A DNA stretch of 64,000 nt from Arcobacter sp. CECT 8985 (GTDB lineage Bacteria > Campylobacterota > Campylobacteria > Campylobacterales > Arcobacteraceae). Location of the stretch: the NCBI RefSeq assembly GCF_004116495.1, contig NZ_PDKC01000001.1, forward strand, positions 62,001 through 126,000, written 5' to 3'. This document shows positions 1 through 64,000 of the stretch, piece after piece (within the stretch, counting starts at the first letter, position 1; every line of letters starts with the position of its first letter). The notes under the pieces were generated by a model that was not told the origin of the DNA, ran no database searches, and saw only the letters and a program-made list of their open reading frames with translations. Position numbers and translations under genes: made by a program.

Positions 1-1072
1 CAAATTTTTCAACTTCTACAAGAAATGAGTCATGTCCTGATTCACTTTGTATTTTTTTGTATGTTACTTGATCTTTTTTCCCTATTTTACACATAATATC
101 GTATATTTCTTCCATCTCTTCTGGGAAAAATAACATATCATCTGAAAAAGAGATAAGGTGAAGATTGCATTTTACTTTTGAAAAAACATCTTCTAGTGTA
201 TCTTCATTTCTTGATACATCAAAAATATTCATTGTTTTACATATATACAAATAAGACAATGGATCAAATATTTTTGGAAAACTATATGAGTTATACTCTA
301 AATATCTCTCAACTTCAAATCTTCCAAAAAGTTCATAAAGCCCATCTGTATGTGCATAGTTTCTACCAAATTTTTTATTAAAAAGTGTTGGGCTTAAGTA
401 TGCAATTAATCCTGCCATTCGTCCTATTGCAAGTCCTGGCAAACCACTTGCTAATAAATCATCTTTTTTATAGTGTCCATTGTTAAATGCAGGGTCATGT
501 CTTACAGCTTCCATTGCTATTTTGTTTATTGCTATTGCCCAAGGTCTTGTGTATGCTGTTGTTGCTAAAGCTATAACAGTATCAGCAAATCTTGTATGCT
601 CAATTGAATAACACAGTGCTTGCATTCCACCCATAGAACCACCAATTACTGCTTTTACATGATGGATTCCAAGTGAATCAAAAAGAATTCTTTGTGCTTT
701 TACAATATCAGAGATTGTAAGTACAGGAAATTTAAATCTATAAGGTTCACTACTTGGATAGTCAGGACTCAAAGGATTTGTTGAGCCAAAACATGAACCT
801 ATATTATTTGTACAAATTACAAAATATTTCGTAGTATCTACTGCTTTTCCATCACCTATAAATTTGTCCCACCATCCAGGCTTTGCCTCATCTGCATATC
901 TTCCTGCTGCATGATGACTTCCTGCTAGTGCATGACAAATAACTATTACATTTGATTTATCTTCGTTTAATTCTCCATATGTTTCATATATTATCTCAAA
1001 AGGTTCTAATATCCGACCACTCTCTAAATATAGAGGTGTTGTGAACCTTGCCGTTTTTGTCTCTATCTTCAA
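1..1072 (-). CDS. metX: Homoserine O-acetyltransferase, 3' end cut by window edge
   Basis: Transfers an acetyl group from acetyl-CoA to homoserine in methionine biosynthesis; cytosolic alpha/beta-hydrolase fold. About 357 residues are visible and the stop lies beyond base 1. The nucleophile elbow GGSMGG places the catalytic Ser near residue 146, and the catalytic His lies in SGHDSFL close to the window edge. The N-terminal ARFTTPLYLESG and ALAGSHHAAGR stretches are typical of MetX. The start is taken as TTG at 1072: the ATG at 1079 is in another frame, and an in-frame TGA lies directly upstream of the TTG. The family usually has about 370 residues, so only a few are missing. A serine O-acetyl/succinyl variant of the family cannot be excluded. 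Confidence 0.9.
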   Translation of the reverse strand, partial: MKIETKTARFTTPLYLESGRILEPFEIIYETYGELNEDKSNVIVICHALAGSHHAAGRYADEAKPGWWDKFIGDGKAVDTTKYFVICTNNIGSCFGSTNPLSPDYPSSEPYRFKFPVLTISDIVKAQRILFDSLGIHHVKAVIGGSMGGMQALCYSIEHTRFADTVIALATTAYTRPWAIAINKIAMEAVRHDPAFNNGHYKKDDLLASGLPGLAIGRMAGLIAYLSPTLFNKKFGRNYAHTDGLYELFGRFEVERYLEYNSYSFPKIFDPLSYLYICKTMNIFDVSRNEDTLEDVFSKVKCNLHLISFSDDMLFFPEEMEEIYDIMCKIGKKDQVTYKKIQSESGHDSFLVEVEKF

Positions 1073-1164
1073 AATTCATCCCATAGTTTATTTATTTTTA
1101 AAAATATATTATTTAGTAATTTATTATAAGTGCAGTATTTTAACGAAAAGTATCATAAAATCTT

Positions 1165-1614
1165 TTAAGACTGTAACTCTTCAAAAGATATTTTCATCAA
1201 CTCTTGCCATTTTGGACTAGGAGTCCAAACATCTAATAATGATAAGTCAATTTGGTCAAATGGCGTTTTTAAAAAGTATTTGTGAAATACATACATAAAA
1301 GATGTAACTCTGTAGTTTTTTGCACAATGAATCCATATTTTTTGATTAGAAAAGCCATTCATTATGTTTAGAAAAAGTTTTAAGTTATCTATTTCTGGAT
1401 TTTGAAAATCCACTGGAATATGAATATAAGTAAGTCCTAACTTACTAACTATTTTATCTTCGTTTTCTAAAGCTAAAGATGAATCTATCAATGCAAGGTT
1501 AATAACAATTTTAAAATCGTTTTTTGCAATTTCTTCAAGTTCCTCTTTTGATGGTTGTCCAGAAGTTGAAATATTTTCATTTATTTTTATGTAGTTTAAA
1601 ATAGAATCAATCAT
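1165..1614 (-). CDS. Protein tyrosine phosphatase-like (DUF442-type) protein
   Basis: A 149-residue cytosolic protein with the fold signature of small dual-specificity or DUF442-type phosphatases. An early ISTSGQPSKEEL segment, a beta strand with VINLAL, and the active-site-like loop WIHCAKNYRVTSF near residues 95-105 are visible. The loop has Cys then four residues then Arg, one residue shorter than the classical CX5R P-loop; DUF442 proteins share the shorter spacing. The substrate is unknown. It lies 92 bp from metX on the same strand, with no sign of functional linkage. Confidence 0.7.
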   Translation of the reverse strand: MIDSILNYIKINENISTSGQPSKEELEEIAKNDFKIVINLALIDSSLALENEDKIVSKLGLTYIHIPVDFQNPEIDNLKLFLNIMNGFSNQKIWIHCAKNYRVTSFMYVFHKYFLKTPFDQIDLSLLDVWTPSPKWQELMKISFEELQS

Positions 1615-1741
1615 AGCTATTCCTTAATTATTACGAAGATAAAAAATTATAGCACATAAAGTAAGTAAAATCAATTTTTTTCTTTTGAGCGAATATAATA
1701 TTTATTTCGTTATACTTTTAAAAAATTATAAGGAACAGATT

Positions 1742-1993
1742 TTGAATGCAAAAATAAAACAGCTAAAAGATATTTTAGAAGATGATGCACTTCTTGAACT
1801 TGATGAAACGATAAAAGAAGTTTCAAAAAATATAAAAACAGAAGATGATAAAGAAGAATTACAATATTTAAAAGATTTAAAAAAATACTTTGAAGAAGTG
1901 TTAGTAGCTATTTCAAAAGATGAATTAGAAGTAGAACAAGCAGAAGATATATTAGCGGTTCTAAATGAGATGCAATTAGAAGATGATATTTAA
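1742..1993 (+). CDS. Small acidic helical protein, unknown function
   Basis: I do not recognise this protein. It has 83 residues, is very rich in Glu, Asp, Lys and Leu, is probably entirely alpha-helical with coiled-coil potential, and has no Cys and no membrane segment. A longer frame opens at TTG 1685, but AGGA at 1731-1734 is correctly spaced for the TTG at 1742 and nothing similar precedes 1685, so I prefer 1742. It stands alone between a minus-strand phosphatase and the sulfur transporter. Confidence 0.6.
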   Translation: MNAKIKQLKDILEDDALLELDETIKEVSKNIKTEDDKEELQYLKDLKKYFEEVLVAISKDELEVEQAEDILAVLNEMQLEDDI

Positions 1994-2029
1994 TTTTTCA
2001 TCTTCTTTTTAAATACTCATAATTAATCT

Positions 2030-2044
2030 TGACTAAATTAGTCA
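2030..2044. promoter_or_regulatory. 15-bp palindrome, candidate operator upstream of the YeeE-family gene
   Basis: TGACTAAATTAGTCA is a perfect inverted repeat with 7-base arms around one central A. It lies about 110 bp before the transporter start in a gap without genes. It has no T-run and is too short for a terminator. A repressor or activator site is an inference. Confidence 0.35.
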
Positions 2045-2153
2045 TATATTCTAGCTTAAATTTTAAAATAACTATTTTATAGCTATTTTACCTTAATACT
2101 ATTCTTTGTAAAATTGTACTAAAATAAACTATATTAAATTACTAAGGTTTAAA

Positions 2154-3233
2154 ATGTTTGGATTTGAAGTTTACCAAGTTGTTAACTTTTTTGGATTTGT
2201 CATTGGATTAGCTTTTGGTGCGATTGCACAAAAAAAGCAATTTTGTTTTAGTGGTTCAATTAAGGACTACATCTTAACAAAATCAACAATGAGAGGTTCC
2301 TCTGTTATTGTTGCTATGATTGTAGCTATTATTTCTACATATGTTGTATCTACTTTATATGAGATAGATTTACAACAAACAGTATATTACAAAGATAATA
2401 TAAACTACTTTTCTGTTATTTTAGGTGGTTTGATGTTTGGAGTAGGAATGATGTTATCTGATGGTTGTAGTAACAGACATTTGATTAAGTTTGCACAAGG
2501 TGATATTAACTCACTAGTAGTTTTAGTATTTTTAGCAATATTTGCTTATGCAACAGCAAAAGGTTTATTAGGTGAAGTTTTAAGTCCTATTACAAACAAT
2601 GAAACTTTAATTCATCTATCTTCATATATTGGAAGTGTAGCTATGAATATATATTTTGTTGTAGGAGTATTAATCTTATTGCTTATTTTCTTAGTAAAAA
2701 GAATTAAAAGAATTTTCTCTTTATGGGATGGAGTTCTTATTGGATTATTGATTGCTGCTTCATGGTATGTTACTGCAGTAATTGGTGAAGAGAGTATGGA
2801 AAGAGTTATTGAGTTAAATGGAATTACTTTTGTTTATCCAACTGCAAAAACAATGGAGTTCTTTACATATTATCAAATATCATCATTGACATTCCCTATT
2901 TGTATAGTATTTGGGGTATTAGTTGGAGCATATTTGATGTCAAAAGTAAATAGAAAATATAGTTTTGGATGTACTGCATCAATGGGACAACACAAAATCA
3001 AATACAATATGATTGGTGGTGCACTTATGGGAACTGGTGGTATATTAGCTATTGGTTGTACTGTAGGAGAAGGACTTACAGGTATGTCAACACTTGCATT
3101 TGCTTCATTTCTTGCAATCGCATCAATTTTTGCATCAGCAACAGTTACAGCACTTATCTTAAACAAAAAAAGCAAACTTCCAATGTGTTTTATCTTTGAA
3201 TGGAAAGATAACAATATAGACTATCAAATCTAA
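2154..3233 (+). CDS. YeeE/YedE (TsuA-like) thiosulfate/sulfur-compound transporter
   Basis: A 359-residue inner-membrane protein with about nine to ten hydrophobic segments in two pseudo-symmetric halves. The family signature cysteines are present: C31 in KKQFCFSG, the Cys of SDGCSNRH, C273 in SFGCTA and C302 in AIGCTVGEGLTG. In characterised TsuA these conserved Cys residues relay thiosulfate through the pore. No TusA-like partner is encoded next to it. The gene is monocistronic: a palindrome lies upstream and a strong hairpin follows the stop. The substrate could be thiosulfate or another reduced sulfur species, which fits the psr genes at 45.8-49.7 kb. Confidence 0.85.
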   Translation: MFGFEVYQVVNFFGFVIGLAFGAIAQKKQFCFSGSIKDYILTKSTMRGSSVIVAMIVAIISTYVVSTLYEIDLQQTVYYKDNINYFSVILGGLMFGVGMMLSDGCSNRHLIKFAQGDINSLVVLVFLAIFAYATAKGLLGEVLSPITNNETLIHLSSYIGSVAMNIYFVVGVLILLLIFLVKRIKRIFSLWDGVLIGLLIAASWYVTAVIGEESMERVIELNGITFVYPTAKTMEFFTYYQISSLTFPICIVFGVLVGAYLMSKVNRKYSFGCTASMGQHKIKYNMIGGALMGTGGILAIGCTVGEGLTGMSTLAFASFLAIASIFASATVTALILNKKSKLPMCFIFEWKDNNIDYQI

Positions 3234-3242
3234 TACTTTTAT

Positions 3243-3271
3243 GAAGTTTACTTTTTATTAAAGTAAACTTC
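3243..3271 (+). terminator. Terminator-like hairpin after the YeeE-family gene
   Basis: A 12-bp stem GAAGTTTACTTT pairs with AAAGTAAACTTC around a short loop, starting 10 bp past the stop. The 3' side lacks a long T-run, so termination may be weak. Confidence 0.6.
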
Positions 3272-3286
3272 TGTACCCTTGTACTT

Positions 3287-3901
3287 ATGAATTGGCTTGC
3301 ACATATTTTTTTATCAGAAAACAATATCAATTTCCAAATTGGAAACTACCTTGCAGATCCACTTAAAGGTAAAGCATGGAATAATGCAGACATAAATATC
3401 ATAAAAGGTATGAATGTTCATAAACTAATTGATACATATACAGATAGTCATATACAGTTTCATAACAGCAAAAATAGATTAGGACAAAAAGGTTTATTAA
3501 AATCAGTTGTCGTTGATTTAACTTATGATTATTTGCTTACTAAAAATTGGCATAAATACTGCAATATCTCCCTAGATAGCTTTTTAAATATTTTTTATAA
3601 AAATGCAAAAGCAAATATGTATACACTTCCAGATTATGCAAAAATAAAGCTTACAAAACTTATAGAGTTTGATTTATTAAACAAATACCAAAATTTAGAT
3701 GATTTAAAACAATCTTTTCTAAGAGTTGATAAAAGACTCTCTTTTAGACTTTTAAAAAGAGATTGTGTAAGCAGATACTTTGAAGTTGTTAGTCAAAATA
3801 TAAATGGCATTGAAGATGATTTTTTACTATTCTTTCCACAACTTTGCAATCATGTAAAAGAAAATACAAATAATTGTTTATTAACACACTGGAAGAGTTG
3901 A
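3287..3901 (+). CDS. Acyl carrier protein phosphodiesterase (AcpH/DUF479 family)
   Basis: Members of this family hydrolyse the 4'-phosphopantetheine link of acyl carrier protein. The protein has 204 residues, close to the family norm. The N-terminus MNWLAHIFLS, the motif GNYLADPLKG, the segment VHKLIDTYTDSH and the VVDLTYDYLLTKNW region are characteristic; the His and Asp residues in them form the HD-like metal site. The GTACTTATG context around 3287 lacks a strong ribosome site, but the conserved N-terminus fixes the start. The true substrate in this organism is not shown by the sequence. Confidence 0.8.
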   Translation: MNWLAHIFLSENNINFQIGNYLADPLKGKAWNNADINIIKGMNVHKLIDTYTDSHIQFHNSKNRLGQKGLLKSVVVDLTYDYLLTKNWHKYCNISLDSFLNIFYKNAKANMYTLPDYAKIKLTKLIEFDLLNKYQNLDDLKQSFLRVDKRLSFRLLKRDCVSRYFEVVSQNINGIEDDFLLFFPQLCNHVKENTNNCLLTHWKS

Positions 3902-3954
3902 TATCTAATCAATTATGCTGTATACTTCAAAAAAATTATAAGGATTTTTAAAAT

Positions 3955-4443
3955 ATGGATATGACAAAAGTAGCAAATGTAATTTTATATATGTTACATA
4001 AGCAAGTAAATCATTTAAATGATAAAAAACTCTCAATTATGCTTTTTTTAATGGATTATAATCATCAAAAATATTGTGGTGAAAAAATATTTGGTGATGA
4101 GTATATCAAAGAAAAAAGACATCCAGAACCAAAAATTATCTCTGAGCTTTTTGATATTATTGCAAATAGTGAAGATTTAGAAGAGGATGATGCAAGATTA
4201 TATCTTATTCAAGAACTACTTGAATATATAGATATTGAAGTTGTTGAGAAGAAAAACTTTATTGAGTTAAAATTTTTAAAAATGCAAGAAGAGTTTGATG
4301 ATACTATTTTTTCAAAAGATGAGATGAAAACTATCCATAAAATTGTATCTACTTATATTGATACAACTGCAAGAAATATTGCAAATGATACTTTTAAACT
4401 TGAAGAAGTAAGAAATACAGCTTTAAATGAAAAAATAATATAA
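3955..4443 (+). CDS. Panacea/SocA-like protein without an obvious toxin partner
   Basis: A 162-residue acidic, helical protein. The segment KKLSIMLFLMDYNHQKYCGEKIFGDEY, followed by a hydrophilic loop and a C-terminal half with FSKDEMKTIHKIV, has the layout of the Panacea (DUF4065, SocA-like) domain found in type II antitoxins and phage-associated proteins. The match is by eye and the loop is diverged. Neighbours are an AcpH-like gene and, convergently, DoxX; neither looks like a toxin, so it may be a solitary, repurposed member. A weak AAGGA ribosome site precedes the ATG. Confidence 0.5.
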   Translation: MDMTKVANVILYMLHKQVNHLNDKKLSIMLFLMDYNHQKYCGEKIFGDEYIKEKRHPEPKIISELFDIIANSEDLEEDDARLYLIQELLEYIDIEVVEKKNFIELKFLKMQEEFDDTIFSKDEMKTIHKIVSTYIDTTARNIANDTFKLEEVRNTALNEKII

Positions 4444-4459
4444 CTCAAAAGAGTTATAT
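4438..4459. terminator. Bidirectional terminator between convergent genes
   Basis: ATATAACTC and GAGTTATAT form a 9-bp perfect stem around AAAA, overlapping the plus-strand stop and touching the minus-strand stop. It serves both converging genes. Confidence 0.6.
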
Positions 4460-4887
4460 TATTTATCTTCTTTTATATCACAAATACCTTCACAAAATTT
4501 GTCTTTATAGATTAAAATACCCATCAAAATAAATACTACATTTTTAACTATATACTGCCCTACTAAAGTAAAAGCATATGGCGCTTTTGTAAATGAAACA
4601 TCAGGCAATAAAAACAACGGTGTAAAAGTCAATGTCATATGTGTAAAAAATAGAATCAGTGCAACTCTTAAATATATTCCAAAAACAAGACCAATTCCTA
4701 CAAAAACTTCCCAAATAGCAAGTAATTTTATAGATAAACTAGCTGGAATAATATGTGCAAAAAGAATATCAATTGTTTGTGTTGCAAGTGTTTCTGCTGG
4801 ACTTAATTGTGGAAAAAACTTTAATATACCATACCATATAAATATTATTCCTAATGCTATTCTACTTAATAATAAGATTTTTTTCAT
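4459..4887 (-). CDS. DoxX family membrane protein
   Basis: A 142-residue inner-membrane protein with four hydrophobic helices. The N-terminal LLSRIALGIIFIWYGILKFFPQ segment and the later KLLAIWEVFVGIGLVFG are typical of DoxX/SURF4-like proteins, which are linked to redox and oxidative-stress functions in several bacteria; no activity is shown here. It diverges from hemF, and the shared 160-bp intergenic region holds palindromic sites that could co-regulate the two. Confidence 0.75.
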   Translation of the reverse strand: MKKILLLSRIALGIIFIWYGILKFFPQLSPAETLATQTIDILFAHIIPASLSIKLLAIWEVFVGIGLVFGIYLRVALILFFTHMTLTFTPLFLLPDVSFTKAPYAFTLVGQYIVKNVVFILMGILIYKDKFCEGICDIKEDK

Positions 4888-4935
4888 ATATACTCCTTAA
4901 ATTTGGCTCGAATTATACTCAGTTATTTCTTAATT

Positions 4936-4987
4936 TTAATAATTAGTATCAATTATAATCTTTTATATTTTAGAATTAATTCTAAAA
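4936..4987. promoter_or_regulatory. Candidate operators in the doxX/hemF divergent promoter
   Basis: 4968-4987 is a perfect 20-bp palindrome (TTTTAGAATTAATTCTAAAA). Just to its left, 4939-4959 holds a second AT-rich dyad-like element (AATTAGTATCAATTATAAT) reminiscent of Fur/PerR-family boxes. Both sit between divergent start codons. The assignment to a Fur-family protein is a guess from base pattern and from the iron/heme/oxidative context. Confidence 0.4.
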
Positions 4988-5048
4988 ATTTCTTTTTTCT
5001 TTAATCATATTAGATAAAATCACTAAAAAAGCTGGAGCAAAAATAAAT

Positions 5049-6062
5049 ATGAATATATTATTTTCACAAGATAGTGAAGCAAAACAGGCATTAGAATTAG
5101 TAAAACAACTTCAAAAAAGATTTGTTTCTAAACTAAATAACTTAGCAAATATAGACTTTCAAGAGGTATTTTGGCAAAGAGATGAAGGCATTCATGGTGG
5201 TGGGTCAAGATATGAAGCAAGGGATTATGATTTTTTTAACACTGCAAGTGTAAATGTATCTCAAGTTCATTATCCAAAACTAAATAAAAGATTACAAAGT
5301 GCTACTGCTCTTTCAACTATTATTCACCCAAACAATCCTAATTTACCATCATTGCATATGCATATTTCATATACTCAAATAAAAGATGATAAGAACTATT
5401 ATAGAATAATGGCTGATTTAAATCCAAGCATTTTTAATATGCAAGATAAACAAATATTTGAAGATGCATTAAAAGAAGTATCAAAAGAAAAATATGAAGA
5501 AGCCAAAGAACAAGGAGATAAATACTTTTTTATTCCAGCACTAAATAAACATAGAGGTGTGAGCCACTTTTATTTAGAAAACTATTACACTTCAAATAGT
5601 AGCGAAGATTATAACTTTGCAAAAGCTTTTGGACAAAAAGTAATAGATACATATATTGATATTTTGGCAAATAAAAATAAGATTAAAACATCATTAACAA
5701 AACAACAAAAACAAGAACAGTTACAATACCATACTTTATATCTATTTCAAGTATTGACTTTAGATAGAGGAACAACAGCTGGGCTTTTAGTTCATAATCA
5801 AAATGATAAAGGAATTATGGGTTCATTACCTAAATATATAGATAAAAAACTTCTTTTATCATGGAAAGAAAAAGTAGTTAAACCTCAAAATCAATTAGTT
5901 CAATGTTTAGTAGATAATATTGGTGAAGATGGATTAATAGATGAAAAAACAAAAATTAAGCTTGCAAATTGTGTAAGAGAGCATTATATAAAAAATAAAG
6001 ATGCAATAAATTTACAAGCTAAAGGTGATAAAACAGTTCATACTGTTCAAAATCATAAATAA
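5049..6062 (+). CDS. hemF: Oxygen-dependent coproporphyrinogen III oxidase
   Basis: Oxidatively decarboxylates coproporphyrinogen III to protoporphyrinogen IX using O2, in cytosolic heme synthesis. It has 337 residues, somewhat longer than the roughly 300 of enterobacterial HemF. Conserved blocks visible are FQRDEG-like FWQRDEGIHGGGSRYE, NVSQVHYP, PSLHMHISY with the metal or substrate His residues, and YYRIMADLNPS. The C-terminal third is less conserved. Its presence shows an aerobic or microaerobic lifestyle. A HemN/HemW-like radical SAM gene is at 49.8 kb. Confidence 0.85.
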   Translation: MNILFSQDSEAKQALELVKQLQKRFVSKLNNLANIDFQEVFWQRDEGIHGGGSRYEARDYDFFNTASVNVSQVHYPKLNKRLQSATALSTIIHPNNPNLPSLHMHISYTQIKDDKNYYRIMADLNPSIFNMQDKQIFEDALKEVSKEKYEEAKEQGDKYFFIPALNKHRGVSHFYLENYYTSNSSEDYNFAKAFGQKVIDTYIDILANKNKIKTSLTKQQKQEQLQYHTLYLFQVLTLDRGTTAGLLVHNQNDKGIMGSLPKYIDKKLLLSWKEKVVKPQNQLVQCLVDNIGEDGLIDEKTKIKLANCVREHYIKNKDAINLQAKGDKTVHTVQNHK

Positions 6063-6083
6063 AAAAGAGAGTTCTCTTTTTTA
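6058..6083. terminator. Bidirectional terminator between hemF and the LOG gene
   Basis: ATAAAAAAGAGAG followed by a TT turn and CTCTTTTTTAT forms a near-perfect stem with T-runs on both strands, overlapping both stop codons of the convergent genes. Confidence 0.8.
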
Positions 6084-6644
6084 TTTTGTCCATTTTTGAG
6101 TTGGTGCTTTATACTCTTTAATAGCTTTAAGTAATTCATCTTTATCATCAGTTTTAATAAGCATATCAAAATACTCTTGCTTTAAAAAACCTTCTTTTAC
6201 CATATTTTTCATCATATCAAATATACTATCATAATATCCATTTGTATTATAAAAAACACAAGGTTTTGAGTGAAAACCAAGTTGAGCCCAAGTCCATACT
6301 TCAAATATCTCTTCTAATGTTCCAGCCCCACCTGCAAAAGCTACAAAAGCATCTGCATTTTGAGCCATATCTGCTTTTCTTTCATGCATATTTTTAACTA
6401 CTTTTAATTTTGTAATACCTGTATGAGCAAGTTCTTTTTCTTGTAGTTTTTCAGGAATAACACCATAAACTTTCCCACCATTTTCCATAACACTATCGGC
6501 AATTGCACCCATAAGCCCTACTTTTCCACCACCATAAACTAATTCAATATTATTTTTAGCAAAAAACTCACCTAATGATTTTATTTCATTTATATATTTT
6601 TCATCATTTCCATTGCTTGAAGCACAAAAAACTGCGATTTTCAT
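6081..6644 (-). CDS. LOG family (TIGR00730) nucleoside-5'-monophosphate phosphoribohydrolase-like protein
   Basis: A 187-residue Rossmann-type protein of the lysine-decarboxylase-like/LOG family, whose characterised members release bases from nucleoside monophosphates. VYGGGKVGLMG near residues 36-46 and MHERKADM near 85-92 match the family. The second glycine motif reads FAGGAGTLEE where the family has PGGxGTxEE, so the Pro is Ala; the catalytic Arg and Glu remain. Convergent with hemF, sharing its terminator. Confidence 0.8.
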   Translation of the reverse strand: MKIAVFCASSNGNDEKYINEIKSLGEFFAKNNIELVYGGGKVGLMGAIADSVMENGGKVYGVIPEKLQEKELAHTGITKLKVVKNMHERKADMAQNADAFVAFAGGAGTLEEIFEVWTWAQLGFHSKPCVFYNTNGYYDSIFDMMKNMVKEGFLKQEYFDMLIKTDDKDELLKAIKEYKAPTQKWTK

Positions 6645-6700
6645 TATAGTAAATCCTTATAAAATTGTATTTTCTAAGATTATATTCAAAAAATCTTAAT

Positions 6701-7603
6701 TTACAATTTTAAATCTTCTAAAATAGAGCCAAAATCATAATCGTTTTCTTTAAATATTTTTATTGCTTTTTTTATACCTAAAGGTTCATTTTTATTTCCA
6801 TGAATAAGAATAACACTTCCATCATGAATATTTTGATTTTTAGCTAGCCAAGCATTTGTTCCAACAGGGAGTAACCCTAAAGTATTAATAAATTTTTCAC
6901 TCTTTTTATCAGATACAAGTCCTGGAAATCTAAATAAAATAGATGGTAATACATCATTTTCTAAAAGTATCTTCTCTACTTTTAATATCTCTTTTTTTAG
7001 GTTAGTTCCTTTTTTTAATATAAAGTTTTTATCAAATCTAAGATGTGGATTGTAATAATGAGTAAAAGTGTGATTTCCCCAAGTAATATCTAATTTTTTA
7101 CTTTTTTGAAAAGAAATAAGTTCATAAAACTCTTTTTTATGTTTTTGTATCCATCTTCCAGATACAAAAAAAGTGATTTTTAAAGGTTTGTTTTTATAAT
7201 ATCTTTTAATAAAGTATTTAATAAATCTATCTTCATAACCTTTTTTTGAAGAAGGACACAAATCAGCAGTTAAATATACATCTTTTGTATGTAATGAAGT
7301 GATACCAAAATTTTGTAATTTACTTGATGCCATAGAATACTTTTTTAATAGTTTTTTATATCTTGTTTTTTTATTATTTAATAAAATAATAGCTTTTAAA
7401 TCAGAAAGTTTGAAAAGTTTTGTTTTTAGGCTATTTTCATCAACTACCAAAAAATACTTTTTTTTATCATGATAAAATGAACGCAAAAAAGAGTAATAAC
7501 TATTTTGGTAAAAAAATGAACCAGAAACAACTTGATAGTCTTTTATCTGGCTTGAAAATAAAGATGAGACAATAAATAATATTATAATTATAGATTTTTT
7601 CAT
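6701..7603 (-). CDS. Secreted polysaccharide deacetylase-like protein (NodB homology)
   Basis: A 300-residue protein with an N-terminal signal peptide (KKSIIIILFIVSSLFSS). The NodB-like part starts near residue 130. YLTADLCPSS stands in the first metal motif, in the DLC style of one deacetylase subfamily; KITFFVSGRWIQKH and WGNHTFTHYY supply the second (H-x4-H) motif; LFRFPG and VILIHGNK complete the active site. It probably acts in the periplasm on peptidoglycan or a surface glycan; the substrate is unknown. It is preceded directly by a 39-aa membrane micro-ORF whose stop touches this start codon, suggesting translational coupling. Confidence 0.7.
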   Translation of the reverse strand: MKKSIIIILFIVSSLFSSQIKDYQVVSGSFFYQNSYYSFLRSFYHDKKKYFLVVDENSLKTKLFKLSDLKAIILLNNKKTRYKKLLKKYSMASSKLQNFGITSLHTKDVYLTADLCPSSKKGYEDRFIKYFIKRYYKNKPLKITFFVSGRWIQKHKKEFYELISFQKSKKLDITWGNHTFTHYYNPHLRFDKNFILKKGTNLKKEILKVEKILLENDVLPSILFRFPGLVSDKKSEKFINTLGLLPVGTNAWLAKNQNIHDGSVILIHGNKNEPLGIKKAIKIFKENDYDFGSILEDLKL

Positions 7604-7723
7604 CTATTTTTGTTGTGCAATTTTATTGTTTGTTTCTTGAATAGTATCATACTTATCTTTCATCATAACAAACAAATATCCCATTGCTACAATTATCATC
7701 AAAATAACTAAAATATTTTTCAT
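7604..7723 (-). CDS. 39-residue single-pass membrane microprotein
   Basis: A short frame translating to a 39-aa protein: one hydrophobic helix (residues 4-20, ILVILMIIVAMGYLFVM), then a polar, Lys/Gln-rich tail. A good GGAGT ribosome site lies before its ATG, and its TAG abuts the ATG of the deacetylase gene, so the pair is one operon. No family was recognised. It could be an anchor or partner of the secreted deacetylase. Confidence 0.6.
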   Translation of the reverse strand: MKNILVILMIIVAMGYLFVMMKDKYDTIQETNNKIAQQK

Positions 7724-7749
7724 TTCAACTCCAATTATAAATTTAAATT

Positions 7750-8175
7750 CTAATACTCAATATAAAAAAAGATTGTAGTTCCTATTTGTTTTTCATAATT
7801 TTCACTCTTTTTATCTTGAAGCTTTGCAAGTATTTCTCTAGCTTTAATAAATGAATTTGCTGTAGCAATTAACTCTTTTTTATCATTTTCTAAAATCCAT
7901 TTTTTATCATTGTCTTTATTGAATTTTTTTGCTCTTTCTTTATCTATAAATGTAACTTTAAAAATATTAATTTCTCTTTTTACATCAATAGTAGCTTTCT
8001 TTTTTTCATCTTCAAATCTTAATATTCTATTTCCATTTGATGATATTTTCATTGTTTTAGCTGTTTGAATATCTTTTGTATTTTCAAGTATTACATACTC
8101 TTTTCCATTGATGATTATTTCATCATTATCTAGTAATTTAATATCTTTTATGATAGTTTTTTTACCCTTAGGCAT
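7750..8175 (-). CDS. Hypothetical basic protein
   Basis: Not recognised. It has 141 residues, strongly charged (many Lys, Asp, Glu), with no signal peptide and no Cys. Alternating short hydrophobic stretches such as EIIINGKEYVILENTKDI and NIFKVTFIDKERAKKF suggest a small beta-rich fold in the first 100 residues followed by a helix. It is the first gene of a same-strand run that continues to the micro-ORF and deacetylase, 26 bp apart. Confidence 0.55.
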   Translation of the reverse strand: MPKGKKTIIKDIKLLDNDEIIINGKEYVILENTKDIQTAKTMKISSNGNRILRFEDEKKKATIDVKREINIFKVTFIDKERAKKFNKDNDKKWILENDKKELIATANSFIKAREILAKLQDKKSENYEKQIGTTIFFYIEY

Positions 8176-8240
8176 ATATTTCCTTCTAATTTTTTGCCAT
8201 TATAGCTGATAAATTTATTTTAAACCTTTAAAAAATTATC

Positions 8241-8507
8241 TCATTTTTTTGGAGGTGGTAATAAACGATTAAAATCATATGGGATAATTGATCTTTCTAT
8301 CTCTTCAGTAAAGTCATAAAGTTTAATAACTGTACCAAACAAGACAAACCATGCAAATATTTTATTTATAATCTGTAGATCAAAAACCAATCCAATAAGT
8401 ACTCCAAGAATACCTGCAAATATCAAATAAGTATCAATTTTTTTTATTTTTATTAATTTATAATAAGATTTAAATTTTTTAATATATTCATTTTTTCTTT
8501 TAAACAT
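8241..8507 (-). CDS. Hypothetical protein with two membrane helices
   Basis: Not recognised. It has 88 residues with a Lys-rich N-terminus, hydrophobic helices at about residues 26-43 (YLIFAGILGVLIGLVF) and 47-60, and a polar tail ending in PPPKK. The charge pattern suggests both termini in the cytoplasm. It appears monocistronic. Confidence 0.5.
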   Translation of the reverse strand: MFKRKNEYIKKFKSYYKLIKIKKIDTYLIFAGILGVLIGLVFDLQIINKIFAWFVLFGTVIKLYDFTEEIERSIIPYDFNRLLPPPKK

Positions 8508-8609
8508 AATAATTCCTATTTTTTATCTATATACTAAATCTTACTATTTAAAAAATTAGATTAATCTTTTATAAAAAATCTAACGCAAAATAAATTATTT
8601 AGTTGTAGA

Positions 8610-8993
8610 CTATTTATTATTAATTACATCTGTTGAAAAATATTTTATTTGAAATAAAATAATAAACCAGCCTAAAGTATAAGCCAAAATATCATTTATA
8701 TCAAAAGTTGAACCAAAAATAATTTTAAGTATTTTAACATGTTCTAATTTTAAATAAGAAAGAATATGTAAATATTGCAAAAACTCAATGGTATATGCAA
8801 CAAATAATACAAAAACAGAAAGCAAAAAAGAAGATATCTTTAAAAATATTTTTGATGTAAAATATAACCATATTACAGCTAAAGTATCTCCTAAAAAAGG
8901 TCTTACAAAATTATCATGCACAAATAAAGCTATAAAAACTAATATAATAAATAAAATAACACTAATACCTAATGATTTATAATCTTTTATCAT
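8610..8993 (-). CDS. DUF2809 family membrane protein
   Basis: A 127-residue protein with four predicted membrane helices. The family pattern is clear: HDNFVRPFLGDTLAVIWLYF near residues 26-45, then YTIEFLQYLHIL and GSTFDINDILAYTLGWF near the end. Function is unknown in this family. Its ATG overlaps the stop of the upstream 356-aa gene (TAATG), so the two are translationally coupled. Confidence 0.75.
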   Translation of the reverse strand: MIKDYKSLGISVILFIILVFIALFVHDNFVRPFLGDTLAVIWLYFTSKIFLKISSFLLSVFVLFVAYTIEFLQYLHILSYLKLEHVKILKIIFGSTFDINDILAYTLGWFIILFQIKYFSTDVINNK

Positions 8994-10063
8994 TAATTAA
9001 CTACCTCACATAAGTTCCAACGTTTTCTTTCATTGTGATTTCCATCATAAACTATAAAACGTGTAGAATTATACATTCTAACATAAGCATGACTAAGAGG
9101 TATCTTTTCTAAACTTTGAGCAGGTGTTATACGTATCTCATGAAGAAAATCACCTGTTCTAATATCTTGACAAAACATACTATTTTTTCCTTTATTTTTA
9201 CTCCATATATATTTTGAATCATCTGAAAAGAAAACTTTTCCACCACTTATTTTAAGTTTTGTTTCATTCCAAATAAAAGGATTATATTTTGCTTTATTTT
9301 TGAAATTATCAATTAATATTTTAAAAATATTTCTTTTATCTTCTAATTTATCAAAACTATAACTCGTACACAATGTATAATCAGGCTCATCTTTAAGCAA
9401 ATCATCTAAAGTATTTCCTTGTGCTAAGCACCAAATTTTATTATAACTATAAGCACACTGTTTTAAGTAAATATAATTATGGTGAGCAAATCCTATACCT
9501 AATATATCTATTATTTTAGGTTCATCTAACTGTTTATAAATACTCATCACAGCACAACTATCTTTTTCAACTTCAAGTATTGATATTGCACGGCCTAGTT
9601 TACTTGCAGGAGTACTAACTCTAATTAATAAATATTTTTCATCTATTGCATTAATATTTAAATATGTAGGAACTCTCAAAAATTCATCATCTGTTAAATA
9701 TTTTAAATTATTTGCATTTATTATTTTAAAAAAAACTGGTTTATTATTATTTTGTTTTAAAGACAAATATGTCAAACCAGTATTAGTAAGTACAGCTACA
9801 CCATCTCTAAACTTACACCAACACAATGATTTAAAAGCTTCATAATCAACTTTAAAACTATTTATTACATTATTTGTTTCTAAAGAAAATATATCAAATC
9901 TTGATTGTTTTTTTATATGATTCCAAACTTTAATGATAACTATATTTTCGTCTAAAAAAGAAATATCTGATATATAATCATCTTCTAAAAGTTCAAATTT
10001 ATTTACTATTTTTGTTTTTTTTATAGGTATTTGTATTTTTGTATTTTGCATTAATAAATCCAT
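8993..10063 (-). CDS. Hypothetical protein, possible beta-propeller
   Basis: Not recognised. It has 356 residues and no signal peptide. Successive short beta-rich stretches such as ISFLDENIVIIKVWN, FDIFSLETNNVI, GVAVLTNTGLTYLSL and KVFFSDDSKYIWSKNKG resemble the blades of WD40 or kelch-like propellers, without canonical WD motifs. It is unusually rich in Trp and Cys for this genome. It is coupled to the DUF2809 gene through a TAATG overlap. Confidence 0.5.
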   Translation of the reverse strand: MDLLMQNTKIQIPIKKTKIVNKFELLEDDYISDISFLDENIVIIKVWNHIKKQSRFDIFSLETNNVINSFKVDYEAFKSLCWCKFRDGVAVLTNTGLTYLSLKQNNNKPVFFKIINANNLKYLTDDEFLRVPTYLNINAIDEKYLLIRVSTPASKLGRAISILEVEKDSCAVMSIYKQLDEPKIIDILGIGFAHHNYIYLKQCAYSYNKIWCLAQGNTLDDLLKDEPDYTLCTSYSFDKLEDKRNIFKILIDNFKNKAKYNPFIWNETKLKISGGKVFFSDDSKYIWSKNKGKNSMFCQDIRTGDFLHEIRITPAQSLEKIPLSHAYVRMYNSTRFIVYDGNHNERKRWNLCEVVN

Positions 10064-10160
10064 AATTTTATATATATTAAAAAAATATTACTAAGACATC
10101 ATAATAAAATTATCATAAGACTTTGATATTAGTGGATGTTAAAGATATAAAATTTGTCTT

Positions 10161-10934
10161 TTAGTTAAGTTTCTTTGCTTTTATTGAATATAATAATGGA
10201 ACTTGTTGTCCTTTATGTATCATTTGATACCCCTTATTAGGTACAAATTCTAAATTTTCAAAACAATTATAAGGACTATAAGCATATTCATAAAAAGACT
10301 CAATACTTAAACCTGCTTCAATTAAAGCACTTATTACTTCACTAGGATAATGGGACCAAGTTGCTATAGTTGATGTGGAACCATCACAATTTTCTGTATA
10401 AGTACCTTCATCTTCAATATCAGGTTTATTATTAGGAAAATATGAATATCCTGATAATAAATCATAAAAAGTATGAAACTCAACCATATGAAACTCTGCT
10501 CCTACTTTTAAAGAACTAGCAATTGTTCTTGCCCAATCATTTAAGTTTTCTAACCATGATAAAACTCCATATGAAGTAAATACAATATCAAATTGTTGTT
10601 TATTATTTTTATCAAAAACGCAAACATCACTTTCAATAAAAGTTGCTTCTAATCCCAAAGTTTCTTTTAATAAATTTGCTTCTTTTATAGATTCAGAAGA
10701 TAAATCTACTCCGGTAACTTTTGCTCCTAATCTAGCCCATGATAATGTATCTTGACCAAAATGACACTGTAAATGTAATAAAGACTTTCCTTTTACATCT
10801 CCAACTTGTTCTAATTCAATTTTATTTAACGAACATTTACCTTTTTTAAATGCTTCAACATCATAAAATTTAGATTTCATATGTATTTTTGTTCTATTAT
10901 TCCATGCTTGTTTATTTATATTTAAATAATTCAT
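10161..10934 (-). CDS. Class I SAM-dependent methyltransferase
   Basis: A 257-residue cytosolic enzyme. Motif I LLHLQCHFGQDTLSWARLGAKVTGVDLS (about residues 51-78) has the Rossmann glycine loop region and the acidic residue binding SAM ribose; FDIVFTSYGVLSWLENLNDW forms motif IV. The C-terminal half ends with YSIKAKK. Substrate unknown. The gene stands alone with about 100 bp on its 3' side. Confidence 0.8.
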   Translation of the reverse strand: MNYLNINKQAWNNRTKIHMKSKFYDVEAFKKGKCSLNKIELEQVGDVKGKSLLHLQCHFGQDTLSWARLGAKVTGVDLSSESIKEANLLKETLGLEATFIESDVCVFDKNNKQQFDIVFTSYGVLSWLENLNDWARTIASSLKVGAEFHMVEFHTFYDLLSGYSYFPNNKPDIEDEGTYTENCDGSTSTIATWSHYPSEVISALIEAGLSIESFYEYAYSPYNCFENLEFVPNKGYQMIHKGQQVPLLYSIKAKKLN

Positions 10935-10968
10935 AACCTTAATATATTCCTTAATTTTATTTTTATTT

Positions 10969-11589
10969 TTAATTGTTTTTTGAAAAGTATTTAATAAAAA
11001 TTTCTTTTGTTTTTATATTTAAAATTTTAAAACCAATATCAAATTTTTGATCTATTTTTTTAGGGCATGTACGCAAAAAATCACCTCTACTATGAAAAGA
11101 AGCTTTTCCACTATAGGATAGTAAACCTACTATTTTACCCTCAAGTTCAAAAGCAATATCATTTTTAATTTTATTTAATCTTTTATATTCATTAAAACTA
11201 ACATTTTTCAAGCATATAGTGCTTATATTGTTGATTTTTTTGTTTGTTAAACTTTTAAAATATTTTTTATTTATATATTCACTTTGCAAATATGTATTTT
11301 TATTTTCAAAAACTGATATTAAATCAGCAAATTTTTCTTTTGTAGATATTTTTAATATTTTTGTTTTTTTATCATATTTTAAATCAACAGTTTTATTACT
11401 TCTAACTTTAATATCACTAAAACAGAATTCATTACTATTTTCATGTGCTACTGTACTCCACCAATTTAAAATCTTATATAATAAAACTTCATTTTTATTT
11501 AAATAATACAAATCAGATTCATACAATTGACTATAAGAAAACAAGGAAGTATTAAAAAATAAAAGTAAAATACAAATTAACTTATTCAT
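10969..11589 (-). CDS. Hypothetical exported protein
   Basis: Not recognised. It has 206 residues with a signal peptide (KLICILLLFFNTSLFS) and a mature part rich in Lys, Asn and Tyr with a few Cys that could form periplasmic disulfides. Its start lies 8 nt inside the end of the upstream DUF1566 gene, so the two are one operon and probably act in the same compartment. Confidence 0.55.
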   Translation of the reverse strand: MNKLICILLLFFNTSLFSYSQLYESDLYYLNKNEVLLYKILNWWSTVAHENSNEFCFSDIKVRSNKTVDLKYDKKTKILKISTKEKFADLISVFENKNTYLQSEYINKKYFKSLTNKKINNISTICLKNVSFNEYKRLNKIKNDIAFELEGKIVGLLSYSGKASFHSRGDFLRTCPKKIDQKFDIGFKILNIKTKEIFIKYFSKNN

Positions 11590-12067
11590 TTTTATTTTTT
11601 ACTAAACGAACAAACATAGTAAAACCTTTACTATGGGCATCTATTGTTTTATTTATAAAATCAATATAATAAATAAGTCTTGGCAATTCTTTTACAGGTG
11701 TTGAAGTCCAATAAGGTGCAAAATTAGCCATATGCTTTAAATCAGGAAACAATGTAGTATTAATAGCACTACTTTTACAATTACTAACAAAAATAGTTCT
11801 TAACTCTTTTAAAGTAGGAATTCTCCAACCATTTTTTAATTTTTTTTCAAGGGCTTTTGCTTCAAGAAAACTTATAGTATTAGGAGCGTGAACACATCCT
11901 ATACTCTTTTTCCATTTACTACCAATACTACAACGCATCCAAATTAATTTTGTTTTCTTGTCAAATATCTTATTTTCCATAATAGTAAAACGAGATTTAT
12001 CTACTTTTTTACAATCAGCAAAAATAGAAGTATTAAAAAGTAAGAAAAAAAATAAGAAAAATTTCAT
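11582..12067 (-). CDS. Exported DUF1566 (Lcl-type) domain protein
   Basis: A 161-residue protein with a signal peptide (MKFFLFFFLLFNTSIFA), then a DUF1566-like domain. Recognisable parts are KTKLIWMRCSIG, then LEKKLKNGWRIPTLKELRTIF, then YWTSTP and FVRLVKN. This C-type-lectin-like module is common in exported proteins and its ligands are mostly unknown. The gene overlaps the next secreted protein by 8 nt. Confidence 0.75.
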   Translation of the reverse strand: MKFFLFFFLLFNTSIFADCKKVDKSRFTIMENKIFDKKTKLIWMRCSIGSKWKKSIGCVHAPNTISFLEAKALEKKLKNGWRIPTLKELRTIFVSNCKSSAINTTLFPDLKHMANFAPYWTSTPVKELPRLIYYIDFINKTIDAHSKGFTMFVRLVKNKNE

Positions 12068-12210
12068 TTAATTAAATCCTAAATTATTAATTTACATAAG
12101 AATTAAATTATAGCATTTAAAACTTATAATAACTAATTTATAATTTCTAGTTTAAAAAATATTTAAAGTTAATTGAGTTATAATTTAACTATAATAAATA
12201 AGGAGTTTTT

Positions 12211-12642
12211 ATGCCTTCAATTAATAAAATAGTAGATAGTTTTAATATTGGATTTTTTAGTACTAAAATTAGCACTGTAGAACCTATTAATCTTAGCGTT
12301 TCTAAACCTGAAGAATTAAAAGACTTTAATGGTACTCTTACTGAAATAAGTAAAACACCTACTGAACCTAAATTTAATGATATCGAACTTGATGGAGTTA
12401 AATATGACAAAAATAACAATGAAGTTCCTACAAAAATTATTATAAAAAATGTTATGGGTCATACTCCATTTTTTGATAAATATGGGCATTGGGACTTTGA
12501 AGCAGAAGCAAATTTTTATAAAGAAAATGAAAAAGAATATAGCAAAAAAGTTATCAATGATTGGATAAAAGACAATGGATATGCTGATTTAGAAAATAAA
12601 GCTACACTAATGAAAGCATTATTGGCAAAAGCAAATCTTTAA
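12211..12642 (+). CDS. Hypothetical soluble protein
   Basis: Not recognised. It has 143 residues, no signal peptide and no membrane segment. The N-terminal third is Pro/Ser/Thr-rich and probably extended (SVSKPEELKDFNGTLTEISK); the C-terminal part has aromatic, acidic helices (FFDKYGHWDFEAEANFYKE). A clear AAGGAG site 8 nt before the ATG sets the start. A monocistronic unit closed by a hairpin. Confidence 0.55.
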   Translation: MPSINKIVDSFNIGFFSTKISTVEPINLSVSKPEELKDFNGTLTEISKTPTEPKFNDIELDGVKYDKNNNEVPTKIIIKNVMGHTPFFDKYGHWDFEAEANFYKENEKEYSKKVINDWIKDNGYADLENKATLMKALLAKANL

Positions 12643-12659
12643 TCAACTCTTTACAACTT

Positions 12660-12692
12660 CAAAACCTTAAATGATTATATTTATAGGTTTTG
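12660..12692 (+). terminator. Terminator-like hairpin after the 143-aa gene
   Basis: CAAAACCT pairs with AGGTTTTG over a 17-nt AT-rich loop, shortly after the stop at 12642. No long T-tract, so moderate support. Confidence 0.4.
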
Positions 12693-12739
12693 AAATAAAC
12701 TTAATTTCTCTAATTTTTTAATAAGTTAATATTATTACA

Positions 12740-13165
12740 TTAATCTATTTTCTCATTACCACCTAAAGAAGTATATAAATTTACTCTATTTATTAACTCA
12801 TTTAGTTTTGTGCATTAAGCTGTTTAGTAGTATTTGCTCTTACACTCAATGCATCAGATACATCTTTAAATGCAGACTGTATAGTTTTTTCATATTGAGC
12901 AAGAGCTTGTAAATATGCAGCTTTTATATTATCTACATCTTGTTGTGATACTACATTGAATTTTAAAGATTTTTCATATTTTTGGCGCTTTAATTTAAGT
13001 GTTATTAAATTTGCTTCTGAACTTTTTAATGTTGCTAAAGCTTCATCATAAACAGCTTGATAAGAGTCTGGATCAAACATCACCTTTATTTACATAATGT
13101 CTCTCTTTGAAAAGTTGTTTTTTATAATACCATCAATTTGTGGTCTAACTTCAGATTTGTAAATA
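12740..13165 (-). pseudogene. Fused remnant of an RND efflux operon: AcrA-like fragment joined to OprM-like tail
   Basis: Read on the minus strand, the right part codes for AcrA-type periplasmic adaptor sequence: SEVRPQIDGIIKNNF, then, after frameshifts near 13090-13120, IDPDSYQAVYDEA-like and KLKRQKYEKSLKFNVVSQQDVDNIKAAYLQA. It changes without a break to OprM/NodT outer-membrane factor tail sequence LAQYEKTIQSAFKDVSDALS, and after another frameshift LNELINRVNLYTSLGGN ends at 12740. The inner-membrane pump gene acrB expected between them is missing, so one internal deletion fused the two ends and the rest decayed. Only 12802-13083 is open, which is too little for a working protein. Confidence 0.8.
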
Positions 13166-13327
13166 GCTTTGGATTTAATTGATACGAATACTGATGAAGG
13201 TAAAAAATTAAGATTGGCTTTTTTATTTTCTGAAGCAATGTTTACTGCTATGACTTTAAACTATGTCAAGTTATCACAAAAAGAACAAAAAGAGATTTTT
13301 GAAGATTTAAAAACTTTTCTATTATAA
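13163..13327 (+). pseudogene. C-terminal remnant of a TetR/AcrR-type regulator
   Basis: The plus-strand frame entering after a stop at 13160 reads DLIDTNTDEGKKLRLAFLFSEAM..., ending SQKEQKEIFEDLKTFLL. This resembles the last 50 residues of a TetR-family repressor. The DNA-binding N-terminus is absent. Its position divergent to the AcrA-like remnant matches the usual acrR-acrAB layout, which supports the identification although the tail alone is weakly conserved. Confidence 0.55.
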
Positions 13328-13350
13328 AAATAGTCTTCACATTAAAAAAT

Positions 13351-13380
13351 TTCTGTTTCTTTAAAAAAAGTAACAGAAAA
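13351..13380. terminator. Hairpin between the regulator remnant and the 68-aa gene
   Basis: TTTCTGTT and AACAGAAA arms, with further CTTT/AAAG pairing, enclose an A-rich loop. It could terminate either converging unit. Confidence 0.45.
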
Positions 13381-13392
13381 AATATTTAAAAA

Positions 13393-13599
13393 TTATCGTG
13401 ATTTTTTTCTAGAGGCTTTTGCCATTTTTGCTTTTTTCTTTGCTTTTGCTTTATTTAAGCTTGCTGCTTTTCTAGCATTTACTATTTGTTTATCTGTAGT
13501 AGTATCTTTTGTAAACTCTTTTGGTGTAGCATTTTGTCTTGCTGCAACAAGGTTCATTTTAGTAGTTTTTACACTATTATTGTTTTGACTTTTGCCCAT
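13393..13599 (-). CDS. Small Lys/Ala-rich basic protein
   Basis: Not recognised. It has 68 residues, and the second half is an almost uninterrupted Ala/Lys helix ending KAKMAKASRKKSR, giving a very high positive charge. The composition resembles nucleic-acid-binding tails, but no motif is present. Independent gene bordering the efflux scar. Confidence 0.45.
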   Translation of the reverse strand: MGKSQNNNSVKTTKMNLVAARQNATPKEFTKDTTTDKQIVNARKAASLNKAKAKKKAKMAKASRKKSR

Positions 13600-13782
13600 T
13601 TTTAATCCTAAAATTTTATTAGATTATTATTTAAAATCAAGCTATTCTTAATCTTAAAACTTTGAAATAATAGTTATATATATATTAATAAATGCTTATA
13701 TGAAAAAAGAAACAAATAACTGCATAAACTAATAATCATATTGATTCATAAAATAAAACTTAATATATTAGAATAAGCACAT

Positions 13783-14136
13783 TTAGCTGTGATTATTATA
13801 TTCTAAAACACTTTTTAAGATAAAATAATGACATGCCATTCTATATTCATTTGATGTGTATATAACTCTTATATTTAGACTACAGTTATCACATCTAAAA
13901 TCTAAGAAATCTTCCCATTTTATTTTATCAATAGGACGAACTAAATCGAACTTTTTAATTACAATATCTTCTAAGCAACTATTTGTTTTAAATAAACTTC
14001 TTGCAAATTCATTTTCATAAAATGTTCTTTTAGTTAAACAATCTGGACATGTATAGGTTGTCTTAACTTCATCTTTTCCTGCACCAAAGATATTTGAACT
14101 AAACCTTTTTTGAGGATCTAAAACTAAAGCTTTCAT
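13783..14136 (-). CDS. Hypothetical protein with two CxxC motifs (zinc-ribbon-like)
   Basis: Not recognised. It has 117 residues. TCPDCLTK near residue 29 and FRCDNCSL near residue 80 place two CxxC pairs about 50 residues apart, as expected for a split zinc ribbon. No membrane segment or signal. Monocistronic, with a 47-bp gap to the rhodanese gene upstream of it. Confidence 0.5.
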   Translation of the reverse strand: MKALVLDPQKRFSSNIFGAGKDEVKTTYTCPDCLTKRTFYENEFARSLFKTNSCLEDIVIKKFDLVRPIDKIKWEDFLDFRCDNCSLNIRVIYTSNEYRMACHYFILKSVLEYNNHS

Positions 14137-14183
14137 AAAATCACCTATTATTTATTTGTTTTCTATTTTGTATTTTTAAACAC

Positions 14184-14534
14184 TTATTTTAACTTTAAAA
14201 GAGAGTTCCACTTACCTGCGTTATGTACATTTTCAAAGCCATTTTTGATTAAAACCCTTTTAGCAAATGCACTTCTACTCCCACTAGCACAACAAACAAT
14301 TATAGGTTTATTTTTATCTAATTCATTAATTTTATTTTTAAGTGATGCTAGTGGAATATTAATACTTCCTTGTTTATGAGCCAATGCAAACTCGCTTTCT
14401 GTTCTAACATCAATAATCTGCCCACCCTGCTCTAAAAGAGATGGTGCAAGCTTTAATACCTTATAATAAGTATATTTTTTATAAATTAAAAAAGCTATTA
14501 TTATTATAATAGGATATATCATAATTTCATTCAT
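14184..14534 (-). CDS. Membrane-anchored rhodanese-like protein
   Basis: A 116-residue protein with an N-terminal hydrophobic anchor (IMIYPIIIIIAFLIYKK) followed by a single rhodanese domain. GGQIIDVRTESEFALAHKQGSINIPL is the conserved entry segment, and the active-site loop VCCASGSRSA holds the persulfide-forming Cys. Single-domain rhodaneses carry sulfur from thiosulfate or polysulfide, and the anchor puts it at the membrane. A role alongside the sulfur transporter and Psr enzyme of this window is possible but not shown. Confidence 0.8.
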   Translation of the reverse strand: MNEIMIYPIIIIIAFLIYKKYTYYKVLKLAPSLLEQGGQIIDVRTESEFALAHKQGSINIPLASLKNKINELDKNKPIIVCCASGSRSAFAKRVLIKNGFENVHNAGKWNSLLKLK

Positions 14535-14618
14535 AAATTTTCCTAATTAAATTTTTTGAAACTAGATTATATCCATTTGAGTTTAATTTCTACTCTATTT
14601 TTATCTATTCTTATATTA

Positions 14619-14972
14619 TCAATTATCACCGTTTTGATTTTGCTGTGCTATATAGTCATATTTTAAGCAATTTTCACATTTTTTAATATCTTCATAATCT
14701 ATTGTAGTTAATTCTAAGTCTTTAAACTCTTCTTTAATAATTTTGATTGCTTCTTCATCAGCTGAATAAATTATTGATTTTCCATCAATGTTACCAGATA
14801 CTATTTTTTCTGTTTTTGCAAGAACTTTTTTTAAGTTATCTTCCCAATAATTAAGAAGCTTTTCGTTATCTTCTAATTCTTCAGAACGAATATCCCAGTA
14901 AAGACATAAGTCAGGTAAAAAACCACATGTTCTTTTATCGTAAAAGTCTATTGTTATTCCCTTAAGTTTCAT
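14619..14972 (-). CDS. Hypothetical cytosolic protein
   Basis: Not recognised. It has 117 residues, is acidic, with Cys residues near the start (KRTCGFLPDLCLYW) and a CENC motif near the end, so a metal site built from both ends is possible. A good AAGGAG-like site precedes the ATG. Faces the DUF3144 gene across a 113-bp divergent promoter region. Confidence 0.5.
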   Translation of the reverse strand: MKLKGITIDFYDKRTCGFLPDLCLYWDIRSEELEDNEKLLNYWEDNLKKVLAKTEKIVSGNIDGKSIIYSADEEAIKIIKEEFKDLELTTIDYEDIKKCENCLKYDYIAQQNQNGDN

Positions 14973-15085
14973 TTTAAACTCCTTTTTATTATTAAAAAAA
15001 TTTTCCTTTTATACTTAAATTATAAGATATTAAAACTAAAATAGAAGTTGTTTTTTAATATAATGTAAAAAAGCAAGGAGTCATA

Positions 15086-15367
15086 ATGAATAATAATCAA
15101 TTTTTAATGAGAGCAGATGAGCATATTGAATTGGCAAACAGTCAATTAAGTGAGACAACAACACAAGGGGAAGTAAGTGCTTCATTGATGTATGCAGCTG
15201 CAAGATTTAATGCATGGATGGCTTCAACATCATTTGAATCAGCAGAAGCAATGAAAGAAGAAAAAGAAAAAATTATAGAGTATTTTATAAAAGAGTATAA
15301 AATAGCGTTAGCTGAAAATATAGATAATCATATAGAAAACTATGACTTTAGCCAAAATGATGTATAA
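15086..15367 (+). CDS. DUF3144 family protein
   Basis: A 93-residue helical protein. FLMRADEHIELANSQL and the strongly conserved VSASLMYAAARFNAWMAS match DUF3144. Function unknown. AAGGAG lies 7 nt before the ATG. It is the last plus-strand gene before the minus-strand cassette-like run that starts at 15.5 kb. Confidence 0.75.
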   Translation: MNNNQFLMRADEHIELANSQLSETTTQGEVSASLMYAAARFNAWMASTSFESAEAMKEEKEKIIEYFIKEYKIALAENIDNHIENYDFSQNDV

Positions 15368-15515
15368 AAAAAGAAGCTATTATATAAGTGAATAAAACAT
15401 AGTTTCATTCTAATTAAACTTCTAGTAAACCAAAGTATATTCATTTGAAAAAAAGAAAGTGAAGATTCATCCTTAGAAATGATTTTATTTTTTTACATTT
15501 GATATTATTTTTTAA

Positions 15516-15576
15516 TATAACGATACTGCTGTGTTGTGTGCACATTTTGCACTTCAACTACAGCAACATTGTTATA
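15516..15576 (-). repeat. attC-like site, GC-richer type, distal end of the cassette array
   Basis: A 61-bp imperfect palindrome. The outer arms TATAAC and GTTATA are the expected core sites; inner arms TGCTGT/ACAGCA, GTTG/CAAC and TGCA/TGCA pair, and two unpaired A residues on one arm act as extrahelical bases, the feature that sets strand polarity in integron attC sites. It starts 11 bp after the stop of the DUF4430-like gene, which is where a cassette recombination site belongs. Confidence 0.7.
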
Positions 15577-15586
15577 TTTCATACTT

Positions 15587-15955
15587 TTATACTGTTCGTC
15601 GATTGTGTTTAGCCATAATTTGGTCTGATACACACGAAGTATCATAGGTTTTAAATGAAAATGTAATCTTATCTCCGTCGTTCAATATTGTATTATCGAT
15701 GCCTGTAGGAGAAGGTCTTTCATTTACTAAAAACTCCCAGTAAAAATATGGTGTAGAAGTAGATTTGAAAGTGTCATAGGTTTCGTTGATCATATTAACT
15801 AAATAACCTAGAGACTTACCATAATACTCAAGCGAATAAATAAACTCTTCTTTAAGGCTTTCTTCTGCCAACTCCAATGCTTGTTGTGCATTCATGCCAT
15901 TCGTCCAATTGACTTTAACACTTGATCCCCCAGTAATTGAAATACTAACAGACAT
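15587..15955 (-). CDS. DUF4430-like protein, probable cassette gene
   Basis: A 122-residue protein. TPYFYWEFLVNERPSPTGIDNTILNDGDKITFSF (residues 69-102) matches the DUF4430/transcobalamin-C-like fold, in which a YxWxFxVNG strand is followed by a ...L.DGD.I.F turn. The N-terminus is beta-rich with no signal peptide. An AGGAG site lies before the ATG. Followed at once by the best-formed attC-like palindrome, so it is probably a gene-cassette protein. Confidence 0.65.
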   Translation of the reverse strand: MSVSISITGGSSVKVNWTNGMNAQQALELAEESLKEEFIYSLEYYGKSLGYLVNMINETYDTFKSTSTPYFYWEFLVNERPSPTGIDNTILNDGDKITFSFKTYDTSCVSDQIMAKHNRRTV

Positions 15956-15988
15956 AATTAATTCTCCTTTAATTTATTGTTTGAACTT

Positions 15989-16080
15989 TACTAACTTTAT
16001 CATACACATAATGGCACATTAAGTGTATTAAAATATATATAAAATTAAATATAACCACTATTATTATTCTGTCTAAATGC
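15989..16080 (-). repeat. Possible degenerate attC after the 139-aa membrane gene
   Basis: TACTAAC at 15989-15995 could be one core site. An inner hairpin at 16002-16028 pairs ATACAC with GTGTAT and TAATG with CATTA. The second core site near the gene stop is poor. Placed here mainly because of position between two minus-strand genes. Confidence 0.3.
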
Positions 16081-16081
16081 C

Positions 16082-16501
16082 TTAGTAGATAAAATTAATG
16101 ATACCAAGTAAATCCAGCAGAAACATTATAGATAAAAATAACATTATCAAAATAACTAAACTTAATAAACTAACCCAAAAAACTTTCCAATTAGATTGGA
16201 AAGATAACTCTTCATTTGATAATATATCCTCTTTAGAAAACTGGTATTTTTCTATAATCAACCGCGTAGTAATAATTGTTGCAATAGGAATCGCCATATT
16301 TGGAAACTTTTCTGGTAGAAATGGTAAAACAACCAATAATACAAATATAACAACTCCACCCAATAACAATGTTTTACTCATTCCTTCATCATTATTTAAT
16401 GCAGAGTAATTTTGTTTAATAAAATACAACGATGCTAATGGACCACCTAAAAAACCACCTAAAGCCCCTTGCATTGGTGAATAAACTTTATTTTTCAACA
16501 T
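16082..16501 (-). CDS. Small integral membrane protein, probable cassette gene
   Basis: A 139-residue protein with about four hydrophobic segments: GALGGFLGGPLASLYFI near the start, LLLGGVVIFVLLVVLPFL, IAIPIATIITTRL-like, and VFWVSLLSLVILIMLFLSIMFLL. Family not recognised. It lies between two attC-like sites on the same strand as its neighbours. Small membrane proteins of unknown role are frequent cargo of cassette arrays. Confidence 0.55.
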   Translation of the reverse strand: MLKNKVYSPMQGALGGFLGGPLASLYFIKQNYSALNNDEGMSKTLLLGGVVIFVLLVVLPFLPEKFPNMAIPIATIITTRLIIEKYQFSKEDILSNEELSFQSNWKVFWVSLLSLVILIMLFLSIMFLLDLLGIINFIY

Positions 16502-16510
16502 ATGTAAACC

Positions 16511-16593
16511 TCTTATAATCTTAATTTTATTAATAATACATTATATATAAATAATATATAAAATTACTTAATTATAGTATATTTTAATGTTAA
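16511..16593 (-). repeat. attC-like site, AT-rich family, copy 1
   Basis: Shares the block AATACATTATATATAAATAA and the adjoining AAATTACTTAAT stretch with copies at 18283 and 20989. Arms of TAAC type bound an imperfect palindrome; the GTTA core is at 16589-16592, while the opposite core near 16515 has decayed. Oriented like the other sites. Confidence 0.5.
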
Positions 16594-16696
16594 TATATTA
16601 ATTTAACTGGAATTAATAAAATAAAAAGTCCATATATTTCTAATTAAAAGAGTGGTATTCATTCTTGGATATAATTTAACTATATTAAAAAATAAT

Positions 16697-16741
16697 GCAT
16701 AACATATAAGCTAATATATAGAAAATGCAAACCTGTTAATG
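16697..16741 (-). repeat. Possible short attC after the exported-protein gene
   Basis: GCATAAC at 16697-16703 (complement GTTATGC, a typical core) and GTTAAT at 16735-16740 bound a 45-bp interval with weak inner pairing (AAGC/GCAA). It lies 17 bp after the stop of the gene at 16758. Confidence 0.35.
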
Positions 16742-16757
16742 GCACATTATAGGCACT

Positions 16758-17300
16758 TTACTTTCGGGCCTTTTGTTCCAAAAACAATGGCAATTTATTT
16801 AGTTTTGCTTTTAAATTTAAATCATCATTTTTAAAAAATAGCCTAAACATTTCTCTTACATCCTTAGCCTCTTCCGTAAGATAAATTTTAACCCAATGAA
16901 TCTTCTTTTTTCCCAGGCCGAAGAAAACTTTCTTTACTGTAGGCTCTACAATTCCGATAAGGTAAGCAAACTTTTGAGGCTTTCCAACTACTGATACAAA
17001 TAAATCTACATTAGCAGACTTATTTTTTACTGAAATAGTTGCTTCACTTCCACCATTGCTTTTCCCAACTTCATCTTGCCAAGGAAAATTATCAAATTCA
17101 GTTAAAAATAAATCATAAGAAGCTTTGCCTTTTAAATCATATTGTTCAAATTCATATCCAGCATGTTGAATATCGTATGTAAATTGTGTTTTAGCCAAAG
17201 ATATATCTCCTATAAGTAAAATGAGCAAAAAAAATAATATTCTCATCAAAGTATTAATTCTTACCATAAAATACACGAGAGAATACATACTTTTAATCAT
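16758..17300 (-). CDS. Hypothetical exported protein, coupled to SMI1/KNR4 gene
   Basis: Not recognised. With the ATG at 17300, which overlaps the stop of the SMI1 gene and has AGGTG upstream, it has 180 residues. A long N-terminal region precedes a hydrophobic signal (LMRILFFLLILLIGDISLA), so translation could instead begin nearer 17249. The mature part is acidic and basic in turn, with AYLIGIVEPTVKKVFFGLGKKK in the middle. It ends close to an attC-like site. The base composition is less AT-rich than the flanking core genes. Confidence 0.5.
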   Translation of the reverse strand: MIKSMYSLVYFMVRINTLMRILFFLLILLIGDISLAKTQFTYDIQHAGYEFEQYDLKGKASYDLFLTEFDNFPWQDEVGKSNGGSEATISVKNKSANVDLFVSVVGKPQKFAYLIGIVEPTVKKVFFGLGKKKIHWVKIYLTEEAKDVREMFRLFFKNDDLNLKAKLNKLPLFLEQKARK

Positions 17301-17730
17301 TAGATGCACCTAACACAAATAACCCTATCCATTCTAAAAAGGAGGAAGCAATGACCTTAGAATGTCCGGAATGCAGTTCAAAACAAACAACAACACATTC
17401 GGAGTCACCGTTATTAATATCTAAACAATAAGGTGCCTCATCATCAGCTTGAATTACAATTAGATTATTAGGTAGCTGACATTCTTCTCGAAAATAAAGT
17501 GTGTCTCCAAGCACTGAACCGCCACCAAGATCATCGAGTGAATTATCAATAATTCCAGAAATAAAATTGCCCGCTACATCCATTGTTCCAAATTTACTAA
17601 GGAAAGTACGATAACTAGGTGGGAACTTCAGGTCTAATCGTGTTTCACATTCATTAATTACAGTTAAACTAACAGGAGTAGATGTCCAAATTTCTTCATT
17701 TTTAGCGATTATATGTTCAATTTCATTCAT
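17293..17730 (-). CDS. SMI1/KNR4 family protein (immunity-type)
   Basis: A 145-residue cytosolic protein. Family hallmarks are the N-terminal LDLKFPPSYRTFLSKFG (about residues 31-47), then GG-containing turns, LIVIQADDEAPYCLDINNGD with the conserved acidic stretch, and a C-terminal SFLEWI. SMI1/KNR4 proteins often act as immunity proteins against polymorphic toxins. Its start overlaps the stop of a frameshifted upstream gene by 8 nt, and its stop overlaps the next gene, so three or four genes form one unit. Codon use is richer in G/C than nearby core genes. Confidence 0.75.
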   Translation of the reverse strand: MNEIEHIIAKNEEIWTSTPVSLTVINECETRLDLKFPPSYRTFLSKFGTMDVAGNFISGIIDNSLDDLGGGSVLGDTLYFREECQLPNNLIVIQADDEAPYCLDINNGDSECVVVCFELHSGHSKVIASSFLEWIGLFVLGASND

Positions 17731-17966
17731 AAAACAACTTCTTTATAATTTCAATATCAGGTAGATTATTTGCTACATCTTCATATGTTTCATAACAATT
17801 AAGAACCGAAATAATTTCAGGCAATGGCTCTGAGAATATCTCTTTAAAATCTGCTTCAGCCCTCAACAATAATTAAAAACGCAAAATTTTCTTTTGGTGG
17901 AATAAATTCTGCATTGGATTGGTAGATTATTTTCTCAATCTCACTAAAAACCTGAGCGAGCACCAT
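17723..17966 (-). pseudogene. Frameshifted small gene between the ankyrin and SMI1/KNR4 genes
   Basis: An ATG at 17966, inside the end of the ankyrin gene, opens a 36-aa frame (MVLAQVFSEIEKIIYQSN...) that stops at 17856. A second frame from 17866 continues naturally as LRAEADFKEIFSEPLPEII and ends ...EIIKKLFYE at 17723, overlapping the SMI1 start by 8 nt. Removing one base near 17866-17870 would merge them into a protein of about 80 residues. Either a recent pseudogene, programmed frameshifting, or a sequencing error. Family not recognised. Confidence 0.55.
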
Positions 17967-18264
17967 GCTTTATCAAATACTTCTGCATTCGTATACTCTT
18001 TGCACTGCTCGTTGCCATAGCAATTTCTCCTGCTATTGTAGCGATATCAAGTGCTGAAAATCCGTGCTCATTTTTATGGTTAACTTCCGCATTTGCTTCG
18101 ATTAACACTTTCATTATTTCTTCATTTTGTTCTGCACAAGAATGCAATAATGCTGTCATTTGCTGTTTATCTGGTTCATTTACATCATATCCACGACTCA
18201 AGAGAACTTTAACTTCCTCTATATCATTATTCAAAACAGCTTGAATCAGAGCATTCATTGCCAT
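17944..18264 (-). CDS. Ankyrin-repeat protein, probable cassette gene
   Basis: A 106-residue soluble protein made of about three ankyrin repeats: ALIQAVLNNDIEEVKVLLSRGYDVN, then QMTALLHSCAEQNEEIMKVLIEANAEVN, then GFSALDIATIAG...KYLIKHGA. Such repeats bind other proteins. No signal peptide. Its end overlaps a frameshifted gene that in turn overlaps the SMI1/KNR4 gene, so it belongs to the same unit. An attC-like site lies just upstream. Confidence 0.75.
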   Translation of the reverse strand: MAMNALIQAVLNNDIEEVKVLLSRGYDVNEPDKQQMTALLHSCAEQNEEIMKVLIEANAEVNHKNEHGFSALDIATIAGEIAMATSSAKSIRMQKYLIKHGARSGF

Positions 18265-18282
18265 CGCATTACTCCATTAAAA

Positions 18283-18340
18283 ATCTAACTATTAATTAGT
18301 AATACATTATATATAAATAATATATAAAAGTAAAATGGGT
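18283..18340 (-). repeat. attC-like site, AT-rich family, copy 2
   Basis: ATCTAAC at 18283-18289 is, on the cassette strand, GTTAGAT, an exact match to the attC core consensus GTTRRRY. The inner block TAGTAATACATTATATATAA is shared with copies at 16511 and 20989. The other arm, next to the stop of the gene at 18349, is diverged. Confidence 0.55.
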
Positions 18341-18348
18341 AGAAAGTA

Positions 18349-18636
18349 CTAAATATTATGAAAATTGTTCAATTTTGCAATTATTATTACTCCATCTGTA
18401 ATTCCAAAACCATAATCATATCCATATCCACCACCATCTATTTTTTCAGTATTGCTACCAACAAGTCTCATAGAACTTTTAACGTCTTTATATTTGTAAT
18501 TATATCTTCCACTATTAATTGGCGTAATATTTATAATATCATAGCCGCTTTTTAAAAGATTATTACAAGTTTTATTAATTTTTAAAGAGAACCCTTCAAT
18601 TTCAGTATCTGAATATTTGAAACCACTAGACGCCAA
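18349..18636 (-). CDS. Hypothetical protein, probably 5'-truncated, cassette gene
   Basis: Not recognised. The open frame from TTG 18636 gives 95 residues; upstream in-frame codons read FRFTAL before ASSG, which looks like the lost end of a signal or lipoprotein leader, so the original start may be gone. The C-terminal half has GGGYGYDYGFGITDGVIIIAKL, a beta-rich glycine-containing end. No good ribosome site. Flanked by attC-like sites at both ends of its cassette. Confidence 0.4.
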   Translation of the reverse strand: MASSGFKYSDTEIEGFSLKINKTCNNLLKSGYDIINITPINSGRYNYKYKDVKSSMRLVGSNTEKIDGGGYGYDYGFGITDGVIIIAKLNNFHNI

Positions 18637-18716
18637 AGCTGTAAATCTAAAATATACTTGTATATGAAGCCATAAAGAGGTTCTAATTCAGTGATTTTAA
18701 TCTTACCAAATAGCGA

Positions 18717-18850
18717 TCAGGATATATGGAAATTTATACCCAAAGATACCACTATAGAAGACAATACTAATATTAACGTAGTGTAAGGTATATGCCCTTT
18801 TACCATTGTACTAATGCCTGCATAAAATGTGTTTGCTATCTTGCAGATCT
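18717..18850 (-). pseudogene. Fragment of a membrane protein upstream of the 95-aa gene
   Basis: The minus-strand frame running to a stop at 18717 reads TFYAGISTMVKGHIPYTTLILVLSSIVVSLGINF, which contains one membrane helix; the frame is closed upstream by a TAG. An ATG at 18806 gives only 29 residues. It may be a relic of the cassette gene's 5' part or of another gene. No family recognised. Confidence 0.3.
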
Positions 18851-18859
18851 AGTTGAATT

Positions 18860-18937
18860 TTAACGCCTTAATCACTGAAACTAAAAGCAAATTGACAACA
18901 CTAAGTGTAACAAATTGTATTGATATGATTGTTAGCT
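18860..18937 (-). repeat. attC-like site after the AAA NTPase gene
   Basis: TTTAACGCC on the plus strand at the left and TGTTAGC at the right are opposite core sites (cassette strand GCTAAC...GGCGTTAAA). Inner segments TTAATCA and TGATATGA pair. The gene's TAA stop is part of the right core, a usual arrangement in gene cassettes. About 78 bp. Confidence 0.55.
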
Positions 18938-19477
18938 TTGTTTCAAAGTAGACAATATAAAATCTACTCTTTCATTAACTGATCCAAATGGAACCTCAAT
19001 AAGTTCATAATTTGCGAATTCATACGCTGATACCATTTCTTTATAAGTCTCTACAAAAATAGAAAAATCTTGTTTACGCTCACTATCATTAGTAAATATC
19101 TCTTCCCAAGGTGGAAAAATGAAGACTCTAGAATGATATTTAAAATTAGATATTGCTGATATTAATTCATCTGATAATTTGATTTGTTCAAGATTTGAAT
19201 AACCAAGAATATCGACGATACTTCGGTCGAAGAAAACCAATTCATTTTTACTTTGATGCTGTTGATAAGATGCAATTTCAAATTTAAACATTAAGTCACG
19301 AAAAGCTTCTTTATTAGCCCACGGCAACGCATCACCTTTTTGCTCAACTTGAGTTTGAATGACTTTGCGACCAGCCTCTTCAGAGCAAAAGAAATTTCGA
19401 ACTTTTAGCTCATTGATAACTGTCGTTTTTCCAGAGCCTGGACCGCCAGTAAATACTATAAAATTATCTTGAAGCAA
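18932..19477 (-). CDS. AAA-type P-loop NTPase, probable cassette gene
   Basis: A 181-residue cytosolic protein of the AAA_28-like group. The Walker A loop FTGGPGSGKTT is at residues 9-19 and a Walker-B-like strand NELVFFDRSIVDILGY near 78-93. SRVFIFPPWEEIFTNDSERK follows. Such kinases or NTPases are common in integron arrays and have unknown substrates. The start is a TTG, because no in-frame ATG precedes the P-loop. The stop TAA lies inside the following attC-like core. Confidence 0.75.
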   Translation of the reverse strand: MLQDNFIVFTGGPGSGKTTVINELKVRNFFCSEEAGRKVIQTQVEQKGDALPWANKEAFRDLMFKFEIASYQQHQSKNELVFFDRSIVDILGYSNLEQIKLSDELISAISNFKYHSRVFIFPPWEEIFTNDSERKQDFSIFVETYKEMVSAYEFANYELIEVPFGSVNERVDFILSTLKQS

Positions 19478-19479
19478 AA

Positions 19480-19526
19480 CTTATCCTTGAAACATCTAAT
19501 ATTTCTTTGCAATGATTTGTTATATA
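19480..19526 (-). repeat. Possible attC remnant after the GNAT gene
   Basis: GTTATATA at 19519-19526 (cassette strand TATATAACAAATCATTGC) resembles the 5' part of many attC sites. The opposite core near 19480 (cassette strand GTTTTGC) is imperfect and the inner pairing poor, so the site may be truncated. Confidence 0.35.
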
Positions 19527-19531
19527 CTTTT

Positions 19532-19945
19532 TCAATTTAAGGTATCTTGTCTTCCAAGTGTCCAAGCTGAGTTATGTTGAGTAAATCCAATTTTTGGATA
19601 ATACTCTGTTGCATCTGGTGCTGATAGCAATATGATTTTACATTTATCATTTAATTGTTCTTGAACTTTTGAAATAAGTTTTTTACCAATACCATTTTTT
19701 TGGTATTGTTCATCTACTGCCAACTCTGAGAGGTAGCAGCAATAATTAAAATCAGTTACCGCTCTTGCAACACCAATTATTTTATCATCTATTGTAGCTG
19801 TCACTATTATATCTGCATTTTCAATCATGCCCTTAATTGTTTCTAAATCATCTATAGGTCTTCTTTTACCTAATGTTGAGTTTTTTAAAACTTCTATAAA
19901 TTTTGATGATGTGATATTTAGACTTAGTTTATATTCGATATTCAA
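19532..19945 (-). CDS. GNAT family N-acetyltransferase, probable cassette gene
   Basis: A 137-residue cytosolic enzyme. The acetyl-CoA-binding core is clear: CCYLSELAVDEQYQKNGIGKKLISKVQEQL (about residues 68-98) contains the Q/RxxGxG/A loop, and LLSAPDATEYYPKIGFTQH is the motif B region. Substrate unknown; GNAT genes are among the most frequent integron cassettes. ATTACTTG just before the ATG gives a weak ribosome site, with GGAG further up. Confidence 0.8.
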   Translation of the reverse strand: MNIEYKLSLNITSSKFIEVLKNSTLGKRRPIDDLETIKGMIENADIIVTATIDDKIIGVARAVTDFNYCCYLSELAVDEQYQKNGIGKKLISKVQEQLNDKCKIILLSAPDATEYYPKIGFTQHNSAWTLGRQDTLN

Positions 19946-19962
19946 GTAATACTCCTTTGTAT

Positions 19963-20066
19963 ATATAACACCTAAGGTGAGGAACGATGTGGTATCACTA
20001 CTTAATAATTAGAACTTTAAGTATCTTTATTCGACAATTTGAAGCTTAAATTTTTTACCATTATAC
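19963..20066 (-). repeat. Possible degenerate attC after the lipoprotein gene
   Basis: TATAACACCTAAGG at the left is close to a good attC end. The right end CTTAAATTTTTTACCATTATA resembles the matching end of the site at 20602 but its core has changed from GTTAT to CATTAT. Length about 100 bp. Confidence 0.4.
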
Positions 20067-20095
20067 ACTTGTTCTTCTCCTCCGATTTATTATGA

Positions 20096-20479
20096 TTATT
20101 TTTTATTATTTAAATTACATTTTGATGCATCACCTTCAGCATCAATATATCCCCATGTTGTAAAACCTACACCAGATTTATATTTTATATTTCTAATAAC
20201 ATTAGCATTTAATTTTTTAGCTTTTTCTAATAATATGTAATCTACTTGTTCTTTAGTTGGATCTTTATGAAACAAAGTTAGTTTTTTAACACTCGCATCA
20301 ATATGTTTAATTGTTTGACATTCTTTATCATTAAAATCTTTTTCTGTTAATATAATATTCGATTTATTAGTAATATTTTCTGGTACACTTATCCCTGATG
20401 AACTTCTATATGCACCACATCCACTAAAACTGAATCCTATTACAGCAATAACTGTTAAATTAAGTAATTGTTTTTTCAT
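20096..20479 (-). CDS. Lipoprotein of unknown function, probable cassette gene
   Basis: A 127-residue protein with a lipoprotein signal, KKQLLNLTVIAVIGFSFSGCGA, giving a lipidated Cys near residue 21. The mature part, with TLFHKDPTKEQVDYILLEKAKKLNANVIRNIKYKSG, recalls small envelope lipoproteins whose fold resembles RcsF/YbjQ-type domains, but I cannot place it firmly. A purine-rich GGAGAAAAA precedes the ATG. A 120-bp leader without genes separates it from the attC site upstream. Confidence 0.6.
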   Translation of the reverse strand: MKKQLLNLTVIAVIGFSFSGCGAYRSSSGISVPENITNKSNIILTEKDFNDKECQTIKHIDASVKKLTLFHKDPTKEQVDYILLEKAKKLNANVIRNIKYKSGVGFTTWGYIDAEGDASKCNLNNKK

Positions 20480-20601
20480 TTTTTCTCCAAATTTTAATTA
20501 AACTTTTTTAAAAAGTTTTCTTCTTAAAAATAAATTTTTAATTTTTCTATTCCACCTATTTTTAAAAATACAATTAATAGCTACGTTGCTTTTACAAGTG
20601 A

Positions 20602-20670
20602 GTATAACACCAAATTAAGCGGCAGTCCGCCACTCTTGCGGAATGTCCGTCTTCAATTTTTTTGTTATGT
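20602..20670 (-). repeat. attC-like site, GC-richer type, well formed
   Basis: A 69-bp imperfect palindrome. The outer ATAAC and GTTAT cores, then AAATT/AATTT, AAG/CTT, CGG/CCG and TCCGC/GCGGA, pair. One arm has an extra G and an extra A, placed as extrahelical bases typical of integron attC bottom strands. The TAA stop of the gene at 20665 falls in the right core. Its GC content is well above the surroundings, which suggests import with its cassette. Confidence 0.8.
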
Positions 20671-20976
20671 GTCAATTCCCAGCACCTTAAGATCAAGTTT
20701 GAGCCCATTTCGAGTTTGCGATGCTACATAAAATGCAGACTTTAATGCAGAAATAATTTCCTCTTCGCTAGGATCGATTTCTCGTGTTGCGAAATGGCCA
20801 AAAGTTAATTCAAATAATTTTTCCCTATCTGAATTAAGACCCTGAAAGTAGGAAATAAGAAAGTTTAGTTGATTGACTATAGATTCTTGTATTTGAGGCT
20901 CCACTACATTTTTTTTCGTCAAGAAGGTTGCCAGGGCTCTTTTGCAAATTGCTATTTTAATATCTTCTTGGCTCAT
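20665..20976 (-). CDS. Hypothetical helical protein, cassette gene
   Basis: Not recognised. It has 103 residues and is soluble and probably all-helical (ICKRALATFLTKKNVV, QLNFLISYFQGL, EEEIISALKSAFYVAS). Size and composition resemble small immunity-like cassette proteins, but no motif shows it. Its stop is embedded in the best attC-like site, and another attC-like site lies 13 bp upstream of its start, so its cassette boundaries are unusually clear. Codon use is more GC-rich than that of neighbouring core genes. Confidence 0.6.
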   Translation of the reverse strand: MSQEDIKIAICKRALATFLTKKNVVEPQIQESIVNQLNFLISYFQGLNSDREKLFELTFGHFATREIDPSEEEIISALKSAFYVASQTRNGLKLDLKVLGIDT

Positions 20977-20988
20977 AATTCTCCCTAC

Positions 20989-21067
20989 ACATAACTATTT
21001 ATTAGTAATACATTATATATTAATTACCCATAAAATTACTTAATAATGTCATAATATTAAGTTAGAC
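20989..21067 (-). repeat. attC-like site, AT-rich family, copy 3, proximal end of the array
   Basis: ACATAAC at the left and GTTAGAC at 21061-21067 (complement GTCTAAC, exact RYYYAAC) are opposite cores. Between them lies an imperfect palindrome with AATACATTAT and ATAATGTCATAATATT arms. It shares its AT-rich block with copies at 16511 and 18283. No attI or integrase gene follows before guaB. Confidence 0.55.
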
Positions 21068-21240
21068 AAAATCCTATAAATAGGCATATTTTTATAAGAT
21101 ACAAAATAATATATAACAAGATTTACTAATATCAAATAAAGAACTCAATAGTTAAACAAAATGCTAGATATTATATTAAAAGTAATGGTTAAAAATCACT
21201 AGATATTATAAAATATAAAGTTTAAATATTTACTTTATTA
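21068..21240. other. AT-rich non-coding stretch between the array and guaB
   Basis: No gene seen on either strand. A 12-bp direct repeat CTAGATATTATA occurs at 21164-21175 and 21199-21210. It could be a decayed, gene-less cassette. Confidence 0.35.
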
Positions 21241-21370
21241 AAATATCATGATATTTAAAAAGATGTTTAGAACTGACTATTTTTTTAAAGTTCAAGGCAA
21301 GAGCAAAATTTTTTGTGGGAGCTTACTTTAGTAAGTGAGTAAAAAAATTTCTGCGATAACGCAGAAATTT
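21241..21370. repeat. Cluster of nested inverted repeats downstream of guaB
   Basis: Three dyads lie in 130 bp. AAATATCATGATATTT (21241-21256) is a perfect 16-bp palindrome. AAATTTTTT...AAAAAAATTT with inner TTACT/AGTAA arms spans 21306-21350. AAATTTCTGCG/CGCAGAAATTT with a 4-nt loop spans 21345-21370. The middle and last share an arm, so alternative folds exist. It is not needed as a terminator because another hairpin follows. Confidence 0.5.
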
Positions 21371-21371
21371 G

Positions 21372-21400
21372 GAAAAAGAGGCTATTATAAACCTCTTTTT

Positions 21401-21402
<2 letters not shown>
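21372..21402 (-). terminator. guaB terminator
   Basis: AAAAAGAGG and CCTCTTTTTTT form a stem around a 10-nt loop; on the minus strand the hairpin is followed by T residues and overlaps the guaB stop. Confidence 0.75.
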
Positions 21403-22846
<1,444 letters not shown>

Positions 22847-22866
22847 TTAATATCCCCTTATAATAT

Positions 22867-24228
22867 TTATTTTGTATAATTTACAGTTTTTTCTAATGAT
22901 AAAGCTCCATCAAACACAGTTTGTTCATCATAAGCTTTACCTATCAATTGAACACCAACTGGCATTCCACTATTATCTTTTGCTACAGGAAGAGAAAGTG
23001 CAGGTAATCCTGCTAAATTTACAGATATTGTATATATATCACTTAAATACATCTCTAAAGAAGTTTTAAAGCTTCCAAATTCAGGTGCAGTTGTTGGAGA
23101 TACTGGAGAAAGTATTAAATCTGCTTCATTAAAAATTTGTTCATATTCATCTTTAATCAAATGTCTCACTTTTTGAGCCTTGATATAATAAGCATCATAA
23201 TATCCAGAACTAAGTACAAAAGAACCTAACATAATTCTTTTTTGTACTTCATGTCCAAAACCTTGAGATTTAGTTTGAGTGTACATATCTTTTAAGCCTG
23301 CATCACCTTTTCTATTTCCATATCTAACGCCATCAAATCTACTTAAATTTGCACTTGCTTCGGCTGTTGCCACAATATAGTATGAAGAAAGTATTTTTGA
23401 TGTATCTACCATATTTTTATAAACGATCGTATGTCCAGCTTCTTTTAAAGCTTCAACTGCTTTGTTGAATCCTTCTCTAACTTCTTGGCTTGCTTTTTCT
23501 ATAAAATTTTCAATAACTGCAATTGTTAATTTTCTATCACTGTTTAAATTATCACTTACTTTTGTATATTCTACATTTGCAGATGTAGAATCCATTTCAT
23601 CATGTCCAGAAATAATATCATATAAGATTGCAGCATCTTCTACATTTTGTGTGATTGGTCCACATTGATCAAGTGAAGATGAATATGCAGTAATTCCATA
23701 TCTTGATACTCTTCCATAAGTAGGTTTCATACCAACACATCCACAATATGCAGCAGGTTGTCTAATACTTCCACCTGTATCAGTTCCAAGTGCAGCAATA
23801 GCAATACCACCAGCAACAGCTGCAGCACTACCTCCACTACTTCCTCCTGGAACTTTTGTATTATCTACTGGATTTAAAGTTTTACCATAACATGAAGACT
23901 CTGTTGAACTTCCCATTGCAAATTCATCCATATTAGTTCTTCCAAAAGCGCTTAATCCTGCTTTTTCTAAATTATTGATTACTGTTGCATTATATGGTGA
24001 AATATAATCTTTTAATATATTACTAGAGCAAGTAATTTCCCAATTTTTTACATTTATATTATCTTTTATAGCAATAGGTATTCCCTCACCAGAAACAGAG
24101 ATATCACTACTTGTTAGTTGCTCTACATAAGCACCTATATTACTCTCGTTTATTTTTGTTTTTAATTCTTCTCTTAAGTTTTTTACTTCCTCACTACTTA
24201 GTTGTAGTGCTTCTTTTAGAGTTATCAA
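22867..24228 (-). CDS. gatA: Aspartyl/glutamyl-tRNA amidotransferase subunit A
   Basis: Amidase subunit of GatCAB, which converts Glu-tRNA(Gln) and Asp-tRNA(Asn) to the amidated forms and is needed where GlnRS or AsnRS is lacking. It has 453 residues. The Ser-cisSer-Lys triad is visible: Lys in IAIKDNINV (near 56), the Gly/Ser run [15 protein letters not shown] (near 129-143), and [12 protein letters not shown]. Located directly upstream of guaB, probably cotranscribed. gatB and gatC are not in the window. Confidence 0.95.
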
Positions 24229-24339
24229 TCATTGCTCCTAAAAATTGTTTACAAATATAGTATTACGCGACATTATATAAAAAATATGATTAAATTCTAG
24301 TAAAGTAAAAAAAGAGTTATGAAATTTAATTTTGAGTAT

Positions 24340-24379
24340 AAAAAAAGGGGACAAGAGCAATGCTCTCATCCCCTTTTGT
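24340..24379 (-). terminator. Alpha-operon terminator after rplQ
   Basis: A long stem, AAAAGGGGA with GAGC/GCTC inside and TCCCCTTTT opposite, is followed on the minus strand by a T-run. The strongest terminator in the window; it ends the ribosomal operon. Confidence 0.85.
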
Positions 24380-24392
24380 GATGTTAAATTAA

Positions 24393-24746
24393 TTATTTAA
24401 CAAAAGAGATAAATGCCATTTGCGTTGCATCACCTCTTCTAATTCTTGTTTTAACAATTGAAGTATATCCACCATTTCTACCTTCGTAGTTTGGTGCAAT
24501 TTCATTGATAAGTTTTTTTGTAGCTTCTTTATCTTGTAAAGCTGCAAATACTTGTCTGTGAGTATTTAAATCAGCATTTCTAGATACTGTAACTAATCTT
24601 TCAATGAATCTTCTTAATTCTTTTGCTTTTGGAACTGTTGTTTCAATTTTTTCTCTTTCGATTAAAGCGATTGCCATATTTTTTAACAATGCTTTTCTAT
24701 GAGAAGAAGTTCTATTTAGCTTTCTATATCCGTGCTTATGTCTCAT
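24393..24746 (-). CDS. rplQ: 50S ribosomal protein L17
   Basis: A 117-residue ribosomal protein of the large subunit. [25 protein letters not shown] is the diagnostic N-terminus, and the C-terminal [25 protein letters not shown] is typical. Last gene of the alpha operon, 16 bp after rpoA, directly before the operon terminator. Confidence 0.97.
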
Positions 24747-24762
24747 ATATTAACCTTTACTA

Positions 24763-25761
24763 CTATGCTTTTAATTGTTCAAGCTTTCTTCTTAAAGCCG
24801 ACGCAATATTTTCTGGAAGCGCATTATCAATTGGGAAACCAAGGCTTTCTAATTTATCAGAAATTTCATCAAAAGATTTCTTACCTAAGTTTTTAATATT
24901 TTTAACTTCCACTTCACTCATAAGTACTAATTCACCTAAGAATTTAAGTCCAGCTCTATCTAGAGAGTTGAAACTTCTTGCACTTAAATTTAAATCATCA
25001 ATTTTTACGATCAAGTCTTTTAACTCAACTGGTTCTTCACCAGAATCATTAACAGTTACTTCAGATAAATCGAATACTTTATTGAAAACTGACATTTGAG
25101 AATACATTACAGATACTGCTTCTTTAAAAGCAGAAATTGGTGAAATTTGACCATTTGTCTGTACTGTAAATACAGCTTTTTCAAAGTTAGGATTGTCTTC
25201 AACTAACATTTTTTCAATATCATAAACAACTTTTTTTACTGGCGTGAAAAATGCATCGATTGGAATATAATCAGGTCCAACAATTTCTCTAATGTCTTCA
25301 GAAGGCATATAACCTATACCTTTTTGAATAACAATTGAGAATGTTAAGTTACAATCACTATTGATTGTAGCTAAATGTTCATCTGGGCTTACTATTTCTA
25401 CATCTGCATTTGCTAAGTCAGAACCTTTGATTTCTTTTGGTCCATCAAAAGAATACTCAACTATAACTTGCTCATCATCACCATTTATTTTAAACTTAAT
25501 ATTTTTAAGATTAATAATAAAAATAGCTATATCTTCAAGCATACCTCTTAAAGAATCAAATTCATGATTTGCGCCTTCAATTTTCACTGCAATTGGAGCG
25601 TATCCAATTGAGCTACTTAAAAGAAGTCTTCTTAAAGGGTGAGCTAAAGTTATTGCAAAACCACTCTCAAATGGATATGCTGATATTTTAGCTTCAGTTT
25701 CACTGATAGCTTCTATTTCAACTTCTGTCGGTAAAAACGGTGTGTCTGCAAACTTTTTCAT
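24763..25761 (-). CDS. rpoA: RNA polymerase alpha subunit
   Basis: Assembles RNA polymerase (N-terminal dimerisation domain, about residues 1-230) and contacts promoter UP elements and activators (C-terminal domain, about 250-332). ESGFAITLAHPLRRLLLSSSIGYAP and the C-terminal RAGLKFLGELVLMSEVEVKNIKNLGKKSFDEI are canonical. It has 332 residues as expected. Lies between rpsD (15-bp gap) and rplQ. Confidence 0.97.
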   Translation of the reverse strand: MKKFADTPFLPTEVEIEAISETEAKISAYPFESGFAITLAHPLRRLLLSSSIGYAPIAVKIEGANHEFDSLRGMLEDIAIFIINLKNIKFKINGDDEQVIVEYSFDGPKEIKGSDLANADVEIVSPDEHLATINSDCNLTFSIVIQKGIGYMPSEDIREIVGPDYIPIDAFFTPVKKVVYDIEKMLVEDNPNFEKAVFTVQTNGQISPISAFKEAVSVMYSQMSVFNKVFDLSEVTVNDSGEEPVELKDLIVKIDDLNLSARSFNSLDRAGLKFLGELVLMSEVEVKNIKNLGKKSFDEISDKLESLGFPIDNALPENIASALRRKLEQLKA

Positions 25762-25776
25762 ATGCTACCTTATTTA

Positions 25777-26403
25777 TTATTTAGAATATAACTCTACTAT
25801 TAATCTTTCTTCAACAGGAATAACTACTTCTTCTCTTGTAGGGATTCTTGTAAAAATACCAAATACTTTATCTTTATCTACGTCAACCCACTCAACAATA
25901 CCAGTTTGGTTTGTTAACTCTAATGATCTAACGATTTGAGTGTTTGTTTTAGATTTTTCTTTTATTTCAATTTTTTGTCCAGGTTTAACGATATAAGAAG
26001 GAATATCAACTTTCTTACCATCTACTAAAACATGTCCATGAGTTGTAAATTGTCTAGCATTTGCTCTAGTTGAAGCAAATCCCATTCTATATACAACATT
26101 GTCTAATCTTTGTTCAATTAAAGTAATTAGGTTTGCCCCTGTATTACCTTCTCTTCTTGCTGCTTCTTTAAAGTATTTTCTAAATTGTTTTTCAGATACA
26201 CCATAAAGATATTTAGCTTTTTGTTTTTCTCTTAATTGTAAACCATACTCAGAGATTTTTGCTCTTCTTTGTCCGTGTTGTCCAGGAGCATATGGTCTTT
26301 TTTCTAAAGCACTCTTACCTGCTAATCTTCTCTCACCTTTAAGTCCAAGATCTGCATCAAGTCTTCTTTCGATTTTTTCTACTGGTCCTCTATATCTTGC
26401 CAT
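25777..26403 (-). CDS. rpsD: 30S ribosomal protein S4
   Basis: Primary 16S rRNA-binding protein, 208 residues. [14 protein letters not shown], then the N-terminal [10 protein letters not shown], and the S4 domain [39 protein letters not shown] (about residues 101-140) are conserved. In some bacteria S4 represses this operon by binding its leader; a structured leader is present upstream of rpmJ here, though the link is not shown. Confidence 0.97.
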
Positions 26404-26413
26404 TAGCTACTCC

Positions 26414-26806
26414 TTACACTCTTCTTCTCTTAGGAGGTCTACAACCATTGTGTGGTAGTGGTGTAACATCCTTTAACCATGTAACTCTGATACCTTCCAT
26501 AGCACCAACTGATTTAACTGCAGTATCTCTACCTGAACCTGGACCTTGGATTTTAATACCAACATTTTTAATTCCATGTTCAATAGCTTTATTCATCGCA
26601 TCTTCTACTGCTTGTTGCGCAGCAAATGGAGTAGATTTTTTACTACCTTTGAAACCTAAGTTACCAGCACTTGACCAAGCGATTGCATTACCTGCATTAT
26701 CACTTACTGTTACCATTGTATTATTGAATGTTGCCGCAATATGAACAATTCCGTCAGCAATATTCTTTTTTACTATTTTTTTTCTAGTTACTTTTCTTTT
26801 TGCCAT
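26414..26806 (-). CDS. rpsK: 30S ribosomal protein S11
   Basis: Small-subunit platform protein near the anticodon path, 130 residues. [27 protein letters not shown] and the C-terminal [18 protein letters not shown] are diagnostic. Lies 10 bp upstream of rpsD and 9 bp downstream of rpsM in the alpha operon. Confidence 0.97.
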
Positions 26807-26815
26807 ACGTTATCC

Positions 26816-27187
26816 TTATTTCGCTGCTGCAGCGCCAACAGTTCTCTTTTTACCTTTTCTTGTTCTAGCATTAGTTTTAGTCTTTTGCCCTCTACAAGGT
26901 AAACCTTTTCTATGTCTTAAACCTCTGTATGAACCTAAATCCATTAATGATTTAATATCCATTGCAACTTTTTTTCTAAGATCACCCTCAACCATATAGT
27001 TTTTTTGGATTTCTAGTCTAATTGCCGCAGCTTCGTCTTCTGTAAGCTCATGAGATCTTTTATTAAAATCAATTCCTACAGCTTCTAAGATTAATCTAGA
27101 GTTATATAAACCGATACCATAAATGTATGTTAATGCATACTCCATTCTCTTTTTATTTGGTAAATCAACACCTGCAATTCTAGCCAT
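26816..27187 (-). CDS. rpsM: 30S ribosomal protein S13
   Basis: Small-subunit head protein bridging to the large subunit, 123 residues. [25 protein letters not shown] and the basic C-terminus [25 protein letters not shown] are canonical. Follows rpmJ after 6 bp. Confidence 0.97.
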
Positions 27188-27193
27188 GTCTTT

Positions 27194-27307
27194 TTATCCT
27201 TGTCTTTGTTTGTGTTTTTTGTTATCGCAAATTACTCTCACGATCCCGTTTCTTTTGATAATTTTACATTTATCACACATTTTTTTAACTGAAGCTCTTA
27301 CTTTCAT
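27194..27307 (-). CDS. rpmJ: 50S ribosomal protein L36
   Basis: A 37-residue zinc-ribbon ribosomal protein. [21 protein letters not shown] supplies the CxxC pair; the remaining ligands are Cys and His in [14 protein letters not shown]. This Cys-containing form is the zinc-binding C+ type. It is the first gene of this transcription unit; infA and secY, which commonly precede it, are not here. Confidence 0.95.
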
Positions 27308-27572
27308 AAGTCTTGTCCTCTTTTTGTGTTATTTCCACTTATCAACAGGGTAGAACTACGCTGAAAAAAGCAATGTTTTGCTTTTTAGAAGTTCGCCCCG
27401 ATTTTTTATATCAGCATATTGTGATAAAAATCGGCGGAGCCAAGTCAAAACAGCCTGATACCTTTATGTATATAAGGATATTTGCTTTTTTCCGGTTCTG
27501 CCCAACTTTTTATAAAACACAAATATTTTATAAAAACTTCCTTATTGGTTGAAAAATGGAATTGGATTATAT
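27308..27572 (-). promoter_or_regulatory. Promoter and long structured leader of the alpha operon
   Basis: A TATAAT box on the minus strand at 27571-27566 would start a leader of about 250 nt before rpmJ. It holds a GC-rich stem, CGCCGATTTTT with AAAAAATCGGGGCG (about 27392-27437), and nearer the gene a terminator-like hairpin, AAAAAGCAA/TTGCTTTTTT (about 27363-27384). No convincing protein is encoded. The combination suggests attenuation or autogenous control. Confidence 0.5.
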
Positions 27573-27672
27573 TTAATTTTTGCTTAAAGTATCTTGAATT
27601 GCTTATAGTTTCTTTAATTTTGTGTTATATTATATTTTTTTTGATAAAATCTTAAAAATAAAAGGAATTTAA

Positions 27673-28041
27673 ATGTCATGTATTTATGAAAATAATTTAA
27701 TAAAAATTGAAATTGAAAAAAGTGAAGTTCCATGGCTCAAAATTTTTACAGTAGAAAATTATAAAGAGTTTAGCCAATGTCCAAAAAAATTAAAAGAAGA
27801 GATTTGGGACAAATTAGACATCATTGAAAAAGAGATGATTAGATACTTTAATCCTGATAAGATAAATATTGCATCTTTTGGTAATTATGTACCTCATGTA
27901 CATTTTCATATTATGGCAAGATTTAAACTTGATTCATACTTTCCAGAGTCAATGTGGGGTAAGAAACAAAGAGAATCAAGTCTTGTACTTCCTTCTTTTG
28001 AAGAGTTTTATGAAGTATTAAAAGAAAAACTAGTGAAATAA
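27673..28041 (+). CDS. HIT family nucleotide hydrolase
   Basis: A 122-residue cytosolic protein with the histidine-triad loop HVHFHIMAR near residues 76-84, where the middle His is the catalytic nucleophile for nucleotide phosphate esters or amides. The preceding NIASFGNYVPH resembles the family's N..G..V.H pattern. Substrate unknown. AAGGA precedes the ATG; a strong terminator follows. Confidence 0.85.
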   Translation: MSCIYENNLIKIEIEKSEVPWLKIFTVENYKEFSQCPKKLKEEIWDKLDIIEKEMIRYFNPDKINIASFGNYVPHVHFHIMARFKLDSYFPESMWGKKQRESSLVLPSFEEFYEVLKEKLVK

Positions 28042-28054
28042 CACTAGTTTTTTT
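28027..28054. terminator. Bidirectional terminator between HIT gene and peptidase gene
   Basis: AAACTAGTG and CACTAGTTT form a perfect 9-bp stem with a 6-nt loop, followed by TTTT on the plus strand. Overlaps the HIT stop. Confidence 0.8.
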
Positions 28055-28058
28055 AATC

Positions 28059-29462
28059 TTAATCTAACAAATTTAGATTATATATTGCCAATGCCATTAT
28101 TTTTGAGTTTTTCAACAAATCATCTATTTTTATGCATTCATCAGCTTTGTGAGCTAAGTTAACTTGACCTGGGAAAAGTGGACCAAAGGCAACTGCATTA
28201 TCTATTGCTCTTGCATATGTTCCTCCACCAAATGTTTTAGCTTCACTATTATCATTTGTAATCTGTTTATATACATTTACTAATGTTTTAATTATTTTAC
28301 TATCTTTAGGTACATATAAAGGTGGCATAGATTTAATAATTTCAATATTCATATTATTATAAAGATTATTATTGATTTTATCAATAACTTCTGTATCATG
28401 TTTTGTGATAGGATATCTTAAATTTAATTTTAACTCAAAGCCATTTTCATCTAAATTAATCACTCCAACATTAAGTGTAAGTTCACCTGAATCTTCATCA
28501 CTCATTTTGCAACCTAAATTTTCTCCATTTGTTTGCATACCTATTTTATTATTATAAAACTTTATAAACTCATCAATCTCTTTTGATTGAAAATCTAAAT
28601 TGCTAAATAATTCTAATAATTGAGATATTGCATTTTTACCTTTTTGAGGTTCCATTGCATGAGCAGAAATACCATGGGATTTAAAATATAAATTGTTATT
28701 ATCTAAGTTTAACTGTATTGAGTAATCATTTTTCTTTATGATACTAATACATTTATTATAAATATCATTTACATCATTTTTTATATAAATAAGTGATTCA
28801 CAATAATTAGGTACAATATTAGATAATTCTCCACCTTTAATATACTTAATATTGATATTTGATGAACTAATTAAATCAAATTTTTGTCTAATTTTAAAAG
28901 TTAAAATTCCTTTTTCACCATAAATTACAGGAAAATTTGCATCTGGAGTAAATGCAATTTTAGGTGGTTTTTCTTTTTTAAGATAATATTTCATACATTC
29001 CCAACCACTCTCTTCATCTGTTCCAAATATTATTCTTATTTTCTTTTTTAATAAAACACCACTATCTTTTAGTGCTTTCATTGCATAAATTGCAGCAATT
29101 GTAGGTCCCTTATCATCAATTGCCCCTCTTCCATAAATACAATCATCTTTTATTGTTGCACTATAAGGAGGATAAGTCCATTTTTTATGGTCACCTTCAG
29201 GAACAACATCTAAATGTACAAGAATACCCACCATATCTTCTGCATCCCCTAAATCTGCATGTCCTGCATATCCATCAATATTTTTTGTTTTAAAACCTAA
29301 ACTATCACAAAGTTTTAATGTATATTCTAATGCTTCATTAACTCCTTCACCAAAAGGCATATTTGCTTTTGCAAGTGTTTCTACACTTTTAATTTGAATA
29401 AGCTCTTGAGTTTTACAAACAATTTCATCTTTCATATTTTCTATTAGTTCATCAAATATCAT
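28059..29462 (-). CDS. M20 family dipeptidase (PepV/Sapep-like)
   Basis: A 467-residue cytosolic zinc peptidase. Metal and catalytic residues are in VGILVHLDVVPEGD (near residues 79-92), YGRGAIDDKGP (near 110-120), FGTDEESGWECM (near 145-156) and TPDANFPV. FGGGTYARAIDNAVAFGP near 418-435 is the C-terminal substrate site, and HKADE supplies the last His. A lid domain lies between. Probably hydrolyses dipeptides; the exact specificity is unknown. Confidence 0.85.
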   Translation of the reverse strand: MIFDELIENMKDEIVCKTQELIQIKSVETLAKANMPFGEGVNEALEYTLKLCDSLGFKTKNIDGYAGHADLGDAEDMVGILVHLDVVPEGDHKKWTYPPYSATIKDDCIYGRGAIDDKGPTIAAIYAMKALKDSGVLLKKKIRIIFGTDEESGWECMKYYLKKEKPPKIAFTPDANFPVIYGEKGILTFKIRQKFDLISSSNINIKYIKGGELSNIVPNYCESLIYIKNDVNDIYNKCISIIKKNDYSIQLNLDNNNLYFKSHGISAHAMEPQKGKNAISQLLELFSNLDFQSKEIDEFIKFYNNKIGMQTNGENLGCKMSDEDSGELTLNVGVINLDENGFELKLNLRYPITKHDTEVIDKINNNLYNNMNIEIIKSMPPLYVPKDSKIIKTLVNVYKQITNDNSEAKTFGGGTYARAIDNAVAFGPLFPGQVNLAHKADECIKIDDLLKNSKIMALAIYNLNLLD

Positions 29463-29563
29463 ATGGATTATCCTAGTTTAAGTTTAGTGGTTTATGTAAG
29501 TATTTATAGAAAGGCAAGGTATACTATTTTTAATAATATACCTTATTTTATGTAATTATATAT

Positions 29564-30361
29564 TTATTTTGCTATTTTCATATTATTTGGTTTATGACTA
29601 AAATCCATTCCATACCATTTTTCATAAATTTTAGCTAATGACCCATCTTTTTTCATCTGTTTTATAGCTTTTGTAACAATCATTCTTAATTTTTTAGAAC
29701 GCTCGTTATTTTTAACAAAAGGATATGCTTTTGCACCAATAGCAATATTTTCTTCAACCATTCTTGCTTTAATAAAACCAATTTTGATTTTATATGCTAC
29801 TTCTGCAGCAGAGAAAATCATAACATCAACTTTTCCTCTTCTAAATGCTTCATTTAATAGTTCACTACTATCATAAGATACCATATGGATTTTAATATTT
29901 TGTTTTTTTGCTATTTGTTTAAATAGGTTTCCACCATTTGAACCAGCAGAGAAACCACAAGTCATTCCATCAATATCTTTAAGTTTTTTGATATCTGTTC
30001 TATTTGGATGAACAACTAATTTTTCTGGAATATATGCATATGGTTCTGAAAAATCATATTTTTTTAATCTTTTGCTATTTACAGTAATTGTATTACCAAC
30101 TGTATCAGCTTTTTTAGAATCAAGATATCCAAATAAAGTATTAAATTCACCAGTAATAAATTTTACTTTTAATCCAGTTTTTTTAGAGATTTCATTCCAA
30201 ATATCAACTTCATGTCCTGTATGTTTTCCTCTAATTATATATGAATTAGGAATTGATGTAGAACCTGATGCTACCACAATTTTTGTAGGCATTTCATCTG
30301 CATTTGCATTCATAAAAGAGAATAAAATCCCAACAACTAATAGTTTAAATAATTTTTTCAT
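29564..30361 (-). CDS. Amino acid ABC transporter substrate-binding protein
   Basis: A periplasmic binding protein of the bacterial solute-binding family 3. With the start at 30361 (AAAGGAAAA upstream) it has 265 residues and a clean signal peptide KKLFKLLVVGILFSFMNANA; an upstream in-frame ATG at 30409 has no such support. HEVDIWNEISKKTGLKVKFITGEF and YDFSEPYAYIPEKLVVHPN are family-typical. Ligand probably a polar amino acid. Separated from its permease gene by 267 bp, unusual for such operons. Confidence 0.85.
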   Translation of the reverse strand: MKKLFKLLVVGILFSFMNANADEMPTKIVVASGSTSIPNSYIIRGKHTGHEVDIWNEISKKTGLKVKFITGEFNTLFGYLDSKKADTVGNTITVNSKRLKKYDFSEPYAYIPEKLVVHPNRTDIKKLKDIDGMTCGFSAGSNGGNLFKQIAKKQNIKIHMVSYDSSELLNEAFRRGKVDVMIFSAAEVAYKIKIGFIKARMVEENIAIGAKAYPFVKNNERSKKLRMIVTKAIKQMKKDGSLAKIYEKWYGMDFSHKPNNMKIAK

Positions 30362-30437
30362 GCTTTTCCTTTGTTTATATACACTATATTTTAATATTAT
30401 TATATTCAAAACAATGATAAAGAGGATTGTAATAATG

Positions 30438-30495
30438 TATGCTAACTAGAAGTGTTCAACTGAACATAACGGATCTATTAACAGAGATGCTAACT
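30438..30495. promoter_or_regulatory. Palindrome flanked by direct repeats upstream of the binding-protein gene
   Basis: TGTTCAACTGAACA (30453-30466) is a palindrome with 6-bp arms. ATGCTAACT occurs on both sides, at 30438-30446 and 30487-30495. It lies in the 267-bp gap before the binding-protein gene, so it may be a regulator site or an RNA-processing hairpin within the operon. Confidence 0.35.
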
Positions 30496-30628
30496 CTTTT
30501 CAATCTATTTTAAAGATTTTAATAATAAATAAAAGGGATATATAACTATTATAGTTAAATTCCTAAAATTTTATTTAATATTAACTTAAATATTAATTAA
30601 TATTTATATTTTTATAATTAAATAATTT

Positions 30629-31294
30629 TTAACTAACTTTTTCTACTCTTTTTTCTATATATTTTAATATTCTTTCCACAATAATAACTAAAACTAAATA
30701 TATAATAGTAACACAAAAATATGCTTCAAAAAAACGCAAACTAAGTGCTGCTTCCATTTTAGATATAGCCATAATATCTGCAAGACCAACGGTAAAACCT
30801 AATGCTGTACCTTTTATAATACCAATAAATCTATTTCCTATTGAAGGCAACGCGAAAATAAACGCTTGTGGTAAAATAACACGCTTCATAGTTTGATATT
30901 TTGTCATTCCCATAGAATAGCATGCTTCATTTTGTCCATTATCAATTGATTCTAATGAACCTCTTAAATCTTCTGCCATAAAAGAAGATGTATTTAATGT
31001 CAATGCAATAATTGTTGCTTGAAAAGCTGACATAGATTCTAAAAAAGGAAATATGCTAGGAAGACCAAAATACAATATAAACAGTTGTGCTACAAGTGGT
31101 GTAGCTCTAAAAAATGTAATAAATAATCCAGAAATCTGATATAAAAACTTTACTTTATAATATCTAATAAATGCAATAACAATAGATAAACATAAAGTTA
31201 AAAATAATGATATTATTGCAATAGATACTGTCAATTTTAATGCTGGTAAAACAATAGGAAATAATCCTAAGAACCATTGAAAGTCAAAATCCAT
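30629..31294 (-). CDS. Amino acid ABC transporter permease
   Basis: A 221-residue inner-membrane permease of the HisMQ type, with five predicted helices. The EAA loop is visible as NGQNEACYSMGMTKYQTMKRVILPQAF (about residues 136-162), which contacts the ATPase. Its start codon immediately follows the ATPase stop, so the two are cotranslated. Confidence 0.9.
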   Translation of the reverse strand: MDFDFQWFLGLFPIVLPALKLTVSIAIISLFLTLCLSIVIAFIRYYKVKFLYQISGLFITFFRATPLVAQLFILYFGLPSIFPFLESMSAFQATIIALTLNTSSFMAEDLRGSLESIDNGQNEACYSMGMTKYQTMKRVILPQAFIFALPSIGNRFIGIIKGTALGFTVGLADIMAISKMEAALSLRFFEAYFCVTIIYLVLVIIVERILKYIEKRVEKVS

Positions 31295-32056
31295 CTATTT
31301 TACCTCCAATGTATTTTCAGTCATTTTATTAACAAAATTAGAAACTCTTTTATTTTTACACTCTACGAATATTTCATGAGCAGTTCCAACAACCGAAATA
31401 GTTCCATTTTCTAAAAATATAATTTTATCTGCCACATCTTTTGCGAATTTCATTTCATGAGTCACAATTAGCATTGTCTTTTGACTTTCCAATGCAAGAT
31501 TTTTTATTACTTCTAATACATCGCCAACTAACTCTGGATCTAAAGATGATGTTGGCTCATCAAATAGTATTACATTACTATTAACAGCCATTGCTCTTGC
31601 AATCCCAACTCTTTGTTGCTGTCCTCCTGACATTTCACTTGGATAAGAATCTCTATTATCAAGTAGCCCTACTCTTTTAAGTAAATCAATAGCAACTCTT
31701 TCTGCTTTTTCTTTGGGAATCTTTTGAACCGTTATCATTGGTTCCATTATATTTTCAATTGCAGTCATATTTTTTAGTAAATTGTAATTTTGAAATATCA
31801 TTGCTGTTTTTTGTCGTAATTTAAAAATATCTTTTTTTAAGACTTTTTCTGCATTTACTGTAATATCATCTATTGATATTACACCACTTGTTGGTTTTAC
31901 AAGAAAATTAAGACAACGAAGTAATGTTGATTTTCCAGAACCAGAAGGTCCAATTAAAGCAACTACTTCACCTTTTTTTATATTAAGATTAATATCTTTT
32001 AATACTTGCTTATCTGCAAAGTTTATATTTAAATGTTTGACTTGAACCATTTTCAC
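31295..32056 (-). CDS. Amino acid ABC transporter ATP-binding protein
   Basis: A 253-residue ATPase that powers the neighbouring permease. Walker A GPSGSGKST (about residues 36-44), signature SGGQQQRVGIARA (about 144-156), Walker B VILFDEPTS (about 164-172), and H-loop IVTHEMKFA are complete. The GlnQ/HisP-like sequence fits polar amino acid uptake. First gene of the permease/binding-protein set. Confidence 0.93.
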   Translation of the reverse strand: MKMVQVKHLNINFADKQVLKDINLNIKKGEVVALIGPSGSGKSTLLRCLNFLVKPTSGVISIDDITVNAEKVLKKDIFKLRQKTAMIFQNYNLLKNMTAIENIMEPMITVQKIPKEKAERVAIDLLKRVGLLDNRDSYPSEMSGGQQQRVGIARAMAVNSNVILFDEPTSSLDPELVGDVLEVIKNLALESQKTMLIVTHEMKFAKDVADKIIFLENGTISVVGTAHEIFVECKNKRVSNFVNKMTENTLEVK

Positions 32057-32165
32057 CTCATTTATTGATTTTAATTATTTTAATGATTAAAAGAAAAGAT
32101 GAATTTTAATTAGTTTTAACTTAAATATAGTAATTTAAAATTTTAAAGAAATAAAAAGAAAGGTA

Positions 32166-32196
32166 AAAGTTTGAAATATTTATTATTTCAAACTTT
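32166..32196 (-). terminator. Terminator after the DHH phosphoesterase gene
   Basis: AAAGTTTGAAATA and TATTTCAAACTTT form a 13-bp stem with a 4- to 5-nt loop, with T residues following on the minus strand. Confidence 0.75.
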
Positions 32197-33125
32197 TATT
32201 TATCAAGGTTAATTTGAGCAATTAATTCTTCAAGCACTTTTTGTGCATCTTCATGACTTGGTTGACATCCACCAGCGGCTTTATGCCCTCCTCCACCATA
32301 TTTAAGCATTAATTCTCCAACATTTGTATTTGAAGTTTTGTTTATGATTGATTTTCCTGTACTGTAAACTACGTTTTGTTTATCTTTACCCCATACAACA
32401 TGAATAGATATATTTGTTTTAGGATACATTGCATAAACTAAAAATCTATTTCCTGGGTAAATTATATCTTCGTTTCTATAATCTACAATTACTAAATTAT
32501 CATGTACTGTTGTACATCTTTGTAATTGTTCTTTAAATTGTTCTTCATATTTAAAATATAGTTCTACTCTTTCTTTAACATCTGGCAATGCTAAAATATC
32601 TTCAATTGTATGATCTTTGCAATAATCAATCAAATCCATCATCAATTGATAGTTTGATACTCTAAACTCTCTAAATCTTCCAAGTCCTGTTCTACTATCC
32701 ATTAGAAAGCTTAAAAGTTCCCACCCTTTTGGATTAAGAATATCTTCTTTTGTAAATGCTGCACTATCTGCTTTATTAGCTGCATCCATCATTGGTCTAA
32801 ATTTAGCTGGAAATTTTTCATCACCACCATAATATTGATATACAACTTCTGCTGCGCTGGGTGCATTTGCATCAATTATATGATTATCTTTTTTTTCATT
32901 TCTTAAAGTTTCGCTAAAATGGTGATCAAATGCTAAATATACACCATCAACATATGGTAAGTTAGTTGTTATATCAGTAGATGTAATCTCTATTTTTCCA
33001 TCTTGCATATCTTTTGGATGTACAAAAGTAATCTCATCAACAATATCTAAATATTTAAGTAATGTACCACAAACTAGTCCATCCATATCACTTCTAGTCA
33101 CAAGTCTATACTTTTTTTTAGCCAT
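32196..33125 (-). CDS. DHH family phosphoesterase (exopolyphosphatase-like)
   Basis: A 309-residue cytosolic enzyme. The RSDMDGLVCG segment (near residue 9-18) and AFDHHFSET near 82-90 give the metal-binding DHH region; the DHHA1 substrate domain ends in GGGGHKAAGGCQPS. Family members cleave polyphosphate, nanoRNA or cyclic dinucleotides; which applies here is open. MAKKKYRLV at 33125 is taken as the start because the segment upstream is not conserved in character. Monocistronic. Confidence 0.8.
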   Translation of the reverse strand: MAKKKYRLVTRSDMDGLVCGTLLKYLDIVDEITFVHPKDMQDGKIEITSTDITTNLPYVDGVYLAFDHHFSETLRNEKKDNHIIDANAPSAAEVVYQYYGGDEKFPAKFRPMMDAANKADSAAFTKEDILNPKGWELLSFLMDSRTGLGRFREFRVSNYQLMMDLIDYCKDHTIEDILALPDVKERVELYFKYEEQFKEQLQRCTTVHDNLVIVDYRNEDIIYPGNRFLVYAMYPKTNISIHVVWGKDKQNVVYSTGKSIINKTSNTNVGELMLKYGGGGHKAAGGCQPSHEDAQKVLEELIAQINLDK

Positions 33126-33185
33126 AATATTCCTATTTAAAGTAGATTTTTTAAATTCTAGCATAAAAAATATAAATTTGAAATA

Positions 33186-34439
33186 TTAAAATAATACATT
33201 ATCTTCTTTTATTTTCCCACTTTTATTTACTTTTTTTACTTTATATTGTAAATAATCAGTATTAGTATCATGGAAATGAACTGTTTTAGTAAAATCTTCT
33301 TTTTCAGTTATTCTTTTTATAATTTTTTCCATAGATTCTATATTTATTTTATTTACTTCTTCATCAAGTTCTGCATATGTACTTAGTAAAGAATCAAAAG
33401 CAAAATGATAGTGATATGATAATTTTCCTTTATCATTTAAAAGTTTTTTTATAAATATCCACCTATCAAAAATTATAGACCATGCTTTTTTTTGCTCTAT
33501 TGTTATACAAACTTTATTTATAATTTGTTTCCATCTATAAAGTGCAAAATAGGCTTGATGGCTCAACCATAATTCTCTTATCCACCAATCCTCATACTTA
33601 GGAAACCCAGAAAATTTTTGCATTACTGGAGTAGGAATTTTAATATTTTTTGTTTGAGTCAACTTGCTATTAAGTGTTTTTATATAAGTTTTAATCTCAT
33701 CAATCTCTACTTTATTTTTTTTATCTTCAGATTGTTTTTTTGCTAATAACTCTTGTTGTTCTTCTATTGTTTTTTTTATTTTTTCTATTCTTTGTGTTTT
33801 TTCATTTAAAAGCTTTTCTTGTTTTTCAGAAGCTTTTTTATTTTCATTTTTTATATGTTCTAAAATATTTGTTTTTAGTACATGAAAATGAAGAACAACA
33901 ATAGGGATCAAAGAATCAATTGTTGCTAATTCTTGAATTTCTTCTTCAGAAGCTTGCTGTTTTATTGCATCAAATTCACTTTTTATATCTTCAAATTTAT
34001 TATAAAGTTCATCCATATCTGAAAGATCTAATTCTAAAGATTTTGTAGCAATTTCAAATAATTCTTCATCTTGAAATTTAACATCTTCAGGTAATTCATC
34101 TATGATTCTTAAAACTTCAAGTTTTTTATCTGTGCTCTCTTCTCTTTTTGCTTTAATTCTAGAAGGTTGTGCATCAAAATATTTTTTTCTTTCATTTAAA
34201 ATAGCAAGTTGTTCTTTTTCTCTTAACTCCTCTTCATCTACTGCTTTTAATTGTTCTAGCATTCTATTGTATTTTTCTAGAAGCTCTGTAGCTTGTTCTA
34301 ATGCATTTTCTGCTGAGGCAAGTGCCATTCGAGAAAGTTTATTAACTCCCGCTTCATGATTTTTAATCTGTTTTTGTTGAAGAGCGACTTTAGATTCGTT
34401 CTCTTTAATTAATTCCTCTAATGCAATAATACTTTCCAT
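33186..34439 (-). CDS. Large coiled-coil protein of unknown function
   Basis: Not recognised. It has 417 residues, all soluble. Residues 1-110 and about 190-275 are heptad-rich, strongly charged coiled coil (ENALEQATELLEKYNRMLEQL, EKQEKLLNEKTQRIEKIKK). About residues 285-380 form a globular, Trp-rich part (YEDWWIRELWLSHQAYFALYRWKQ). This layout suggests a structural or scaffold role. It lies 60 bp upstream of the DHH gene on the same strand. Confidence 0.55.
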   Translation of the reverse strand: MESIIALEELIKENESKVALQQKQIKNHEAGVNKLSRMALASAENALEQATELLEKYNRMLEQLKAVDEEELREKEQLAILNERKKYFDAQPSRIKAKREESTDKKLEVLRIIDELPEDVKFQDEELFEIATKSLELDLSDMDELYNKFEDIKSEFDAIKQQASEEEIQELATIDSLIPIVVLHFHVLKTNILEHIKNENKKASEKQEKLLNEKTQRIEKIKKTIEEQQELLAKKQSEDKKNKVEIDEIKTYIKTLNSKLTQTKNIKIPTPVMQKFSGFPKYEDWWIRELWLSHQAYFALYRWKQIINKVCITIEQKKAWSIIFDRWIFIKKLLNDKGKLSYHYHFAFDSLLSTYAELDEEVNKINIESMEKIIKRITEKEDFTKTVHFHDTNTDYLQYKVKKVNKSGKIKEDNVLF

Positions 34440-34557
34440 TTTTTATAGCCTTTAGAAATATCTTAATAGATTTTACCTAATTTATATTGAAAGAACAAAT
34501 TATTTGTCGAAACTAACAAAATAAAAAATAATTTTTTAATGTAAACAATTAAATATA

Positions 34558-35862
34558 CTATGCATTTAAAAAATAATAAAGCAGTATTAAACAAAGTGAA
34601 GATACGATATAACTAAACAATGCATATAATAAATTAATCGAAAAAAGTTGCTTTATGGTTACTTCATATCTAGCTTGTAAAGTCAAGTTTAATCCTGATA
34701 TAGGACTTGTTCCAACTGAAATTCCCCAAGATAATAAAAACATCACACCCATTAATGTTTGATTTATTGGCATAGTATTCATCCAATGACCTAAAATTGA
34801 TATTGAAATAATTGGATGAATTCCTAAAAAAGAGACTAAAATAATTACTCCTAAAATAATAGATGCTGTAATTCCATCAAAAGTTGAAAAGGGTAAGTTT
34901 ATATTATTTACTAATAACATATTACTCACAGCAGAACCAAATAATCCAGCAACTAAAAATAATATTAATTCTGAATGCATAGAAGGTAGTTTATTTTTGC
35001 TATGACAAACAATCTTTTTTATTGATTTTTTAATATTAAATTTAAAACTCAAAAATACAAATACCAATAATATACAATAAAAAGAAATAAGAACAATCAC
35101 TTTAATATTTTCAAAAAAATAATGAGTAAGACTAACAAATACCAAAAGTATAAAAGGAAGCCAAATAGTTTGCATAGAGATTGGATATCCAACAAAATTA
35201 CTCAATGAATATGATTGTTTATACTTTAATTCTAAATAAGTATATAAAAAAGATAAAATTGCTAAGAATAGACCCAAAGAGAGTACATAATGTATATCAC
35301 TTCCATGTGCATATGTAGTTGCTGCTGCAAAAGCAACAAAAAAAGGTGACCAATAAGCATCTGTTGAAAATGCTCTTGTTAAAACTATTAACTGCTCTTT
35401 TGTTAGTTTTGCTTTTTTATATAAATTATCAGCAATAAGTAAAACAACTGATAAATTAATCACTGAACCAAAAAGGTGAAGTCCTAAATATGTTTTAAAA
35501 AAAGCTTTTTTACCTACAGGCAGAGTCTCTTGTTCTTTTAGATTTGACAAAGATATTAATCTTAAAAAATGTACAGAAATAAGAAGAGAGATTAAAAATT
35601 GATTTGCAGTGATCATTTTAGATAAATCAATACTTGGGTCTAAAAAATAAGCAATTAAATAAAAAATCAATCCCAAACTAGTAAGAAGTGAAATAAATAT
35701 CTTTTTTGAACGATTTAATTTAAAAAAAAGTATTATTGAAGAAAATAGTGCAAAAAAACCACTTGGTAAAATAGAAGGTAAAATTTCAAACTCAAAAAGT
35801 ATTGATGAAATTAAACTAAGAAGTAAACTAATTCCACTTAAGCTTATAAGATTTTTTTTCAT
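34558..35862 (-). CDS. Multipass inner-membrane protein, ion-transporter-like
   Basis: A 434-residue protein with roughly 12 hydrophobic helices. The pairs FSTDAYWSPFFVAFAAAT (near residues 165-182) and SFLGIHPIISISILGHWM plus SWGISVGTSPISGLNLTL near 340-390 form two repeat-like regions with helix-breaking Gly/Pro, as in ion-transporter superfamily permeases. Substrate unknown. It follows leuB after a hairpin, so expression with the leucine genes is possible. Confidence 0.5.
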   Translation of the reverse strand: MKKNLISLSGISLLLSLISSILFEFEILPSILPSGFFALFSSIILFFKLNRSKKIFISLLTSLGLIFYLIAYFLDPSIDLSKMITANQFLISLLISVHFLRLISLSNLKEQETLPVGKKAFFKTYLGLHLFGSVINLSVVLLIADNLYKKAKLTKEQLIVLTRAFSTDAYWSPFFVAFAAATTYAHGSDIHYVLSLGLFLAILSFLYTYLELKYKQSYSLSNFVGYPISMQTIWLPFILLVFVSLTHYFFENIKVIVLISFYCILLVFVFLSFKFNIKKSIKKIVCHSKNKLPSMHSELILFLVAGLFGSAVSNMLLVNNINLPFSTFDGITASIILGVIILVSFLGIHPIISISILGHWMNTMPINQTLMGVMFLLSWGISVGTSPISGLNLTLQARYEVTIKQLFSINLLYALFSYIVSSLCLILLYYFLNA

Positions 35863-35863
35863 A

Positions 35864-35886
35864 AATAAGAGAAGTTCTCTTATTTA
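35864..35886 (-). terminator. Hairpin at the leuB 3' end
   Basis: AAATAAGAGAA and TTCTCTTATTT form an 11-bp stem overlapping the leuB stop and lying just upstream of the next start codon. May act as terminator or partial read-through element. Confidence 0.6.
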
Positions 35887-36947
35887 TTTATATAATTTGC
35901 TATTATATCACCCATTTCTGATGTTGTTACAACTTCCTTAGCATCATATGCTGCTAAATCTTTTGTTCGATATCCATCTTTAAGTGCTTTTTTAATAGCT
36001 GAATCAATTTTATCTGCTGCAAGACTTTCTCCTAAAGAGTATCTAAGCATCATTGCTGCACTTTCGATTGTTGCAATTGGGTTTGCTATTCCTTGACCTG
36101 CAATATCAGGAGCACTTCCGTGAATTGGTTCATAAATTGCAGTTTTATCACCTGTTGAAGCACTAGGTAAAAGTCCAATAGAACCAACTACCATAGAAGC
36201 AGTATCTGATAAAATATCTCCAAAAATATTTCCAGTTACAATAACATCGAACTGTTTTGGGTTTCTTACAAGTTGCATTGCTGCATTATCAACGTACATA
36301 TGTGATAATTCTACTTCTGGATAATCACGTGCTATTTCTTCCATAGTATCTCTCCATAATTGAGAAACTTCAAGAACATTTGCTTTATCTACTGAACATA
36401 CTCTTTTATCTCTTTTCATTGCTAGTTCAAATGCTTGTTTACCAATTCTTTCAATTTCTGGTTTTGTATATACCATTGTATTAAATGCTTTAAATCCATC
36501 ATTTTCTCTTGGTTTACCAAAATAAATTCCACCAATAAGCTCTCTTACAACCATAATATCAACACCTTCTATTACTTCTGGTTTAAGTGTTGAAGCATTT
36601 ACTAATTCATCATAAATAATTGCCGGTCTTAAGTTTGCATAAACTCCCATTGCCTCTCTGAAGTTTAAAAGTCCAGTTTCTGGTCTTTTATCCCTTGGTA
36701 AAGTATCCCATTTTTCTCCACCAATAGCACCAAAAAGACAAGCATCTGATTGAAGTACACCTGTAATAGTCTCTTTTGGTAAAGGTTCACCTGTAACATC
36801 AAGTGCTGCTCCACCCATTAGGTATTCTTTATACTCTAAAGAAAATCCACAAGAGTATGAAACTGCATCTAAAACTTTAATCGCCTCATCTACAATTTCT
36901 GGACCAATTCCATCACCTTTAATAATTGAGATATTATAATTTTTCAT
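35880..36947 (-). CDS. leuB: 3-isopropylmalate dehydrogenase
   Basis: Oxidative decarboxylation of 3-isopropylmalate in leucine biosynthesis. It has 355 residues, the usual length. The N-terminal [15 protein letters not shown], the substrate loop [20 protein letters not shown], and the metal/NAD region [30 protein letters not shown] and [18 protein letters not shown] are conserved. Its ATG overlaps the leuD stop by one base (TAATG), so the two are coupled. Confidence 0.96.
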
Positions 36948-37450
36948 TATTTATTTTCCTTTGCAATTTCAGCTTTTGCATAATTAATTAATCCACCAAC
37001 AGAGATTAATTCTTGCATAAATTCAGGGATTGCTTTAAATTCATAAGTTTTATTATTTGTATTATTTTTGATTTTACCGTTATCAAGATCAATAGAAATT
37101 TCCTCTCCTTCTTTAATCTCTAAAGCTTCTGGTAATTCAAAAATTGGTAGTCCCATATTAAAAGCATTTCTATAAAAAATTCTAGCAAATGATGGTGCTA
37201 CAACAGCAGCAACTCCTGCTGCTTTTAGAGCAATTGGTGCATGTTCTCTACTTGAACCACATCCAAAATTTTCTCCAGCAACAATAATATCACCTTTATT
37301 TAATTTCTTTGGAAAATCTGGATCTGCATCTTCCATTACATATTTTGCTAAGTGTTCAGGGTCTGAGCTATTTAAATATCTAGCTGCAATAATTATATCT
37401 GTATCAATATTTGCCCCAAAATTCCATACTTTACCAGTAATTATATTCAT
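36947..37450 (-). CDS. leuD: 3-isopropylmalate dehydratase small subunit
   Basis: Small subunit of the aconitase-like isomerase that forms 3-isopropylmalate; partner LeuC is not in the window. It has 167 residues. [57 protein letters not shown] are canonical. First gene of a leuDB unit divergent from rpoD. Confidence 0.94.
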
Positions 37451-37582
37451 ATTCTGTCCTTATTTAGTACTTCAAATACCATTTTTCTCTACATTTTTAT
37501 TCAAAGAAGAGGCATTTTATCTAATTTTTCAAAAATTGTAGATTAAATAAATATAATTAATTATTTTTTTAACTAATCTCGG

Positions 37583-37588
37583 TATAAT
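37583..37588 (+). promoter_or_regulatory. rpoD: Candidate -10 box of rpoD
   Basis: TATAAT, preceded by T-rich sequence and no clear -35, as is common for the housekeeping sigma factor of this phylum. It lies 34 bp before the ATG; AAGGA at 37606-37610 is the ribosome site. Confidence 0.5.
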
Positions 37589-37621
37589 ATATACCTATCT
37601 TAATTAAGGAACTTTACTAAT

Positions 37622-39487
37622 ATGAGTGCAAAAGATTTAAATAAATCGATAGAACAAATTGTTAAAGAGTACAAGGATTCTATTTTAACTTATGAAAAAA
37701 TTATTAAAATCTTTCCTAAAGCACCTTCATCAGCAAACATAAAAAAACTTATAGCTTTAGTTCAACTATATAATGTTCAACTTATCAGTTCACAAGAACA
37801 AGCTAAAAGAATGAATGCAGAAGAGGCTAAAAGAAAAGAAGAGCATAGAAATAAGCTAAAAGAGAATGAAGAAGATGTTTATGATTTACTAAAGAGTAAA
37901 GAGCTTTTAGAGTGGAGTCGTTCAGATTCACCTGTAAGAATGTATTTAAGAGAGATGGGTCAAATTCCTCTTCTAACAAAAGAAGAAGAGATTGAAATAT
38001 CTAAAAAAATAGAGATGGGTGAAGATGTAATATTAGATGCTATTTGTTATGTTCCATATCTAATTGATTTTATTCTTGAATATAAAGAACCTTTAGTTAA
38101 TAGAGAAAGAAAAGTTAAAGAACTTTTTAGAAACTTTGACGATGAAGATTCGGATGATTCTGATGATTCGGACAATGATAGTTCATCTGATGATGATATT
38201 GAAGAGAGTGAAGAAGAATCAAAAGGTAAAAAACAAAAAAAACTTGACAAAAGAGCAGAAACAATTATTGCTTCATTTAAAGTTTTAGAAAAAGCAAAAA
38301 AAGACTGGCTTAAATTCCTAGCAAAAGAGTCTGCAAAATCTGATGAAGAGTTAGATGTAATGCAATATAATTTAGCAGTTGCATTTAAGAAAAAAGTTTT
38401 AAAAGAAGCTTTATTAGACTTAGGTCCAACTTCTAAACTTATTTCTGAAATTGTAAAAGCAATGGAAACTGCACTAAAATCTGATACGGGATTTGAACAT
38501 GAGTTAAAAAGACTTGAGTATAAATTACCACTTTTTAATGACATTTTAAAGAAAAATCACCAAAAGATTTTAGATAATATTATTAACTTATCTAAAGCAC
38601 AAATAACATCAATGGTTCCAGAAGCTACAATGGTTAGTACATATATGGAAATAAAAAAACTTTTCCAAACTGCTGAAGCTAGTAAAGATGGTTTTGATTT
38701 AGAGCCAGAAGAGTTAAAAGATGTTCTTGAACAAATCAAAAGAGGTAAACAAATTACAGATAAAGCCAAAACTAGAATGGCAAAATCTAACCTTAGACTT
38801 GTTGTATCAATTGCAAAAAGATATACAAATAGAGGTTTACCTTTCTTAGACTTAATTCAAGAAGGTAACATTGGTCTAATGAAAGCCGTTGATAAGTTTG
38901 AGTATAAAAAAGGTTATAAATTCTCTACTTATGCTACATGGTGGATTAGACAAGCAATTTCTAGAGCAATTGCAGATCAAGCTAGAACTATTAGAATACC
39001 AATTCATATGATTGAAACTATTAATAGAATCAATAAAATCATTAGAAAAGGTATCCAAGAAAATGGTAAAGAGCCTGATGTTGAAGTAATTGCAAAAGAA
39101 GTAGGATTACCTGTTGATAAAGTAAAACAAGTAATAAAAATCACAAAAGAGCCTGTTTCACTTGAAGCACCAATTGGTTCTGATGATGATGGTAAATTTG
39201 GAGATTTTGTTCCAGATGAAAAAGCACCAACACCAGTTGATAATATAATGAAAGAAGATTTACAAGGTCAAATAGATCAAATCTTGGCTCAGTTAAATGA
39301 AAGAGAACAAGCTGTTGTTAGAATGAGATTTGGTCTTATGGAAGATGCAAGTGATAGAACACTTGAAGAAATAGGAAAAGAGTTAAGTGTTACAAGAGAA
39401 AGAGTAAGACAAATCGAATCAAGTGCGATTAAAAAATTGAAACACCCAAAAGTTGGGAAAAACCTTAAAAACTATGTTGAGAGTTAA
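37622..39487 (+). CDS. rpoD: RNA polymerase sigma-70 factor RpoD
   Basis: Housekeeping sigma factor, 621 residues. Region 1.2 [17 protein letters not shown] lies near residues 101-117. Conserved regions 2-4 span about residues 375-621, with [40 protein letters not shown], the -10-reading [19 protein letters not shown] and the region 4 helix-turn-helix [19 protein letters not shown]. Unusual is a run of almost pure Asp/Ser/Glu at about residues 175-200 ([17 protein letters not shown]), a low-complexity acidic insert in the non-conserved region. Followed after 2 bp by the 228-aa gene. Confidence 0.97.
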
Positions 39488-39489
39488 TA

Positions 39490-40176
39490 ATGGGTTTTTT
39501 TGAAAACTGGGTAGAAATGGATTTAAACCCTATTCTTTCTTTCTCATCAAGCGGTAAAATTCTTTACTCAAATCAAGAAGCACAATTTTTACTAAGTCGA
39601 ATACCTTCAAAAGAGGTATTTGATATTGCTTTAAAACATGCTCCTAAGACTTTTGGAGTTGAAACTTCTTACATAGACTTACATATGAAAAATTATATTT
39701 TTTATGCAGTAACAGTATCATATGAAGATGAAGAAGCTATTAACATTAAACTTTATAAAAGTACAATGGTAAAAAAAGAGTCTAAATTAAATACAAAAAA
39801 TAGTGATATGGGAAATATATTTACTTTAGTTGACTTATCTATATCAGCAATGAAATCAAAATCTAATATTAAATTTATAAAAAACTATGATCCTTCAATA
39901 CCTGATTTTAAATTAAATGCAAAAGAGTTTATGAAAATATTAAATGCAGCGTTAGTATGCTTTGATAACTCTACAATAATAACAGCAACTGTAATGTTAA
40001 AAATAGGTGAATATATAAGAATTGAAGGAAAAAAATACTCTTTAATTTCAATAGAATTAACAGGAAATGTTCCTGCTAATTTAAATAAATTTAATTATGA
40101 TGAGGCAAATTCATATTTTATTCTTACTAAAGATAAGTCAAAATTTTCTATTGACTTACCTCTGATTTTAAAATAG
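39490..40176 (+). CDS. PAS-like/degenerate sensor protein cotranscribed with rpoD
   Basis: Not firmly recognised. It has 228 residues. The first 75, LNPILSFSSSGKILYSNQEAQFLLSRIPSKEVFD, look like a PAS domain. The rest (NAKEFMKILNAALVCFDNSTIITATVMLKIGEYI...) loosely resembles a histidine kinase ATPase fold that has lost the catalytic N and G boxes. It starts 2 bp after rpoD and overlaps the end of the convergent gene by 29 bp. Confidence 0.45.
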   Translation: MGFFENWVEMDLNPILSFSSSGKILYSNQEAQFLLSRIPSKEVFDIALKHAPKTFGVETSYIDLHMKNYIFYAVTVSYEDEEAINIKLYKSTMVKKESKLNTKNSDMGNIFTLVDLSISAMKSKSNIKFIKNYDPSIPDFKLNAKEFMKILNAALVCFDNSTIITATVMLKIGEYIRIEGKKYSLISIELTGNVPANLNKFNYDEANSYFILTKDKSKFSIDLPLILK

Positions 40177-40699
40177 GTTTAGTAAGTAGTACAGCAATTG
40201 GTACTACTGCTAATCCAATTAAAAATGCTATTGGAATAAACTTATTATGATTATTTAGTGTAAAAAATCCTAGAACTAAAAATAAATATCCAATTATTCT
40301 ATAAATTGATAAAAAGCCACCTGCTGAGAATATTGTATTTTTAAAAGAATTCCTTTTTACTTTAGATTTTTCCTCTTTTATAATCTGTTTTATTTTACTA
40401 GCAGTTAATTCCTCTTCTTTAGTTTCAATCTGTTCAGAATATAAATCATAAGGATCATCTATATCATCAATAATATCTCTATCTTCACCTTCATCTTTAA
40501 GTGATGCATCATAGTTTTTTAACCTATTAGTTACATTCTTTTTATAAGAAAGAAATGAAGCAATAGATATTATCATTGAAGAAAAAAAAGCAACTTGTGA
40601 ATTTACTATCCAATAAAAATTTTGAAAAACTAATGCATAAACTATTAAGCAAAAGTCAATAATTATAAAAACTTTTGCAAATTGTTTAATCGTCGTCAT
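40148..40699 (-). CDS. Hypothetical membrane protein following atpZ
   Basis: Not recognised. Translation from ATG 40699 gives 183 residues; the ATG lies inside the Asp-codon run at the end of the atpZ-like gene (14-bp overlap), and frames further upstream have no support. Two N-terminal membrane helices (about residues 9-50), an acidic cytoplasmic loop (DEGEDRDIIDDIDDPYD), and two more helices near the C-terminus. Confidence 0.5.
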   Translation of the reverse strand: MTTIKQFAKVFIIIDFCLIVYALVFQNFYWIVNSQVAFFSSMIISIASFLSYKKNVTNRLKNYDASLKDEGEDRDIIDDIDDPYDLYSEQIETKEEELTASKIKQIIKEEKSKVKRNSFKNTIFSAGGFLSIYRIIGYLFLVLGFFTLNNHNKFIPIAFLIGLAVVPIAVLLTKPILKSEVSQ

Positions 40700-41003
40700 C
40701 ATCATCAAACTTTTTATCACCATGCTTTGCTCTGTAGGCATATCTTGGATCATTTTCTAAACCTTCGAACTCTTTTTGTGCTCTTTTATATGCTTTATAA
40801 ACATTTAAAATAGCTGCACAAATTCCCCAAAATAGACCTAACCAAAGTAACCAATCATATCCAAATAGATGTTTTAACCCATATCCAGCAGCAAAACCAA
40901 GTCCTACTGCTGCTACAAGAGATATTCCTAAAGATAAGTTATCTAATGCTCTTAACTTACCTTCATGTTTTGGTTCTTTGTAATCGTTGTTTTTATTTTC
41001 CAT
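40686..41003 (-). CDS. AtpZ/AtpI family protein
   Basis: A 105-residue protein with two membrane helices forming a hairpin: LSLGISLVAAVGLGFAAGYGLKHLFG and WLLWLGLFWGICAAILNVYKAYK, ending in a poly-Asp tail. The fold matches AtpZ/AtpI, which assist c-ring assembly or Mg2+ supply for ATP synthase. No atp operon is next to it. The ATG lies just downstream of hemL on the same strand. Confidence 0.7.
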   Translation of the reverse strand: MENKNNDYKEPKHEGKLRALDNLSLGISLVAAVGLGFAAGYGLKHLFGYDWLLWLGLFWGICAAILNVYKAYKRAQKEFEGLENDPRYAYRAKHGDKKFDDDDDD

Positions 41004-41015
41004 ATTTTTCCTATA

Positions 41016-42296
41016 TTATAAAAGTGCCATTACTTCATTTGCAGCGCTAATACAATTGTCAATATCTTCATCACTTATTGCATCACACATAAATGCTGCC
41101 TCGTATTGAGAACAAGCAAAATAGTACCCTCTTTTTAACATTTCATGATGAAATTTTGCAAATCTATCAAAATCGCAAGTTCCAACATCTTTGAAGTTTT
41201 TTGGAGCTACATCACAAAAGAAGAAACCAAACATTGAACCAATTGAATTTGGTTGAAATGCTATATTATTTTCATCTGCTGCTTTTTTGAATCCTGCAAG
41301 TAATTTTTCTACTTTTGCATTTAATCTTGAATATAAATCTTTATCAGCTTTAATTTTTCTAAGACTTACTAAACCTGCTGCCATTGCAACTGGATTACCA
41401 CTTAATGTTCCTGCTTGATAAATTGCACCATCAGGACTTAAGTTTGCCATTATTTCTGAATTTGCAGCAAATGCACCAACTGGCATACCAGCACCAATTA
41501 CTTTACCAAATGTAACAATATCTGCTTTTTGTTTTACTACACCATGTGCACCAGTTAAACTTGCTCTAAATCCACTCATCACCTCATCAAAAATAAGAAG
41601 TGTTCCATTTTCATCACAAAGTCTTCTACACTCTTCTAAAAAATTCTCATCAGCAGGAATAAATCCCATATTACCTGCAATTGGTTCAATAATTAAACAA
41701 GCAATATCATCATTTGTTTCAAAACATTTTTTTAACTCTTCAATATTGTTATATTCACATAACATAGTATGCTTTGTTAAATCAGCAGGAACCCCAGGTG
41801 AGCTTGGGCTTCCAAATGTTGCCATTCCAGAACCTGCTTGAACAAGTAATGAATCTGAATGTCCATGATAACATCCTTCAAATTTCAAAATCCCATTTCT
41901 TTGTGTAACTCCCCTTGCTAATCTAATAGCACTCATTACAGCTTCTGTTCCAGAATTTACAAATCTTACTTTATCAATATTGTCATACATCTCAACAATC
42001 TCTTTTGCAAGATCTGTTTCTAAAACTGTTGGTGCACCAAAACTTAAACCTTTTTTTACTGTTTTAATTACTGCTTCTTCAATATCTTTATCACAATGTC
42101 CAAAAATCAAAGGTCCCCAGCTTTGAACAAAATCTAAATATTTATTCCCATCTACATCAAAAAGATACGCCCCTTCTCCTTTTTCAATAAATGGAGGTGT
42201 TCCACCTACACTTTTAAATGCTCTAACAGGTGAATCAACTCCACCAGGAATTACATTTTTTGCATCTTCATATGCTGCTATTGATTTATCAAACAT
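41016..42296 (-). CDS. hemL: Glutamate-1-semialdehyde 2,1-aminomutase
   Basis: Makes 5-aminolevulinate from glutamate-1-semialdehyde in the C5 heme pathway, using PLP. It has 426 residues. [46 protein letters not shown], the aldimine region FDEVMSGFR...[16 protein letters not shown] with the PLP Lys, and [14 protein letters not shown] are canonical. Its product feeds hemF of this window. Confidence 0.96.
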
Positions 42297-42347
42297 TTAA
42301 TATCCTATCTTTGTTAAATTTAAAAGCTATTATACTATAATCCCGTT

Positions 42348-43166
42348 ATGAAAACGATTATACTAGCTTTTATTTTATCTATTACTATACATATTCTTTT
42401 TTTATATAACTATAAAGTGAAGAAAAAAGATGAGCAATTTTTGCAAGAGCATAAGCTAAAGCCAAATGCAAAGAAAAGTTCTTTGACATTTGTTAGGTTA
42501 AAAAAAGCTCAACCAAAAGTACAAAAGAGTGTAAAAAGCATAGAATCAAAAGCAGTAAAAAAACAAATAAATAAATCAGAAAAACAAAAATTTAAAAAAG
42601 TAAAAAAACATATTGTTCCTATTAAAAAAAGAACAAAAAGAGCAATACCTATTTCTAAAAAGAAACAAGAAGTTAAAAAAGAAAATAAGAAAAAACAGTT
42701 AAAAGAAGTAAAACAAAATATACAAGAACAGCAAAAAAGAAGTGTAAAACAAGATCCTTTAGAAAAATTCTTATTATCAAATCCTGTATTGGATAAAAAA
42801 TACCTTGATAATGAGACAAAAAGTTATATAAAACTTTATGGTAAAGAATATGATAAATTCACAAAAGTTCAAAAAAAATTTTTACAAAACAATTTAAAAA
42901 AAATAGGAAGAATTACACAAAAATATCTTTATAAAAGAGGATATCCTAGAATTGCAGTTAGAACAAAGCAAGAGGGAGTTAATGTATTAGAGTTCTATTT
43001 ATATCCAAATGGTGATATAAGTGATTTAAAAGTTATAAACTCTTCAACTTATGAGACATTAGATAAAAACTCAAAAGAGACGATTGAAGTTGCTTATAAA
43101 GATTATCCAAGACCAAAAGAGAAAACAAAAATTAGAATATATGTTAATTATAAAATTATATATTAA
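42348..43166 (+). CDS. TonB-like energy-transducing protein
   Basis: A 272-residue protein with an N-terminal signal anchor (ILAFILSITIHILFLYNY), a very long Lys/Gln-rich periplasmic linker (about residues 24-140), and a C-terminal TonB-like domain ending ... RTKQEGVNVLEFYLYPNGDISDLKVINSSTYETLDKNSKETI. TonB proteins transmit proton-motive energy to outer-membrane receptors. The linker has Lys-rich runs rather than the usual Pro-rich ones. exbB/exbD are not adjacent. Confidence 0.75.
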   Translation: MKTIILAFILSITIHILFLYNYKVKKKDEQFLQEHKLKPNAKKSSLTFVRLKKAQPKVQKSVKSIESKAVKKQINKSEKQKFKKVKKHIVPIKKRTKRAIPISKKKQEVKKENKKKQLKEVKQNIQEQQKRSVKQDPLEKFLLSNPVLDKKYLDNETKSYIKLYGKEYDKFTKVQKKFLQNNLKKIGRITQKYLYKRGYPRIAVRTKQEGVNVLEFYLYPNGDISDLKVINSSTYETLDKNSKETIEVAYKDYPRPKEKTKIRIYVNYKIIY

Positions 43167-43983
43167 GATATACTTTTAAAACATAATATCCAATTATTGT
43201 TTTTCTAATATCGTATATTGGAGTACTTATTAAATAATAAGAATCGATTTTTTTATAAGATGTGCCTTTAAAATCCAAATCATATAAAAAAGATATATTT
43301 TCATTTGTCTTATTTAAAAGAATATAATTTTTTAATATTTGTTCTTTAGAAAAATCAACTTTAGAAGCAACATTTTTATATTTTTTATCCATGAGAATAT
43401 ATAAACCAATATTTTGTTTTTTAAAATGTTTAATTATTTTATTAAAATCTGTTATTGCTTCTATTGAACCTATATATCTATTTTTACTATCAAAAACTGG
43501 AGTTATTCCACGAATTAACATAGAATATCTTCCTACTTCAATACAAGCAAGTGAGTTTTTATGTTTTTTTACAATAGATAAAGAATACCTAAATGATTTC
43601 AATGAATCATTATCTTTTTGTGGATTCCATAATCTAAAAAAACTTTTCAAATTTTTATCATGAACATGAATCATTAAATTATCAAAAATATCTGTATTAA
43701 TTAATCCATTTTTTGATTTTGTAAGATATTTAAAACATCTACTTTGTTCTTCTGTAGTTAGACAATTTTTTATACTTTCATCTTTTGCTAAAAGAACTGA
43801 TGCTGTTAAAACAAGATTTTTATTTTTATTAACAGAATTTGTAAGTTCATCCAAATATAAATCTATTATTTGTTCATCTTTTTCCTTTTTTTGGTAGCTC
43901 AAATAGTTATTAAAAACCCAAATTAAACTTCCTGCGCTAAAAAGCACAAATACTATTATGCTTATTAAATTTTTATTTTTCAT
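43156..43983 (-). CDS. Periplasmic double-Cache sensor protein of the psr cluster
   Basis: A 275-residue protein with an N-terminal anchor (SIIVFVLFSAGSLIWVF) and a periplasmic body that resembles a double Cache domain: FFRLWNPQKDNDSLKSFR, GRYSMLIRGITPVFDSKNRYIGSIEAITDF and the closing YYLISTPIYDIRKTIIGYYVLKV are typical. It has no cytosolic output domain, so it probably senses a ligand and acts through the membrane kinase encoded just upstream, whose end it overlaps by 11 bp. Last gene of the psr cluster. Confidence 0.65.
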   Translation of the reverse strand: MKNKNLISIIVFVLFSAGSLIWVFNNYLSYQKKEKDEQIIDLYLDELTNSVNKNKNLVLTASVLLAKDESIKNCLTTEEQSRCFKYLTKSKNGLINTDIFDNLMIHVHDKNLKSFFRLWNPQKDNDSLKSFRYSLSIVKKHKNSLACIEVGRYSMLIRGITPVFDSKNRYIGSIEAITDFNKIIKHFKKQNIGLYILMDKKYKNVASKVDFSKEQILKNYILLNKTNENISFLYDLDFKGTSYKKIDSYYLISTPIYDIRKTIIGYYVLKVYLNI

Positions 43984-45139
43984 TTTCTATTCTATCCAAA
44001 AATCTCATTTTATAAATTTCAAAGTTGTAAGTAAAACTTGAACCTTCATCTTCTTTTGATTTTAATTCAATAATTATATTATTTTTATCACAAATACTTT
44101 TTATTATGTTTAAACCTAAACCAAATCCACCTTGAGTATGATCTTCTCTTGAGAATCTACTAAATACTTTTTTTACATCTTTAATTCCAACACCATAATC
44201 TTTTATTGTTAAAGCACATAGTTCAAGTGTTGAAATAAGAGTAATATCAATTTTACTATTAGGCTTTGAATATTTTATAGCATTAATTAATGTATTATCA
44301 ATTATTCTTTGCAGTTCTAAAAGATTCATAAATATATTTATATTATCTTGTATATAAACATTTATTTTAATAAACTTTGAATTTGCTATATCTTCAAAAA
44401 ACTCTATTCTTTCAGCTAAATATTTAGATAAATTAACTTTATCTTTTGGATAAGAAACTCTTTTATTTTTTATATAATATTCTATTGATTCATAATTTAT
44501 TTGTATTTGCTTAATAGCAATCTTCATTCTATTAATATATTTACTTGTACCTTCTTTTCTTGAAAGTAAATCTAAATTGATATTTATTATTCCAAGTGGT
44601 GTTTTTAATTCATGCATTGTATCATTAAAAAGTATATTTGTATACTTTTGCATTACTTCATAAGGTCTTGAAATATTTTTTATAATACTTTTATTCAAAA
44701 TATAAATATTTATTAGAATAATGAAAAATAGTATAGTTGCTAAAAGAATTACTTTTGAGTAATCAAGTTTAGCTTCACACACAATGAAAGATATCTTATA
44801 TATATTATCGCTAATATCTTTTCTATAATATATATAAGGGTAAGATTTAAATATTTTAAAATCAAAATTTTCTAAATCATTTGAAAGATTATAAATTTGA
44901 GGTTCATCTTTTTTGTTAAATAAAGCAAATTTAACCTTTACACTTCTTGCAAATCCTATTTCATCTGAATGAATATTTTTTTCTAATTCATTTGCAAAAT
45001 TTTCAAGGTTCATTTGCTTTACAATAATCTCATTTTCCAAAGCATAACTTAAAGTAAAATACACAGGAATAGTAAATAAAATCATTAATAAAAATGTATA
45101 AAAATATGCAACTTTTGTCTCATTAGTTGGAAATGACAA
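43973..45139 (-). CDS. Sensor histidine kinase of the psr cluster
   Basis: A 388-residue membrane kinase. Two membrane helices (about residues 11-31 and 128-148) bracket a periplasmic segment of roughly 95 residues. The phospho-acceptor is H176 in NDTMHELKTPLGI. The N box IDNTLINAIKYSKP, G1 IKDYGVGI and G2 GGFGLGLNII are intact, so the kinase should be active. It overlaps the response regulator gene by 17 bp and the Cache sensor gene by 11 bp. Confidence 0.88.
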   Translation of the reverse strand: MSFPTNETKVAYFYTFLLMILFTIPVYFTLSYALENEIIVKQMNLENFANELEKNIHSDEIGFARSVKVKFALFNKKDEPQIYNLSNDLENFDFKIFKSYPYIYYRKDISDNIYKISFIVCEAKLDYSKVILLATILFFIILINIYILNKSIIKNISRPYEVMQKYTNILFNDTMHELKTPLGIININLDLLSRKEGTSKYINRMKIAIKQIQINYESIEYYIKNKRVSYPKDKVNLSKYLAERIEFFEDIANSKFIKINVYIQDNINIFMNLLELQRIIDNTLINAIKYSKPNSKIDITLISTLELCALTIKDYGVGIKDVKKVFSRFSREDHTQGGFGLGLNIIKSICDKNNIIIELKSKEDEGSSFTYNFEIYKMRFLDRIENEK

Positions 45140-45788
45140 TTTTATATCCTAATCCTCTATGTGAGATAATGAAATCTTTATGTGTTTTTAATCTAATTTT
45201 TCTGATATACATTCTTATATCTGCATTATTAATCTCTTTTCCTTCCCAAACATTTTCCCTAATATTTTCAATATCACAAAAGATATTTGGATTACTAATT
45301 AGAAACTCAACTAACTCTTTTTCTTTTATACTTAAATCTATTTGTTTATTATCTTTTTTCAAAATACCAGCTGAGATATCAAATGAATAACCATTTTCTA
45401 ATTGGTTTATTTTTTCCATATTTATATTATATACTGTTTGCAAAATTGTATTTATTCTTAACTCTAACTCTTTTAACTCAAAGGGCTTTTTTAAATAATC
45501 CTTACAACCTAATTGATAACCTATTGTTATATTATCAATATCAACAAGAGAAGTAGTAATAATAATAGGAGTATTGTTATTTATATCTTTTAAATATTTA
45601 ATAACTTCATGTCCATTTAATTTTGGTACTTTTATATCTAAAATTGCAAGATAGTATTTATTATCAACAATTGCTTCTAAAGCAGATTGTCCATCATAAA
45701 AACTATCTACAATAAAACCACTATCTTCTAAATACTCTTTTATACTTTCATTATAATTATAATCATCTTCTAATAGTAATATTTTCAT
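45123..45788 (-). CDS. OmpR-family response regulator of the psr cluster
   Basis: A 221-residue DNA-binding regulator. The receiver domain (1-118) has the acidic pair ED at 7-8, phospho-acceptor D51 in LAILDIKVP, the switch Thr/Ser in IITTS, and the Lys of YLKKPF. The winged-helix effector domain follows (about 125-221), ending YIRKIRLKTHKDFIISHRGLGYKIV. Such regulators bind tandem direct repeats about 11 bp apart; two such pairs lie in the psrA promoter region. Downstream of psrC past a hairpin. Confidence 0.9.
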   Translation of the reverse strand: MKILLLEDDYNYNESIKEYLEDSGFIVDSFYDGQSALEAIVDNKYYLAILDIKVPKLNGHEVIKYLKDINNNTPIIITTSLVDIDNITIGYQLGCKDYLKKPFELKELELRINTILQTVYNINMEKINQLENGYSFDISAGILKKDNKQIDLSIKEKELVEFLISNPNIFCDIENIRENVWEGKEINNADIRMYIRKIRLKTHKDFIISHRGLGYKIVISN

Positions 45789-45802
45789 AATATTAGTATA
45801 CT

Positions 45803-45829
45803 ATTAGAGAGATTAAAAATCTCTCTAAT
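45803..45829 (-). terminator. Intercistronic hairpin between psrC and the regulator gene
   Basis: ATTAGAGAGATT and AATCTCTCTAAT form a stem with a very small loop. No T-run follows on the minus strand, so partial termination, giving less regulator than enzyme, is more likely than a full stop. Confidence 0.6.
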
Positions 45830-45830
45830 T

Positions 45831-46805
45831 TCATAGTACTCCTGTAAAAATTTGGCCTGCGTATACAATATAAAATCTCAATAAAATAACTCCAATTAAT
45901 ACAACTACTGAGTTAAATAAAATGAATTTAACTTTATAATCATGATTTTTTAATGCAGTAAGTGCGATTAAAACAGGTGTTACTAATCCAACAGCAATTA
46001 CTCCAACCCAAAAAACAAGTGCCCAGTTTCCAATACTTAGTGCTTGAATTGCAGATATTTTTGATGCTCCGCCTGAATAAAACATTCCAACAAATAGTAA
46101 AAGTAATAAAGGAATTTCAAGCATAATAACTCTTAAATCAAGCATTAATAGATATTTTATACTCTCTTTATTTATACTACTTTTGAAAAATAACATTCCA
46201 ACTAAAATATTCCCTGCAATTCCTGCTGAGATTCCAGAAGCTAGAAATAGTATTGGTAATATAGGAGAGTTCCACATAGGAATACTCATATTTGCAGATA
46301 ATAAGAAACCTGTATATGCTCCTACAATTAGTGCCAAGAAAAACAGAACATACTCTATTTTTTTTGCATATTTTGAAAATGATTTTACAAAACTAACTAT
46401 TGGATAAAAAATTGACAATAATGAATTTTTTTTGATTACATCTTCAAAAATCAATGCTGTAAAAACCAATGACAAAGGTGTATATAAAAACAGTGCAATT
46501 ACACCAAGTGTCATAACTGATTCAAAATTATAACTAATTAATAACCAATAAAAAGACAAAGGTTTACCTAAATCTAAAATCAAAAGACCTAATCCAACAA
46601 TAATTGTAAGAGGTGAAATTAATGCACCTGCTTTAATCATTGCATCCCAAATTGTTGATGTTTCTTTATCATGTCTATTCCATTTTACTAATAAAGCAAT
46701 AATAATAGAACCTGCACTTGCACCTGCTAAAAATAGATACACTGCAATTGGCCATGGCCAATTAATAACATCATATTGAGCCATACTTCCCCATACATTA
46801 TTCAT
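45831..46805 (-). CDS. psrC: NrfD/PsrC-like membrane subunit of polysulfide/thiosulfate reductase
   Basis: A 324-residue integral membrane protein with eight to nine helices, without heme ligands in the usual cytochrome b spacing. WPWPIAVYLFLAGASAGSIIIALLV near the start is the NrfD/PsrC quinone-site region. It would oxidise menaquinol and hand electrons to the Fe-S subunit. Its start overlaps the psrB stop by 8 bp. The name is by family resemblance; related complexes reduce tetrathionate or sulfite. Confidence 0.78.
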   Translation of the reverse strand: MNNVWGSMAQYDVINWPWPIAVYLFLAGASAGSIIIALLVKWNRHDKETSTIWDAMIKAGALISPLTIIVGLGLLILDLGKPLSFYWLLISYNFESVMTLGVIALFLYTPLSLVFTALIFEDVIKKNSLLSIFYPIVSFVKSFSKYAKKIEYVLFFLALIVGAYTGFLLSANMSIPMWNSPILPILFLASGISAGIAGNILVGMLFFKSSINKESIKYLLMLDLRVIMLEIPLLLLLFVGMFYSGGASKISAIQALSIGNWALVFWVGVIAVGLVTPVLIALTALKNHDYKVKFILFNSVVVLIGVILLRFYIVYAGQIFTGVL

Positions 46806-47367
46806 AACTTACTCCTTTTTTATTAGGAACAAATGCAAGTTGTGGTTTAGTTCCTAAGTCTGCTTTAGGATATAAAAGATTACACTCTTTTGCTTTTTGA
46901 TATACAGCTGATTTTGTATCATTTATATCTCCAAACACTAATGCATCAGTTGGACAAACTGTTACACATGCTGGATTTAGTCCTTTTGAAACTCTATTTG
47001 AAAAACAAAAAGTACATTTATCTATATTTTTTGTTATAGGATTAACAAATCTTGCTTCATAAGGACATGCAACAACACAGTATTTACAAGAAACACATAA
47101 ACTGTGATCTATTTGAACTAATCCATCTTTTGTTTGAAAAGATGCTCCTGTAGGACAAACTGTAACACATGGTGCATCTTTACACATTACACATGAGTGT
47201 CTATTCATATCTGTTTTTAGATTAGGAAATTTACCTTTTGTTTCAATTCGAACTTGTAATCTAAATACATCATCTGGTACATCATTTTCACTTCTACATG
47301 CAACACTACAAGCTTGACAACCTATACATAAATTTTCATCGTGTATCATTCTAAAATTTTTTTTCAT
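46798..47367 (-). CDS. psrB: 4Fe-4S ferredoxin-type subunit of polysulfide/thiosulfate reductase
   Basis: A 189-residue electron-transfer protein. Four Cys clusters are visible: CIGCQACSVAC near residues 15-25, CVMCKDAPCVTVCPTG, CVSCKYCVVACPYEARFV, and CTFCFSNRVSKG...ACVTVCPTDAL, enough for four [4Fe-4S] clusters as in PsrB/DmsB. No Tat signal, so it is exported by association with PsrA. Lies 11 bp downstream of psrA. Confidence 0.88.
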   Translation of the reverse strand: MKKNFRMIHDENLCIGCQACSVACRSENDVPDDVFRLQVRIETKGKFPNLKTDMNRHSCVMCKDAPCVTVCPTGASFQTKDGLVQIDHSLCVSCKYCVVACPYEARFVNPITKNIDKCTFCFSNRVSKGLNPACVTVCPTDALVFGDINDTKSAVYQKAKECNLLYPKADLGTKPQLAFVPNKKGVSYE

Positions 47368-47378
47368 AATAAACCCTT

Positions 47379-49673
47379 TTAAACTCTAGTGATTTTCACA
47401 CCAATATTTGTAATCATCGTTGAACAAACTGGAGCAGTTTTTAAAGATAAAAGTTTACCTTGACATGTACCTTTACCATTGGCTCTTTTTAACTCTTTTG
47501 AATCTCTATCAAATCCCATATATACAAAAAGTGTATCTGGTCTAATAGCTTCTGTTACGAATACTGTGGCTTTCTCTTTTCCAATATCATTTTCTAAGAA
47601 AATTTTATCTCCTGTTTTTATATTCTCTTTTTTTGCTGTAATTGGATTTACCCAAACTGGATTATCACTCATTAACATATTTAAAAAAGGAATATTTTGA
47701 GTATGCCCATTTGTATGAAGTGCTGTTTTACCAGAAGTAATAATATATGGATAGCCATTTTGAACATCCATATCATGATCTGCTGGAACTCCATAACCTG
47801 GAAATGCATCTTCTACATTTTGTGCAAATAATTCTATTTTTCCACTTGGTGTTTTAAATTTAATCATTTTTGTAAATAACCCATCTTTATCTAAGTTTGA
47901 TGCAGCTGTTGGATATTTTTTTACAAATTCATCTACATATTTTTTTTCTCTATAAAATAATGCAGGAACACCAAAAGAAACATAACCATCTTTTGCAAGT
48001 TTTTCTAAAAGTTTAATATTACCTTTTGCTTGGTGTGCTCTAAAGCCATTTATGTTATTCCATTTGTATGCAGAATCAATTTTTAATCTTTTTGCAAGTT
48101 CTCTAAAAATCTCATAATTAGTTAATGTTTTATTTATTGGTTCAACTACTTTATTTCTCATCATATAAGCTGGTGCTTTAGATGAAACATCATGAATTCC
48201 TTCATCTCTTTCTAAATAAGTAGCTTCTGGAAGTACAACATCTGCCATTTGTGCAGTTTCAGACATATAAACATCATTTACAACAATTAAATCAAGTTGA
48301 TTCATTGCCTCTTTCATTTTTTGTGGGTTTGCAACAGTTTGAAGAGGATTAGTTCTTGTCATTATCCAAGCTTTTACTTCATATGGTTTTTTTGATAATA
48401 TAGCTTCTGGAAGATCTGGTAAAACTCCATATTTTCTTGAAACAAAAATATTTTTACCCTCTTGACTTGCATTATCAATTCTTAAATCTTTTATAATTTT
48501 TATATGTTTATCTGGATTACCAATAGTTGGAACAATATTTTTATTTGCAATTTTATTTACAGTTTTTGCTTTTTTACCAAAAAATAATCCACCCTCTTTT
48601 TCAAGGTTTCCCATTAGTGCATTTGCTACTAAGATAGCTCTTGTTCTTTGAAACTCACTTTGACCAGTTGTTGTTTTGTGACCCCAATCAATGATACATT
48701 TTGGTGCTGCTTGATAGATCTCATTTGCAACTTTTTCAGCAACTTGTGCTTTAATTCCAGTAATTTTCTCTTGCCATTGAGGAGTTGTTGTTTTTGTACT
48801 TTTAATTAACTCATCAATTCCAACTGTATAGTTTTTTACAAACTCTTTATCATATTTACCATCTCTTAACCAAACATGAATTAATGATAATATAAATGCT
48901 AAATCTGTTCCTGGTTTTACACTGTGCCACTCATCTGCTTTTGAAGCAACAATTGAAAATCTTGGATCTAATACTACTAATTTACAATCATCTTTATTAA
49001 CTGCTTTTGCAAACTTTTTAGTTTTACTAACAGCAATTCCTTCAAATAAATTATGTCCAAAATTTAATATATATTTTGCATTTGAAAAATCTCTTTTTAA
49101 TCCAGACCCATAAGTATGGTGGAATGCAACTTTATATGTAATTGGACATGTTGAGACATGGGAAAATAAATTAGGACTCCCAAATAGACTAGAAAAAGTT
49201 GCTAAATGATGAAATTGCTCACCTGTTTTTGCTGAAAATATAACAGATTTTGCACCATGATCTTTTTTTATTTTATTCAATTTTTTAGTAATAAAATTAA
49301 AAGCTTCATCATAAGAAACTACCATCCATTTATCTTCACCTCTTTTTCCTACTCTAATAAGAGGTTTTACTAATCTTTGTTTATCATACAGCTGTGAATG
49401 ACCAGATCCACCCCTTGCACAAATTGACGTGTTCATACCTTTTGAATTACTATTCCCTTGAATAAAAGTAACTTTACCTTTTTCAACTTTCGCTTCAATC
49501 TGACATCTACTACTACACATTTCACAGTAAGTATATACACTCTTATTAGAGCCATCAAATACAGGAGAATCTAGAGAACCTAGTTTACCCGCCATACAAG
49601 ATGTACCTGCTGCAAAAACTGCAGTAGAAGCAGTAGTTTTAAGAAAATCTCTTCTTGTATAAGTACTACTCAT
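47379..49673 (-). CDS. psrA: Molybdopterin catalytic subunit of polysulfide/thiosulfate reductase, Tat-exported
   Basis: A 764-residue periplasmic catalytic subunit. A Tat signal TRRDFLKTTASTAVFAAG opens the protein. The [4Fe-4S] motif YCEMCSSRCQIEAKV lies near residues 49-63 and its last Cys in TSICARGGSG. The Mo-bis-MGD domains follow, with a Cys in HVSTCPITYK as likely Mo ligand and the C-terminal cofactor domain GKTALHTNGHTQNIPFL. The length agrees with PsrA/PhsA (about 760) and not with TtrA (about 1000). Substrate polysulfide or thiosulfate is inferred, not proven. First gene of the cluster. Confidence 0.85.
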   Translation of the reverse strand: MSSTYTRRDFLKTTASTAVFAAGTSCMAGKLGSLDSPVFDGSNKSVYTYCEMCSSRCQIEAKVEKGKVTFIQGNSNSKGMNTSICARGGSGHSQLYDKQRLVKPLIRVGKRGEDKWMVVSYDEAFNFITKKLNKIKKDHGAKSVIFSAKTGEQFHHLATFSSLFGSPNLFSHVSTCPITYKVAFHHTYGSGLKRDFSNAKYILNFGHNLFEGIAVSKTKKFAKAVNKDDCKLVVLDPRFSIVASKADEWHSVKPGTDLAFILSLIHVWLRDGKYDKEFVKNYTVGIDELIKSTKTTTPQWQEKITGIKAQVAEKVANEIYQAAPKCIIDWGHKTTTGQSEFQRTRAILVANALMGNLEKEGGLFFGKKAKTVNKIANKNIVPTIGNPDKHIKIIKDLRIDNASQEGKNIFVSRKYGVLPDLPEAILSKKPYEVKAWIMTRTNPLQTVANPQKMKEAMNQLDLIVVNDVYMSETAQMADVVLPEATYLERDEGIHDVSSKAPAYMMRNKVVEPINKTLTNYEIFRELAKRLKIDSAYKWNNINGFRAHQAKGNIKLLEKLAKDGYVSFGVPALFYREKKYVDEFVKKYPTAASNLDKDGLFTKMIKFKTPSGKIELFAQNVEDAFPGYGVPADHDMDVQNGYPYIITSGKTALHTNGHTQNIPFLNMLMSDNPVWVNPITAKKENIKTGDKIFLENDIGKEKATVFVTEAIRPDTLFVYMGFDRDSKELKRANGKGTCQGKLLSLKTAPVCSTMITNIGVKITRV

Positions 49674-49702
49674 TTTGAATCCTTTATTTATTTGTTAAAA
49701 GA

Positions 49703-49795
49703 ATCTTAATCTTTAAAAGTAAATTTTATGTAAATTTTAAATTGATTTTAAATATTTTTTTAATTTACTTTAAATTTACTCAATACTTTTATAAT
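49703..49795. promoter_or_regulatory. Mirrored direct-repeat operators in the psrA/radical-SAM divergent promoter
   Basis: On the plus strand GTAAATTTTAT (49719-49729) is followed directly by GTAAATTTTAA (49730-49740). On the minus strand GTAAATTTAAA (49779-49769) is followed by GTAAATTAAAA (49768-49758). Each pair has an 11-bp period. Exactly 10 bp separate the outer end of each pair from a candidate -10 box: TAAGAT (49708-49703, toward psrA) and TATAAT (49790-49795, toward the radical SAM gene). The period and position suit OmpR-family activators overlapping the -35 region. Confidence 0.7.
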
Positions 49796-49814
49796 TTCAT
49801 AAAAGGAGTTAGAA

Positions 49815-51083
49815 ATGATTAACAATATTAAAGATGTACTAATAAATAATCTTATAAATAGTACGGTAAATAAAGCTTTTGATTCTTCTGTAAAAATAAT
49901 AAAAACATCAAAAGAGGATAATAAATTTAATCATTTAAATAAAGATGCTTCTTATTTATTATATATTCATATTCCATTTTGTGATAATTTATGTCCTTTT
50001 TGTACATTTCATAAATATAAATATGACCATAAAAAATCTATTAAATACTTTAAAAATTTAAGAAAAGAGATTAGAGTATTAAAATCATATAACACAAAAA
50101 TTGATTCTATATATATTGGAGGAGGAAGTCCTTTAATAAATGAAGTTGAGATAATTAAAACAATAAAACTTTTAAAAGAGTTATTTGATGTTGATGATAT
50201 ATCTTGTGAAACGGATCCTAATCATATTGAATTAGAAACTGTAAAAAAATTAAAAGGTTTAGTAAAAAGATTATCAATTGGTGTACAAAGCTTTGATAAT
50301 GAGATATTAAAAAAACTAAGTAGATATGATAGATTTGGAAATGATAAAGAATTAATAAGAAAAATCAAAAATATAACAAGAATTCTTCCTATTACAAATG
50401 TTGATTTGATATTTAATCTTCCAAATCAAACTGAAGCTTCATTGAGAAAAGATTTAGAAATTGCTAAAAATTTAGAAGTAGAACAAATCACAACATACCC
50501 TCTTATGAGTTCTACATTAAATAGTAAATTCATAAATAGATTTCAAGCAAATCAAAATAAAGAAAAATTTTATTACTTGATTTGTGATATTCTAAAAGAT
50601 TATCATATGAATAATATGTGGTCATTTTCTAAAGAGTGTGTAGAGATATTAAATGATGAATATGTATCAAATCACAATGAATACATTGGACTTGGAAGTG
50701 GTGGTTTTAGCTATTTAGAAGGTAATTTATTTGTAAATAGTTATGATTTAGACAATTATGAAAAATTACTAAATAAAAGAAAAGATACAATAATTGCAAA
50801 AAGTACTTTTAATAAAAAAGAGGTAATTCAATATTACTTTTTATGTACTTTATTTTCTGGTTCTTTTAATATAAAAAAATATTATGAAACCTTTAATATA
50901 GATTTAGAAAAATATTTAAAAAAAGAGCTATTTTTAATTAAAAAACTTGATTTTGTTTATGAAAAAGAAGATGTATTATACCTTACAAAAAAAGGACAAT
51001 ATGTACTTACTGTAATCATGGCTAATTTCTATTCCAAAATGGATAAAGTTAGAGCTATATTTAAAAGTGGACAAATAGTTTAA
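49815..51083 (+). CDS. HemN/HemW-like radical SAM protein divergent from psrA
   Basis: A 422-residue cytosolic protein. The radical SAM CxxxCxxC motif is in IHIPFCDNLCPFCTFHKY near residues 54-71. YIGGGSPLI, RLSIGVQSFDNEILKKLSR and the C-terminal HNEYIGLGSGGFSYLEG follow the HemN/HemW family pattern. It could be a coproporphyrinogen dehydrogenase, a heme chaperone, or another heme-related enzyme; HemN proper usually has further signatures I do not see. AAAAGGAG precedes the ATG. It shares a mirrored promoter with psrA, suggesting coexpression. Confidence 0.7.
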   Translation: MINNIKDVLINNLINSTVNKAFDSSVKIIKTSKEDNKFNHLNKDASYLLYIHIPFCDNLCPFCTFHKYKYDHKKSIKYFKNLRKEIRVLKSYNTKIDSIYIGGGSPLINEVEIIKTIKLLKELFDVDDISCETDPNHIELETVKKLKGLVKRLSIGVQSFDNEILKKLSRYDRFGNDKELIRKIKNITRILPITNVDLIFNLPNQTEASLRKDLEIAKNLEVEQITTYPLMSSTLNSKFINRFQANQNKEKFYYLICDILKDYHMNNMWSFSKECVEILNDEYVSNHNEYIGLGSGGFSYLEGNLFVNSYDLDNYEKLLNKRKDTIIAKSTFNKKEVIQYYFLCTLFSGSFNIKKYYETFNIDLEKYLKKELFLIKKLDFVYEKEDVLYLTKKGQYVLTVIMANFYSKMDKVRAIFKSGQIV

Positions 51084-51090
51084 AATAGTA

Positions 51091-51121
51091 CTCTTAAGTT
51101 TTGGCTAGTAAAACTTAAGAG
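51091..51121. terminator. Bidirectional terminator between radical SAM gene and rodA
   Basis: CTCTTAAGTTTT and AAAACTTAAGAG form a perfect 12-bp stem with a 7-nt loop between the two convergent stop codons. Confidence 0.75.
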
Positions 51122-51123
51122 AA

Positions 51124-52230
51124 TTATAGTTTTCTTTCAAAATCATACATATCTTTAAATCTAAAAGCTAAAAGATTTTCTAAAATTGCAAATAAAACTA
51201 CAAAATTAATAAAGGAGCTTCCTCCATATGAAAACATAGGAAGAGGTAATCCTACAACAGGTGCAAACCCTATAACCATAAGTATATTTACACTCATATT
51301 AAAAAAGACTAATAGCCCAAGTCCTGAAGCAAAAGTTCTAATGACATAATCATCTTTATAATAATAATTCATAAGTAATAAGTGAAAAACAATAAAGCAA
51401 TAAATTAAAATAAGTCCCATTGCTCCTAAAAATCCATATCTTTCTACAAAAAATGCAAAAATAAAATCACTAGTAGCAATTGGTAAAAATTTAAGTTGAG
51501 TCTGTGTAGCTTCATCACTATCTTTTCCAGTTAATCCACCTGAACCAATTGCAATAATTGATTGTTGTACGTGATAACTTGGCTTTTCTGATATGAAATC
51601 TTTTATTCTTTTCTTTTGATAATCTTTTATTAAATATGTATAACTTAAAGGTGAACTAACTGCAATTATAAAAAATATCATTGCCCAAATTTTCCAATTT
51701 ACACCAATTACAAATAAAATGCCATATCCTACTAAAAGTAAAACTAATGCAGTTCCTAAATCAGGTTCAATAGCTATAAGAAAAAAAGGTAAAAGGATAT
51801 AAATAGAAAAATAAATAAATTCTTTTAATCCATAACCTCCCCTTGGTGGAGGATTATTATGAATTAAATATCCCAGCATTAAAATAAATACTGGTTTAAT
51901 TATTTCAGAAGGTTGTATTGTAGAACTAACAAATGGTAAGCTCAGCCACCTCTTAGCCCCAAGCCGTGATTCACCCCAAAATTCAACAGCTGCTAATAAA
52001 AATACACCTAGCCAATAACATAAAGGTATTAATCTTATATATTTTCTAATTGGAAGAAAAAACACTCCTAGAAAAAATGGTATAGATAATGAAAAATATA
52101 TAAGTTGTTTATTGGCTAATGCATCATTATTTTCACTTATCAAATGGTATGATAATAGTATTAATGGTAAAATTAAAATTATAATTAAATAATCAAAATG
52201 AGATACAATTCTTTTGTCAAATAAACGCAT
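51124..52230 (-). CDS. rodA: RodA, SEDS peptidoglycan polymerase
   Basis: A 368-residue membrane protein with about ten helices; polymerises lipid II for cell elongation together with a class B PBP. Conserved SEDS stretches are IQPSEIIKPVFILMLGYLI, AIEPDLGTALVLLLVGYGILFVIG, ERYGFLGAMGLILIY, and GLPLPMFSYGGSSFI near the end. RodA rather than FtsW is suggested by the length and by the SRLGAKRWLSLP segment. Divergent from the RluA-type gene with a 19-bp gap. Confidence 0.9.
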   Translation of the reverse strand: MRLFDKRIVSHFDYLIIILILPLILLSYHLISENNDALANKQLIYFSLSIPFFLGVFFLPIRKYIRLIPLCYWLGVFLLAAVEFWGESRLGAKRWLSLPFVSSTIQPSEIIKPVFILMLGYLIHNNPPPRGGYGLKEFIYFSIYILLPFFLIAIEPDLGTALVLLLVGYGILFVIGVNWKIWAMIFFIIAVSSPLSYTYLIKDYQKKRIKDFISEKPSYHVQQSIIAIGSGGLTGKDSDEATQTQLKFLPIATSDFIFAFFVERYGFLGAMGLILIYCFIVFHLLLMNYYYKDDYVIRTFASGLGLLVFFNMSVNILMVIGFAPVVGLPLPMFSYGGSSFINFVVLFAILENLLAFRFKDMYDFERKL

Positions 52231-52249
52231 TATGAAAGAGTAGCAAAAT

Positions 52250-53236
52250 ATGGATAAAAATTTTATTGTTTTTGAAACAAATAGACTAGATAAATTTCTT
52301 TCGTTGCATATTGATGCATCAAGAAACCAAATTGAACAACTAATAAAAAAAGGATTTGTTAAAGTAGATAATAAGCAAACTACGAAAACAGGGCTTAAAT
52401 TAAAACAAAATCAAAAGATAGATGTAAGTTTTCCAGAAGTTGAATTAAATAAAAGAAAAGATGAAGATTTTATAAAAGAGTCTTTAAAAGATAAAGAAGT
52501 AAAAGTAATATATGAAGATGAACATATTCTTGTTGTTAACAAACCTTATAATTTGACTGTGCATGATGCACCAAGTGTAAAAGATGCAACATTGGTTGAT
52601 TGGTTAAAACTAAAAAATATTTCATTATCAACAATAAGTGGTGAAGAAAGACATGGCATTGTACATAGACTAGATAAAGGTACAAGTGGAGTAATGGTAG
52701 TAGCTAAGACAAATGAAGCACATATTAACTTATCAAAGCAGTTAGAAGATAAAACTATGGGTCGATATTATCTTGCCATTATTGATCTTCCATTAAAAGA
52801 AAATATAATAATTGAAAAACCAATTGCAAGAAATCCAAATAATAGATTAAAAATGGCAATAGTTGAAAATGGTAAATTTGCAAAATCAGCATTTAATAAA
52901 ATTGCCCTTAGTAAAAATGAAAAATATGAGCTTATTGCTGCAAAACTTTTTACAGGAAGAACCCATCAAATAAGAGTTCATATAAGTTCGATAAATAGGC
53001 ATATAATAGGTGATAATTTATATGGTTTTAAGGGCGAATTAAATAAAATAAATAGATTTTATCTGCATGCTTATAGTTTATATTTAAATCACCCTATCAC
53101 AAACAAACAAATGAACTTTAAAGCAGATATACCAAACGATATGAACAATTTTTTTACACAATATTTTAATACGGAGAATTTTGATGAACAACTTGATGAA
53201 AATAACATCATCTCTAGCTTTAGCACTTTTAATTAG
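52250..53236 (+). CDS. RluA family pseudouridine synthase
   Basis: A 328-residue RNA-modifying enzyme. An S4 RNA-binding domain (about residues 11-60, NRLDKFLSLHIDASRNQIEQLI) precedes the catalytic domain. The catalytic Asp lies in HGIVHRLDKGTSGVMVVAK near residues 136-154. GRTHQIRVH and HRHIIGD-like motifs are present. The exact tRNA or rRNA target (RluC/RluD-like) is not assigned. The FN3 lipoprotein gene starts 53 bp before its stop. Confidence 0.88.
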   Translation: MDKNFIVFETNRLDKFLSLHIDASRNQIEQLIKKGFVKVDNKQTTKTGLKLKQNQKIDVSFPEVELNKRKDEDFIKESLKDKEVKVIYEDEHILVVNKPYNLTVHDAPSVKDATLVDWLKLKNISLSTISGEERHGIVHRLDKGTSGVMVVAKTNEAHINLSKQLEDKTMGRYYLAIIDLPLKENIIIEKPIARNPNNRLKMAIVENGKFAKSAFNKIALSKNEKYELIAAKLFTGRTHQIRVHISSINRHIIGDNLYGFKGELNKINRFYLHAYSLYLNHPITNKQMNFKADIPNDMNNFFTQYFNTENFDEQLDENNIISSFSTFN

Positions 53237-54464
53237 TGGTTGTAGTTATAAAGGTGACATGATGTCAGCAGATAAGCCAAAGATAGATGATTCACTTGAA
53301 GTGGTTGATTCTAACTCAATTAGATCAATAAGTGATATTAATGCAATTGCTTTTGAATGGCAAAAAGTTGATGATAGCAGAGTTACGGGGTATAACTTTT
53401 ATAGAGCAAATTTACAAAAAGATGGAACTAAATTAAAATTAATTGATACAATTGAAAACAAATATTCAACACATTATGTTGATAAAAATGTAAAACCAAA
53501 TACAAAATATGTTTATAAAATTTCAAGTGCAACAAATAGTGATGTTGAATCAAAAACTACAAAAGATTATGTTGTTTCAACTTTAGATATACCAGAAGGT
53601 GTTAGCTTTATCCAAGCTATATCAAACCTTCCAAGACAAATAAAGATTATTTGGAGACCACATACAAATGAAAGAATCTCTTATTATAAAATTTATAGAA
53701 GTTCACCGCAAACAAGTGAATGGGATGAAATAGCTGAAGTTGATGGAAGATTACAAGCAGAGTATATTGATACTGATTTAAAAGATAATGTAGTTTATAA
53801 CTATAAAGTTGTAGCTTATACTTTTGATGATATTCCTACAAAACCAAGTGAAATCGTAAAAGCACAAACAAAACCATTACCAGCTGGAATTTATACTTTA
53901 AAAGCATCAAATGACCAGCCAAGAAAAATTATTTTAAATTGGCAACCTTCTGAATCATCAGATGTAATTAAATATAATATTTATAGAAGTAGTGATGCTA
54001 CAAGTGGATTTTCTTTATTAAAAATTGTTAGTGCTAAAACACTAACTTATGATGATTTTATAAATGAAGATGGAAAAATCTACTTTTACAAAGTATCATC
54101 AGTAGATAAAGACAATTTAGAAAGTAATCTTAATGTAAATGCAGCAATGGGTTCAACTTTACAAAAAGTTGCAAAACCAATCATGACATTGGCACAAATT
54201 CAAGGTGAAAAAGCTATTTTAAATTGGCAAAGTGCAGATAGAAGAACTGTAAGTTATAATGTTTATAAAACAGTTAAAAATGGTTTTTTTGATAAAAAAA
54301 CAGTTAAAATAACTGGAATTAAAGCCTTAAGATATGAAGATAAAGATATCGTAAGAGGAGTAAAATATAGTTACGCAATTCAAGCAGTTGATGAAAATGG
54401 AATAGCTTCAGAAAAAACAAAAGAGACAGAATTAATATTACCAAAATTAAGAGAGTTAAAATAA
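53184..54464 (+). CDS. Lipoprotein with tandem fibronectin type III domains
   Basis: A 426-residue lipoprotein. SSLALALLISGCSYKG is the signal with lipobox Cys near residue 21. Four repeats of about 90 residues follow, each with a W-containing strand and Y(N/K)FYR/YKIYRSS segments, as in fibronectin type III domains (for example FEWQKVDDSRVTGYNFYRA, IIWRPHTNERISYYKIYRS). ATG 53184 is preferred over the TTG three bases earlier. A GGAG site precedes. An outer-membrane surface or cell-division scaffold role is possible, since ftsEX follow. Confidence 0.75.
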   Translation: MNNLMKITSSLALALLISGCSYKGDMMSADKPKIDDSLEVVDSNSIRSISDINAIAFEWQKVDDSRVTGYNFYRANLQKDGTKLKLIDTIENKYSTHYVDKNVKPNTKYVYKISSATNSDVESKTTKDYVVSTLDIPEGVSFIQAISNLPRQIKIIWRPHTNERISYYKIYRSSPQTSEWDEIAEVDGRLQAEYIDTDLKDNVVYNYKVVAYTFDDIPTKPSEIVKAQTKPLPAGIYTLKASNDQPRKIILNWQPSESSDVIKYNIYRSSDATSGFSLLKIVSAKTLTYDDFINEDGKIYFYKVSSVDKDNLESNLNVNAAMGSTLQKVAKPIMTLAQIQGEKAILNWQSADRRTVSYNVYKTVKNGFFDKKTVKITGIKALRYEDKDIVRGVKYSYAIQAVDENGIASEKTKETELILPKLRELK

Positions 54465-54468
54465 ATAT

Positions 54469-55653
54469 ATGCCACATATAGTATTTAATAGTGATAAAAA
54501 AGTTGAAATACCATTTAAAAAAAATGGTGTTTTATTTAATTTTTGTGCAAAATCATATAATTTTACACAAGATAGTAGAAGAGTAGAATATAAAATTGGT
54601 GTAAATTATGACAACAAAGATTTTTTACTTACATTAAGAGATAAAGATGACAACAAGATGCTAAAAGCTGATAAAGTAACAAGAGTAACTCCTGTTAGTT
54701 TAGTAAAAGATGCTTTAAATGCATATGTTGAATCTATTGATGCAAATATAGTATTTTCAAATACAAATAGTTTTAATAATAAAATTGAACCTCAAAAAGA
54801 GTATTTAAAAGATATTGAATATTTTGTAAATGATTTTAAAACAGACAAAGAGATACAAATAGAGATTGGTTTTGGAAGTGGGAGACACTTACTTTACCAA
54901 GCAAAAAATAATCCAGATGTTCAATTTATAGGATTAGAAATTCATACTCCATCTATTGAGCAACTATTAAAACAACTAAAGATTCAAAATATTACAAATG
55001 TTTTAGTGGTTAATTATGATGCAAGACTTTTTATGGAATTTATTGATTCAAATAAAGTAGGCAAAATATTTGTACATTTTCCAGTTCCTTGGGATAAAAA
55101 ACCACATAGAAGAATTTATTCAAATGAGTTTATTGATGAAGCTTTAAGAGTTTTGAAAATTGAAGGAACTTTAGAACTAAGAACTGATAGTAGAAAATAT
55201 TTTGATTATTGTACTTCACTTCTTACTAATTTAAATAGTGGAAGAATAATTATTGATATAAATAAAGATTTAGAAGTTTCAAGTAAATATGAGGATAGAT
55301 GGAAAAAACAAGGTAAAAGCATATATGATGTAGTTTTACAATGTCAAAGAGAAGATAAAAAGATTGATTTAAAACATAATTTTTCTTTTGGTAAAATTGA
55401 CTTAGAAAACTTTAAAAAGAATATTACAAATAAACCAATGGTAGATGAAAGCTTTTTTATTCATATTGAAGATCTATTTTTAATCGAAGAAGATAATTCT
55501 GCATTAATTCAAGTAACAATAGGAAGTTTTAATAGACCACTTAGTAAATATATCTTTGTGAAAGATAATATTGCGCACTATTATCAAGGCAATCCACTTC
55601 CAACAAGTGCTAATATTAAAGCTCATGAAAGGTTAAAAGAGATTTTAAAATAA
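54469..55653 (+). CDS. trmB: tRNA (guanine-N7-)-methyltransferase with N-terminal extension
   Basis: Methylates G46 in the tRNA variable loop. It has 394 residues, far longer than the roughly 210-240 of most TrmB. The canonical domain starts near residue 120: IQIEIGFGSGRHLLYQAKNNPDVQFIGLEIHTPSIEQ is motif I, KIFVHFPVPWDKKPHRRI the catalytic PWxKKRH-like motif. The N-terminal 115 residues and the C-terminal part after residue 270 are additional, as in Campylobacterota. Overlaps the ftsE start by one base. Confidence 0.9.
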   Translation: MPHIVFNSDKKVEIPFKKNGVLFNFCAKSYNFTQDSRRVEYKIGVNYDNKDFLLTLRDKDDNKMLKADKVTRVTPVSLVKDALNAYVESIDANIVFSNTNSFNNKIEPQKEYLKDIEYFVNDFKTDKEIQIEIGFGSGRHLLYQAKNNPDVQFIGLEIHTPSIEQLLKQLKIQNITNVLVVNYDARLFMEFIDSNKVGKIFVHFPVPWDKKPHRRIYSNEFIDEALRVLKIEGTLELRTDSRKYFDYCTSLLTNLNSGRIIIDINKDLEVSSKYEDRWKKQGKSIYDVVLQCQREDKKIDLKHNFSFGKIDLENFKKNITNKPMVDESFFIHIEDLFLIEEDNSALIQVTIGSFNRPLSKYIFVKDNIAHYYQGNPLPTSANIKAHERLKEILK

Positions 55654-56315
55654 TGATAAAAGCAAAAAATATCTACTTAGCGTATGACGAAAATAAATTT
55701 ATTATAAAAAAAGGTAGTTTTACTATTAATAGTAAAGAATTTATTTTTATTGGTGGTACAAGTGGTAGTGGAAAATCAACGCTTTTAAAATCTTTTTATG
55801 GTGATATTGCTTTAAAACATGGAAGTTTAGATATAGATGGGCAAGAGATGTTTAATATCTCTTCTAAAAAATTAAGAAAATTAAGAAGAGATATTGGAAT
55901 TATTTTTCAAGATTATAAATTGATTCAAGAATGGACAATTGAAGAAAATATTATGATTCCTTTAAGAATAAATGGCTACTCATCAGAGATTTCAAGAGAT
56001 CAAGCAAATAAACTTTTAGCACATGTAAAATTAGGACATAGGGCTGGATACTATCCAAATGAATTAAGTGGTGGAGAACAACAAAGAGTTGCAGTAGCAA
56101 GAGCACTTGCACACAACCCAAAACTTATAATTGCAGATGAACCAACAGGTAATTTAGATGATTATTCTGCTGAAGTGGTATGGAACTTACTTAAAGGGGC
56201 AAATGAACAACTTGGAATAACTGTGGTTGTTGTAACACATAGAGTCCCTAAAAATTTTGGAATTAGATTTAGACAATTATCAATAGAAGATGGGATAATA
56301 TATGAAGTTTCTTAA
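55653..56315 (+). CDS. ftsE: FtsE, ATPase of the cell-division ABC complex
   Basis: A 220-residue ATPase driving FtsX to activate septal peptidoglycan hydrolysis. Walker [11 protein letters not shown] (about residues 34-43), signature [14 protein letters not shown] and Walker [13 protein letters not shown] are complete. Start overlaps the trmB stop (TAATG). Overlaps ftsX by 14 bp. Confidence 0.93.
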
Positions 56316-57120
56316 AAATATTTTAGCCTTTGTAATACCTTTATGTGCAATGCTGATTACATTTACACTATATTTATTTACTCAAAATACTGTAGATAAA
56401 TATAAAAAGAAAATTGCAAATGATTACTCAATTGTTATTGTGACAAATACTCCTTTAATTAAAGAAAAATTAAATGAGATTGCTAGAATGAAAGTTAAAA
56501 AAATTACAACATTAAAAAAAGAAAAAATAATAGATGATATAAAATCAAATCTTTCAAATACATCAATTGAATTATTAAGACAAAAGTTACCCTATTTTTA
56601 TAAAGTTCATTTGGAAAATTTCCCAACAACAACTCAATTAAATAATATAAAAGATGAGCTTTATAAAAATAAAAATATTAGAAATGTAGAAATCTTTTCA
56701 AAAAATCATAATCAAATTTACTTATTATTACTTTTAATAAATGAAATAAGTTTTATTCTATTTATTGTTATTTTGATTTTTTCAGTACTTATTTTAGCAA
56801 AACAAATTCAAATTTGGTTTTATGAACATCAAGAAAAAATAGCAATTTTACAACTTCATGGTGCTTCAATTTTATATAGTTCTTCTACTATTATAAAATA
56901 TGCAATATTGAGTTCATTTTTAGCATTTTTTATTGTTTCTGGAGTATTTTCTTTTCTAGTTACAAACCTTACAATGGTTTTCCCTGTGGAGTTAAATGAT
57001 ATAGTTGACGTGGAGATGTCTTTAAGTAAAGAGTTATTAAAATTGTTCTTTTTATCTTTTGGTATTTCGATTCTAACAATCTTTGGTGTATTAATTAAGT
57101 ATAAATTGAAAAATGATTAA
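56302..57120 (+). CDS. ftsX: FtsX, membrane subunit of the cell-division ABC complex
   Basis: A 272-residue protein with four membrane helices (about residues 6-26, 148-168, 198-218 and 243-263) and a periplasmic loop of about 120 residues between the first two, the FtsX layout. The loop would recruit the EnvC-like protein encoded next. Overlaps both neighbours. Confidence 0.88.
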   Translation: MKFLKNILAFVIPLCAMLITFTLYLFTQNTVDKYKKKIANDYSIVIVTNTPLIKEKLNEIARMKVKKITTLKKEKIIDDIKSNLSNTSIELLRQKLPYFYKVHLENFPTTTQLNNIKDELYKNKNIRNVEIFSKNHNQIYLLLLLINEISFILFIVILIFSVLILAKQIQIWFYEHQEKIAILQLHGASILYSSSTIIKYAILSSFLAFFIVSGVFSFLVTNLTMVFPVELNDIVDVEMSLSKELLKLFFLSFGISILTIFGVLIKYKLKND

Positions 57121-58423
57121 ACTAATACTTATAATTTCATTACTAACTTTTAACTATTTAAATGCTTCTAGTAAAACTATTGCAAAGAAAATAGAAGCAA
57201 AAAAATCTATTTTAGATAAAAGTAAATCTAAAAAGATGAGAACAAATCTAAAAATCAAAATACTTGCAAGGCAAATCAAACTTCAAAATACAGAATTAAA
57301 AAATTTAGAAACTCAAATTGTAAAAGTTAATACAGACATAAATAAGCATCAAGATTTATTAGAAGATTCAAGAAAAAACTTAAATGATTTAAAAGAAAAA
57401 TCAAAATCATTAATGAAGAAAAAAAAGACAAATGAAGAACAAATAGTAGATACAATTATTGAAAATTTTTCTTCTTCAATTGGTATAAAATTAGCAGATG
57501 AAAGTTCACCAAAAGAGTTAATTGATACAGAGATTTATAGACTTCTTTCTGAACACTCTAAAGACCAAATTTTAAAATTAAATAATAATTATGAACAAGT
57601 AACATTAAATAAACAAGAAAATGAAAAAGAGATTAATAAAATTAGTCATTACATCCAAGAAAGAGTAAAAAAGAAAGAAGAGTTACATAAGCTAATTAAA
57701 CACCACTCTAAATCACTAAAATCACTTGAAGTAAAACATAGAATTTATCAAAAAGAGTTAAAAAGTGTAATTGAAAAACAACAAGAGCTAGCTTCCTTAC
57801 TGGAAAAATTAAATATCTTAAAATCTCAAGAGATTAAAAAAGAAAGACTAGCAAGATTAAAAAGAAAAAAAAGATTACTTGCTTTAAAGAAAAAAAGAGA
57901 AGAAAAAAGACAAAGAGAAAAAGGTAAAAATACCCAACAAACACAAGCAGAGGTTGAAAAAAGATTTGCTCAAGATATTGACTTAGATGTTAGAATGCTT
58001 GGTTCTTCTACAAGAGGTGTAAAAATATCAAGATATAGAGGTAAAAAGACTATTTCTCCACTTAAAAGCTTTAAAGTTGTTAAGAAATTTGGTAAATATT
58101 ATGATCCTGTTTATAAAATCAAACTATTTAATGAATCAATTATTTTAAAAACAAAAATTCCAAAAGCAAAAGTATACTCAATATTTAATGGAAAAATTGT
58201 TTATGCAAAGAAAAATGCAGGTATGTTAGACAATGTTGTGATTGTTCAACATAGCAATGGTTTACATACTATTTATTCTCATTTAGATGAGATTGCACCT
58301 ACATTAAAAGTTGGTAAGTGGATTAAAAAAGGTTATGTAATTGGAAGAGTAAATGATACTTTAAATTTCCAAGCAACAAAAAACTCTTATCACATCAACC
58401 CAAAAGATTTATTTAGACTCTAA
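57113..58423 (+). CDS. EnvC-like murein hydrolase activator (degenerate M23/LytM)
   Basis: A 436-residue periplasmic protein. A signal peptide (LILIISLLTFNYLNA) precedes a long coiled coil (about residues 20-270) and a C-terminal LytM/M23-like domain (about 330-436). The last motif is TLNFQATKNS, where active enzymes have HxH; no zinc-ligand His pair is seen, so it probably activates other hydrolases as EnvC does. Its start overlaps ftsX by 8 bp. With ftsEX it forms the septal hydrolysis module. Confidence 0.82.
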   Translation: MIKLILIISLLTFNYLNASSKTIAKKIEAKKSILDKSKSKKMRTNLKIKILARQIKLQNTELKNLETQIVKVNTDINKHQDLLEDSRKNLNDLKEKSKSLMKKKKTNEEQIVDTIIENFSSSIGIKLADESSPKELIDTEIYRLLSEHSKDQILKLNNNYEQVTLNKQENEKEINKISHYIQERVKKKEELHKLIKHHSKSLKSLEVKHRIYQKELKSVIEKQQELASLLEKLNILKSQEIKKERLARLKRKKRLLALKKKREEKRQREKGKNTQQTQAEVEKRFAQDIDLDVRMLGSSTRGVKISRYRGKKTISPLKSFKVVKKFGKYYDPVYKIKLFNESIILKTKIPKAKVYSIFNGKIVYAKKNAGMLDNVVIVQHSNGLHTIYSHLDEIAPTLKVGKWIKKGYVIGRVNDTLNFQATKNSYHINPKDLFRL

Positions 58424-58764
58424 GAGTCTATATCCACAGAAAAAGTCTTATTTATTTTGATTAATAACTCTTCATGCTCTTTTTTTAACTTATTGTACGA
58501 TTTGATAATTTTCTTACCATATTCAGTTATTATATAAGTACCTTGATTTTCTTGTTCAATTGCTAAAGGTTCATTTGCAATTTTATTTATCGCTTTGATA
58601 TTTTTTAATGCAATATCATACTCAATATCTGCATCTTGTGCAGCAATTTTTAGATTTGAATTTATTATAAGTTTTTCTAGAAGTTTTATTCTTCCTGGTC
58701 CCATAAAGTTGCCTTTATCTTTTTGAACCCAAATTTGTCCGCCAATATTATATTTATTTTCCAT
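58420..58764 (-). CDS. Solitary ModE-like winged-helix DNA-binding protein
   Basis: A 114-residue protein. GPGRIKLLEKLIINSNLKIAAQDADIEYDIALKNIKAINKIANEPLAIEQENQGTYIITEYGKKII corresponds to the N-terminal DNA-binding domain of ModE/LysR type. The MOP molybdate-binding domains of full ModE are absent. It could regulate molybdenum enzymes such as the Psr complex of this window, but no target is shown. Convergent with envC-like, 4-bp overlap. Confidence 0.65.
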   Translation of the reverse strand: MENKYNIGGQIWVQKDKGNFMGPGRIKLLEKLIINSNLKIAAQDADIEYDIALKNIKAINKIANEPLAIEQENQGTYIITEYGKKIIKSYNKLKKEHEELLIKINKTFSVDIDS

Positions 58765-58824
58765 AGGGTAAATCTATCTTAAATATGTTAAAAGTATGAT
58801 AAATTTAAATTAAGTGTTAGTAGA

Positions 58825-58851
58825 AAAAGAGCAGGAAAACTGCTCTTTTTA
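58825..58851 (-). terminator. dapD terminator
   Basis: AAAAAGAGCAG and CTGCTCTTTTT form an 11-bp stem with a 5-nt loop and flanking T residues on the minus strand. Confidence 0.85.
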
Positions 58852-58854
58852 TTT

Positions 58855-60042
58855 TTAATGTAGGTCTGCGTTTAATTTAACTTCTCTTGTACTTCTCATA
58901 GCAATAGTTTGCCCTGTTTGAGAATTAACTCTAAAATGAACACCATTAACACCTAAGAAATCCATACCTTTCATTACAGGTTTAATTTCTTTATTTGGAT
59001 TGATTTGTTTTAATTGCTCAACAGCTTTTTCAGAAAGAGTAACTTTTGTTCCTGGTAAAATTGTAACTCCTGCATCTAAAATACAACTATCACCAATTGC
59101 TGTACCTGTACAAGAATTTGCACCAAGAAGTGTATTTTCACCAATTGAAACTGGTACACCATCAGTTCCAGAAAGAACACCAAGAATTGAAGCTCCTCCT
59201 CCAACATCAGATCCAGCTCCAACTATTGCACTTGAAGAAATTCTACCTTCAACCATAACAGAACCTTCAGTTCCTGCATTAAAGTTAATATAAGCTGCAC
59301 CTGGCATTACTGTTGTTCCACCAGCAAGTTGTGCACCAAATCTAACTTTTGAAGTTTCTAAGATTCTTGTATTATCTGCTGGAATCACATGAGATAAAAA
59401 TCTTGGAAATTTATCAACCATATCAATAGTAGGATATTTTCCTGAAATTTTTAATGTAATTTCATTTTCTCTTAACCAATCTAATTCAATTGGTCGATTA
59501 CCAACCCATGCACAATTTTGTAACTTACCAAATGCACCATTTAAATTAAGGCTTCTTAGTTTTGCTTTTCCTTGAGATAATGCATATAATTTTAAATAAA
59601 CTGTTTCTGCACTTTGAGGGTCAGCATCTTCAAAAATAAATACAATTTTAAAATTATCAGCAGTTAGACCACTATCAATAGGTAAAGAAGCAAGTGTAGA
59701 TAATACTTGTACATTTTTATGATTTTGCCCTTTTGCTTCAGGAATATAAGGTCTAAAAGATTCTATACATTTTTCTAAAAATTTATCATTTAAATCACAA
59801 ACTAATTCTGATTTAGAAGTATCTACTTCAACACCACTTTGTTTTAAAGCATTTAAAAAAATAGCTGCACTTCCATAATTTTCTTCCCAATTTACTACAG
59901 GATAAGTTGCTTGTAATATTTTATCACTATTTAATTGACCTCTATCAACTCTTGCAATACCAAATCCAATTGGGTTTTTATACCAATCTTGTGATTGAAT
60001 ATCTGTTACTAATTGTTTAAACTCTTCTTTAGTGTAAGCCAT
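58855..60042 (-). CDS. dapD: 2,3,4,5-tetrahydropyridine-2,6-dicarboxylate N-succinyltransferase
   Basis: Succinylates tetrahydrodipicolinate in lysine and diaminopimelate biosynthesis. It has 395 residues, the long form found in Campylobacterota. The left-handed beta-helix hexapeptide repeats run about residues 230-330 (AGTEGSVMVEGRISSSAIVGAGSDVGGGASILGVLSG...), and MPGAAYINFNAGTEGS is typical. The N-terminal 200 residues are an additional domain. AAGGAGAA precedes the ATG. Ends in a strong terminator. Confidence 0.93.
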   Translation of the reverse strand: MAYTKEEFKQLVTDIQSQDWYKNPIGFGIARVDRGQLNSDKILQATYPVVNWEENYGSAAIFLNALKQSGVEVDTSKSELVCDLNDKFLEKCIESFRPYIPEAKGQNHKNVQVLSTLASLPIDSGLTADNFKIVFIFEDADPQSAETVYLKLYALSQGKAKLRSLNLNGAFGKLQNCAWVGNRPIELDWLRENEITLKISGKYPTIDMVDKFPRFLSHVIPADNTRILETSKVRFGAQLAGGTTVMPGAAYINFNAGTEGSVMVEGRISSSAIVGAGSDVGGGASILGVLSGTDGVPVSIGENTLLGANSCTGTAIGDSCILDAGVTILPGTKVTLSEKAVEQLKQINPNKEIKPVMKGMDFLGVNGVHFRVNSQTGQTIAMRSTREVKLNADLH

Positions 60043-60107
60043 TTATTCTCCTTGAAATTTTGTGGATTATACAATAACTTTTACTAAAGAAAACTTTAGA
60101 AATTTTT

Positions 60108-61955
60108 TTAGTGGCTTGTATCCATATCAATAGTTGCCATAGTAGAATTTATGCCATGAAGTGATTGTAAAATTGATTTTACACTTGTAGAACGAATTAT
60201 AATTTCATATCTATATCTATTAGCTATTTTGAATATTGCACACTGCCCAAATCCTACAACCTCAATGTTTTCATCAGCTTTTAGTATCTTTACATATTTA
60301 TCAAGTTCATCTTTTACTTTTAATCCATTTGTGTGAGCGAATATAATTCTTGCCATTTTTACATAAGGTGGATATAAATCTTCTCTAAACTCTAACTCTT
60401 CATCTAAGAAATCTTTATAATCAGCTTCTTGAAAATAATACTCAAAAAAGTCTTGATTTTTTGTCTGAACAATAACTTCACCCTCACCTTTTCTTCCACT
60501 TCTTCCTGCAATTTGAATAAGTAAAGACAATGCTTTTTCTCTTGCTTTATATGAATTCATATTTAATACAGAATCAATTCCTAAAACAACTGCTAATTTT
60601 ACATTGTGATAATCGTGCCCTTTTGATAGCATTTGAGTTCCAACTAAAATATCGATTTTATTTTTATTAAAATCATTTAAAACTGCTTTTAATTTCGTAT
60701 CTGTTTTTATTTCATCTCTATCAAATCGTTTTATAATTTTTTCAGGAAAAGCAGCATTTAACTCCTCTTCTATTTGTGCAGTCCCTACTCTAAGATTATG
60801 AATTACTCCACTATTACAAGAAGGACAAACCTCAGGGATTTTTTGTGTATATCCGCAATAATGGCATTTTAAAGCTAAATCATTTTTATGTAAACTCATA
60901 GAAACAGAACAAAATGGACATTCAACTGATTTTCCACAGCTTGTACAAATTTGATATTTAAAATTTGCCCTTGTTGGTAAAAAGATAATAACTTGATGTT
61001 CATTTTTTAAAGTTTGATTAATTTTATTTAATATTTTTGGTGATAAATTTGCATCACTATCATCAAAATCTATAAACTTTTTGGATTTAAAAAAAGTTTG
61101 TTTCAATCTATAATAAGGAACTTTTTTAAAAGATGAAATAGAAGGAGTTGCACTTCCTAATATCAATTGAATATCAAACTTTTTTGTAATATATAAACTA
61201 AGATCTTTTGTTTGTAATCTTGGTTTAGAATCACTTTTATAAGATTCATCATGTTCTTCATCAACTACAACTATTCCTAAATTTTTAAAAGGCAAAAATA
61301 AAGATGATCTTGCCCCTGCAATTAATCTAATTTCACCATTTAAAACTTTTTGTATAATCTCTTTTTTCTTCTTTTTTGTTACTTTTGAATGCCAAATTGC
61401 AACACTAGTATCAAAAACTTTTTCCAATCTTTTTTGCATTTGAGGAGTTAATGAAATTTCAGGCATTAATAAAACTGCTTGTTTCTGTTCGTTTAAATGT
61501 TGTGCAATTGCTTTAATATAAACTTCTGTTTTACCACTACCTGTATTTGCAAATAGTAAAGCTTGTTTTTTAGTTTTTAAAAAATCAAAAGCTTCTTGTT
61601 GTTTTGGTGATAATTCAATATCACAATTAAAGTGTTTTTTTTCAAATTCAACTTCCAAAGATTTATCAAAAGCAGTATAAATACTCAAAGCCTCTCCTAT
61701 ACTGCACACATAATACTTACTAATAAAAATTGAAGTTTCTAGCATCATATGATCATAATATTCATCTGTTATAGTTTCAATATTTACACACTTAAAACTT
61801 GGTTTTTCAACCTCTTTTATAACTACTGCATCACATAGTTTTTTCATTCTTGCTAATTTTACTAATACTTTTGTACCTATTTGTATATCTTCTTCACTTT
61901 GATAAGTAAGATTACACAAAGGTGATTTTAAGATTGCTAATTCATAATATTTCAT
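60108..61955 (-). CDS. priA: Primosomal protein N' (replication restart helicase)
   Basis: DNA helicase that reloads the replicative helicase at stalled forks. It has 615 residues from the ATG at 61955, which overlaps the pseudopilin stop (ATGA); an in-frame upstream start is not supported. Walker A FANTGSGKTEV (near residue 131), DEEH box VVVDEEHDESYK, and the zinc region CTSCGKSVECPFCSV...CHYCGYTQKIPEVCPSC with paired CxxC motifs are intact. Shorter than E. coli PriA (732), with a reduced N-terminal domain. Confidence 0.93.
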   Translation of the reverse strand: MKYYELAILKSPLCNLTYQSEEDIQIGTKVLVKLARMKKLCDAVVIKEVEKPSFKCVNIETITDEYYDHMMLETSIFISKYYVCSIGEALSIYTAFDKSLEVEFEKKHFNCDIELSPKQQEAFDFLKTKKQALLFANTGSGKTEVYIKAIAQHLNEQKQAVLLMPEISLTPQMQKRLEKVFDTSVAIWHSKVTKKKKKEIIQKVLNGEIRLIAGARSSLFLPFKNLGIVVVDEEHDESYKSDSKPRLQTKDLSLYITKKFDIQLILGSATPSISSFKKVPYYRLKQTFFKSKKFIDFDDSDANLSPKILNKINQTLKNEHQVIIFLPTRANFKYQICTSCGKSVECPFCSVSMSLHKNDLALKCHYCGYTQKIPEVCPSCNSGVIHNLRVGTAQIEEELNAAFPEKIIKRFDRDEIKTDTKLKAVLNDFNKNKIDILVGTQMLSKGHDYHNVKLAVVLGIDSVLNMNSYKAREKALSLLIQIAGRSGRKGEGEVIVQTKNQDFFEYYFQEADYKDFLDEELEFREDLYPPYVKMARIIFAHTNGLKVKDELDKYVKILKADENIEVVGFGQCAIFKIANRYRYEIIIRSTSVKSILQSLHGINSTMATIDMDTSH

Positions 61956-62362
61956 TGGAACTCTTTGCAAATTTCATTTTTGCTAATACACATAAATGTG
62001 TTATTTTTATATTTAAAATTAACTTTTGAATTGTTAAGTTTTAGACTGTAACTGTTTTTATTATATTTCATCCAAGAGTTATTTGAAGAAATTATTGCAT
62101 TTTTTAATACATTAGAAAAAAGTTTCTCACCAGCTTTATTTATAGTAGCTTTATCTAATTGGGTTAAAAATTTAGTATTTGATAAAACTCTTTTTGAATT
62201 TACATTTTTAATACCACTTTTTATTTGATTTATTTGAATTTTATATTTTTTTGAATCAACGGTATTAAAAATATTAGAAAAATTTCTATTTATAAGAGTT
62301 ATAATAATTGCTAATAAACAAATTGAAAAAATAACTTCAATTAGACTAAAAGCTCTTTTCAT
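61952..62362 (-). CDS. Type II secretion/type IV pilus-like pseudopilin
   Basis: A 136-residue protein with the prepilin N-terminus MKRAFSLIEVIFSICLLAIIITL: a short basic leader, then F (after the peptidase cut), E at +5, and a long hydrophobic helix. The globular domain is Lys/Asn-rich with two C-terminal Cys. No other pilus genes are adjacent. Its stop overlaps the priA start. Confidence 0.75.
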   Translation of the reverse strand: MKRAFSLIEVIFSICLLAIIITLINRNFSNIFNTVDSKKYKIQINQIKSGIKNVNSKRVLSNTKFLTQLDKATINKAGEKLFSNVLKNAIISSNNSWMKYNKNSYSLKLNNSKVNFKYKNNTFMCISKNEICKEFQ

Positions 62363-62572
62363 TTATAATGAAGGTATTTTATTTGATATTTGTTCTATTT
62401 CTTGCTTGAACTTAGAATGTTCTTGTGAAAGTCTTATATAAGCAGCTAGTAACTCTCTTGTATCCAAATTTTTATCAGTTTCTAAATACCTTGTTATCTC
62501 ATTTTTTAATGATTCGTCTACACTTATCGTATAAGCCATATTATTAATATGAAAAGTCAATTTCTGAGTCAC
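62363..62572 (-). CDS. Small ZapA-like protein
   Basis: A 69-residue protein. LTFHINNMAYTISVDESLKNEITRYL at the N-terminus followed by the helix LLAAYIRLSQEHSKFKQEIEQI resembles the beta-beta-helix layout of ZapA, which crosslinks FtsZ. The start is a GTG overlapping the end of the upstream gene by 29 bp. The match is by pattern only. Confidence 0.4.
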   Translation of the reverse strand: MTQKLTFHINNMAYTISVDESLKNEITRYLETDKNLDTRELLAAYIRLSQEHSKFKQEIEQISNKIPSL

Positions 62573-62774
62573 TCTTGTTACCTTTTTTTAATGTAATTGC
62601 GCTATCAATCCGTAAAAGCATATCTTGATTATTTCTTGTTAATTCATCATTCAAATTTTTCAATTCATTTAATTCTTGTATTAAAGAGTCATTCTCAATC
62701 TTTACTCTTTCATAATCACGAATTAATTTTTCAATTTTTGAATCAAGTGCTTCTGTAATTTCCATGCTTTGCAT
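62544..62774 (-). CDS. Small coiled-coil protein (ZapB-like)
   Basis: A 76-residue, highly charged protein with continuous heptads (LDSKIEKLIRDYERVKIENDSLIQELNELKNLNDEL), in size and form like ZapB. No enzyme motif. A second ATG three codons later is also possible. Overlaps the ZapA-like gene, and both precede pseudopilin and priA on the same strand. Confidence 0.45.
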   Translation of the reverse strand: MQSMEITEALDSKIEKLIRDYERVKIENDSLIQELNELKNLNDELTRNNQDMLLRIDSAITLKKGNKSDSEIDFSY

Positions 62775-62992
62775 TTTAACACAAACTTCCTACTAATTAA
62801 ATTATTTATTATTAAGTACTTATCTTAAAACCCATCTTGTTATTTTCATATTTTGTATTTTACACTTTAAATAATGAAAAATCTATTATTATAATATATA
62901 TATTACTATTATTTTTTAAAATATAATATTAAGTCAAATAATAATATTATATTGCCTAATTTTTAACACAAGAATTTAATAAGGAGTGATTA
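62775..62992. other. Divergent AT-rich promoter region
   Basis: No gene seen. A long AT-rich stretch (62870-62960) with several TATAAT/TATTAT-like boxes for both directions. AAGGAG at 62981-62986 serves the plus-strand gene. Confidence 0.4.
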
Positions 62993-63709
62993 TTGGTTTA
63001 TTTAGTAGGTGCTGGACCAGGAGATATTGAACTTTTTACATTAAAAGCTGTAAATATTTTAAAAGAAGCTGATGTGATTTTATATGATGCTTTAGTAAAT
63101 GAAGATTTTATTCAATTTTGTAAAAAAGATTCAATAAAAATCAACGTAGGTAAAAGAAAAGGTCACCATATTAAAAATCAAGATGAGATAAATGAACTAC
63201 TTATAAAATATGCCAAAGAAAAACATATAGTTGTTAGATTAAAAGGTGGTACTCCATTCGTATTTGGAAGAGGATATGAAGAAGTAAAAGCTTTAAAACA
63301 AATTGGCATAACACCTATTATTATTTCAGGTGTATCTTCAACTACAAGTGTTCCAGAAAGCTTTATGATTCCATCTATTGATAGAAGTTTTTCTGATTCA
63401 TATAGAACAATTACAGGTCATGACTTACAAATATTTAATGAAATAGTAACTTCTTATCATAAAAGAGAAAATTTGATTATTATGATGGGTGCATATAAAG
63501 CAAAATTAATTGTTGAATCTTTATTACAAAAAGGTTTTCCACCTTCAACACCAATTGCTTATTTAAGTAAGGGCACAACAAAAGATGAAAAATGTCTAAT
63601 TTTTACATTAGAAGAAGTATCTAGAAAAGATGATAGTTTTTTTGAAGAGTTAAAAAGTTTAACTCCAGTTATTACTTATGTGGGAGAGACAATAAAGGCC
63701 TCTTATTGA
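62993..63709 (+). CDS. cobA: Uroporphyrinogen-III C-methyltransferase
   Basis: SUMT enzyme; adds two methyl groups to uroporphyrinogen III to give precorrin-2, for siroheme, cobalamin or heme d1. It has 238 residues. VYLVGAGPGDIELFTLKAV opens the protein, then DVILYDALVN, VRLKGGTPFVFGRGYEE and the SFMIPSIDRSFSDSYRTITGH stretch, which departs somewhat from the usual IPLTHR. The start is TTG with AAGGAGTG upstream. Stand-alone form, without CysG domains. Confidence 0.88.
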   Translation: MVYLVGAGPGDIELFTLKAVNILKEADVILYDALVNEDFIQFCKKDSIKINVGKRKGHHIKNQDEINELLIKYAKEKHIVVRLKGGTPFVFGRGYEEVKALKQIGITPIIISGVSSTTSVPESFMIPSIDRSFSDSYRTITGHDLQIFNEIVTSYHKRENLIIMMGAYKAKLIVESLLQKGFPPSTPIAYLSKGTTKDEKCLIFTLEEVSRKDDSFFEELKSLTPVITYVGETIKASY

Positions 63710-63734
63710 AAAGGAATTATTCCTCTTCAATAAG
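63701..63734. terminator. Bidirectional terminator between cobA and the TerB-like gene
   Basis: CTTATTGAA with inner AGGAA pairs with TTCCT and outer TTCAATAAG. It overlaps both stop codons of the convergent genes. Confidence 0.7.
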
Positions 63735-63995
63735 TAATTGACCTTGTTCATATAAAGATGCAACTGCTTTTCCCCATTGAGAAAAGTAATCCATATTTCT
63801 TTTAGAAAATCCAAATGTTTTATTTATATCTTGTATTAACTCTTTTTCTTTAAAATCAAAAGAGTCATCTGCATGAATTAATATCATTAATTCAAGCATT
63901 ACTATTTTTTTACTTTTTTTTGTTTTAAAGTTTTTTAAAGTATCTTCTAAATCAAAAGTATCTACATCGAAAATGTCATCATTTTCTATACCCAT
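63717..63995 (-). CDS. TerB-like domain protein, possibly cut at its 5' end
   Basis: Ninety-two residues are visible from ATG 63995. MLELMILIHADDSFDFKEKELIQDINKTFGFSKRNMDYFSQWGKA resembles the TerB-type helical domain with its acidic metal-binding residues, found in tellurite-resistance and DnaJ-associated proteins. The frame is still open to the edge of the window (GAA directly before the ATG), so a more upstream start is possible. Confidence 0.6.
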   Translation of the reverse strand: MGIENDDIFDVDTFDLEDTLKNFKTKKSKKIVMLELMILIHADDSFDFKEKELIQDINKTFGFSKRNMDYFSQWGKAVASLYEQGQLLIEEE

Positions 63996-64000
63996 TTCAA

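Follow-up and report, generated by a model that had tools for sequence, protein, structure and literature searches.

Related efflux operons and the intact copy in a sister genome

Tripartite efflux systems of the RND type have been described in the bacterial family that includes the source of our window, which is the whole 64,000-nucleotide stretch analysed here (G000:C11:62001-126000, Arcobacter sp. CECT 8985). In Aliarcobacter butzleri, knock-outs of AreABC, AreDEF and AreGHI have been shown to affect drug susceptibility (PMC8300790). We liken these systems to the present locus by type of system and not by homology. Operons with the same tetR, adaptor, permease and outer-membrane gene order as the locus are found in Aliarcobacter vitoriensis (L048) and on the 162-kb A. 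cryaerophilus plasmid pCNAC48 (NZ_CP099557.1, L142). The plasmid copy is annotated as RND efflux and adjoins a transposase gene; optrA and aph(3')-IIIa are both predicted nearby. Both operons differ from the locus in the window in being intact and in their genomic surroundings, and neither has a MATE gene directly beside tetR.

The sister genome G003 carries an intact tetR, adaptor, RND pump and outer-membrane-factor operon (L035:6423-12738) with the same neighbours as the locus in the window. It consists of a tetR gene on the minus strand (L035:6423-6962; Pfam TetR_N above the cut-off and TetR_C_28 below it), followed on the plus strand by genes for an adaptor of 385 aa (L035:7066-8223), an RND pump of 1045 aa (L035:8220-11357; ACR_tran, 1160 bits) and an outer-membrane factor of 462 aa (L035:11350-12738). 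A MATE pump gene adjoins it (L035:5078-6403, plus strand). The MATE, adaptor and outer-membrane-factor genes are likewise intact and recognized by Pfam. When the six genomes of the genus were searched with the DNA of the locus, the strong matches outside the source genome (G000) came from G003 alone, as four separate pieces over about 6.3 kb; among the other matches listed for the genus, none was long or strong. An intact acrR-acrAB-oprM locus of a related strain, which the initial annotation had proposed for comparison, is thus present at the same chromosomal place.

The flanking genes of the two genomes correspond at the DNA level, with identities of 88.8% for a methyltransferase gene, 84.6% for a 206-aa gene, 87.0% for a 161-aa gene, 93.8% for a 117-aa gene and 96.1% for a 93-aa gene. 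Several small genes on the tetR side differ. The window is variable at 13762-15416, where it has a rhodanese gene and a 117-aa gene (14184-14972) and G003 has other small genes. In the other four members of the genus, the 117-aa flank gene is absent and the methyltransferase gene has no strong match, so synteny is not usable there.

Pieces and junctions of the remnant

Pieces of three efflux-operon genes lie in the window within 590 bp: the tail of a TetR regulator on the plus strand, and an adaptor piece and an OprM-like piece on the minus strand. They had been named from the letters alone, and the DNA identities to G003 confirm them. Their order and strands are still the original ones, they occupy the place where G003 has its intact copy, and their DNA is 84-90% identical to it; unlike the locus in the window, the G003 operon is complete and has the MATE gene adjoining.

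The tetR piece (13169-13327, plus strand) holds the last ~52 codons and the stop of a TetR/AcrR-family regulator and is 87% identical over 166 bp to L035:6419-6584, the 3' end of the intact tetR. Its best Pfam match is TetR_C_28, at only E=0.029; Pfam by itself would have missed the remnant. The adaptor piece (AcrA/MFP-like; 12905-13170, minus strand) covers codons ~59-160 of 385 and is 84% identical to L035:7236-7537 (302 aligned columns, E about 1e-90). The locus had been described as an AcrA-like head fused to an OprM-like tail; the fusion is real, and the adaptor part is internal and not a head. Two gaps interrupt it, of 1 nt near 13117 and of 11 nt near 13074, and a TAA stop stands between these two frameshifts. 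The OprM-like sequence, correctly recognized as the end of an outer-membrane factor, itself holds a further deletion of 136 bp. Its first part (12806-12907, minus strand) comprises codons ~366-396 of 462 and is 89% identical to L035:12435-12535. The second (12740-12806, minus strand; up to about 12811 with the shared bases of the junction) runs through the final ~21 codons to the stop and is 90% identical to L035:12672-12738 and 97% identical to G037 and G038. Against G003, the OprM-like pieces align at 79% over 159 columns, and an adjoining alignment gives 85% over 105 columns.

Nothing is left at 12905-12907 of the gene for the RND pump, an ACR_tran protein of about 1000 aa, and about 100 of the 385 adaptor codons and about 50 of the 462 outer-membrane-factor codons are left. 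Judged from the sequence, the locus is almost certainly what is left of a tripartite RND efflux operon under TetR control and no longer functions. Of the 6320 matching G003 bases, 592 survive in the window, about a tenth, and the 5728 missing bases are accounted for exactly (6320 - 657 - 4923 - 136 - 11 - 1 = 592).

A single join had been thought to remove the pump and most of its partners. The pump gene is indeed gone, and there are at least three large deletions. At the first junction (J1, 13166-13170), tetR codon ~128 now abuts adaptor codon ~58 after a deletion of 657 bp, counted on G003, with AAAGC shared on the minus strand. At the second (J2, 12905-12907), a deletion of 4923 bp took the remainder of the adaptor, all of the pump gene and most of oprM, so that the adaptor now runs into oprM at codon ~363, with AGC shared. 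At the third (J3, 12806-12811), the 136-bp deletion within oprM shares ACAAAA on the minus strand. Short direct repeats at the deletion ends, which the initial annotation had proposed to look for, amount to 5, 3 and 6 exactly shared bases. With random breakpoints drawn within 300 bases in the G003 sequence (100,000 draws per junction), the chance of at least that many shared bases is 0.0154, 0.094 and 0.0035, respectively. The shared bases exceed chance at J1 and J3; those at J2 are not significant alone, and the repeat there is weak in G003 (3 bases). A by-eye reading of the aligned relatives suggests that the ends of J2 may lie in an imperfect 10-base repeat (12898-12907, AGCTNTTGCT), and no single genome among the compared relatives shows the whole of it.

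We infer that the operon already stood at this site in the ancestor that G000 shares with G003. In the window lineage it would then have been reduced by the three large deletions, for which slippage or end-joining at short direct repeats is the probable mechanism, and by the two small ones of 11 and 1 nt. G003 is an imperfect stand-in for this ancestor because the oprM piece of the window is nearer to G037 and G038 (bootstrap 80 on 157 columns).

The source is a draft assembly of 2.79 Mb in 82 contigs, which could in principle mean that reads were misjoined and that the strain has an intact operon. Such an artefact is highly improbable. The genome is 99.96% complete, and the best near-full-length adaptor match elsewhere in it is 31% identical, so that no close full-length adaptor is found; moreover, one misjoin cannot give three junctions, two small gaps and a divergence of 10-16% from G003. 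The locus lies inside a contig of 251,836 bp. A replacement copy of the operon was also sought elsewhere in the genome; none is close, the best candidate being that same adaptor.

The fused frame and coding constraint

The big deletion placed the adaptor piece in frame with the OprM piece, and the join NIKAAYLQA / LAQYEKTIQSAFK is found where the initial annotation had put it. It lies in a chance open frame of 93 aa (12802-13083, minus strand) that starts with GTG and spans J2 and J3. Among 104 genomes of the family, 35 match this frame, and only the window's own match covers the full residues 1-93. No listed match in the other 34 genomes extends beyond residues 2-82 in adaptor genes or 48-92 in outer-membrane-factor genes; these genes are full-length, and none is matched over the whole frame. 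In a collection of contigs from species genomes, none of the best 80 of 196 confirmed relatives covered both ends. An intact homologue with the same fused architecture, which would have made the frame a real short gene, was thus absent from the 104 family genomes and from the 80 kept loci of the 196, and a conserved short fused gene was dropped as a candidate.

The frame has stayed open across two deletion junctions, as it might if it encoded a genuine small protein, such as a coiled-coil decoy binding to partners of the pump. We give this idea next to no credence. Apart from the missing counterparts, the frame begins within the adaptor and has no visible signal sequence, it contains no relevant Pfam domain, and the changes in its adaptor part fall mostly at first and second codon positions. 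Under the reading as a remnant, the frame would be open only because the big deletion chanced to be in frame and no stop has been gained yet.

The distribution of changes over codon positions differs between the pieces. Between window and G003, the differences in the adaptor piece are spread evenly, with 12, 7 and 10 at positions 1, 2 and 3. When the same stretch of G003 is compared with intact relatives, the counts are 9/7/26 for G037, 14/8/25 for A. vitoriensis and 4/3/9 for G068. Against nine intact relatives, the changes found only in the window number 5, 3 and 2. These counts show that the adaptor piece has lost coding constraint. The tetR tail (7/2/12) and the oprM end (0/1/6) keep a coding-like excess at the third position relative to G003. 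Frame breaks together with a lost codon bias were seen in the adaptor piece only, the other two being too short or still biased. The short tetR and oprM pieces do not themselves show decay, and much of the divergence may predate the loss. Frameshifts had been cited as signs of later decay; the frameshifts and the lost constraint are there, and "later" is unsupported, as the order of events cannot be told.

Probable cassette movement in the family and meaning of the remnant

The MATE gene of G003 is absent from the window. Such a gene stands beside tetR in G003 and G068 and is lacking there in L139, in A. vitoriensis and on pCNAC48, so both a loss in the window lineage and a gain in G003 are possible. 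The window sequence at about 13332-13376 has no clear counterpart. A terminator-like hairpin (13349-13380) lies there, just past the tetR tail; the corresponding position in G003 showed none.

G003 and G068 belong to two genera, and their MATE-tetR-acrAB-oprM cassettes (L035:5053-12738 and L138:6927-14638) share 94% DNA identity over 7.7 kb; the match ends sharply, the flanks differ, and the adaptor proteins are 97% identical. This likeness points to a recent horizontal transfer. The G037 cassette is 90% identical to that of G003 over the tetR-oprM part. The A. vitoriensis cassette is homologous, and in the tetR and adaptor pieces G036, a genome of the window's family, has match figures equal to those of A. 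vitoriensis; these matches point to Arcobacteraceae as that family. Horizontal movement is suggested by the cassettes that lie intact on the A. cryaerophilus plasmid and in other genera. Natural transformation, which has been reported for A. butzleri (PMC8308473), is a plausible route within the family.

The tetR and acrA fragments group the window with G003 and G068 (split support 100), and the oprM fragments group it with G037 and G038 (support 80). Because the fragments group the window differently, recombination among cassettes is likely, and the G003 copy need not be an unchanged ancestor. Movement between genera and the closeness of the oprM part to G037 and G038 would also fit a defective cassette that arrived already broken, with no decay in place. 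That is unlikely, since the site and its neighbours match those of the intact copy in G003 and a search of the family's other 103 genomes gave no second copy of the fusion. We tentatively entertain the possibility that the site is a trading post of a mobile efflux cassette: an older, ancestral copy, perhaps without MATE, would have decayed in the window lineage, recombination with a G068-like copy bearing MATE would have overwritten it in G003, and the remnant would be a fossil of the older cassette.

Another RND pump, in the source genome (G000:C31:15935-19131, L140) and at L139:1789-4988, is encoded by two half-size genes of 518 and 547 aa. Their stop and start overlap in TAATG, and a ribosome-binding-like AGAGG lies ahead. 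By hand count, the first half occurs as its own frame of ~509-550 aa in 85 of the 104 family genomes; the second follows it directly in five of the six genus genomes. From its sequence, this arrangement looks like a conserved split pump and not decay, and our literature search on split RND pumps returned nothing relevant.

In substance, the initial annotation's reading of the locus holds. Among the papers on Arcobacteraceae efflux that our literature search returned, we found no description of the remnant. It is an ordinary pseudogene and operon scar, very clearly readable, and no new system. For annotation pipelines it is a caution, as there is no RND adaptor or short gene to call at this place. 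For the family, it is a clean, base-for-base example of a horizontally moving efflux operon that was lost again, through three short-repeat deletions and two small gaps.

Follow-up and report, generated by a model that had tools for sequence, protein, structure and literature searches.

In Arcobacter sp. CECT 8985, two pairs of AATTTAC boxes lie between the reductase gene psrA and a divergently oriented radical SAM gene, and they are in all likelihood best explained as PHO-box-like activator sites of a response regulator of the OmpR family, which would drive the psrABC genes, the genes of the regulator itself, its histidine kinase and a dCache protein, and also the radical SAM gene. Very probably, both pairs serve as docking sites of the regulator encoded in the same cluster. 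The sequence and geometry of the boxes, their rarity in the genome, their conservation and their co-occurrence with the regulator gene were observed directly. The letters of the boxes alone do not name the regulator, since similar boxes precede genes beside other regulators; the predicted assignment of the AATTTAC boxes to the psr-linked regulator builds on linkage and co-occurrence.

Genes of the psr Cluster

The window, i.e., the whole stretch of 64,000 nucleotides analysed here, carries on its minus strand a psrA/phsA gene (47379-49673) for the molybdopterin-containing catalytic subunit of a thiosulfate/polysulfide reductase. Its product scored 1067 bits with the NCBIfam profile PhsA (PRK15488; cut-off 694), a profile that leaves thiosulfate versus polysulfide unsettled for this protein. 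Adjacent are psrB for the 4Fe-4S subunit (46798-47367; profile matches) and psrC for an NrfD-like membrane anchor (45831-46805; Pfam NrfD), followed on the same strand, after a gap of 42 nt with an inverted repeat (45789-45830), by the genes of the response regulator (45123-45788), a sensor histidine kinase (43973-45139; profile matches) and a solitary dCache_3 protein (43156-43983; Pfam dCache_3, E 1.8e-12), in which no output domain was found and which we propose as an accessory sensor. The regulator gene overlaps the kinase gene, and the kinase gene overlaps the dCache gene.

An earlier reading made from the sequence only had placed an OmpR-family regulator in this cluster, and the gene at 45123-45788 turned out to be a bona fide member. 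Its product, our proposed activator, matched Pfam Response_reg with 80.5 bits (cut-off 30.2) and Trans_reg_C with 39.8 bits (cut-off 26.2), was further characterised by its orthologs and a tree, and revealed a phosphoacceptor Asp, acidic pocket, Thr and Lys (D8, D9, D51, T79 and K100/K101) that are invariant among 11 orthologs.

On the plus strand, the proposed second target gene (49815-51083) encodes a radical SAM protein of the HemN/HemW-like family PRK08629 (478.7 bits, cut-off 355). Other HemN/HemW-like genes are present in the same genome, and a paralog of the radical SAM gene (46-48%; G000:C81:32606-33856, locus L103) was noticed in an operon resembling mcc, together with genes for a multihaem cytochrome, a PPIase, an FeS subunit, an NrfD-like protein and a CcsB-type haem lyase; this paralog is apparently likewise tied to sulfur respiration.

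Sequence and Geometry of the Repeat Pairs

Read directly from the sequence, the plus strand holds the 11-mers GTAAATTTTAT at 49719-49729 and GTAAATTTTAA at 49730-49740, and the minus strand holds the 11-mers GTAAATTTAAA and GTAAATTAAAA, whose heptamers occupy 49773-49779 and 49762-49768. All four fit the form GTAAATTnnAn in two opposed direct-repeat pairs, and the sequence-only reading had both pattern and coordinates right. The putative psrA operator (49719-49736, minus strand) consists of two AATTTAC heptamers at 49730-49736 and 49719-49725 with an 11-bp period, reads toward psrA and is kept in relatives. After 10 bp it is followed by the -10 hexamer TAAGAT (49703-49708, minus strand), which is the commonest form among relatives, so that the promoter reads AATTTAC-ATAA-AATTTAC-N10-TAAGAT from 49736 down to 49703. 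The putative radical SAM operator (49762-49779, plus strand), also kept in relatives, has its two AATTTAC heptamers at 49762-49768 and 49773-49779 with the same 11-bp period and lies 10 bp from the -10 hexamer TATAAT (49790-49795, plus strand), giving AATTTAC-TTTA-AATTTAC-N10-TATAAT over 49762-49795. The distance of exactly 10 bp proposed for each pair was measured on both sides. In both promoters, two conserved direct 7-bp repeats with a 4-bp spacer (11-bp period) occupy, at a fixed position roughly one helical turn ahead of the -10 hexamer, the place of the -35 element, as is expected of a PHO-box-like operator.

Within the 2,788,337-bp genome, the exact 18-mer GTAAATT-N4-GTAAATT occurs in two copies, both between psrA and the radical SAM gene, and the stricter pattern GTAAATTNNANGTAAATTNNAN revealed two matches versus none for the reversed control. 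Because single near-matches with at most one mismatch are common in such AT-rich DNA (0.43 expected per 64 kb; 8 of 100 shuffles reached two), a pair alone is weak evidence, and the weight therefore lies on both copies being exact, on the matching -10 distances and on conservation. A genome search with the 34-bp composite including the -10 hexamer ranked the radical SAM promoter first, with 0 mismatches; the psrA promoter displayed two, a score shared by just one other site, which falls within an open frame of 325 codons. A wider regulon in this genome was considered and rejected: near-matches to the boxes lay mostly within coding sequence or came without a -10 hexamer at the right distance, and only the promoter of a TsdA-like gene stood out. 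The partial box found at one TRAP-transporter gene (L060) was considered too weak to count. In this AT-rich DNA, a generic sigma-70 scan, with 61 promoter-like sites versus 64 expected, was as uninformative as a generic terminator scan.

Conservation across Relatives

In Malaciobacter-like genomes, the nearest relatives of the window, and in Sulfurospirillum, the composite AATTTAC-N4-AATTTAC-N10-(-10) recurs before psrA as well as before the radical SAM gene, and a more degenerate form is found in some Campylobacter that have an ortholog of the regulator; the tandem 11-bp boxes and the -10 hexamer are kept over two families and, more loosely, in a third. Before psrA, it was present in every locus read that had a close ortholog of the regulator (62-87%) and complete psrA upstream DNA, these loci coming from the Malaciobacter-like G002-G005, from G365 and from Sulfurospirillum-type genomes. 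Before the radical SAM gene, it was also present where this gene lies elsewhere or is convergent (G002, G003, S. cavolei, L160, L162, L163), the gene in S. cavolei and several others being convergent with the regulator operon and equipped with its own pair. In Sulfurospirillum, the boxes are located at psrA1, and the psrA2 copy next to the regulator ortholog is without them; they are also absent from psrA of G048, a locus with no adjacent regulator gene. The sites of Campylobacter are weaker, with one exact pair (L168) and two at 11/14 (L174, L176). Upstream of psrA of C. concisus, the best box matches reached 10-12/14, none of them convincing, and the psrA site of G045 stayed within shuffle noise (66/300).

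At the level of single bases, the psrA promoters showed top-base fractions of 0.94 and 0.97 in the boxes and 0.94 in the -10 hexamer, and of 0.56 in the gap and 0.56-0.57 in the flanks, and the radical SAM promoters revealed the same pattern, with boxes and -10 hexamer above gap and flanks. Almost every promoter keeps the 10-bp length of the gap, the bases of which are not conserved. Repeats lost while the -10 boxes persist had been named beforehand as the outcome that would speak against the operators; the opposite was found, boxes and -10 hexamers both being conserved. Among 557 upstream regions scored across the loci compared, the 25 with at least 19/21 all belonged to psrA or the radical SAM gene, and the 16 regions at 18/21 belonged to psrA, the radical SAM gene or a TsdA-like di-haem cytochrome gene beside a sister system. 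These conservation fractions and counts are descriptive and not independent trials, as the genomes share ancestry and the consensus was derived from the window itself.

G004 and G005 have the same gene arrangement with all four boxes, and the mirror layout is also seen in G365, which belongs to another genus of the family, and in the Sulfurospirillum relatives G272 and G403. In G002 and G003, psrA and the radical SAM gene lie at separate places, yet each keeps its own pair (exact for the radical SAM gene, one mismatch for psrA), and the pairs are therefore separate operators. From pair to pair, the spacing is 43 bp in the window's genome (G000), 46 bp in G004, 45 bp in G005 and G365, 42 bp in G272 and 41 bp in G403, a range of half a helical turn. 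A mirror-symmetric arrangement acting as a single functional operator was rejected on account of these separated loci and the variable spacing of 41-46 bp: what stands of the sequence-only reading is a separate pair before each of both genes, and the mirror layout merely reflects the divergent gene order.

Two further loci were noted. In a Campylobacteraceae MAG (L164: 7101-10675), a radical SAM gene with a box promoter directly precedes psrB, psrC and the regulator gene, and no psrA was found within about 10 kb of them. In G272 (C113:9674, L255), a further strong box pair with a -10 hexamer lies just downstream of the radical SAM gene.

A Sister System Linked to TsdA

A sister set of dCache, regulator and kinase genes (G000:C66, L102: 6895-10460) adjoins the gene of a TsdA-like thiosulfate dehydrogenase, and its regulator is 51-52% identical to the psr-linked one. 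The TsdA-like di-haem cytochrome of the window's genome matches the thiosulfate dehydrogenase TsdA in the PDB with E about 1e-36, and the Sulfurospirillum copies were assigned by their similar sequence to this copy. The promoter of the TsdA-like gene displays the same geometry with other letters, namely AATTGAC in Sulfurospirillum and AAGTTAC/TACTTAC in the window's genome; in G004 and G006, its boxes come near AATTTAC (AATAAAC-N4-AATTTAC and AAATTAC-N4-AATTTAC, respectively). The DNA-recognition helices of the two regulator groups differ (NDIRMLIKKLRDK and ADIRVCIKKIRDK versus ADIRMYIRKIRLK). Since the sister regulator has a target with similar boxes in the same genome, cross-talk with the psr-linked regulator is possible.

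In Sulfurospirillum, TATTTAC-N4-TATTTAC-N10-TATAAT was found before an HtrA-like protease gene (G055:C1:1543820 and G178:C1:1072133; L265, L266), perhaps as the site of another OmpR-type regulator. These pairs and the TsdA-like boxes close to AATTTAC indicate that the geometry is common to several regulators. Sites of the form AATTAACACTTA(C/T)TTAAC-N10-TATAAT also recur (G004:C1:82850, G005:C1:1562286, G178:C1:2637185) and represent perhaps another OmpR-family regulon.

A broader view, which we offer tentatively and regard as rather doubtful, is that sister three-gene sensors of Campylobacterota (regulator, kinase and solitary dCache protein) handle sulfur compounds with diverged boxes in one fixed geometry, one controlling Psr/Phs and a dedicated HemN-like radical SAM enzyme and the other the TsdA thiosulfate dehydrogenase/tetrathionate reductase. 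The respiration of sulfur compounds would then require the radical SAM enzyme as a hitherto unrecognised partner, and its gene would not be a spare one for haem synthesis.

Proposed Mechanism and Alternative Explanations

What we infer, namely binding, activation rather than repression, a signal and read-through, would combine as follows. The kinase, together with the dCache protein, would phosphorylate the regulator (45123-45788) in response to a signal that is probably a sulfur oxyanion or polysulfide, as judged from the target genes and the TsdA-linked sister system. The phosphorylated regulator would bind both AATTTAC boxes of a pair head-to-tail and would recruit the sigma-70 RNA polymerase in a class II, PHO-box-like activation, in which the boxes, as tandem half-sites on the same face of the helix, stand in for the -35 element roughly one turn ahead of the -10 hexamer. 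One pair would drive psrABC and, by transcription reading through a hairpin, also the genes of the regulator, the kinase and the sensor; the other would drive the radical SAM gene, the two pairs acting independently.

It is unlikely that the boxes, as operators, are bound mainly by a different OmpR-family regulator, with the TsdA-linked sister regulator as the foremost candidate, or that the two systems share targets: the sister regulator does adjoin a gene with the same promoter geometry, and the boxes of G004 and G006 are close to AATTTAC, but where both systems occur the letters differ (AATTGAC versus AATTTAC in Sulfurospirillum, AAGTTAC/TACTTAC versus AATTTAC in the window's genome), as do the recognition helices. 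Moreover, G001 has the sister regulator, no psrA match at E 1e-150 and composite matches not above the reversed control (13 versus 12). Repression, with the regulator occluding the promoter, appears slightly less likely still. Some OmpR-family regulators repress, and a regulator bound at the boxes, which overlap the -35 zone, could also keep the polymerase out; however, an exact spacing to the -10 hexamer on the coding strand is how activator sites such as the PHO box and those of HP1043 are laid out, and for PceP of Sulfurospirillum, too, activation was proposed from sites that overlap the -35 box (PMC7755780).

Control of psrA by an AraC-type regulator, as with PsrR, which is needed for the synthesis of polysulfide reductase in Wolinella (reviewed in PMC6682613), is improbable here. 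The window's genome revealed 12 AraC-type (HTH_18) matches, but none was found within the cluster or close to it, those nearest to it on the contig being about 90-100 kb away, and the cluster has its own regulator, kinase and dCache genes; the HTH_18 search, which covers linkage only and no distant PsrR, found no AraC-type regulator linked to psr. Least probable of all is that the repeats reflect a generic AT-rich periodicity of the sigma-70 promoters of Campylobacterota, with their weak -35, in which no dedicated regulator takes part. The region is indeed very AT-rich, with 0.43 single near-matches expected per 64 kb, but the conservation across families is base-specific and includes the terminal C, the motif is near-absent from the other upstream regions among the 557, and the boxes persist at separated loci and co-occur with the regulator; the conservation pattern and the scan of the 557 regions largely exclude such a periodicity.

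Possible Autoregulation and the psrC Hairpin

For the regulator favoured here, i.e., the psr-linked one, the gene is located after psrABC in the same orientation, an order that suggests autoregulation, and positive autoregulation would hold only if the regulator gene is transcribed from the psrA promoter. The hairpin between psrC and the regulator gene keeps its pairing while its sequence changes among the eight genomes compared (the window's genome, G002-G005, G365, G272 and G403), and it is followed by T-rich DNA in G272 and G403. It is possibly a partial terminator or processing site and may thin or process the transcript, thereby cutting co-expression of the regulator and weakening autoregulation. 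In Sulfurospirillum, the regulator gene comes after psrABC2, the promoter of which is without boxes. A TATACT/TATAAT-like hexamer was also observed just before the start of the regulator gene and could represent a separate, near-leaderless promoter.

Comparison with Known Systems

The switch proposed here is of an ordinary, well-known bacterial kind and is newly placed: an OmpR-family regulator is predicted to control Psr/Phs respiration together with a linked radical SAM gene, a prediction for which the comparison of genomes gives good support. The only psrABC regulator named in a review is the AraC-type PsrR of Wolinella (PMC6682613), and the literature searched yielded no earlier account of psrABC being controlled by an OmpR-type regulator. 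In free-living Campylobacterota, the boxes are a concrete candidate for an element that controls thiosulfate/polysulfide respiration, and as common promoter elements they tie an uncharacterised HemN-like radical SAM gene to this respiration, even when the genes are apart. The two related regulators with diverged boxes form a natural pair for studying specificity.

The consensus of CpxR is GTAAA-N4-8-GTAAA. Our boxes share its GTAAA direct repeats, here as GTAAA-N6-GTAAA, but there is no envelope-stress context, and the regulator scored 74.6 bits with the CpxR profile (cut-off 341). A PHO box has two 11-nt direct repeat units of seven conserved and four less conserved bases each (PMC4415409), and class II promoters of E. 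coli with PhoB resemble ours in the 11-nt direct repeats, which replace the -35 element, with the activator reading toward the gene. The letters differ, however (CTGTCAT versus AATTTAC), and our regulator belongs to another clade, with presumably another signal, scoring 85.9 bits with the NCBIfam PhoB profile (cut-off 296.2).

Within the same phylum, the sites of the OmpR-family regulator HP1043 (HsrA) of Helicobacter pylori are direct repeats with centres 11 bp apart that replace the -35 element (PMC5253667), as in our promoters; unlike the local two-component system described here, HP1043 is an essential orphan with a broad regulon and a TTTAAG repeat with a weaker second copy. PceP of Sulfurospirillum, part of an OmpR-family two-component control of the reductase for tetrachloroethene respiration, likewise has a respiratory reductase as its target and direct repeats over the -35 element, and in its case, too, both sides of a divergent intergenic region are controlled together (PMC7755780), but its spacing is CTATW-N17-CTATW, and one shared central site takes the place of the two separate pairs found here. 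PsrR of Wolinella succinogenes, finally, controls psrABC as proposed for our regulator, but is a member of the AraC family and not a two-component response regulator (PMC6682613).
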